A stretch of 32,246 nucleotides of DNA from Candidatus Azobacteroides sp. (GTDB lineage: Bacteria; Bacteroidota; Bacteroidia; Bacteroidales; WRGA01): positions 1 to 32,246 of the forward strand of contig WRGA01000100.1 of NCBI GenBank assembly GCA_009787405.1. The letters run 5' to 3'. Numbering within the stretch: position 1 is the first letter of the stretch; the number at the start of each line of letters is the position of its first letter. The translations under genes and the position numbers were made by a program. The notes under the pieces are model-generated. The model saw nothing but the letters and a program-made list of their open reading frames with translations. It did not search any database and was not told the origin of the DNA. Positions 1 to 32,246 of this stretch are shown here, one piece after another.

Positions 1-1217
1 AAAAGATAATATTACTGATCATTGCGCCGTTTGCTTTTCTTTCGGCATTGTCGGCGCAAATCACTCGGAATGAGGCTGATGAAATTGTGTCGGAACGCAT
101 GAGCAGGGAGGTACAGCCATACACCGTATATGCCGGAGAAAATGTACAAACGGAAGGCGTAACTGTCACCACTTCCGGCGGAGAGACGCTCGAATTGGAT
201 TATCCATGCCGGGTTTATTACATCCGTTACACCGATACTGCTTCGGGCCGCTATTTGATTGTCAAGGAAAGCGACGGAAACCTGCTGGAAATCAATGCAA
301 AGGATGATGCCTGGCCGAGCGATTTGGCGGAATGGAAAATATTAAATAAAAACGATTACAAGCAAACAACCGGTTATATTGTCGGCTATGAAACATGTGG
401 TTTAACAATAGAAAATGGAACGGGACATGCAAAAGGATATATTGTGATTTCGGAAGATATGAAAGACACGTTGACTGTCTATAATTTACCTCAAGATATT
501 TACAGTTTTCCGGCAAAAATATTTCCTGAAACACAGGTGTGGCATGTAAATGTATCTTTTCCTGAACAATACAGATATGCTTTCAAACTTCACATGAAAT
601 ATACTGTATCATCGGAAGAAGAAATACAACATCTTGGTTTGAAAGAATATTGTACCATTTCGGCTATGTATCCGATAATCGAAACATATAAAAATTGTGT
701 TCCGGTGATTGTTAATTCGGCGGAAAAAGCAGAAGATAACAAGATTTTAATGTTAATGATTGATTATACTACAAATAAATTTAAAGGAGGACAAGAATTT
801 GAATTTTCCGAAAATTCCGAAACCTTTACTATTACCAACGAATATAAATCACCCGGCGATTTCGGACATTTAAAATTGTATTACGAGGAAATAAATGAAC
901 AGTTATTTTTCGGCACTATTATTTGGATGGGATTAGGTAAAATGATATTTCCTCAAAATTTATTGGCAGCCGATCAGTTCCGGGTTGTGGATGCTGCCGA
1001 CTATGTGACTCCGGCAAACGGATTTGAAAATGTATTTAACCTCGGCAATCAAGTCTTTGATTATGGGCCGGTATGGGGAGCGGTGCAATCTTTGGTAAAA
1101 GCAAGGGAATATTTGCGCTCAAATCCGGAGCAAGTCGTAAAGCTGTTTCTTTATACCCCAAGTGTCGGTGAGGGTAATCCTGAAGATTGGTATTGGATTA
1201 TTTATTTGAAAAAATAA
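1..1217 (+). CDS. Secreted protein of unknown function (5' end outside window)
   Basis: The reading frame is open from the first complete codon at position 3. The residues there form the hydrophobic core of a signal peptide (KIILLIIAPFAFLSALSA, then Q), so the true start codon lies only a few codons before the window. The first in-window start candidate (TTG at 48) would discard the signal and is rejected. The mature part is about 385 residues, soluble-looking, without further membrane segments, cysteine clusters or a motif I recognise. It ends in aromatic residues (WYWIIYLKK), a pattern also seen in exported Bacteroidota proteins. The middle third uses more A/T-rich codons than the ends. A periplasmic or surface location is inferred from the signal peptide. 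No function can be assigned. Confidence 0.75.
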   Translation, partial: KIILLIIAPFAFLSALSAQITRNEADEIVSERMSREVQPYTVYAGENVQTEGVTVTTSGGETLELDYPCRVYYIRYTDTASGRYLIVKESDGNLLEINAKDDAWPSDLAEWKILNKNDYKQTTGYIVGYETCGLTIENGTGHAKGYIVISEDMKDTLTVYNLPQDIYSFPAKIFPETQVWHVNVSFPEQYRYAFKLHMKYTVSSEEEIQHLGLKEYCTISAMYPIIETYKNCVPVIVNSAEKAEDNKILMLMIDYTTNKFKGGQEFEFSENSETFTITNEYKSPGDFGHLKLYYEEINEQLFFGTIIWMGLGKMIFPQNLLAADQFRVVDAADYVTPANGFENVFNLGNQVFDYGPVWGAVQSLVKAREYLRSNPEQVVKLFLYTPSVGEGNPEDWYWIIYLKK

Positions 1218-1240
1218 CAACCGCATGTAATTTATATATG

Positions 1241-1386
1241 AAGAGTTAAGAGTTAAAAATTAAGAGTTAAGAGTTTAGGTATTTGAAATTTATCAAATTA
1301 TACCGGCAAATATCATCAAAACCACAAAAAACGACTGATTTTACTCTTTAATTCTTAATTCTTAATTCTTAATTCCTAACTCTTCT
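1241..1386. repeat. Inverted pair of short tandem repeats (taagagtt / aattctta type)
   Basis: The left arm (1241-1275) is built of repeats of aagagtta with one aaaatt variant. The right arm (1343-1386) is its approximate reverse complement, built of aattctta units. About 65 bases without a gene separate them. The right arm contains the stop codon and last five codons of the rhomboid gene on the minus strand, so the repeat supplies that protein's C-terminal tail. The arrangement could fold into a long A/U-rich hairpin between the two converging genes. Confidence 0.7.
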
Positions 1387-1929
1387 TATTTCTTTTCTGA
1401 ATTTATATGCCCACACCAATCCGCTCGCGGCTCCAGACAAGTGTCCTTCCCATGATATTTGGCCGGCGACAGGCAGAATGCCCCAAATTAAACCGCCGTA
1501 TAATATGATGATTCCGATCGACAACAGGATCAAAAGAAATTTTTTACTCATGATTCCGCCGAAAAAAAGGAAAAAAGCCAGGGCGTAAATCATGATGCTT
1601 GCCCCGATATGCCATGCCGGACGACCGATCAGCCAGGTGAAAAAGCCTGCGGTAATCCAAAGCAGAACAAAAACAGATCCTGCTTTCTTTTTGTAAAAAA
1701 GAAACAATAAAAAACTCAAGCTCAAAAAGGGCAGGGTATTGGCGATCAAATGATCGAAATTCGCGTGAATGAAGGGCGCCGTAATGATTCCCGGTAATCC
1801 GGTTGTGGTGCGCGGATAAATGCCGAGAAAATACAGATCGAACCCGGAAACGGATTCGAAAATCCGGATGATCCAAAATATAACGACCAATGAAATGGAA
1901 TATTCCAAAGATATTTTTATCCGTTTCAA
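1369..1929 (-). CDS. Rhomboid-family intramembrane serine protease
   Basis: A 186-residue polytopic membrane protein. Rhomboid hallmarks are visible in order: the loop motif H-x-x-x-N (His60, Asn64), the catalytic serine in GAS (Ser111), and the catalytic histidine in EGHLSGAASG (His163), followed by the small-residue helix motif. It is expected to cleave substrates within the membrane; the substrate is unknown. The length is that of a minimal six-helix core with no extra cytosolic domain. The start used is TTG, because no ATG or GTG lies between it and an in-frame stop upstream. It begins 7 bases after the stop of the ABC ATPase remnant on the same strand. The C-terminal residues RRVRN are encoded inside the right arm of the 1241-1386 repeat, so the original tail may have been replaced. 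Confidence 0.85.
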   Translation of the reverse strand: MKRIKISLEYSISLVVIFWIIRIFESVSGFDLYFLGIYPRTTTGLPGIITAPFIHANFDHLIANTLPFLSLSFLLFLFYKKKAGSVFVLLWITAGFFTWLIGRPAWHIGASIMIYALAFFLFFGGIMSKKFLLILLSIGIIILYGGLIWGILPVAGQISWEGHLSGAASGLVWAYKFRKEIRRVRN

Positions 1930-1936
1930 ATCTTTT

Positions 1937-2405
1937 TTACGTATTGCTCGTGTTAATCGTATTCATGATACTGTCGATATAATTGACATATTCGTTCAAT
2001 TTCCCGCTTTTTTTCAATGAAACGTCCCGTTTATCGGGAAGATCGATGTCTAAAATCGTATGAATTTCGCCCGGATTTGCCGACATAATGTAAATGCGGT
2101 TACTCAACAACACGGCTTCGCTGATGTCATGGGTGACGAAAATTACGGTCGGATCAAGCGTAGAACTGTTGTAAATATGCAGCAGCGTTTTCTGCATATT
2201 GGTGCGCGTGGCAATATCCAAAGCTCCGAAAGGTTCATCCATCAACAAAATCTGCGGAGAAGCGATCAGGTTGCGTGCAATGGCCACACGTTGCAACTGT
2301 CCCCGGAAAGCAGGTTGATTTTTCAGATTTTTCATCTTTTTTCTCCGGGTTTCCCGAATCCGTGTTTTCGAATATGAGGTTCTTTAACCAGTCTTTGGCG
2401 CTCAT
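1937..2405 (-). pseudogene. Chimeric remnant: start of an unknown gene fused to the 3' half of a nitrate/sulfonate/taurine-type ABC ATPase
   Basis: The part at 1937-2335 reads as the C-terminal half of an NrtD/SsuB/TauB-type importer ATPase: remainder of the signature (GQLQRVAIAR), Walker B (ILLMDEPFGALD) and H-loop (FVTHD). Walker A, the Q-loop and the first half of the signature are missing. At the signature the bases read cttTCCGGGGACAG, one G short of LSGGQ, so even the last original codons are out of frame. Upstream, another frame starts at ATG 2405-2403 and runs MSAKDWLKNLIFENTDSG before entering the ATPase DNA in the wrong frame and stopping. I do not recognise that N-terminus. The simplest reading is a deletion that joined two genes. 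No matching permease or binding-protein gene is nearby, so the transporter is dead here. Confidence 0.75.
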
Positions 2406-2410
2406 TGATT

Positions 2411-2544
2411 TAAGTATGTCGTAAAAAACAGTTTATATTTTAAACGCTAAGGCGCTAAGACGCGAAGTTTAAATTCTTTGTGACTTTGTGTCTTTGCATC
2501 TTCGCGTTTAAAAAAGTATGAATTATATTTTGCCATGCACTTAA
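2411..2544 (-). repeat. Dispersed palindromic repeat, copy A (minus orientation) with mini-ORF
   Basis: Reverse-complemented, this stretch aligns along its whole length with 28553-28692 upstream of carB. Blocks of 29 identical bases (2466-2494 with 28601-28629), 22 (2431-2452 with 28651-28672) and 19 (2411-2429 with 28674-28692) are present. The element is itself an imperfect palindrome, with taaacgcgaag-type and taaacgctaag-type ends facing each other. Both copies carry a short ORF starting ATGGCA; here it is 29 codons (2536 to 2447), sharing KREDAKTQSHKEFKL-like residues with copy B. The element ends 5 bases before the start codon of the chimeric remnant. Confidence 0.75.
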
Positions 2545-2621
2545 TATAAATCGCGCGCTAAGATAATAAATAAAAGTAAAAATAAGAAACCTTACCGGAA
2601 GATAAGTTTTTGTTGTTCCAT

Positions 2622-4463
2622 TCAATCTTCGAACTGACTGTTGTAAAGAGACGCATAAAAACCGTTGTGAGCCGTTAATGTTTCGTGCGTTCCTTGTTCG
2701 ACGATATCGCCGTCGTTCATGACCAGAATCAGATCGGCTCCGCGAATGGTCGACAGACGATGGGCGATGATAAAACTTGTCCGGTCTTTCATCAATGTTT
2801 CCGTAGCCCGTTGAATGAACACTTCCGTCCGGGTATCGACCGAACTGGTGGCTTCGTCCAAAATCAAAATCTTCGGATCGGAAAGTATGGCACGCGCAAT
2901 CGTCAACAACTGTTTTTGTCCTTGAGAAACATTGTCGGCCTCCTCATTCAATACAAAATCGTAAGCATCGGGCAGGGTGCGGATGAAATGATCGACATGC
3001 GCTGCTTCGGCTGCTTTTACAACTTCTTCGTCTGTGGCATCGAGTTTCCCGTAACGAATATTTTCCATGATCGTGCCGTTAAACAGCCACGCATCTTGCA
3101 ATACCATGCCGAATAAATCCCGCAGGTCATTTCGTTTAAAAGACCGGATATCGTTTCCGTCGATGAGAATCGCTCCGTCGTTTACATCATAAAATCTCAT
3201 CAATAATTTGACGATGGTGGTTTTTCCTGCTCCGGTAGGGCCCACAACAGCGACTTTTTGTCCTTGCCGGATGGTTGCCGTGAAGTTCCGGATAATGATT
3301 TTTTCGGGATTGTAGCCGAATTTCACATTTCGGAACGAGACATTTCCTTTTATATCGGCAACGGGTACCGGATGATCAGTGTCTGCCGATTCTTCTTTTT
3401 CATCCAGAAATTCAAAAACCCGTTCGGCAGCGGCAGCCGTCGATTGAAGCACATTGGAGATTTGCGCCGCTTGCGTGATCGGTTGCGTGAAGGATCGGAC
3501 ATACTGAATGAATGCCAGAATGTCGCCGACTTGAATTATTTTGCGGACAGCCAATATTCCGCCGAAAATACAGACAATCACATATCCCAAATTGCCGATA
3601 AAAATCATGACCGGTATCATGATTCCCGATAAGAATTGCGATTTGCGTGCCGATTTGAAAAGGACTTCATTCAGTTCGTCGAATTTTTCGATTTCGGTGC
3701 GTTCCCGGTTGAATGCCTTGACCACAAGATGTCCCGTAAATATTTCTTCTACATCGCCGTTAACATGTCCCAAATATTCTTGCTGCCGTTTGAAATATTT
3801 TTGGGAAAAACGGATGATAAATGAGATGAAAAGAAATGACAACGGCATGATAATCAATGCGACCAACGTCATCAACCAACTGATCGACAGCATCATAATC
3901 AGTATGCCGATCAAAACGGTGACGGAAGAAACTATTTGAGCTAAGCTCTGGTTCAGCGTTTGGCTGATGGTATCGACATCGTTGGTGATTCTCGAAAGAA
4001 TCTCTCCGTGTGTCCGGGTATCGAAATAATCGAGCGGCAGTCGGTTCATTTTTTCGGAAATTTCTTTCCGGAGATTGTAGGATACTTTTTGCGCCACTCC
4101 CGACACCAAGTAATTTTGAATGAAATTGAACGCGGCGCTCAAGATGTACAGGCCTGATAAAATCAATACCATCCGGAAAACATATTCGAAATTGATGCCG
4201 GCACCTTTTCCCGAAACCTTGTTCATGATTCCGTCGAAAATCCACGTAGTCGTATTGCCGATCAGTTTCGGCCCGATAATCGTGAACAACGAACTTAACA
4301 CGGAAAATACGAAAATCACCGCAAACAAGAACCGGAAGGGTTTTAAATACCGCATCAACGTTTTCATTGTTTTCGAAAAATTTTTGGCTTTCTCTCCGTG
4401 CGGCCTGATCGGGCCTCCGCCTCCGGTACCGTGTCCGTGTTTTGGTTTTGGTGCAGGTGTCAT
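2622..4463 (-). CDS. ABC exporter half-transporter, subunit 2 (canonical Walker B, degenerate signature)
   Basis: A 613-residue fused permease-ATPase of the type-IV exporter class. An N-terminal Gly/His-rich tail (residues 8-25) precedes about six membrane helices (about 40-335) and the nucleotide-binding domain: Walker A GPTGAGKTT (408-416), Q-loop Gln456, signature NVSQGQ (511-516) in place of LSGGQ, Walker B ILILDE with catalytic Glu537, and H-loop His568. It overlaps the upstream subunit gene by the four bases ATGA, indicating translational coupling. The partner has the opposite defects, so the two most likely form a heterodimer with one active and one degenerate ATP site, as in TM287/288-type exporters. 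Substrate is unknown; drugs, lipids or peptides are all possible. Confidence 0.9.
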   Translation of the reverse strand: MTPAPKPKHGHGTGGGGPIRPHGEKAKNFSKTMKTLMRYLKPFRFLFAVIFVFSVLSSLFTIIGPKLIGNTTTWIFDGIMNKVSGKGAGINFEYVFRMVLILSGLYILSAAFNFIQNYLVSGVAQKVSYNLRKEISEKMNRLPLDYFDTRTHGEILSRITNDVDTISQTLNQSLAQIVSSVTVLIGILIMMLSISWLMTLVALIIMPLSFLFISFIIRFSQKYFKRQQEYLGHVNGDVEEIFTGHLVVKAFNRERTEIEKFDELNEVLFKSARKSQFLSGIMIPVMIFIGNLGYVIVCIFGGILAVRKIIQVGDILAFIQYVRSFTQPITQAAQISNVLQSTAAAAERVFEFLDEKEESADTDHPVPVADIKGNVSFRNVKFGYNPEKIIIRNFTATIRQGQKVAVVGPTGAGKTTIVKLLMRFYDVNDGAILIDGNDIRSFKRNDLRDLFGMVLQDAWLFNGTIMENIRYGKLDATDEEVVKAAEAAHVDHFIRTLPDAYDFVLNEEADNVSQGQKQLLTIARAILSDPKILILDEATSSVDTRTEVFIQRATETLMKDRTSFIIAHRLSTIRGADLILVMNDGDIVEQGTHETLTAHNGFYASLYNSQFED

Positions 4464-6553
4464 GAAGTTGCCTCCTTTTCCGGAATTTGTGACGACGCAA
4501 TTTGCCGATAGACTTCACAGGTTTTCATCAACTCGTCATGTTTTCCTTTTCCCACGACTTTCCCGGCATCCAATACAATGATTTGATCGGCATTTCTAAT
4601 GGTGCTGATGCGTTGAGAGACGATGATTACGGTTGCTTTTTCCCCGATTTCTTCGAATAGTTTCTTCCGTAATTCGGCATCGGTTTTATAATCGAGCGCC
4701 GAAAAACTATCGTCGAAAATGTAAATATCCGGTTGTTTGGCCAATGCCCGGGCGATGGACAACCTTTGTTGTTGTCCTCCCGAAAAATTGGTTCCGCCTT
4801 GTGAAACCGGTTTGCTGTATTTTTCTTCGTTTGATTCGATAAATTCCGTGGCACGGGCAATATCCGCCACTTTCGACATTCGTTCGTCGTCGATGCCGGT
4901 TCCTCCGAATTTCAGGTTCGACTCGATGGTTCCCGAAAACAGCAGGCTTTTTTGTGGGACATATCCGATTTTTTCTCTCAAGTCGGCTTGTTTTACGGTT
5001 CTGATGTCACGCTCGTCAACCAAAATTTCTCCTTCGGTCACATCATAAAAACGGGGGATCAAATTGACCAATGTAGATTTTCCGCTACCTGTACTTCCGA
5101 TCAGTGCGGTGACTTCTCCTTGTTCTGATATAAAATTCACGTCATCCAAAACATTGTCTTTTGCTCCCGGATATTTGAAACTGACGTTCCGAAATTCTAT
5201 GCCGTTTTTTTGACGGTTGTCGAAAGTCATCGGATGTTCGGGATCTTTCACCGAGATTTCAGCGTCCAGGATTTCTCCGATCCGGTCAGCCGAAACCGAC
5301 GCCCGCGGCAAGATGATGGATACCATCGACAACATCAGAAACGACGAAATAATTTGCATGGCATATTGAATGAATGCCATGACGTCTCCCACCTGCATCG
5401 CATGTTGCTGGATGTTTTTTGCCCCGTACCAAAGTATGGCCACGGTTGTTAAATTCATGATCAACGACATCAATGGCATCATCAACGACATCGTCCGATT
5501 GACGAACAGATTGATTCCGGTTAAATCGGTATTGGTTTTGTCGAAGCGTTTTTCTTCGTATTGTTGGCGACCGAATGCCCGGATGACTTGGATGCCGGTC
5601 AATGAGCCTCGGGCGACCGAATTGAGTTTGTCGGTCATTTTTTGAATAAGTTTGAATTTAGGAACCGCAATGCCGAACATGGCGATCACCACCATTAATA
5701 CCGACACAACGGCTACCCCGATGATCCATGTCATGGACGATTCGGTATGCAACACTTTAAACACGCCGCCGATACCCAAAACCGGTGCGTAAATACACAT
5801 GCGCAGCATAATGACCAATACATTTTGTATTTGTTGAACGTCGTTGGTTGTTCTTGTGATCAGTGTAGCCGTGGGAAAACGGTCAAATTCGGTGTTTGAG
5901 AATCCGACGACTTTGGAAAACAATCCCTTTCTCAAATCCCGTCCGACACCGGCGGCCAATCTTGCCGCAATGAAACATACCGCAACCACCGATAACATGC
6001 TGATCAGCGCGATAATCATCATGATGCCGCCCGTGCGCAAAATGTATCCGGTTTGAATTTTTTCCGGAGAGATTCCGATGGTTGTATATTCGTTTGAAAT
6101 AAAATCAATGATTTTGAATCCGATTACGCGATGATCCTGAAAGGATATGTTTCCGATAATCGCTTTTTCGAAACAGGCATTCAGATCGGTTAAAACATCG
6201 GCCTTTATATTATCCTGCAATACATAGATGTTTTCTTTTACAAACGTTTCGGAATTGAAAAGATATTTTTGAAGTTTTTCGGGATAACGTTCGTTTTCTT
6301 TGACCGGGGTATAATGGGCTGATATCAGACGGATTTCATTTTCATCGAGCATTTTGATCAACTGTCGGAGTTGTTTTTCGCTGATTGCTTCGGGCGCCGC
6401 ATTTTCTATTCCGCTTTTTTCGATACCCACATTCATGATATGAGACATGTATTCCGGCAAAGACAAATCACAACTCGCCTGCAATCCTAATAAGCAGATA
6501 ATCACAGCAATTTGGGCAATATACGACTTTAAATATGAAATCAGTTTCAGCAT
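4460..6553 (-). CDS. ABC exporter half-transporter, subunit 1 (degenerate catalytic site)
   Basis: A 697-residue permease-ATPase starting at the ATG giving MLKLISYLKS, usual for this family. A TTG 60 bases upstream would lengthen it, but the promoter-like element at 6570-6577 lies between the two, so the ATG is preferred. The first membrane helix is followed by a long hydrophilic insertion (about residues 45-165) before helix 2, seen in one subunit of many heterodimeric exporters. The ATPase has Walker A GSTGSGKST (486-494) and a canonical FSGGQQQR signature (590-597). The catalytic Glu after Walker B is Asp (FDD, residue 615), and the H-loop His is Gln (SQR, residue 647). These changes predict little or no hydrolysis at the site built from its own Walker motifs. 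It is first in a two-gene operon. Confidence 0.9.
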   Translation of the reverse strand: MLKLISYLKSYIAQIAVIICLLGLQASCDLSLPEYMSHIMNVGIEKSGIENAAPEAISEKQLRQLIKMLDENEIRLISAHYTPVKENERYPEKLQKYLFNSETFVKENIYVLQDNIKADVLTDLNACFEKAIIGNISFQDHRVIGFKIIDFISNEYTTIGISPEKIQTGYILRTGGIMMIIALISMLSVVAVCFIAARLAAGVGRDLRKGLFSKVVGFSNTEFDRFPTATLITRTTNDVQQIQNVLVIMLRMCIYAPVLGIGGVFKVLHTESSMTWIIGVAVVSVLMVVIAMFGIAVPKFKLIQKMTDKLNSVARGSLTGIQVIRAFGRQQYEEKRFDKTNTDLTGINLFVNRTMSLMMPLMSLIMNLTTVAILWYGAKNIQQHAMQVGDVMAFIQYAMQIISSFLMLSMVSIILPRASVSADRIGEILDAEISVKDPEHPMTFDNRQKNGIEFRNVSFKYPGAKDNVLDDVNFISEQGEVTALIGSTGSGKSTLVNLIPRFYDVTEGEILVDERDIRTVKQADLREKIGYVPQKSLLFSGTIESNLKFGGTGIDDERMSKVADIARATEFIESNEEKYSKPVSQGGTNFSGGQQQRLSIARALAKQPDIYIFDDSFSALDYKTDAELRKKLFEEIGEKATVIIVSQRISTIRNADQIIVLDAGKVVGKGKHDELMKTCEVYRQIASSQIPEKEATS

Positions 6554-6569
6554 ACCATTTTCGAAGTTG

Positions 6570-6577
6570 CAAATGTA
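6570..6577 (-). promoter_or_regulatory. Candidate -7 promoter element of the ABC exporter operon
   Basis: On the minus strand this reads TACATTTG, a match to TAnnTTTG. Transcription would start near 6563, about ten bases before the chosen ATG at 6553. No convincing -33 element is seen at the usual distance. It supports the shorter start for the exporter subunit. Confidence 0.5.
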
Positions 6578-6635
6578 ATCAATCAACCGGGTAAATGTTG
6601 TATTTACAGTCAATTCTTATGCACAAAAAAGTGGA

Positions 6636-7568
6636 TTATTTGCAGCAATAACATTCATCTGGTCTTAAACTTACCTGATCGTAAATACTTTTGATATCGT
6701 CGGCGGTTAATTGATCGAAGTCTTTTTTTCGGGAAATGATCAAAATGCCTGCCATATCCACGGCTCCCGGACTGATGATCAGTTTTTCCGGCTCTTCGGC
6801 AAAATATTGTTTCGGACGATGGGATTTCCGCGGAAAAATAATGATCCGGAACCGGTTACCGGAGGAGGATGAAAGAATATTCAGCATCGGCTCTTCCGGA
6901 TCTTGTCGGGCTAATTCATGATATATTTTTTGGAATGATGATTCGATTTTGCTTTCCCGGTCGCTTTCGATCAAAAAATAAGAACGCAATCGGTCTTGAA
7001 TCAGAAAACAATTTTCATCAATCGATTTCGCCGTTTTTTTTTTGGTTTCGATTTCTTGTTCGACAGGCATAATGCCTTTCGGTGCCGCCTGAAAATGGAG
7101 ATGATCCGGCGCGGAAGCTCCACATCGGGGTCCGTTGTAAAAAACGATAAAATCAGGCAACAACCGGCTTATTTTAAGCATTGTTCCGAAATACGGCATG
7201 ATTTGTTGCGGAATATGCCGGATGTTCGGAATCGTAAAATGAGGTGAAAAAATCGGATACGGATTCACCAACAAATTGAAATCATCGGGCAGGGGCAAAG
7301 CCTTTTGTTCGGGAGGCAATTGGTTTGAACAAAGAAAACAAGGCCTTTCCGAAATGCTTTGCCGGTCAATTTTTGCATTCGAAGATGTGGCCCGTGCGGG
7401 ATTATATTGTACTTTTACCCGGCAATCGCCGAAATCGAATGTTTTTTCTTCGATATGTTGTAATAAGGTATAGTTGGTTGCGACGGTATGCCAGTTTTTT
7501 AATTGAAAGTCGAATAATTGAATGGCCTTTTGAGAAATATATTCGAGTAAGAATTGATTGTTGGCCAT
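6636..7568 (-). CDS. DUF4922 protein, HIT/GalT-like nucleotidyltransferase or phosphorylase fold
   Basis: 310 residues from the ATG (MANNQFLLEYIS). A TTG nine codons upstream lies inside the promoter-like element at 7593-7600 and is rejected. A Cys pair in RPCFLC (Cys77, Cys80) is followed by FNLLVNPYPIFSPHFTIP and then DHLHFQA (156-160), the H-x-H-x-Q histidine triad-like motif of galactose-1-phosphate uridylyltransferase and GDP-glucose phosphorylase relatives. The family is known as DUF4922 in Bacteroidota; a nucleotide-sugar or dinucleotide phosphorylase/transferase role is inferred from the motif only. The C-terminus ends in ECYCCK, a possible metal-binding tail. It lies 82 bases upstream of the exporter pair on the same strand but has its own promoter-like element. 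Confidence 0.8.
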   Translation of the reverse strand: MANNQFLLEYISQKAIQLFDFQLKNWHTVATNYTLLQHIEEKTFDFGDCRVKVQYNPARATSSNAKIDRQSISERPCFLCSNQLPPEQKALPLPDDFNLLVNPYPIFSPHFTIPNIRHIPQQIMPYFGTMLKISRLLPDFIVFYNGPRCGASAPDHLHFQAAPKGIMPVEQEIETKKKTAKSIDENCFLIQDRLRSYFLIESDRESKIESSFQKIYHELARQDPEEPMLNILSSSSGNRFRIIIFPRKSHRPKQYFAEEPEKLIISPGAVDMAGILIISRKKDFDQLTADDIKSIYDQVSLRPDECYCCK

Positions 7569-7592
7569 ACTTTTTTGTTTGTAAGTGAGCTG

Positions 7593-7600
7593 CAAAAATA
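7593..7600 (-). promoter_or_regulatory. Candidate -7 promoter element for the DUF4922 gene
   Basis: Minus strand reads TATTTTTG, matching TAnnTTTG. The predicted transcription start is near 7586, about 18 bases before the ATG at 7568. It overlaps the alternative TTG start codon, which argues against that start. Confidence 0.5.
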
Positions 7601-7631
7601 CGTCAAAAATCTATCATTTGTAGGATTTTAT

Positions 7632-7639
7632 TATCTTTG
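7632..7639 (+). promoter_or_regulatory. Candidate -7 promoter element upstream of the FemAB-like gene
   Basis: TATCTTTG matches TAnnTTTG. A TTTG at 7617-7620 is present but only 11 bases upstream, closer than a normal -33 element. The leader to the start at 7748 would be about 100 bases and contains a six-codon ORF (MKKVVY) at 7663-7683. Confidence 0.4.
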
Positions 7640-7747
7640 ACAGTTGATTTAATGATTGACAAATGAAAAAAGTAGTTTATTAAAAGGCGTGGATAATATT
7701 TTTTTATGTGTTTATAAGCGCCATGTATACTTGAAAGGTATGATTAT

Positions 7748-8650
7748 ATGGAAATTATACATCTGAAACATGATAAAATTGATTTTTTAAAATATGATTA
7801 TTGCATTGAAAACTCTTCTCAAGGGACGGTTTATGCAATGTCTTGGTATTTAAATGTTGTCAGCCCAGGTTGGGATGTGTTAATGGCTGATAATTATAGC
7901 TATGTAATGCCTATCCCCTTGAAAAAAAAATGTTTTTTCAAATATATTGTACAACCTATGTTTTGTCAACAACTGGGAGTTTTTTCATTGAAACTACTTA
8001 CTGCAGATATTTTAAGATTATTTATAAGGAATATACCTTATAGATATTATAATTTACAATTTAATACTGGAAATATTTTTGATAATATTGAGAAATATAT
8101 GAAAAGAAATTATACATTAAATTTGAATGAATCTAATATTAATATAAAAATAAAATATAGCAATAATTGTTTTAGAAACTTAAAAAAAGCAAAGAAGGAA
8201 TGTTTCATTATTCATAGACAAATGAGTAAAGACGTATATTTGAAAATGATAGTGGATAATGGGGGAAATCGTCCGATTAAGCATTTTATATCGCTATGGA
8301 GTAGTCTTATCACCCAAATGGAAAAAAATGCTAAAATAGAGATTTGGGGAGTATCGGATATTGAACAAAATCTCTTTTCTTGTTCCCTTTTTCTTCAATG
8401 GAAAAATAAATTTTACTATCTTGTTCCGATATCTACAATTGCCGGAAAACAAAAACAAAGTATGAGTTTTTTATTGGACAGCTTTATTCAAGAGTATGCC
8501 CAAACCAATTCAGTTTTAGATTTTGAAGGTTCTTCTATTCCCGGTATTGCCCGTTTTTATGAAGGATTCGGGCCTGAACAAAGTTTTTATCCACAATTAA
8601 TTAAAGATTGCTTGATTATGAAAATATACGCTTTTTTTCTAAAACATTAA
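7748..8650 (+). CDS. FemAB/BioF2-like GNAT acyltransferase
   Basis: 300 residues, no signal peptide or membrane segment, so probably cytoplasmic. The C-terminal stretch LDFEGSSIPGIARFYEGFG (about residues 257-275) is the conserved end of the second GNAT repeat in FemAB-like and BioF2-like proteins of Bacteroidota. Such proteins transfer acyl or aminoacyl groups to cell-wall or polysaccharide precursors; the actual substrate is unknown. ATG at 7748 follows a gaaagg purine stretch. Base composition is strikingly A/T-rich (many AAT, ATA, TTA codons) compared with the ABC and rsmD genes, shared with the GNAT gene that converges on it. This suggests acquisition or low expression. The 82 bases between the two convergent genes hold nothing I recognise. 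Confidence 0.7.
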   Translation: MEIIHLKHDKIDFLKYDYCIENSSQGTVYAMSWYLNVVSPGWDVLMADNYSYVMPIPLKKKCFFKYIVQPMFCQQLGVFSLKLLTADILRLFIRNIPYRYYNLQFNTGNIFDNIEKYMKRNYTLNLNESNINIKIKYSNNCFRNLKKAKKECFIIHRQMSKDVYLKMIVDNGGNRPIKHFISLWSSLITQMEKNAKIEIWGVSDIEQNLFSCSLFLQWKNKFYYLVPISTIAGKQKQSMSFLLDSFIQEYAQTNSVLDFEGSSIPGIARFYEGFGPEQSFYPQLIKDCLIMKIYAFFLKH

Positions 8651-8732
8651 AATATATCCAAATTCAAATAAAATAGCACAAGGGTTGTTTTCAGTTAATT
8701 AAAAAATCAACTTATATAAAATATAAACACTG

Positions 8733-9815
8733 TTAAGTGAAGCAATTGTCCCCATCTCCATCATATATTATTTTTTCTTTATAATCTTCTATTATAAAAG
8801 ATGAAAAAATATTTGATTCTATTGTTTTATGGAATGCAAAATAAAATGATTGATTTTTCATTTGTGAGGTCAATTTTTCATCTAAAATTGTCAGGTAATT
8901 GATTTTGTTACATATAGCAATATATAAAATAATATTACACATATCATAAATGTCGCAACAATTAATGAAGTAATAGAGTATTTTCATTTTTCTATTTATT
9001 AATGAATAGATAAAAAAACCGGTCGTTTCTCCATCTTTTAAGATTTTTATTACTCTAAACTTAAAATCTGACACTAAATATGAAAATGGGTAATTAAACT
9101 TGTTTGTCTGTTTATTGGTAATCCAAGGATATTGAAAAATCCATGCTAATTCTGTTTTACTTCTTTGAAATAATTCATTAGATTTGATATGATTATTTTC
9201 AATATATTTATTACATTCATCATCCAAATTATTTAGTTCGCAATAAAATAAATTATTTTTTTTATAAAATATGGATAATTTAAGTTTTGTATAAAATCCA
9301 ATAAGTTTACTTAGCATAGGAAGACACCATTTTACTTTTGAGAAAATGACTTTATCTTTTAATATTGACATTAAATCTGGATATAAATAAAATCTTATAC
9401 CTAATCGTTGCTTAAATAAAAACATTTTTCTTGATTTTAAGAACATTAATTTAGAATTTTCAGCCATGTTTAAGGCCATCATTTTCCCATTCCAATCTTT
9501 AAAACTTTCTTTCATTAAGAATTTGGAATATCCTTTTCGTCTATGTTTCAGACTTACCCAATTACCACTATACCAACCAAACTTGATTATTTCGTCATTT
9601 TTTGTGTATAGATAATCTGTTAATATAGTTCGAAAAGCAACTAAAACCTCACCTTCGATCAACATATAAAGAACAATATCTTCCGAATCAGCCCTGGGAT
9701 TTGCTATATAAGATTCTGCTCTCAACGGAGATATGGGTTTTACGGCGAACTTTTTAAATTGTTCACTTTCGGTATATGCTTTGAGATCCTTTAATTTTAT
9801 TTTTACCAAATCCAT
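8733..9815 (-). CDS. GNAT-family N-acetyltransferase (two-domain)
   Basis: 360 residues. The N-terminal half contains a GNAT acetyl-CoA-binding motif: hydrophobic strand GEVLVAFRTIL, then WVSLKHRRKGYSKFLM, with RRKGYS (residues 92-97) as the R/Q-x-x-G-x-G/A pyrophosphate loop. The C-terminal half (about 200-350) is a second, more diverged domain that may be another GNAT fold; the end reads DGDGDNCFT. The start ATG is one base after the TGA of the deacetylase, so the two are coexpressed, implying that acetyl transfer and deacetylation act on the same surface glycan; this is inference. The gene is very A/T-rich relative to most of the window. Confidence 0.7.
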   Translation of the reverse strand: MDLVKIKLKDLKAYTESEQFKKFAVKPISPLRAESYIANPRADSEDIVLYMLIEGEVLVAFRTILTDYLYTKNDEIIKFGWYSGNWVSLKHRRKGYSKFLMKESFKDWNGKMMALNMAENSKLMFLKSRKMFLFKQRLGIRFYLYPDLMSILKDKVIFSKVKWCLPMLSKLIGFYTKLKLSIFYKKNNLFYCELNNLDDECNKYIENNHIKSNELFQRSKTELAWIFQYPWITNKQTNKFNYPFSYLVSDFKFRVIKILKDGETTGFFIYSLINRKMKILYYFINCCDIYDMCNIILYIAICNKINYLTILDEKLTSQMKNQSFYFAFHKTIESNIFSSFIIEDYKEKIIYDGDGDNCFT

Positions 9816-9816
9816 T

Positions 9817-10812
9817 TCAACGTATTTTTTTCAGGATGTAAATGAAATATGCCTTATTTATGCTTTCTTTTGCATCTTTTCCGTATTTTTCCATATCCAA
9901 ACGTGCAATGTGCCGGCTGTTTTGTGTATATCCAATTCCTGAAATACCGAATGTCAATTGAACTTTTTCATAAATTTGGGAAAATAGAGAATCTTTAATT
10001 CCCGCATCTGAAAAAGGAAACGCAAAATAAGAAACCGGCTCGTTAAAATTTTTGCGAACAAAATCGCATGACTCAAAGGTTTGATTAATTTGTTCTTCTT
10101 CGGAAAGAAGAGAGTAGTGAGGATGATCCACACTATGTCCTCCGATTGTAAAACCTTTTGATTGCATTTCTTTTAATTCTCCGGTACTTAAGTAAGGTTT
10201 GTAACCGGTCAGGAAAGACCGGAAGTCAAGCGACATGACTTCCGCAATATCATCTAAGATATTTTGGTTCAACCGGTTTATTTTCAATAATTCGGATTTT
10301 ATATCCGGAATGTCGCTTTTTTCGGATCGATCGAGGATTCGTAAGATTGCTTTTTTCTTGTTTTTGGTAATTCCTTTGTCAAGTTTATCCATGATTAAGG
10401 CTGCCTTATACCGATAAAACAAATCTTTGTTATCCACGAAACCGCTATTGACAAAAATCGTGGCGGGGATGCCTTTTCGGTAAAGAAATGGAAGAACAGT
10501 GTCGTATATTTCTCTCAAGCCGTCGTCAAAAGATAAGTGAAAGTATGGTTTTGAATCTTGATTTTTATTTTTTATTTTTAAGTAAACGTCATGAATACTT
10601 AACGGGTGAAAATATTTCAACAGATAATCAATGTCATTCTGGAATTCTTTTACCGTTTTAGGTTTGTATAAGGGGTGAATATGAGGCAGGTAATCATCTG
10701 ACACCGTATGATAAAAAGGGTGTAGGAAATATTGTTTTGACAATGACAGTAATAGATTGATATTTAATCTATTGGATATTATCGGAATGATTTTGTGTTT
10801 GATAAAATTCAT
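9817..10812 (-). CDS. Polysaccharide deacetylase (carbohydrate esterase 4, NodB homology)
   Basis: 331 residues from the ATG at 10812 (MNFIKHKIIP). The open frame extends 57 codons further upstream, but that part lacks family features and would cross the promoter-like element at 10842-10849. NodB motif 1 is FHLSFDDG (FDDG at 95-98), with the first Asp as catalytic base and the second as metal ligand. Motif 2 is HSVDH (226-230), with both His as metal ligands. A later AFPFSD stretch fits motif 3. These enzymes remove N- or O-acetyl groups from chitin-like polymers, peptidoglycan or exopolysaccharide. No cleavable signal peptide is evident. It is first in a two-gene unit with the GNAT gene. Confidence 0.85.
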   Translation of the reverse strand: MNFIKHKIIPIISNRLNINLLLSLSKQYFLHPFYHTVSDDYLPHIHPLYKPKTVKEFQNDIDYLLKYFHPLSIHDVYLKIKNKNQDSKPYFHLSFDDGLREIYDTVLPFLYRKGIPATIFVNSGFVDNKDLFYRYKAALIMDKLDKGITKNKKKAILRILDRSEKSDIPDIKSELLKINRLNQNILDDIAEVMSLDFRSFLTGYKPYLSTGELKEMQSKGFTIGGHSVDHPHYSLLSEEEQINQTFESCDFVRKNFNEPVSYFAFPFSDAGIKDSLFSQIYEKVQLTFGISGIGYTQNSRHIARLDMEKYGKDAKESINKAYFIYILKKIR

Positions 10813-10841
10813 CTGATTATTTATGTATGCAAAAATTTTAA

Positions 10842-10849
10842 CAAAGATA
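10842..10849 (-). promoter_or_regulatory. Candidate -7 promoter element of the deacetylase-GNAT operon
   Basis: Minus strand TATCTTTG matches TAnnTTTG. It predicts transcription from near 10835 and a leader of about 23 bases to the ATG at 10812. Confidence 0.5.
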
Positions 10850-10961
10850 AATGATTCAGCGGTACGATACCTGATAAAAAAGGTAAAAATCGCCGGATAG
10901 CATTTTCCGGGAAAAATAACGGATTCTTCTTTAAAAGTGAAAAATGAATTGAAACTTATTG

Positions 10962-10969
10962 TATTTTTG
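10962..10969 (+). promoter_or_regulatory. Candidate -7 promoter element of the ECF sigma operon
   Basis: TATTTTTG matches TAnnTTTG. Transcription would start near 10976, 14 bases before the sigma factor ATG at 10990. It fits the housekeeping-type word, so the operon may not depend only on its own sigma factor. Confidence 0.5.
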
Positions 10970-10989
10970 CTCGTCATTAACAAGTAGGT

Positions 10990-11502
10990 ATGTATCAGAC
11001 GGCATTTAAAAATAATATTCTTCCGTTAAAAGATAAATTTTTTCGTTTCGCATTACGTATCGTACCAAACGTAAACGAGGCGGAAGATATTGTTCAGGAT
11101 GCCATGTTGAAGATATGGAATAAACGGGAGGAATGGGCCGGCATTGAAAATATGGAAGCTTATTGTTACCGGGTGGTGAAGAATTTGATATGGGATCGGA
11201 TTCAAAGCAAAGATTACCAAAACGAAACGTATGAAGTTCAATTACATGACGGTTTGGAGGCGCAAAATCCTTATACCCGGATGGTTGAAGATGAACAAGT
11301 GCATCTTATCCATAGGCTGATCGAAAAATTGCCTGCCGCCCAAAAGGCAACCATGCAACTGAGGGATATTGAAGGATTGCCTTATGCGGAAATTGCCGAA
11401 ATATTAAATATTAGTGAATCTCAAGTGAAAAATAATTTATTCAGAGGACGAAAAAAAATAAAACAACTTTTTGAAAAAATAGACAACTATGAACGCCCGT
11501 GA
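10990..11502 (+). CDS. ECF-subfamily RNA polymerase sigma factor
   Basis: 170 residues with the two-domain ECF layout: region 2 with EAEDIVQDAMLKIW (30-43), which binds core polymerase and the -10 region, and region 4 with the helix-turn-helix LPYAEIAEILNISESQVKNN (130-149) for -35 recognition. It has no region 1 or 3. Its stop lies within the next gene (14-base overlap), which encodes a single-pass membrane protein likely to act as its anti-sigma factor. The sigma/membrane protein/DUF4252 order is a recurrent Bacteroidota cassette. The inducing signal is not visible in the sequence. Confidence 0.92.
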   Translation: MYQTAFKNNILPLKDKFFRFALRIVPNVNEAEDIVQDAMLKIWNKREEWAGIENMEAYCYRVVKNLIWDRIQSKDYQNETYEVQLHDGLEAQNPYTRMVEDEQVHLIHRLIEKLPAAQKATMQLRDIEGLPYAEIAEILNISESQVKNNLFRGRKKIKQLFEKIDNYERP

Positions 11503-12001
11503 AATCGACATATTAGTAGAGAAATACTGGGATTGCGACACCTCTCGGGAAGAAGAATGCCTTTTAAAAGAGTTTTTCTCTCAAACAGAGGAGATTCCCG
11601 ATCATCTTATACCGCTTAAAAGTATTTTTGTTTATCAAAAAGCACAATTTGATGTTTGCTTGAATGAAGCTTTTGATAAAAAAATACTTTCTCTTATTTC
11701 TCAAGAAGAGGGAAAAGCAAAAAAAGAAGTATCTTTATCACAAGTCATGAAAATTGCCGCGGTTGCTCTTTTATGTGTAATCGTAGGTGCCGTAACGGTT
11801 TATCTTTCGGCACATAAAAATACAACCACATATTCAGATACTTATAAAAATCCGCAAGAAGCCATGTTCGTTATCCGGCACGCTGTTTCCGCAGTCGGCA
11901 ATAATTTGCAGGAGGGCCGTCAAGAAAGTGTCAATGCCATTTCAACATTGAATAAGTTTAACGAATATATTCAAATATCACCAAAAGCCAATATAAAATA
12001 A
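11489..12001 (+). CDS. Putative anti-sigma factor, single-pass membrane protein
   Basis: 170 residues. The N-terminal about 80 residues are acidic and cytosolic in character (MNAREIDILVEKYWDCDTSR, then EEECLLKEFF), resembling a sigma-binding helix bundle. One membrane helix follows (about residues 86-108, ending VTVYLSA) and then about 60 periplasmic residues. It starts inside the sigma gene with a 14-base overlap, which suggests stoichiometric translation with it. It has no zinc-binding HxxxCxxC motif, so it is not a ZAS-type anti-sigma factor. The role is inferred from topology and position. Confidence 0.7.
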   Translation: MNAREIDILVEKYWDCDTSREEECLLKEFFSQTEEIPDHLIPLKSIFVYQKAQFDVCLNEAFDKKILSLISQEEGKAKKEVSLSQVMKIAAVALLCVIVGAVTVYLSAHKNTTTYSDTYKNPQEAMFVIRHAVSAVGNNLQEGRQESVNAISTLNKFNEYIQISPKANIK

Positions 12002-12004
12002 CAA

Positions 12005-12484
12005 ATGAAAAAATTGAACTTTTTTACCTTATTTTTTGTTTTCAGTACAGTTTTTTTTTCTTCTCATGCTCAAGATTTTGCAGGGAATTTTTTGGAAGTC
12101 AACAAAAATAAACAAGCCGACTTTTCGGTTGTGAATGTTACTTCGGCCATGCTTAAAATGATTGCCGGGAATATGGATTCGGATCCGGAAGTGAAGACCA
12201 TGATTCAAAATATCAAAGGAATCCGTCGCATTACCGCCGTTAATAACAGCAAGAATTATTATAGTTCGGCCAAGAACTCGTTGGCGGGACAATATGAAGA
12301 GTTGGTTTCTGTGGATAACTCGGAAAAAAATGTCCGGATATTTATCAAGGGCGCTCAAAACAACATCGTATCGGAAGTGGTGATGTTAATGCTGGAAAAT
12401 AATATATTTACACTGATTGATATTGCCGGAAAGATCGATTTGAATCAATTGTCGAAGCTTTCCACGATAATATCGGACATGTAA
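12005..12484 (+). CDS. DUF4252 secreted protein
   Basis: 159 residues with a clear signal peptide (MKKLNFFTLFFVFSTVFFSS, then HAQ) and no lipobox cysteine, so probably periplasmic. The mature part fits DUF4252 in size and pattern: a short N-terminal motif DFSVVNVTSAML, a central segment about IKGIRRITAV, and a C-terminal amphipathic end. The molecular function of the family is unknown. It starts 3 bases after the stop of the anti-sigma-like gene, so it is the third gene of the ECF operon and probably part of the response or its sensing. A perfect hairpin terminator follows. Confidence 0.8.
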   Translation: MKKLNFFTLFFVFSTVFFSSHAQDFAGNFLEVNKNKQADFSVVNVTSAMLKMIAGNMDSDPEVKTMIQNIKGIRRITAVNNSKNYYSSAKNSLAGQYEELVSVDNSEKNVRIFIKGAQNNIVSEVVMLMLENNIFTLIDIAGKIDLNQLSKLSTIISDM

Positions 12485-12531
12485 TGGATTTTTATCAAAA
12501 TATAAACATACATTTTCTTTTGAATTAAACG

Positions 12532-12570
12532 AACAAGACCGGCGGAACGTGATGTTTATCCGGTCTTGTT
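12532..12570. terminator. Bidirectional intrinsic terminator between the ECF operon and the GSCFA gene
   Basis: A perfect 11-base stem (aacaagaccgg at 12532-12542 with ccggtcttgtt at 12560-12570) with a 17-base loop. It sits between converging genes and directly abuts the GSCFA stop codon at 12571. The plus side is followed by T-rich sequence (catattttttg); the minus side is less T-rich. Confidence 0.75.
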
Positions 12571-13551
12571 TCATATTTTTTGTTGCAATCCGTTTAATTC
12601 GTTTTCGATGTTCAAATTCGGAAAAGCAGCCTTCAAACGTATCAATGCGTCCGTATTTTTCCGGATGAACAGTTTATATTGTTCAGATTCAGCGTTGAAC
12701 GGAACATGATTCAGCGCTTTTCTTATTTTAGTCCATTGTTCAATAAATTCTTTGGCTTCGGACGACAACAAACTTTCGAAAAAACGGTCTCGAATATAAG
12801 AAACGGCAACATCCGAAATATGGTTCATGTCTTCGGCGTAAAAACGGTAATCCCTCAGTTCATCCATGACGATTTCGTAAGACGGAAAATAATGAACATT
12901 TTCATACGCATGCTGCAAAGTATCGACAGCCAGCAATAAAGTCGATTTACTCAATTGATTTTCATGCGCTCCGTCTTTCCAGTGTCGGATGGGACTTACC
13001 GTAAAAATGATATTCATTTCCGGATGGTTGTTTTTCAAGCGGCCGATCAATTCCCGGTAAGCATTTTCTATGTCGTTGATGTTTAACCGGGTTCTTTCAA
13101 ACCGGTTATCGGGTAATTTATGGCAATTGGCCGCGATTTTTCCTGATTCTTTCAGTCGATAGACATAGGCTGTACCGAAAGTGATGATCAGAAAGCGGGC
13201 TTTTTTCAAATATTCACGGGCATTTTGTAACGCACCGTTGATATTGTTCAGGCAGGTTTCCCGGTCAGGCGACGAAAATTTACCGTGATGACTGAAACTG
13301 TGATATAATCCTTCATAAAAAATCAAGTCTTCACCGGTATAAATTTTTTCGTCGAGAAGATTATCCAACGAAGATTTAATCGACATCGGATTATATAAAA
13401 TTCCGAACGGATTCACGCAAGCATCGAACTTGTTTTCCAACAGTTTCTGTCCGATATTTTCCGCAAAACACGAACCGAAAACCAACAAAGCATCCGAATA
13501 GGATATCGATATCGGATAATCCGGTATTTTTACGATGGTTCTGAAATACAC
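12571..13551 (-). CDS. GSCFA domain protein (SGNH/GDSL-like esterase family)
   Basis: 326 residues. The family-defining motif LLVFGSCFAENIG (about residues 22-34) gives the SGNH block I serine in GSC. FGTAYVY, SPIRHW and a late DMNHIS segment correspond to further conserved positions, the His being a candidate catalytic residue. GSCFA proteins are presumed hydrolases or acyl esterases with unknown substrates. The start is GTG at 13551, because no ATG occurs between it and an in-frame upstream stop, and the N-terminus matches the family. It lies 30 bases after cdd on the same strand and probably shares its promoter, with the terminator at 12532-12570 ending the unit. Confidence 0.85.
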   Translation of the reverse strand: MYFRTIVKIPDYPISISYSDALLVFGSCFAENIGQKLLENKFDACVNPFGILYNPMSIKSSLDNLLDEKIYTGEDLIFYEGLYHSFSHHGKFSSPDRETCLNNINGALQNAREYLKKARFLIITFGTAYVYRLKESGKIAANCHKLPDNRFERTRLNINDIENAYRELIGRLKNNHPEMNIIFTVSPIRHWKDGAHENQLSKSTLLLAVDTLQHAYENVHYFPSYEIVMDELRDYRFYAEDMNHISDVAVSYIRDRFFESLLSSEAKEFIEQWTKIRKALNHVPFNAESEQYKLFIRKNTDALIRLKAAFPNLNIENELNGLQQKI

Positions 13552-13581
13552 TGTTCTATTTATAATTTTAAATTCAGTTAA

Positions 13582-14067
13582 TCAGTCATTTAACAGCATT
13601 TCTTTGTCGAATCCTAACGGGAGGATGTCTTTGACACTGTCGATCATATAAATTTCTTCTTCTCCGAACAAATAAATTTTAATCGGTTTCTTAAACCTGT
13701 TTTCGGTTTCCAGCAATACTTGCCGGCATCCTCCGCACGGAGGTGTCGGATAACTCAAAAAAACACCGTTTTGTTGAACGGCAATACCCATTGCAATAAC
13801 AGGAACATCGGGTCGGTTTGCATTCGCATACATCATCGTGACTCGTTCGGCACATAAGCCCGAAGGATAGGCTGCATTTTCCTGATTGTTGCCGGTAAAA
13901 AATTCTCCTGTTTCCAGCATGACCGCACATCCCACATTAAAGCCGGAATAAGGTGAGTAGGCTTTTTCAGAGGCCTCTTTTGCCGCAAAAATGATTTTTT
14001 TTTCGATATGATTTAAATCATTTATATGATAAACCGTTACCTTTGTGACAATTTCAAAAGTTTTCAT
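13582..14067 (-). CDS. cdd: Cytidine deaminase
   Basis: 161 residues, a typical length for tetrameric cytidine deaminases. The zinc site is visible: Cys72-Ala-Glu74 in SGLCAERVTM, with Glu as proton shuttle, and PCGGC with Cys111 and Cys114. The substrate-binding FNVGCAV and NQENAAYPSG segments are also present. It converts cytidine and deoxycytidine to uridine and deoxyuridine in pyrimidine salvage. It is the first gene of a short operon with the GSCFA gene. The functional link between the two is unclear. The probable promoter overlaps the start codon of the divergent glucosaminidase gene. Confidence 0.93.
   Translation of the reverse strand: MKTFEIVTKVTVYHINDLNHIEKKIIFAAKEASEKAYSPYSGFNVGCAVMLETGEFFTGNNQENAAYPSGLCAERVTMMYANANRPDVPVIAMGIAVQQNGVFLSYPTPPCGGCRQVLLETENRFKKPIKIYLFGEEEIYMIDSVKDILPLGFDKEMLLND
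14038..14045 (+). promoter_or_regulatory. Candidate -7 promoter element of the glucosaminidase gene
   Basis: TACCTTTG matches TAnnTTTG. It lies inside the 5' end of cdd on the opposite strand and would give a leader of about 54 bases to the ATG at 14106. Confidence 0.4.
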
Positions 14068-14102
14068 AATAATATCACTTTAAATTTTTAAATTAAGGTA
14101 TA

Positions 14103-14110
14103 CAAATGTA
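14103..14110 (-). promoter_or_regulatory. Candidate -7 promoter element of cdd, overlapping the divergent start codon
   Basis: Minus strand TACATTTG matches TAnnTTTG. Predicted transcription start is near 14096, about 29 bases before the cdd ATG at 14067. The element covers the ATG (14106-14108) of the divergent glucosaminidase gene. Confidence 0.45.
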
Positions 14111-15080
14111 TAACAAAAACGGCATTTTTTACTTTTTACTTTTTATTTTTTTATGGTTATCAACTCAGGCATTTTCTCAACATCAAAGTAAAGCATGCGA
14201 AACATATATCGAGAACCACAAATACCTTGCGATCTTTCACATGTTGAAATATAAGATACCGGCAAGCATTACTTTGGCGCAGGGATTACTGGAAACGAGT
14301 GCGGGAATGAGTAAACTGGCCACCAAAGGAAATAACTATTTCGGTATCAAGTGTCATAAAGATTGGAAGGGTGATTCTATGTCTTTTACGGATGATGCTC
14401 CGAACGAATGTTTCAGAAAATATAATACCGTTGAAGATTCATACTACGATCATTCTATTTTTTTGACGAAAAGAGGGCGATATGCTTTTTTATTTAACCT
14501 GGAAATAACCGATTACAAAGGGTGGGCGAAAGGTCTTCAAGAAGCCGGTTACGCAACCGACAAGGGATATGCCAACAAGTTGATCAAATTTATAGAGGAT
14601 TACGACTTGTATCAGTACGACGATAAAAATTATCTTGCTTCAAACAGCGAAACGGAAAAAGAAAATAAAAAGGAAAAAAAGAAAGAAAAAGAAAATAAAC
14701 CGACTGTTGTGAAGAAGCCCGGGCGAACATTTTCCTACAATATTTTTAAAACTCCCTCAGGATTGCTGTATGTGGAAGCAAAAGCGGGCGACAGTTATGA
14801 AACCGTTGCAGATGCTTTGGGATTTAAGGATAAAGATTTGGTCAAATACAATGATGCTCCGAAGAATATTTATTTTCCTTTGAACAAGGGGGATGTCGTT
14901 TATCTGGAAAAGAAAAAGAAAAAGGCCGAAATACCCTGTTATTACCACATTGTGGTTCCCGGTGAATCGATGTACAGCATTGCCCAACTTTATGGTATCC
15001 GGTTGAAAAATCTTTACAAAATGAATAAAAAAAACGGCGATTACATCCCCGAAGATGGTGATCAACTGAAAGTGAGATAA
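14106..15080 (+). CDS. Secreted N-acetylglucosaminidase with C-terminal LysM region
   Basis: 324 residues with an N-terminal signal peptide (hydrophobic FYFLLFIFLWL, then TQAFSQ). The glucosaminidase (GH73/FlgJ-like) domain spans about residues 35-180. ITLAQGLLETSAGMSKL carries the catalytic Glu, and GNNYFGIKCHKDWKG is the second conserved block. A highly charged Lys/Glu linker (about residues 182-200) follows, then a weak LysM-like module and a clear C-terminal LysM (YHIVVPGESMYSIAQLYGI). It should cut the glycan strand of peptidoglycan, with LysM anchoring it to the wall. It probably has its own promoter inside cdd. The linker is nearly pure A/G DNA (about 14650-14700), a possible site of slippage. 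Confidence 0.88.
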   Translation: MYNKNGIFYFLLFIFLWLSTQAFSQHQSKACETYIENHKYLAIFHMLKYKIPASITLAQGLLETSAGMSKLATKGNNYFGIKCHKDWKGDSMSFTDDAPNECFRKYNTVEDSYYDHSIFLTKRGRYAFLFNLEITDYKGWAKGLQEAGYATDKGYANKLIKFIEDYDLYQYDDKNYLASNSETEKENKKEKKKEKENKPTVVKKPGRTFSYNIFKTPSGLLYVEAKAGDSYETVADALGFKDKDLVKYNDAPKNIYFPLNKGDVVYLEKKKKKAEIPCYYHIVVPGESMYSIAQLYGIRLKNLYKMNKKNGDYIPEDGDQLKVR

Positions 15081-15155
15081 TTTATTATCCGGATTTTCGT
15101 GATTCGATAATTGTATTTTGGATTTGTTAAAATGTGGAATTTCAAAATATTGAAT

Positions 15156-15163
15156 TACATTTG
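15156..15163 (+). promoter_or_regulatory. Candidate -7 promoter element of the DUF3822-rsmD operon
   Basis: TACATTTG matches TAnnTTTG, in the 194-base gap after the glucosaminidase gene. A 27-codon ORF (15173-15256) starts almost at the predicted transcription start and ends 18 bases before the DUF3822 ATG. It could be a leader peptide or chance. Confidence 0.4.
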
Positions 15164-15274
15164 TATCCGAATATGCAAACGGGCATAAAAAACACTCTTC
15201 GTACTGTCGTCGGATTGCATTTTGACCTACAAATGGATAGTAAACGTATAATTTAAAATGTATTTTCGGTATCG

Positions 15275-16087
15275 ATGGAAAATAAAATTGATTTTGGCAA
15301 ACCTGAAAAATATCAATTGATCATTTGGTTACGACAGCCGAATGAAGCGTCGTTTTATGTTTATTCGAAAGAGTCTCCCGATACCGGTTATTACGAAGAG
15401 TTGAGTTTGTCCTCGACTTCTTTGTTTACCGAAAGTCTGAAAGAGGCTGTTTTCAACAACAAATATCTGATACTCGGTTACGAAAATACGAATATTTTGT
15501 TGGCGTCCGGTTTTTATACATTTGTACCGGAAGATATTTACCGGGCCAATGAAGACGAAAAGGATTCTTTTTTCCGGTTTAATTTCGAAAACATCGATCA
15601 TAAAAAAATTCTGTCCGACGAAGTTAAAATATGTAATATCATCAATCTTTTCGAAATTGAAAAAACTCTTTACGATTTTTTACAGCGGACGTTTCCGTAT
15701 GCGCGGTATACCCATTACATCACTCCGTTGCTGCGATATTTTTCGAAACAACGGATCATCGGGGAATCGGGCCGTGTTTTTATCCGGATTTCCGACCGGG
15801 ATTTAAGTGTATTCTGTTTCCGTTTCGACCGGATCGAAGCCGTCAATACGTTTCTGTGCAACGATGTGAATGATGCTGCTTATTTTATTCTTACGCTGTG
15901 GGAGAAACTGCGATTCGATCGTTTGCTCGACGGATTACATGTGGCGGGAACTTCCGACAAAAAATCGGAATTGATCACCATTCTTTCGCGTTTCATCGAA
16001 AACGTGATTCCCGTAAGTAATCCTTTCCCGGGAAAAAATCCGACGGAAATTCCTTTTGACATTCAGGCGTATTTAGACGACAATTAA
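15275..16087 (+). CDS. DUF3822 family protein
   Basis: 270 residues, soluble, no signal peptide. The size, the ILGYENTNILLASGFYTFVP segment and the FFRFNF and ISDRDLSVFCF blocks fit DUF3822, which has an actin-like ATPase fold related to type IV pilus ATPase PilM by published family description; its function is unknown. In Bacteroidota it is regularly encoded immediately before rsmD, as here (7 bases between the stop and the next ATG), so the two are cotranscribed. That conserved pairing hints at a link to ribosome biogenesis, but nothing in the sequence proves it. Confidence 0.82.
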   Translation: MENKIDFGKPEKYQLIIWLRQPNEASFYVYSKESPDTGYYEELSLSSTSLFTESLKEAVFNNKYLILGYENTNILLASGFYTFVPEDIYRANEDEKDSFFRFNFENIDHKKILSDEVKICNIINLFEIEKTLYDFLQRTFPYARYTHYITPLLRYFSKQRIIGESGRVFIRISDRDLSVFCFRFDRIEAVNTFLCNDVNDAAYFILTLWEKLRFDRLLDGLHVAGTSDKKSELITILSRFIENVIPVSNPFPGKNPTEIPFDIQAYLDDN

Positions 16088-16094
16088 GCGGAAC

Positions 16095-16628
16095 ATGAGA
16101 ATCATCAGCGGAATATACGGAAGACGAAGATTCGACCTCCCCAAAAATTTTAAAGCCCGCCCTACCACCGATTTTGCCAAAGAAAACGTGTTTAATGTAT
16201 TAAATAATCTGTTGGATTGGGAAAAACCGATGACAGCGCTCGACTTGTTTTCCGGAACGGGAAGCATCGGGTTTGAATTGTTGTCGCGCGGATGCAAAAA
16301 AGTGGTTTGCGTGGAAAAAGATGCCGTTCATCATGCATTCATCCAAAAAACGGCCAAGGAATTAAAAACAGAAGACCTTATCGCTGTGAGAGGTGATGTG
16401 TTTACCTATATATCGAATACGCCTTTCCGGTTTAACATTATTTTTGCCGATCCGCCATACTCCCTTCCCGAAATTCCGGCTATTCCCGATCTGATTTTTT
16501 CCGGAAATCTTTTGGAAGAAGGAGGGTTGTTTATTCTGGAACACTCTTCGAATCATTCTTTTAAAGAACATCCGCGTTTTTTGCAACAACGGGTTTACGG
16601 CAGCGTGAATTTTTCGTTGTTCGAGTAA
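16095..16628 (+). CDS. rsmD: 16S rRNA (guanine(966)-N(2))-methyltransferase RsmD
   Basis: 177 residues, normal for the family. It starts with the conserved MRIISGIYGRRRFDLP. The S-adenosylmethionine-binding motif I is ALDLFSGTGSIGFE (48-61), the acidic motif II residue is in VVCVEKDA, and the catalytic motif IV is DPPY (119-122). It methylates the exocyclic amine of G966 in the 30S subunit. It is the second gene of the DUF3822-rsmD operon. No strong terminator follows directly; the next 458 bases before the papain-like gene are described separately. Confidence 0.93.
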   Translation: MRIISGIYGRRRFDLPKNFKARPTTDFAKENVFNVLNNLLDWEKPMTALDLFSGTGSIGFELLSRGCKKVVCVEKDAVHHAFIQKTAKELKTEDLIAVRGDVFTYISNTPFRFNIIFADPPYSLPEIPAIPDLIFSGNLLEEGGLFILEHSSNHSFKEHPRFLQQRVYGSVNFSLFE

Positions 16629-16729
16629 CCGGAGTTGAATGCGTTTCAAGGTTTTCTATCAAAGTATCAATTAAGATTTTTTAAGTACAGAAAAAGAGTA
16701 TTTTATCTATTTTTTTGACAAAAAAAGTA

Positions 16730-16737
16730 TATTTTTG
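16730..16737 (+). promoter_or_regulatory. Candidate -7 promoter element of the G-tract leader unit
   Basis: TATTTTTG matches TAnnTTTG; a TTTG at 16714-16717 lies upstream but at a short spacing (12 bases). It would start transcription near 16744, ahead of the short ORF, the G10 tract and the terminator. It is the only good match between rsmD and the protease gene. Confidence 0.45.
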
Positions 16738-16829
16738 TCGCGAATAAAAACAGATTTCCGGATTTTAAAAAAAGAAAGAGAATCATCGTGTCATAAGCAG
16801 ACCGATTTGAAAAACAGATTATTTGGCAA

Positions 16830-16952
16830 ATGAAAAAAATGAATAGTTTCGACTTGGTCTCCGGCGAAAGCAACCGACACGTTGGGTGGGCGGTTTGCTG
16901 CAACTCCCGCATAAGTGGGGGGGGGGTAAGTCTCTTATTTTCAGTGAGTTAG
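16830..16952 (+). CDS. Candidate short ORF with a run of ten G (possible phase-variable peptide or leader)
   Basis: ATG at 16830 (a second in-frame ATG at 16839) opens a 40-residue ORF beginning MKKMNSFDLVSGESNRHVGW and containing a Cys pair (AVCCNS). At 16917-16926 there are ten consecutive G. With ten G the frame stops at 16950-16952. With nine it would stop immediately after the tract. With eleven it would run on through KSLIFSELEGFKIDIFHTA to a stop at 16994-16996 inside the terminator stem, giving about 55 residues. I do not recognise the peptide. It lies between a candidate promoter and a strong terminator, so it may equally be the body of a small RNA or the leader of the protease operon. 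A real protein product is uncertain. Confidence 0.35.
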   Translation: MKKMNSFDLVSGESNRHVGWAVCCNSRISGGGVSLLFSVS

Positions 16953-16980
16953 AAGGTTTTAAAATAGATATATTTCATAC

Positions 16981-17016
16981 AGCCGTATCGGATTAGGTTC
17001 CGGTGCGGCTTTTTTA
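16981..17016 (+). terminator. Intrinsic terminator or attenuator ahead of the papain-like protease gene
   Basis: An 11-pair stem (16981-16991 with 17000-17010, two of the pairs G-U) with an 8-base loop is followed by six T. A competing outer hairpin pairs 16977-16985 with 17023-17031 (nine perfect pairs) and is also followed by six T. The two cannot form together because they share 16981-16985. Confidence 0.75.
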
Positions 17017-17086
17017 GTGTGCCGGCTGTATTTTTTAATTTGTAAATATTGTTTTTGCATTAACTTTTGATTGATTATTAATAAAC

Positions 17087-19036
17087 ATGAAAAAACCGAC
17101 ATTATCCACCATTCGGGTGCAATTGTTTCTGCTTGCACTCTTTCTGCTGTCCGGCCCGGCCCGCAGTCAGAATATCGTATTAAATGTTGCGGGAAAAGTG
17201 TTTGTAAACGGGCAGCCGGTAAAAAAAGGCGACAATTTAAAGGATAATTTGAAAATAGCTTTCGGCGATCGGGATGCCGGACTGAAAGTGCTTTCACCGA
17301 CAGGTGTCTGCGTAATCAGATACAAAAACGGCGAAGAGAAAAACGCTTCAGAATTATCGGAATTAATAAAATCCGATATCCGGAAAAATTCCGCGGCAAC
17401 GTCTGATACACGGGCTTGGACAGTCAATCCCGGGAAGAAAGAGCAGGTGAAGGAGGTGGATATGCTGTGTACAACATTAAACGTTACGCCCGATAATGTG
17501 GACGAAATGTTCGGTCAATACATTACGGCTTATTGCGTGTCGGAATTTGAAACGCCCTGTTGGCAGGATATTGCACTGTTCCTGCAAACGAAATACGGGT
17601 TCAACCCTCCCCGATTCACCGGCGAACTGATGACAGAGGAGCAATATCAAAGCATTCCTCTTGTTCCCAAAGTCCGCTCGTTAACGCCGCTGCCCCCGTC
17701 AGTCTCCTTAAAAAAATACTGTCCCGTCCCGGGCAATCAGGGCCGGTACGGCACCTGCTCCGGTTGGGCGAGCGCTTATGCCGCCAGAACGATCAGTTGG
17801 GCGGTTAAAAACAATCTGACGGATGTACTCGACATTACCAATCAATCTTTTTCTCCCTCTTTTGTGTATACGCAGGTCAAAGACAGCAATGACGTCGATT
17901 GTCAGAGCGGCACCTATCTCAACCGGTGCGTGGGAGTGCTGAAAGAAAAGGGCGCCGTTTTCCAGACCGATTTACCGTTGCCTTTCCAGTGCAATCCGGA
18001 TATCACTCCGTTTTTTCAGGAAGCAAAGGCATACGTCATCAAAGACTATCAACGACTGACGGGATACGCGGGCATACAAAGTGAAGAAGATTTTGATAAT
18101 ATAAAAAAGGCTTTGGCCGATAATAAACCGGTAATCGGCAGCATAAAATGCGACCGGTCATTTGTGAATGCATGGGGCAGCAAGGTGTGGAGCGGAGCTT
18201 TTAACGATCCGCAGGAATGTCACGCCGTTTGCCTGACGGGTTATGACGACAACTTTGACAACGGCGACGGTACGTTAGGCGCCGTGGAATTGATGAACAG
18301 TTGGGGAACTGTGTGGGGAGACGGCGGCTTTATCCGGGTAAAATACCAAGACCTTACGAAAATACTGAACTATGCCATTTCGTTGTACGACGATGTTCTT
18401 CCCGTTCCGCCGCCCGAGCCGCCCAAGCCGCTGCCTGTTCCGCCTTCGCCGCCCGATACGTTGAAGCGGATGGAAGGTTCGTTCACGTTGCTTCTGGGCG
18501 ACGGGACGTCCATGCCGTTAGAAGGCGATGAAACGGCTTTCCGCAATTTAAAATTGGTAACCGTCGAAAAAATGACCTACAATATTTTAAATGCCTATCC
18601 CGGAGGAACCATGTTCCGCATAAACTTTACCAGTTCGCAGCCGGCTTATGTTTACGTCATTTCGACCGATTCGAAACGCAGTCCGTTGGCGCAACTTTTT
18701 CCCGACCCGGAGCGGAATATCTCTGCATTGCTCGATTTTAAATCCGAAGTATCTGTATCCATTCCGGATGACATGCAATACATTCAATTGGACGAAACGC
18801 CGGGCGAAGATTATCTGTGCGTCATTTATTCAAAAGAAGAATTGAATATGGGAGCCGTCAAAGATTCGTTGCAAAACAATGCCGATAAAAGTTTCGTAAA
18901 AATTGTAAAAGAAACCTTAGCCGATAAAATCGTGGATGATGATGAAGTGGCGTTCGAAAAGAATGTCATTGCCTTTAAAGCGGCCTCTGCAAAACATACG
19001 GCAGTTCCTGTTTTTATAAAAATAAAGCACCGATAG
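17087..19036 (+). CDS. Secreted papain-like cysteine peptidase (C1) with C-terminal DUF4384
   Basis: 649 residues with a signal peptide (hydrophobic VQLFLLALFLLSG, then ARSQ). The N-terminal about 100 mature residues contain a FecR-like beta segment (GKVFVNGQPVKKGD). The papain-like domain spans about 205-435 with all catalytic positions visible: Gln218 (oxyanion hole) in GNQG, nucleophile Cys224 in GTCSGWA, His379 in ECHAVCLTGYDD, and Asn404 in MNSWGTVWGDGGF. A proline-rich linker (438-457) leads to a DUF4384 domain (about 510-605; AYVYVISTD, QLFPDPE). No inhibitory propeptide of the classical type is seen. The caspase gene starts two bases after its stop. The 5' leader carries an attenuator-like structure and no good promoter nearer than 16730. 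Its natural substrate is unknown. Confidence 0.87.
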   Translation: MKKPTLSTIRVQLFLLALFLLSGPARSQNIVLNVAGKVFVNGQPVKKGDNLKDNLKIAFGDRDAGLKVLSPTGVCVIRYKNGEEKNASELSELIKSDIRKNSAATSDTRAWTVNPGKKEQVKEVDMLCTTLNVTPDNVDEMFGQYITAYCVSEFETPCWQDIALFLQTKYGFNPPRFTGELMTEEQYQSIPLVPKVRSLTPLPPSVSLKKYCPVPGNQGRYGTCSGWASAYAARTISWAVKNNLTDVLDITNQSFSPSFVYTQVKDSNDVDCQSGTYLNRCVGVLKEKGAVFQTDLPLPFQCNPDITPFFQEAKAYVIKDYQRLTGYAGIQSEEDFDNIKKALADNKPVIGSIKCDRSFVNAWGSKVWSGAFNDPQECHAVCLTGYDDNFDNGDGTLGAVELMNSWGTVWGDGGFIRVKYQDLTKILNYAISLYDDVLPVPPPEPPKPLPVPPSPPDTLKRMEGSFTLLLGDGTSMPLEGDETAFRNLKLVTVEKMTYNILNAYPGGTMFRINFTSSQPAYVYVISTDSKRSPLAQLFPDPERNISALLDFKSEVSVSIPDDMQYIQLDETPGEDYLCVIYSKEELNMGAVKDSLQNNADKSFVKIVKETLADKIVDDDEVAFEKNVIAFKAASAKHTAVPVFIKIKHR

Positions 19037-19038
19037 TG

Positions 19039-21162
19039 ATGAAAAAAACAGTTCTTTTTATAATCCTGTCATTTTTCATGAGTTTGTCTTTTGCTCAACA
19101 AACACGTAATCTGAAATTGGTAAAAGCGCCGACGGGAAGTTCTGGCGGTCAAAAGCGTAAAGCTGTTGTTATCGGTATGAGCAATTATGGCGGGAACAAA
19201 AGTTTGAATAATACACTAAACGATGCGGACGATATGGCGGATGTGTTTACCCGGCTTGGTTTTCAGGTAACGCTCCTTAAAAATAATGACTTGAGGAGTT
19301 TAAGAACCAATTTAACCGATTGGTACAATACAATTGAACGAAACGATATGGCTGTTTTCTATTTTGCAGGTCATGGAGTGGAAGTAAACGGCATCAATTA
19401 TTTAATCCCTGTAGATGCTGAACTGAATTCGGAAGCCGATATCCGGTACGAAGCTTTATCTGTCAATCAAGTGCTGGATAATATGGATTTGAAGCAGGTT
19501 CATTTTAAGTTGCTGATTTTAGATGCCTGTCGTGACAATCCGTGGACGAGAGGCTGGAGCCGGAGCAGCAGCGAAAAAGGTCTGGCTCAAATGAGCGCGC
19601 CCAAAGGTACACTCATTGCGTTTGCAGCGGCACCGGGCGCTACAGCGCAGGATGGCGGAGTTTATAATTTACGCAATGGTGTATTTACTCATTTTTTAAA
19701 AGAAGAAATTTTAAGAGAAGGCGCTTCCATAGATAATATATTGAACAGGGTAGCGGGTAATGTTTCCAATCTTACCAATGACCGTCAATTGCCCTACAAG
19801 ACGGGTATTCTGACAGAAGATTTTTACTTTATCCCGCCGGGTAACGACAGCCCCGGTCCGTTTCCGTTTCCGTCGCCTGCCGTTGATGTAGCGGGGGTGT
19901 TAAAAATAAGTTCTGTGCCGGAACAGGAAGCCGTTGTGATTATTGACGGAATAGGGCAACCGGAAAAAACACCGGCTTCGTTTCAATTAAGCGAAGGTTC
20001 CCATCGTGTCGTTGTAAGCAAAGAGTTTTATCTGGAAGCACACCGGGAGGTTAAAATAACGAAGGGACAAACTACCGAAATAAAATTATCTCTTACGCCA
20101 AATTATGCAAACATCAATATCCGCTCGGACGATGACGGGGAAATATGGATTGACGGAGAGTTGAAAGCAACCGGCAACTGGCAGGGAAAACTCGAAGCCG
20201 GGTTGCATGCGCTTGCAGTCGAAAAAGAATCGCACCGGCCTTATAAAAACAGTATTGATGTAAAGCCGGGAAATGACCGGAAATTGAAAATACCGGCGCT
20301 CAAGCCGGTTTACGGAAAATTGAATATCGCTTCCACCGGCAACATCAAAACAACAGTGTATGTGGATGGCGTGAAACGAAGCAAAGGAATTCCCTGTGTC
20401 TTAAAGGATGTACTTACGGGGGAAAGACAAATCCGGCTGGTATCCGGAAAGAGCGATTACCAAGCCTACGAAACCGTAGTGGATATCAGCGAAGGAAAAA
20501 TTACCGATTTGAATGTTGTATTGGCAAAAGCCGACGAAGAAAAACCGCTTGATGCCGGTATTACAATCGGAAAGGAACTGAATTTTGTAGTCAAAGGTGC
20601 AGAAAAGAAAAAAAAGTCTTCGGTAAAACTATACTTGGACAATCAATGGATCGGCGAGACTGATTCCGGCAAAAGATTTCCACTCAAATACACGGATCCC
20701 CGGCCGGGTACACATGAATTACGTGTAGTATGGGCTAAATACGAATGGAAGGGTAAAATTAATACGGCTATACAAACAAACTTTAAAGTGGATCTTAACA
20801 ATGGGAAAATTACCGATTTGGATGCCGTATCGGCGGAAGCCGACGAAAAAAAAACGTTTGATGCCAGCATCACAACCGGAAGGGAACTGAATTTTGTATT
20901 TAAAGGCATAGAAGAGTACCCCAATTCTTCGGTAAAACTATACTTGGACAATCAATGGATCGGCGAGACTGATTCCGACAAAGGATTTCAACTCAAATAC
21001 TCGGATCTGAAGCCGGGTAAGCGAGGCTGGCGCGTAGTATGGGCAAATCACGAATGGAAGGGCAAAATCAATACAGCTGAAAAAAAAGACTTTAAATTCG
21101 AGTACAAGAAAAAAAAGACCGGATTCGGATACGAAGAATTCCGTTTTGAATTAGTGAAGTGA
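19039..21162 (+). CDS. Secreted caspase-like peptidase (C14) with PEGA-like repeats
   Basis: 707 residues from the ATG at 19039; a GTG three bases earlier overlaps the papain-like gene's stop and is less likely. A signal peptide ends at SLSFAQ. The caspase p20-like domain (about 40-265) begins RKAVVIGMSNY and has the His-Cys dyad: His112 in YFAGHGVEV and Cys164 in LILDACRDNPW. After a short Pro-rich hinge come PEGA-type beta modules (about 285-500; VVIIDGIGQPEKTPASFQL, GEIWIDGELKATG, TTVYVDGVKRSKGIP). Two near-identical 103-residue modules close the protein, each with SSVKLYLDNQWIGETDS. PEGA domains usually contact surface layers or wall. It is probably co-translated with the papain-like gene, suggesting a two-protease exported system; partners and trigger are unknown. 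Confidence 0.88.
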   Translation: MKKTVLFIILSFFMSLSFAQQTRNLKLVKAPTGSSGGQKRKAVVIGMSNYGGNKSLNNTLNDADDMADVFTRLGFQVTLLKNNDLRSLRTNLTDWYNTIERNDMAVFYFAGHGVEVNGINYLIPVDAELNSEADIRYEALSVNQVLDNMDLKQVHFKLLILDACRDNPWTRGWSRSSSEKGLAQMSAPKGTLIAFAAAPGATAQDGGVYNLRNGVFTHFLKEEILREGASIDNILNRVAGNVSNLTNDRQLPYKTGILTEDFYFIPPGNDSPGPFPFPSPAVDVAGVLKISSVPEQEAVVIIDGIGQPEKTPASFQLSEGSHRVVVSKEFYLEAHREVKITKGQTTEIKLSLTPNYANINIRSDDDGEIWIDGELKATGNWQGKLEAGLHALAVEKESHRPYKNSIDVKPGNDRKLKIPALKPVYGKLNIASTGNIKTTVYVDGVKRSKGIPCVLKDVLTGERQIRLVSGKSDYQAYETVVDISEGKITDLNVVLAKADEEKPLDAGITIGKELNFVVKGAEKKKKSSVKLYLDNQWIGETDSGKRFPLKYTDPRPGTHELRVVWAKYEWKGKINTAIQTNFKVDLNNGKITDLDAVSAEADEKKTFDASITTGRELNFVFKGIEEYPNSSVKLYLDNQWIGETDSDKGFQLKYSDLKPGKRGWRVVWANHEWKGKINTAEKKDFKFEYKKKKTGFGYEEFRFELVK
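20617..20977 (+). repeat. Internal direct repeat in the caspase gene
   Basis: A block of 52 identical bases occurs at 20617-20668 and again at 20926-20977, 309 bases (103 codons) apart. The flanking modules are similar but diverged at the protein level (GKITDLNVVLAKADEEK versus GKITDLDAVSAEADEKK). This is an in-frame duplication of one C-terminal module, with the core recently homogenised or strongly constrained. Confidence 0.9.
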
Positions 21163-21202
21163 TTGACGACCTATTTGATTTAGTAATATAATTTTTAAAA
21201 AC

Positions 21203-21826
21203 ATGAAAAAAATAATATTTATAGCTTTTACTTTATGGATAATCGAATCGAACAGTACAAACGCTCAAGTAGTGTGGGGTTTAAGAGCCAGAGTATCTCG
21301 TCCAATGATGAATATGAACAATAGTGAAGGTGTAAGTTTTGATGGTCGATTCGGCTTGGAAATCGGCCCTATTTTGTACTGTTCGCTGAAGAATAATTTT
21401 TATATCAACTCGGGTCTCATGTTTAGCATGAATAGATTCAAATGTTCCTACAAATATTACTATTACAACGACTATTATAGGATAAATGATGATGAAATCG
21501 ATCTACATTATCTTGAAATTCCTCTGTATATAGGATATAGTATTCCTATTGGAACCCTTCATACTTATGTACAGGTCGGCCCTTATATTGGATTTAAATT
21601 ACTCGCAAGTAAAACATGGAATGATGGTGGTTATAATAAGAAGACTTTTAACGATATTACCAACCTTCTCAATGCCGGTTTGGGCACTATGTATGGCATT
21701 AATATCAACCGGTTTAAAATAGAAGTGGGATATCAATACGGGCTTACCCGCATTACAAAAAATGATGATGAATATAATCGTGTTAAACTATCTTCCTTGT
21801 TTTTGGGAGTAAATTACGTGTTTTAG
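21203..21826 (+). CDS. Small outer-membrane beta-barrel protein (PorT/OmpA-type barrel family)
   Basis: 207 residues with a signal peptide (MKKIIFIAFTLWIIESNSTN, then AQ). The mature part alternates polar and hydrophobic residues with aromatic girdles (FYINSGLMFSMNRF, LEIPLYIGYSIPIG, TYVQVGPYIGFKLL) and ends in a terminal Phe (LFLGVNYVF), the classical signal for outer-membrane insertion. This fits the 8-strand outer-membrane barrel family common in Bacteroidota. It starts 41 bases after the caspase gene, without a recognisable promoter, and may belong to the same transcript. A role as a surface partner of the two proteases is possible but unproven. Codons are more A/T-rich than in the protease genes. 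Confidence 0.8.
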   Translation: MKKIIFIAFTLWIIESNSTNAQVVWGLRARVSRPMMNMNNSEGVSFDGRFGLEIGPILYCSLKNNFYINSGLMFSMNRFKCSYKYYYYNDYYRINDDEIDLHYLEIPLYIGYSIPIGTLHTYVQVGPYIGFKLLASKTWNDGGYNKKTFNDITNLLNAGLGTMYGININRFKIEVGYQYGLTRITKNDDEYNRVKLSSLFLGVNYVF

Positions 21827-21873
21827 ATTTTTGGATATCGCCTGATAAATTGTAGGCAGCATACATCGGAACA

Positions 21874-21942
21874 TGTCCCGTCAGGGACAACATATTGGTA
21901 GAAAGAAAAGATCGTCTCCTCCGGCCAAAGTCTCGTAGAGAC
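21874..21942. repeat. Double-hairpin intergenic repeat
   Basis: Two small perfect palindromes, tgtcccgtcagggaca (21874-21889) and gtctcgtagagac (21930-21942), lie 40 bases apart in the gap after the barrel gene. The gtcccgt-aggga type of palindrome resembles dispersed intergenic repeats I associate with Bacteroidales genomes. No T run follows, so it is not an obvious terminator. The rest of 21827-22178 is A/T-rich and shows no gene. Confidence 0.5.
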
Positions 21943-22178
21943 AAAATAAAGATAGAAATATTAAAAATAAATTTAACATTGAATTTGACAAGAGATATAT
22001 TTTAAAAGAACCCGAAATAATATATTATCCATGACGGGATATTTGGAATAGACTAAAATGTTAATTCTTTTATATACAAATAAATACAATTCAACCAATT
22101 TTTATTGTATCTTATTTGCCGATGTATTAGAAAGAAGTATGAAATAGTAATAAATAATAAGTTAAAATACAGATAGTT

Positions 22179-22439
22179 AGTGGAAAAATATATCTTTTTA
22201 TAATCTTGTCGCTTTTTGCGGGTTTGTCTTTTGCTCAACAAACACGGAATTTGATATTGGTAAAAGCTCCCACCGAAAAACCGATCGATCAAATGCGCAA
22301 AGTCATTGTTATCGGTATGAGCAAATACGGAGCAGGCAAAAGTTTGAATAATACCTTCAATGATGCAGAACAACATGCTCGCCACAGCAGAGAACATTTT
22401 CCAAACCGTGTGCGTAAACGCATGGATGCAAACGTTTAA
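22179..22439 (+). pseudogene. Remnant of a second caspase-like gene (5' fragment)
   Basis: From 22179 the frame reads LFIILSLFAGLSFAQQTRNL, then KAPTEKP, KVIVIGMSKYGAGKSLNNTF and NDAE, closely matching the start of the intact caspase gene (residues 6-64) including its signal peptide and first strand. At the expected start codon the bases read agt instead of atg, and a frame change precedes it. After NDAE (about 22370) homology stops: the rest of the catalytic domain, with both catalytic residues, is gone and the frame ends at 22437-22439 in unrelated sequence. This is a truncated tandem duplicate. A different frame from about 22370 to 22505 stays open (residues such as AWMQTFKHCVLFQLHNFGVD) and may be debris of another gene. 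Confidence 0.8.
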
Positions 22440-22521
22440 GCACTGCGTACTTTTTCAACTACACAACTTTGGGGTCGATTCTAAAATCATGTTAATTGTT
22501 GTTTAATATCTATATTATTAC

Positions 22522-22529
22522 TACTTTTG
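22522..22529 (+). promoter_or_regulatory. Candidate promoter of the efflux operon (-33 and -7 elements)
   Basis: TACTTTTG matches TAnnTTTG and a TTG at 22499-22501 lies 20 bases upstream, the expected -33 spacing. The predicted transcription start is near 22536, giving a leader of about 215 bases before the TolC-like gene. Confidence 0.6.
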
Positions 22530-22554
22530 CCCCGTTTTTTTAAATAAGTGCAAC

Positions 22555-22761
22555 ATGACTCCGGACACAGAAATACTGCAAAACTTCACCCGAACCCTTT
22601 CGACGGCGGAAATATCATCTTTCAGACAAATCGGACTTGTTTGATCAACAATCGGGGAAAAAGAAATCCGGTCGTTCGAAAAAAAGATTCGTAAGGCCGG
22701 AAAAATAATCCTTATTTCCCTGACGTTGTCGGTCGAAACAGCATGCATATATGAATTATAA
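22555..22761 (+). pseudogene. Possible broken small gene upstream of the efflux operon (in-frame TGA)
   Basis: An ATG at 22555 starts a frame reading MTPDTEILQNFTRTLSTAEI that meets TGA after 29 codons (22642-22644). The same frame then continues open for another 38 codons (FEKKIRKAGKIILISLTLSV) and stops at 22759-22761, overlapping the start of the TolC-like gene. Overlap with the next start codon is what a real first gene of the operon would show, so this may be a small regulator gene killed by a nonsense mutation. It may also be chance in a leader. No domain is recognised. Confidence 0.3.
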
Positions 22762-24064
22762 TAAACTATTTCTCATCGGTATTTTTTCGGGGTTGTCGAT
22801 TTTTTCGATCTGCGCTCAACCGATCAAATGTTTGAGCGTAAACGAATTGTTTGACATCGGAATCGAAAACAGCCTGTACATACAGGCTTCCCGCATGAAT
22901 GTCGATATTGCGGCCGATAAAGAAGAGTCGTCCAAAATGGTGCAATTTCCCGATGTTTCGGTTTCCGCGGTCGGAGGATACCTCGGACAACCGACTATTT
23001 TCACCCGGGGGTTATCCGGCACTGTCCATCCCGATTTCCCGAAATGGTTGCAAGAGTACAGCGTGACTGTGACGCAACCTTTATACACGGGCGGAAAAAT
23101 CAAACACAATATCGAAAAATCGGCATTGGAAAAACAAATTGCCGGGTTGAATCTGGAAAAAGACAAAGCTGACGTAAAATTGTCGTTGATGTCCAAATAT
23201 TTGGATTTATTTCGTCTGTATAAACAAAAAGAAGTGTTGATGCATCATATCAACGATGCCGAACAACGATTGCACGACATCCGTAAGATGAAAGACGAAG
23301 GGATGTTGACTTTAAACGACGTGCTCAGAAGCGAAATCCAGCTTACCAATTATCAATTGGCGATTCGGGAAACCGACGACGATATTTCCATTGCTTCCCG
23401 ACAATTGGATGTTGCTTTGGGGTTGGACGAAGATTTATTGTTGATGCCTGACACTACGCTATTGGAAGAAGCGTATCCGATACTTTCGTATGAAGAATAT
23501 GTTGCACGGGCATACCGGTTGTATCCCGAATTAAGAATTGCGCAGTCGGAAATCGATTTGGCAAAAAAAAATGTTCAATTGTTGAAAGGCGATTACCTGC
23601 CTTCTGTTTTCCTTCAAGCGGGAAATACGCTGGAACGTCCTATTACCAATGTGGATCCCCCGTTGGATATGTTTTTGAATTCCTGGAATATTTCATTGGT
23701 ATTTTCGTATAAATTTTCTTCTTTTTACAAAAACAGACCTAATGTCAGTGCGGCCAAACGGGCGGTCTTAATGCATAAAACCATGGAAGAAAAGCAATTG
23801 CAGGATATCCGGGTGAATATGAAAGCGGCGTTTGTCAAACACCGGGAAGCATTGGATCGTATTGAATTGTTGACCGGGTCGGTCAGGCAGGCCAACGAAA
23901 ACTTTCGCATCGTTCAAAACCGGTATTTCAATCAATTGGCTGTATTGACCGATTTGCTGGATGCCGGCAACGTGAAATTGGATGCCGAATTGCAACTGAC
24001 GGCCGCAAAAGCCGGCGCCGTTTATACGTATTATCAATTGTTGAGATTGAGCGGAGGATTATAA
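22751..24064 (+). CDS. TolC-family outer-membrane efflux channel
   Basis: 437 residues with a signal peptide (MNYNKLFLIGIFSGLSIFSI, then CAQ). It shows the duplicated outer-membrane-efflux pattern: two long helical segments (about 75-215 and 290-430), each followed by barrel strands, for example DVSVSAVGGY in the first half and LPSVFLQAG in the second. GEYLP-type and TDLLDAGNVKLDAELQLTAA endings are typical of TolC relatives. It forms the trimeric exit duct for the HlyD/MFS pump encoded next (11 bases to the following ATG). The cysteine at the signal end (SIFSICAQ) could be read as a lipobox, but the sequence favours ordinary cleavage at CAQ. Confidence 0.9.
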   Translation: MNYNKLFLIGIFSGLSIFSICAQPIKCLSVNELFDIGIENSLYIQASRMNVDIAADKEESSKMVQFPDVSVSAVGGYLGQPTIFTRGLSGTVHPDFPKWLQEYSVTVTQPLYTGGKIKHNIEKSALEKQIAGLNLEKDKADVKLSLMSKYLDLFRLYKQKEVLMHHINDAEQRLHDIRKMKDEGMLTLNDVLRSEIQLTNYQLAIRETDDDISIASRQLDVALGLDEDLLLMPDTTLLEEAYPILSYEEYVARAYRLYPELRIAQSEIDLAKKNVQLLKGDYLPSVFLQAGNTLERPITNVDPPLDMFLNSWNISLVFSYKFSSFYKNRPNVSAAKRAVLMHKTMEEKQLQDIRVNMKAAFVKHREALDRIELLTGSVRQANENFRIVQNRYFNQLAVLTDLLDAGNVKLDAELQLTAAKAGAVYTYYQLLRLSGGL

Positions 24065-24075
24065 ATTTATTTTGT

Positions 24076-25179
24076 ATGAGTGCAACAATACCCGATAAAC
24101 CGGTACATTACAACGAAAAAGAGGAAAAAAGAAAAAGTCTTAAAAGAAGGAAGAAAAGGAATATCGTCATCAACACGATCTGTATTTTACTGATTATCGG
24201 TGGATTTGTATGGATGTCCCGCTTCTTTTGGCGTTATTCCCGATATGAAATCACCAATGATGCGTTAATCGACGAATATATTGTTCCTGTTAATGTACGG
24301 ATTTCGGGATATATTAAATCCGTTCGGTTTACCGAACATCAAAAAGTGAAAGCTGGCGATACATTGGTCATTCTTGACAATCGTGAGTTTCAGATCAAAG
24401 TTATGGATGCCGAAGCGGCTTTGGCTGAAGCCAACGCAGCGGCGGCGGCGGTATCTTCCGGCATCAATACTTCGGTCAGCAACATCGCTGTTTCCGATGC
24501 CAATATTGTCGAAGCGCAAACTCGTTTGTGGAAGGCGGAACAGGATTACAACCGGTATAAAAACTTGTTGGACGAAGAATCGGTTTCCCGACAGCAATAT
24601 GAACAGGCGAAAACGGAATATGAAGCATTGAAGGCCCGTTACAATGCGTTGTTGAAACAAGGGGAATCAGTTAAATCGGCTTCTTCGGAAGTCAGCAAAA
24701 AAGCCGGAAGCGCCGAGGCCAATATTTTACGGAGAAAAGCCGACCTGGAAATGGCAAGATTGAATTTGTCGTATACGGTGATTACTGCTCCGTATGACGG
24801 GTACATGGGCCGGCGAAGCATTGAAGAAGGGCAATTCGTCGCAGCCGGACAAACATTGACCAACATTGTCAATGATGTCCGGAAGTGGGTAACCGCCAAT
24901 TATAAGGAAACTCAAATCGCCAATATTTATATCGGTCAGGAGGTCAACATCAAGGTAGATGCGATCGACGACAAATTATTCAAAGGAACGGTTACGGCCA
25001 TATCCGAAGCGACCGGTTCCAAATATTCGTTGGTACCCACCGATAATTCCGCCGGAAATTTCGTGAAAATACAACAACGCATTCCCGTTCGCATTGATTT
25101 TACGGATTTATCTCCCGAAGATGCGCAACGCCTTCGTGCCGGCATGATGGCAGTGACAGAAGCGAAAATTAAAAAATAA
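24076..25179 (+). CDS. HlyD/EmrA-type periplasmic adaptor (membrane fusion protein)
   Basis: 367 residues: a Lys/Arg-rich cytosolic N-terminus (residues 14-29), one membrane helix (about 30-48, ICILLIIGGFVWM), then the adaptor layout. The first lipoyl half is VPVNVRISGYIKSVRFTEHQ with KVKAGDTLVILD. An alpha-hairpin coiled coil spans about 100-225, rich in Ala/Glu, and the second lipoyl half is SYTVITAPYDGYMGRRSIEEG. A beta-barrel domain with VNIKVDAIDDKLFKGTV completes it. It links the inner-membrane transporter to the TolC-like channel. The architecture is EmrA-like, which matches the DHA2-type transporter that follows. Confidence 0.9.
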   Translation: MSATIPDKPVHYNEKEEKRKSLKRRKKRNIVINTICILLIIGGFVWMSRFFWRYSRYEITNDALIDEYIVPVNVRISGYIKSVRFTEHQKVKAGDTLVILDNREFQIKVMDAEAALAEANAAAAAVSSGINTSVSNIAVSDANIVEAQTRLWKAEQDYNRYKNLLDEESVSRQQYEQAKTEYEALKARYNALLKQGESVKSASSEVSKKAGSAEANILRRKADLEMARLNLSYTVITAPYDGYMGRRSIEEGQFVAAGQTLTNIVNDVRKWVTANYKETQIANIYIGQEVNIKVDAIDDKLFKGTVTAISEATGSKYSLVPTDNSAGNFVKIQQRIPVRIDFTDLSPEDAQRLRAGMMAVTEAKIKK

Positions 25180-25248
25180 GTTATGAGCTGCAAATTATCG
25201 GATAGTGTGAGTACACGACAGCATTTAACTTGTAACCCGTAACGAAAA

Positions 25249-26844
25249 ATGGCAAGTCAGAAAAAAGTTCCCTTTCGGAAATGGGTTCCGGTTTGGCTTC
25301 AAGTCGTAGCGGCGTTGGCCATTCTCATCCCCACGATGCTCATCAACGGAGCTTATACGGGAAGCAGTGTCGATATATCGAGTTTTCTGGGGGTATTGAC
25401 CGAAGACATCAACATGGCGTACTACGCCGCTTCGGCCGGTATGGCTGCCGCTTATCCGTTGATTGTAAAAATACGTCCGATTGCCACCACCAAAACCATT
25501 TTGCTTTGCGATTTAATTCTTCAGGTTTTTCTCAGCCTCTTGTGTGCGACAACGAGTCATATCGAAGTGATTACCGGTTGCAGTTTTTTCATCGGATTTT
25601 TGAAGGCTTTCACCATGTTGGAAATCATGACGATTTTAATGCCTATTTTCAGCCCGAATAATCAGCGAAGCAAATTTTATGCTTTTTTCTATCCCATCAG
25701 TTTGGGAACGGGACAAATTTCGCTGGCATTGACTTCGAATCTGGCTTATCTTTACCAATGGCAGTACATGTATTATTTGATGGTCGGGATGCTGTTGTCT
25801 GCTATTTTATTCGTCCTGATCTGTTTCCGGTACGGACGTCGTCCGATCCGTATTCCCGTAAAAGAAATCGATTGGGGAAGCGTTTCGCTGATCACGATAT
25901 TTTTCTTGTCGACGATTTATGTGTTCACCTATGGAAAAACCAATGATTGGTTTGCCTCTCCACCCATTATTGTGGGATGCATACTGATTTTTTTGTCGGT
26001 GATCTTGTTTGTCAAACGACAGTTGACTTCCGAATCGCCCTATGTGAATTTGAGTGTTCTGACCAACAAAAATTCTTTGACGGGGTATTTCTTCATGTTT
26101 ATCACGATGTTTTTTTCCGCTTCGAGCAGTTTGATTTCTTCTTATGAAAACACCGTTTTACGGTTAGACAGTGTTTATACCAATCGTATCTATATTTGGA
26201 TGTTGCCCGGGTTTATCATCGGGGCGGTCATCAGTTGGTATTGGTTTGAAAAGCGGCTGAGAATGAGATGGATCGTATCGTTGGGATTTTTATGTTATAC
26301 TTTGTCCTTGTCACTCCTGTATTTTCAGATTCATCCTTACGGACTGTACGAAGATCTTTACATGCCCATAGTTTTGCGGGGAATCGCCATGATGGTTTTG
26401 TTTATTGCCTTCGGGGTATATATGATTGAAGGACTTCCCCGTTCCAAATATATTTATAATGCTTTTTTTATGATTTCGACACGGTCGGTATTGGCTCCGA
26501 CAATATGTGCATCGATTTTCTCCAATTGGCTGTATTTTTTGCAGCAAAAGAATTTGATGGTATTGTCGGAAGGATTGGATATGCAAAATCCGACGGCATA
26601 TACTCGTTATATGTCTTCATTGCGAAGCGCGATCAGTCAGGGGATGAGTATGTACGATGCTCAACAAACGGCTACGACAAACATTTACAATGCCGTACAA
26701 TTACAATCGTTCACCCTCTCCATCAAAACCATCCTGGGATATTGCCTGATCGCCTGCATCGTTCTGACCATTGTCACCGCATTTGTTCCTTTCTACAAAG
26801 TGGGAGGGGTGAAGGAAGCCGTAACCGGCACCGACATGGTATAA
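25249..26844 (+). CDS. MFS transporter of the EmrB/DHA2 type
   Basis: 531 residues with about 14 hydrophobic segments, the DHA2 (14-helix) topology, encoded 69 bases after the adaptor. The N-terminus is short and basic (MASQKKVPFRKW). The usual MFS motif A (G-x-L-A-D-R-x-G-R-R) is not visible in the loop after helix 2, where AAYPLIVKIRPIATTKTILL stands instead. FFYPISLGTGQISLALTS falls where motif C is expected but is not a clean match. A hydrophilic stretch near the C-terminus (about 445-490, rich in Met, Gln and Tyr) lies before the last helix. With the TolC and HlyD genes it makes a tripartite pump that should export toxic compounds in one step. Substrate is unknown. Confidence 0.85.
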   Translation: MASQKKVPFRKWVPVWLQVVAALAILIPTMLINGAYTGSSVDISSFLGVLTEDINMAYYAASAGMAAAYPLIVKIRPIATTKTILLCDLILQVFLSLLCATTSHIEVITGCSFFIGFLKAFTMLEIMTILMPIFSPNNQRSKFYAFFYPISLGTGQISLALTSNLAYLYQWQYMYYLMVGMLLSAILFVLICFRYGRRPIRIPVKEIDWGSVSLITIFFLSTIYVFTYGKTNDWFASPPIIVGCILIFLSVILFVKRQLTSESPYVNLSVLTNKNSLTGYFFMFITMFFSASSSLISSYENTVLRLDSVYTNRIYIWMLPGFIIGAVISWYWFEKRLRMRWIVSLGFLCYTLSLSLLYFQIHPYGLYEDLYMPIVLRGIAMMVLFIAFGVYMIEGLPRSKYIYNAFFMISTRSVLAPTICASIFSNWLYFLQQKNLMVLSEGLDMQNPTAYTRYMSSLRSAISQGMSMYDAQQTATTNIYNAVQLQSFTLSIKTILGYCLIACIVLTIVTAFVPFYKVGGVKEAVTGTDMV

Positions 26845-26958
26845 CAGTGGAAGGCGGACACTGATTCACAATGGTGTAAATCTTTAAAATGGTTATATAT
26901 TACACATGAAATTAGAAACCCAAAAGATTCAATCACAATTGTTATCGGTGATTACATC

Positions 26959-26997
26959 AAAAAAACCGCTTGTAAGATGTTCATTTACAAGCGGTTT
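26959..26997 (-). terminator. Intrinsic terminator of the tRNA-Lys gene
   Basis: A perfect 13-base stem (26963-26975 with 26985-26997), 9-base loop; read on the minus strand it is followed by a T run (seven A at 26959-26965 on the plus strand). It lies 14 bases beyond the tRNA 3' end. Confidence 0.85.
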
Positions 26998-27010
26998 CTA
27001 TTATCCATTG

Positions 27011-27083
27011 TGTCCCCGCAGGGACTCGAACCCTGGACCCAATGATTAAGAGTCATTTGCTCTACCAACTGAGCTACGAAGAC
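27011..27083 (-). tRNA. tRNA-Lys (anticodon CTT)
   Basis: A 73-base tRNA read on the minus strand. The D-arm region (TAGCTCAGTTGGTAGAGC) and T-arm (GGGTTCGAGTCCC) match consensus. The anticodon arm is AATGA-CTCTTAA-TCATT, so positions 34-36 are CTT, reading the Lys codon AAG. The acceptor stem GTCTTCG pairs with CGGGGAC using two G-U pairs; the discriminator base is A. The terminal CCA is not encoded, so it must be added by nucleotidyltransferase. It has its own promoter and terminator. Confidence 0.95.
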
Positions 27084-27105
27084 TTTCCTTATTATTTTGG
27101 AGTTG

Positions 27106-27136
27106 CAAAAGTAGGATTTTTTATTCTTCTTGCAAA
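27106..27136 (-). promoter_or_regulatory. Promoter of tRNA-Lys (-7 and -33 elements)
   Basis: Minus strand TACTTTTG at 27113-27106 and TTTG at 27136-27133, separated by 19 bases, match both elements of the Bacteroidota housekeeping promoter. The predicted start near 27099 is 16 bases before the tRNA 5' end. Confidence 0.7.
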
Positions 27137-27160
27137 AGATAAAGGCTGTTTTTTTGATAA

Positions 27161-27211
27161 AATGTCCATGATGTAAAGGCATTACCAAACAAGATGGATC
27201 TCATGGACATT
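27161..27211. repeat. Inverted repeat in the tRNA-carA intergenic region
   Basis: aatgtccatga (27161-27171) is perfectly complementary to tcatggacatt (27201-27211), with a 29-base spacer. It lies about 85 bases upstream of the carA -7 element. No T run follows, so a protein-binding site or RNA hairpin is more likely than a terminator; function unknown. The remainder of 27184-27438 contains the carA promoter and no gene. Confidence 0.6.
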
Positions 27212-27293
27212 CCATGTGATCATAGTTAAAAAAATAAAAAATGAACACAGGAAATAAATCGCAAAAAAGAAGCGGAATGCGACAAATTGTTTG

Positions 27294-27301
27294 TATTTTT
27301 G
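27294..27301 (+). promoter_or_regulatory. Candidate -7 promoter element of carA
   Basis: TATTTTTG matches TAnnTTTG. Transcription would start near 27308, giving a leader of about 130 bases to the carA ATG at 27439. Confidence 0.5.
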
Positions 27302-27438
27302 CAAAGGTTTAGTCTAAATGTTTGAAAAATTCTGATTATTATTTCAAAATGACAAAACAAATACCATTTGAACTGAATATTGCGATCATATGTTTTTACG
27401 AAACGTACTGCATCTCATTAAAAAGATAAAACTTACTT

Positions 27439-28515
27439 ATGCATTTGGAGAAAAAAGCACAACTGATACTTGATGACGGATCGATTTTTGAAGGTATTTC
27501 TTTCGGATATGAACATCCGGCGGCCGGTGAAATTGTTTTCAATACAGCCATGGTCGGTTATCCCGAAAGTTTGACCGATCCTTCTTACAAAGGTCAGATC
27601 TTGGTGGTAACGTATCCTTTGGTCGGAAATTATGGCGTTCCGGCAAATAAAATCATTCACGGGCTTTCCGAATTTTACGAATCGGAACACATTCAAACCA
27701 CGGCGTTGATCATTTCCGATTATTCTAAGCAATACAGCCATTGGAACGCGGATAAAAGCTTGAGCGACTGGTTGAAGGAAGAAAAGGTTCCCGGATTGTT
27801 CGGAATTGATACGAGGGCGTTGACCAAACTGATCCGGGAAAAAGGTTCGATGAAAGCGAAAATTGTTTTCGATTCGGAACATGACATCGACTTCATCGAT
27901 CCCGGAAAAGAAAATCAGGTGGATAAAGTCAGTTGCAAAGAAGTGATCACCTACGCCTACGGAAACGGCCGTAAAAAAGTGGTGCTGGTCGATTGCGGCG
28001 TGAAGCACAACATCATCCGTTGTTTGTTGCGGCGGGATGTGATGATTTACCGGGTTCCCTGGAATTATGATTTTTTAACCATCGATTATGACGGACTTTT
28101 TATCTCCAACGGCCCGGGCGATCCGAATTTTTGTGAAATCACTGTTCAAAACATTCGCAAAGCCATGGAAACGGGTAAGCCGATATGCGGTATTTGCATG
28201 GGAAACCAACTGTTGGCAAAGGCTGCCGGCGCTCAAACGTACAAACTTAAATACGGACACCGCAGTCATAATCAACCGGTGCGGATGAACGGCTCGAACA
28301 AATGTTTCATCACGGCTCAAAATCATGGTTATGCCGTTGACGAAAGCGGATTGGACAACGATTGGGAACCGTTTTTCACCAATATGAATGACCACACCAA
28401 TGAAGGAATCCGGCACAAAAGCAAACCGTTTTTCTCGGCTCAATTTCATCCCGAAGCATCAAGCGGCCCGACCGACACCGATTTCCTTTTCGATTTGTTC
28501 ATTTCAGAGTTATAA
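27439..28515 (+). CDS. carA: Carbamoyl-phosphate synthase small subunit (glutamine amidotransferase)
   Basis: 358 residues. The N-terminal CPSase small-chain domain (LILDDGSIFEGISFG, EIVFNTAMVGYPESLTDPSY) is followed by a class I glutaminase with the catalytic triad visible: Cys253 in CGICMGNQLL, His337 and Glu339 in QFHPEA. It hydrolyses glutamine and passes ammonia to CarB for carbamoyl phosphate used in pyrimidine and arginine synthesis. Start ATG 27439 matches the family N-terminus. carB follows, but only after a 176-base gap filled by a dispersed repeat, which is unusual for this gene pair. Confidence 0.96.
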   Translation: MHLEKKAQLILDDGSIFEGISFGYEHPAAGEIVFNTAMVGYPESLTDPSYKGQILVVTYPLVGNYGVPANKIIHGLSEFYESEHIQTTALIISDYSKQYSHWNADKSLSDWLKEEKVPGLFGIDTRALTKLIREKGSMKAKIVFDSEHDIDFIDPGKENQVDKVSCKEVITYAYGNGRKKVVLVDCGVKHNIIRCLLRRDVMIYRVPWNYDFLTIDYDGLFISNGPGDPNFCEITVQNIRKAMETGKPICGICMGNQLLAKAAGAQTYKLKYGHRSHNQPVRMNGSNKCFITAQNHGYAVDESGLDNDWEPFFTNMNDHTNEGIRHKSKPFFSAQFHPEASSGPTDTDFLFDLFISEL

Positions 28516-28552
28516 ATTGTAATCTCAATATCTTTTATAACTATTTAAAAAT

Positions 28553-28692
28553 AAGTACATGGCAGAATTTAATATATCCTATTTTAAACGTGAAGAAGCT
28601 AAGACACAAAGTCACAAAGAATTTAAACTACATGTCTTTGCGCCTTTATGCCTTAGCGTTTAAAATATAAACCGTTTTTTACGACATACTTA
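28553..28692 (+). repeat. Dispersed palindromic repeat, copy B, between carA and carB, with mini-ORF
   Basis: The plus-strand counterpart of the 2411-2544 element. It ends with the first base of the carB start codon. It carries a 34-codon ORF (28559-28663; MAEFNISYFKREEAKTQSHK and onward) in the same frame as the mini-ORF of copy A. The arms aagctaagacacaaag and ctttgcgcctttatgccttag fold back imperfectly. No TAnnTTTG word is seen inside, so it does not obviously bring a promoter. Confidence 0.75.
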
Positions 28693-31600
28693 TGGCTAAA
28701 AATTTCGACATAAAAAAAGTACTGATCTTAGGTTCCGGCGCTTTGAAAATAGGGGAAGCTGGCGAATTTGATTATTCGGGTTCTCAAGCGCTCAAAGCCT
28801 TGAAAGAAGAAGGAATTTATACTATTTTGATCAATCCCAATATTGCCACCATCCAAACCTCGGAAGGTATTGCCGATAAAATTTATTTTTTGCCGATCAC
28901 GCCGTTTTTCGTGGAAAAAGTGATCCAAAAGGAGAAACCCGACGGCATTTATCTGTCTTTCGGCGGTCAGACCGCGTTGAATTGTGGTGTTGCGTTGTAC
29001 AAAAACAATATTTTGGAGAAATACAACGTGAAGGTGCTCGGAACGCCTGTTCAGTCGATTATCGACACCGAAGACCGGGAATTGTTCGTTAAAAAACTCG
29101 ACGAGATTCATGTCAAAACCATCAAAAGCGAAGCTGTCAACCATATTGATGATGCGCTGAAAGCCGCCGAAAGGGTAGGGTATCCCGTCATTATCCGGGC
29201 GGCATACGCATTGGGCGGCATGGGAAGCGGTTTTTGCAACAAAGAATCTGAATTGAATAAATTGGCGGAAACAGCGTTCTCTTATTCTCCGCAAATTCTG
29301 GTTGAAAAATCGTTGAAAGGCTGGAAAGAAGTTGAATATGAAGTTGTAAGAGATCAATACGACAATTGCATCACGGTGTGTAATATGGAAAACCTCGATC
29401 CGCTCGGTATTCATACGGGCGAAAGTATCGTAGTTGCACCGTCTCAAACGCTGACCAACAACGAATATCATAAACTTCGCGAACTGGCGGTACGGATTGT
29501 CCGCCACATCGGCATCGTGGGCGAATGTAACGTGCAGTATGCTTTTGATCCCGATTCGGAAGATTACCGGGTAATCGAGGTTAATGCCCGCTTAAGCCGT
29601 TCGTCTGCGTTAGCATCAAAAGCTACCGGATACCCGTTGGCTTTTGTCGCCGCAAAGTTGGGATTAGGATACGGATTATTCGATTTGAAAAATTCGGTCA
29701 CCAAATCGACCACTGCTTTTTTTGAACCGGCATTGGATTATGTGGTGTGTAAAATTCCGCGTTGGGATTTGGCTAAGTTTCACGGCGTTTCAAGGGAAAT
29801 CGGCACCGGCATGAAAAGTGTGGGTGAAGTGATGGCCATCGGACGTACATTCGAAGAAGCCGTACAAAAAGGATTGCGTATGATTTCGCAGGGAATGCAC
29901 GGATTTGTGGCCAACAAAGATATGGAGCCGGAAGACATCGACAAAGCGTTGTCCGAACCTACCGACAAACGGATTTTTGTCGTTGCAGAAGCATTTGAAA
30001 AAGGGTACGGCATCGAAAAGATTCACGAATTGACCCGCATCGATCGTTGGTTCCTGCAAAAGCTGGAAAATATATTTCGTTGTTCCAAAGAAATCGAACA
30101 ATATCATGCGTTGGAAGAACTTCCGGTCGATCTTCTCCGCAACGCCAAACAAAAAGGATTTTCCGATTTCCAAATTGCCCGTTTGTTGATCAAAAACGGC
30201 GATGTCGACGAATATATGCTGAAAGTACGGGAATTTCGGAAGCAACGACACATCGTTCCCGTCGTCAAGCAAATCGATACCTTGGCGGCGGAATATCCCG
30301 CACAAACCAATTATTTGTATCTGACCTACAACGGAACGGAAAACGATGTAAATTATTCAGGCGACCGGCGTTCGATCATCGTACTCGGTTCGGGGGCATA
30401 CCGCATCGGCAGCAGCGTGGAATTTGACTGGTGCAGTGTCAATGCATTGCAAACCATTCGCAAAGAAGGATGGCGGAGCGTCATGATCAATTACAATCCC
30501 GAAACAGTCAGTACCGATTACGATACCTGCGATCGTCTTTATTTTGATGAATTGACGTTTGAACGGGTATTGGACATTATCGAACTGGAAAATCCGCACG
30601 GGGTTATTTTATCCGTGGGCGGACAAATTCCGAATAATCTGGCCGTTCGTCTCGACGCGGCAAGTGTGAACATCTTGGGAACGTCGGCCGAAAGTATCGA
30701 TCATGCCGAAGACCGTCATAAATTTTCGTCCATGCTCGATCGATTAGGCATTGACCAACCCCGGTGGAAAGAACTTAATTCATCGGAAGATATTCATGCC
30801 TTTGTGGATGAAGTCGGATTTCCCGTGCTGGTACGGCCTTCGTATGTGCTTTCGGGCGCCGCCATGAATGTTTGTTCCAATAAAACGGAATTGGACCAGT
30901 TTTTGAAATTGGCGGCTGATGTTTCGCAAAAACATCCGGTCGTGGTCAGCGAATTTATCGAATACGCCAAAGAAATCGAAATCGATGCCGTTGCCGACAA
31001 AGGAGAGATCGTAACGTATGCCATTTCCGAACACATCGAGTATGCGGGCGTGCATTCGGGTGATGCGACCATTCAGTTTCCGCCGCAAAAATTATATGTC
31101 GAAACCGTTCGCCGCATCAAAAAAATCGCACGGGAAATTGCCCGTGAACTGCAAATATCGGGGCCGTTCAATATTCAATTTTTGGCTAAAGACAACGAAA
31201 TCAAAGTGATTGAATGTAACCTTCGGGCATCCCGTAGTTTTCCGTTTGTGTCGAAAGTGTTGAAAATCAACTTTATTGAGCTGGCGACCAAAATCATGAC
31301 AGGGATTCCGGTCGAAAAACCGAACAAAAATGAGTTTGATTTGGATTATGTGGGGATCAAAGCGTCTCAGTTTTCCTTCTCCCGACTGCAAAAGGCCGAT
31401 CCTGTTTTGGGTGTGGACATGGCTTCCACCGGCGAAGTGGGTTGTATCGGCGACGATTTTTACGAAGCTGTGCTGAAATCGATGCTTTCGGTGGGATTGA
31501 AAGTGACCGGTAAAAATGTTTTGTTGTCGACCGGAACAACCAAATCGAAAGTCGATTTGCTGGAAAGCGCCCGTTTACTGTATCAAAACGGATATAAACT

Positions 31601-31913
31601 TTATGCGACGAAAGGTTCTCACAAATTTCTTTCCGAAAACGGTATTCCTTCCATCCGGGTTTATTTCGATGAAGAAAACGGCACTCCGAATATATTCGAA
31701 TTGATAAAGAACAAAGGAATCAATTTGGTGGTCAATATTCCCAAAAATCTTACGCCCGGTGAATTGACCCGCGGATATCAAATTCGCCGCAATGCGATAG
31801 ATTTCAACATTCCTTTGTTGACAAACGCCCGCCTGGCTTCGGCTTACATTCAGGCATTCTGCACCATCGGGGAAGAGGATATTCTGATTAAAAGCTGGGA
31901 TGAATACAAGTAA
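28692..31913 (+). CDS. carB: Carbamoyl-phosphate synthase large subunit
   Basis: 1073 residues, the standard length. Two homologous synthetase halves are seen: the first opens with KKVLILGSGALKIGEAGEFD and the second with IIVLGSGAYRIGSSVEFDW (about residue 564). The ATP-grasp segments of each half are present (YPVIIRAAYALGGMGSGF and FPVLVRPSYVLSGAAMNV), as is the C-terminal allosteric/MGS-like domain (LLSTGTTKSKVDLLESARLL). It uses two ATP, bicarbonate and ammonia from CarA to make carbamoyl phosphate. The ATG at 28692 is the first base after the dispersed repeat. No obvious terminator follows the stop at 31913. Confidence 0.97.
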   Translation: MAKNFDIKKVLILGSGALKIGEAGEFDYSGSQALKALKEEGIYTILINPNIATIQTSEGIADKIYFLPITPFFVEKVIQKEKPDGIYLSFGGQTALNCGVALYKNNILEKYNVKVLGTPVQSIIDTEDRELFVKKLDEIHVKTIKSEAVNHIDDALKAAERVGYPVIIRAAYALGGMGSGFCNKESELNKLAETAFSYSPQILVEKSLKGWKEVEYEVVRDQYDNCITVCNMENLDPLGIHTGESIVVAPSQTLTNNEYHKLRELAVRIVRHIGIVGECNVQYAFDPDSEDYRVIEVNARLSRSSALASKATGYPLAFVAAKLGLGYGLFDLKNSVTKSTTAFFEPALDYVVCKIPRWDLAKFHGVSREIGTGMKSVGEVMAIGRTFEEAVQKGLRMISQGMHGFVANKDMEPEDIDKALSEPTDKRIFVVAEAFEKGYGIEKIHELTRIDRWFLQKLENIFRCSKEIEQYHALEELPVDLLRNAKQKGFSDFQIARLLIKNGDVDEYMLKVREFRKQRHIVPVVKQIDTLAAEYPAQTNYLYLTYNGTENDVNYSGDRRSIIVLGSGAYRIGSSVEFDWCSVNALQTIRKEGWRSVMINYNPETVSTDYDTCDRLYFDELTFERVLDIIELENPHGVILSVGGQIPNNLAVRLDAASVNILGTSAESIDHAEDRHKFSSMLDRLGIDQPRWKELNSSEDIHAFVDEVGFPVLVRPSYVLSGAAMNVCSNKTELDQFLKLAADVSQKHPVVVSEFIEYAKEIEIDAVADKGEIVTYAISEHIEYAGVHSGDATIQFPPQKLYVETVRRIKKIAREIARELQISGPFNIQFLAKDNEIKVIECNLRASRSFPFVSKVLKINFIELATKIMTGIPVEKPNKNEFDLDYVGIKASQFSFSRLQKADPVLGVDMASTGEVGCIGDDFYEAVLKSMLSVGLKVTGKNVLLSTGTTKSKVDLLESARLLYQNGYKLYATKGSHKFLSENGIPSIRVYFDEENGTPNIFELIKNKGINLVVNIPKNLTPGELTRGYQIRRNAIDFNIPLLTNARLASAYIQAFCTIGEEDILIKSWDEYK

Positions 31914-31940
31914 TGGTTTCGTAATATTCTCGTAATGTTT

Positions 31941-32246
31941 TCGCACAGATTTCACGGATTGCACAGATTTTTTAATTGACATCATCAGTCGTATTTGTGA
32001 ATTGAAAATCGACGGAGTCAAATAGAAAAGGGGGATAACCCGGCAATAATAAATACATGAAATAACGAAAATATCGCCCGACAACCCGAAATCCGTGACA
32101 TCCGTGTAATCTGTGCGAGACAAATTGCTTTTTTAACTTTATTCTTTGCTCAATTCTTCCAAACTTAAACTTTCGCCTCTCTGCCGCCGACGGATAACAT
32201 GTCAGCTTAAATGTCAATCTGTCGGATCTCGCACAGATTTCACGGA
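31941..32246. repeat. Repeat cluster of cacagattt-cacgga units, two direct and one inverted copy
   Basis: Copy 1 begins at 31941 and an identical 18-base copy (tcgcacagatttcacgga) ends the window at 32229-32246. An inverted, slightly diverged copy lies at 32090-32118. Copy 1 and the inverted copy therefore flank about 150 bases like terminal inverted repeats. I see no gene in 31914-32246; the short frames there have no recognisable protein features. Confidence 0.7.

Follow-up and report, generated by a model that had tools for sequence, protein, structure and literature searches.

In a window of 32,246 nucleotides (positions 1–32,246 of contig WRGA01000100.1, forward strand) from an uncultured Bacteroidales-like bacterium, a short ORF with a run of ten G lies between a candidate promoter and an intrinsic terminator, upstream of a secreted-protease gene. 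The locus raises the question of whether changes in the length of the run could switch the gene downstream. The ORF (16830–16952) has 40 codons when the run has ten G, with in-frame ATGs at 16830 and 16839. The run itself, the proposed slippage site, occupies 16917–16926, and the terminator (16981–17016) is composed of a stem (16981–17010; 12 pairs, 7 of them G-C, and a loop of 6) followed by a T-run (17011–17016). One such terminator is found, compared with 0.3 expected in shuffles. The description given by the first-pass annotation holds to the base. A second hairpin, ATACAGCCG/CGGCTGTAT (16977–17037; arms 16977–16985 and 17023–17031, then T6), overlaps the terminator, so the terminator 5' arm can alternatively pair with CGGCTGTAT further downstream. 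This alternative is present in the window copy only, where it is possibly a back-up terminator.

The window contains no other G or C run of at least seven; a run of ten G is expected 0.006 times per window and about 0.5 times per genome. The length of the run sets the frame, as the first-pass annotation had proposed: nine G give 32 residues, ten give 40, and eleven give 55 residues ending in the stem. A TAA (16927–16929) closes the frame with one G fewer and is kept in all five full copies of the element described below. A TAG (16950–16952) closes the ten-G frame. Measured to the stem, the stop lies 51 nt before it with nine G, 28 nt before it with ten G, and at +16, inside it, with eleven G.

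The 287-nt unit was used as a query against the bacterium's own genome (125 contigs totalling 2.79 Mb, 91% complete), and it matches at eight sites. Five are full copies (the window copy, C111, C79, C84, and C68) and three are partial, C113 and C107 being parts of the 5' half and C93 the 3' part only. The locus had been described as a self-contained unit; that it is unique is not supported. The full copies are 75–83% identical over the matched part and differ by about 20–25%. The copies lie in unrelated flanks and share their left and right ends, with the left limit of similarity at C-A/G-A/G-TTAAG and the right limit just 3' of the terminator T-run. Because the ends of similarity coincide in unrelated surroundings, we define the unit as extending from the promoter region to the terminator, about 300–375 bp; in the window this cassette spans about 353 bp (16668–17020).

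In C113 (L096, 4338–4663), a 5' piece of the cassette without the −7 box is fused to other sequence, giving an ORF of about 101 residues; part of the fusion (GVCAQKLLCEFASASPARIF) recurs in another genome (G193) and is probably a second dispersed repeat. C84 and C107 both have, in place of the ORF body, the same stretch of about 50 nt (CATCGTAGGGGCGTCCC...CTGCCTCAAC), which is probably another repeat.

Dispersed copies in unrelated flanks, with C113, C107, and C93 truncated and one of them fused to another repeat, would be expected of a decaying dispersed repeat, a MITE-like element or mobile remnant whose promoter and terminator persist by descent and whose ORF and G-run have no function. We consider this explanation unlikely. 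The two cassette ends are not linked by a terminal inverted repeat, no target site duplication is seen by eye in the aligned flanks, and a search for a parent transposon with either end recovers only the cassette copies in the own genome and one marginal 34-nt match (E 0.006). The BrickBuilt MITEs of Porphyromonas gingivalis are dispersed intergenic Bacteroidales repeats with promoter activity as well, but they carry terminal inverted repeats and an internal minisatellite (PMC4596501). The cassette has neither, and its leader ORF, G-run, and terminator are features of its own.

A blastn search of 60 relatives, covering two genomes from the genus and about 58 from the order, gives only two short matches (E 6e-4 to 9e-4). 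Patterns made from the conserved terminator and the sequence after the run have no match in GTDB contigs or IMG/VR, and a distant blastn search against phages and plasmids has none either. A sequence-only profile matches in 123 of 393 genomes of the order, with all matches outside the own genome weak (at most 27 bits). We rejected these weak matches as cassette copies; those inspected are AT-rich stretches or other poly-G sites. The full unit is therefore known only from its own genome. Homologues of the window protease in other families (37–40% identical) have no G or C run of at least six within 1.5 kb upstream of the match.

Conservation among the five full copies is uneven. Mean pairwise identity is 0.79 in the promoter region, 0.80 immediately upstream of the start codon, 0.44 across the ORF body, 0.88 between the G-run and the TAG, and 0.90 in the terminator. 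None of the five copies has lost any of the 12 terminator pairs, the changes being one-sided and preserving pairing. Functional parts are thus conserved and filler is not, which speaks against decay. In the whole genome there are five runs of at least nine G, four of which are at the homologous position of cassette copies. The tract lengths, which are read from a draft assembly and may be off, are 10, 11, 10, and 10 G in four full copies, and the tract is G4-A-G6 in C79. That four of the five copies retain the G-run, although they differ elsewhere by a fifth to a quarter, argues for selection on the tract, and again against a decaying repeat. This recurrence across copies is strong evidence; the rarity of a single ten-G run is less so.

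The sole other run of at least nine G (C36, position 2263) lies in the codons for the P-loop (TGGGKS) of a RecQ-like helicase. A P-loop (GGGGKS) encoded by the frame after the cassette run was considered and dropped, as the RecQ similarity at the other run looks like codon coincidence.

In each of the five full copies, the leader ORF begins at the same ATG and has no stop before the G-run. This openness is unremarkable by itself (permutation P 0.26), near the neutral expectation that a decaying repeat would also satisfy. The pN/pS of the ORF is 0.48 (permutation P 0.058), a marginal purifying signal, and that of the longer frame after the run is 0.30 (P 0.038, the best of three frames). Such a weak signal would fit a functional small protein of 40 residues, but the variable columns number 10, 12, and 13 by codon position, without three-base periodicity, the leader peptides match no family in Pfam or NCBIfam, and in C84 most of the ORF body is replaced by unrelated sequence. 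We regard a functional peptide as the least likely of the rival explanations, and as barely credible. A role of the peptide itself, raised in the first-pass annotation, is accordingly not upheld, the ORF body being the least conserved part and the codon test only marginal. Despite its replaced body, C84 retains an ORF without a stop before the run, suggesting that translation may matter and the peptide hardly.

The run could also act as RNA. Folding places it in the 3' arm of a hairpin (CUCCCGC-AUAA-GUGGGGG, 16904–16921), for which several registers are possible. The RepG-tlpB system of Helicobacter pylori has a variable G-run in an mRNA leader as well, where base pairing of a small RNA to the run gives graded control, without frame-stop geometry (PMC8295292). 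By analogy, the cassette run, located in a leader, would be bound by a C/U-rich small RNA or would change hairpin stability, and the effects of its length would be graded and not period-three. We judge this very unlikely. Only two of six copies fold better than shuffles in the hairpin region, no candidate small RNA is known for the cassette, and the frame geometry would be left unexplained.

That geometry was computed as the end of the ORF in each copy at one G less, as assembled, and at one G more. In all five copies, two of the three frames stop 28–54 nt before the terminator stem. The third frame stops at +16 in the window copy, +75 in C111, +45 in C84, +52 in C68, and −14 in C79, and thus reaches or crosses the terminator in four of the five copies and ends 14 nt short of the stem in C79. 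As assembled, the window copy, C79, and C84 are in the short frame ("off"), and C111 and C68 are in the long frame ("on").

A leader with this arrangement is known from the Pil1 and Pil3 loci of Streptococcus gallolyticus, where phase variation by an attenuation-like mechanism has been proven by mutation (PMC3894217). Repeats in the Pil1 leader ORF shift the frame; a stop at least 28 nt before the terminator turns the locus off, a stop within 4 nt of, inside, or beyond the terminator turns it on, and the pilus genes are transcribed accordingly (PMC3894217). We applied thresholds derived from Pil1 (off when the stop precedes the terminator by 28 nt or more, on when it lies no more than 4 nt upstream or anywhere beyond that point) to the cassette copies and to permutations in which each copy kept its indels while its substitutions were reassigned at random among sites sharing the same ancestral base. 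Four of the five copies fit (permutation P 0.007–0.0095), and with looser thresholds all five fit (P 0.002–0.005); both tests were designed after the pattern had been seen, and the P values are guides.

Pil1 and the cassette both have a short leader ORF with a slippage-prone repeat and an intrinsic terminator before a surface-protein gene. The Pil1 repeat is GCAGA x 22, whereas that of the cassette is a G homopolymer; Pil1 and Pil3 are two loci in Firmicutes controlling pilus genes, whereas the cassette is present in at least five full dispersed copies in a member of the Bacteroidota, with T9SS surface proteins as the targets. Pil1 is proven and the cassette is inferred in silico, with no sequence relation between the two found or expected. 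In the literature found, a phase switch of the attenuator type is described only for streptococcal pili.

We propose, with even confidence for and against, that the cassette may be a multicopy dispersed leader that acts as a G-tract phase-variable transcription attenuator. The proposal starts from the copies, their conservation, the frame geometry, and the gene neighbours, and supplies transcription, translation, slippage, and read-through as the putative steps between them. Transcription would start near 16744, and the short ORF would be translated. The peptide would be irrelevant, with only the position at which the ribosome stops being of consequence. Polymerase slippage in the G-run would shift the reading frame. 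In the two frames that end 28–54 nt before the terminator, the terminator would fold and transcription would stop (off); in the third frame the ribosome would reach or pass the stem, the terminator would not fold, and transcription would enter the gene for a surface or secreted protein (on). The reading predicts different read-through for 9, 10, and 11 G. Transcription–translation coupling in Bacteroidota is little known, and we count this against the attenuator reading.

The promoter was examined against the −7 consensus TAnnTTTG (PMC7366714). In the window, the −7 box TATTTTTG (16730–16737) is a full match and predicts the transcript start given above; among the five full copies, three match fully and the other two in 5 of 6 letters. 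The −33 TTTG box at a spacing of 18–22 nt is absent in the window copy and is canonically spaced only in C84. The promoter called before the ORF therefore stands as a candidate only, fitting at −7 but without a −33 box at the canonical spacing. Between the window terminator and the protease gene there is a further site, TAACTTTT (17061–17068), with TTTG 18 nt upstream (TTTG-N18-TAACTTTT), which is a possible separate promoter of the protease.

The genes after the terminators differ in distance and in kind. The C79 and C68 genes begin 30 and 50 nt after the terminator, respectively, and both encode BspA-type LRR proteins with a T9SS sorting tail; no promoter match is found between terminator and gene in either. 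The C93 relic keeps the terminator and traces of sequence leading into an LRR signal peptide. Since the LRR-associated copies, including C93, share the sequence from terminator to gene, leader and gene have travelled together, a point against the decaying repeat. C111 lies 205 nt before the gene for another T9SS-tailed protein, which has a promoter-like site of its own. The window copy lies 70 nt before the gene for a secreted papain-like (C1) protease with DUF4384 (17087–19036, forward strand), and C84 is followed at 200 nt by a small ORF rich in Cys and by a DUF5685 gene, a neighbour that is not an evident surface protein. T9SS-tailed genes follow three of the five copies (C79, C68, and C111), more than expected from the 82 T9SS-tail matches genome-wide (P about 4e-4; 0.007 with the two related LRR loci counted once; both assuming about 2300 genes). 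In the window, a gene for a caspase-domain (C14) protein with PEGA domains (19036–21162, forward strand) lies directly 3' of the papain-like protease gene and is the second gene of the operon (17087–21162).

These neighbourhoods bear on an explanation in which the copies are paralogous small-RNA genes, autonomous units acting in trans, and the genes that follow are bystanders transcribed from their own promoters. In its favour, the ends of the unit coincide with the promoter region and the terminator, the ORF body is poorly conserved, and candidate separate promoters precede the window and C111 genes. Against it, T9SS neighbours are over-represented, C79 and C68 leave no space for another promoter, and a non-coding RNA needs neither the persistent G-run nor the frame geometry. 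In addition, a search of Rfam 15 at gathering and permissive thresholds yields no family match, with only chance-level matches at the permissive ones, and the covariation term is −0.08 (five sequences), the terminator structure alone being clearly kept. We consider a small-RNA family as improbable as a decaying repeat. Neither accounts for the retention of the G-run, for the stop geometry, or for the two LRR genes that lie so close to the unit.

For the attenuator, only C79 and C68 make a strong case that the gene would depend on the leader, as the window protease and the C111 gene are each preceded by a separate promoter-like site. Control of the window protease by the leader is possible but not compelled, since TTTG-N18-TAACTTTT intervenes, and the protease may have its own promoter. 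The core of what the first-pass annotation had envisaged, a stop that slippage in the G-run would shift relative to the terminator and that would thereby gate a downstream gene, is supported by the comparison of five paralogous copies and matches the proven Pil1 system (PMC3894217). We also count against the attenuator that the −33 box is mostly missing, that the run of C79 is interrupted, and that the window, C111, and C84 genes are 70–205 nt away.

Among Bacteroidales, the best-known route to phase variation is DNA inversion. A homopolymer attenuator in a repeated leader would be a second route, acting on T9SS surface proteins. If the attenuator reading is true, the cassette would be the first phase-variable attenuator known to us in Bacteroidota and the first in the form of a dispersed gene-regulating repeat, and it would point to an independent origin, outside the streptococci, of the mechanism established for their pili. 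Such a switch would be recognisable from sequence alone, by the leader ORF, the G-run, the stop spacing, and the terminator. More tentatively, and as less likely than not, we suggest that a portable repeated cassette could switch several surface and secreted genes of one bacterium on and off independently, its five or more copies jointly giving combinatorial surface types.

Poly-G sites of other kinds are found in genomes of the order. Poly-G followed by the dyad TGATWATCA is commoner there than in reversed-pattern controls, and the combination, often with GTTA, is found at unrelated loci in nine genomes and in others. The block after the run in the window (CTTATTTTCAGTGAGTTAG) loosely resembles this motif. 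In the own genome, poly-G with TGATWATCA has two matches, compared with one in the reversed control; as it is not enriched there, we do not count it as the same thing as the cassette. In one genome (G362), a high-copy repeat consists of the dyad AACTGCTTGATTATCAAGNAGTT, G(8–17), TAARTG, and the dyad CTTGATAATCAAGCAGTT. Its pattern matches at 73 positions (several per site), compared with 0 in the reversed control, and a related motif has 57 matches, compared with 4 in the control.

G-runs inside coding sequences are found as well. Related secreted-protein genes in two genomes (G260 and G064) have a G-run inside the signal peptide, with ten G and an open frame in one genome and nine G and a closed frame in the other; these genes are likely cases of classical phase variation. 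In a genome of the same genus (G002), the reverse strand carries a gene, which from its sequence we take to encode an MBOAT/AlgI-like acyltransferase, with a run of 12 C in frame. With 12 C the frame closes at 82 residues, and another length would open 488 residues.
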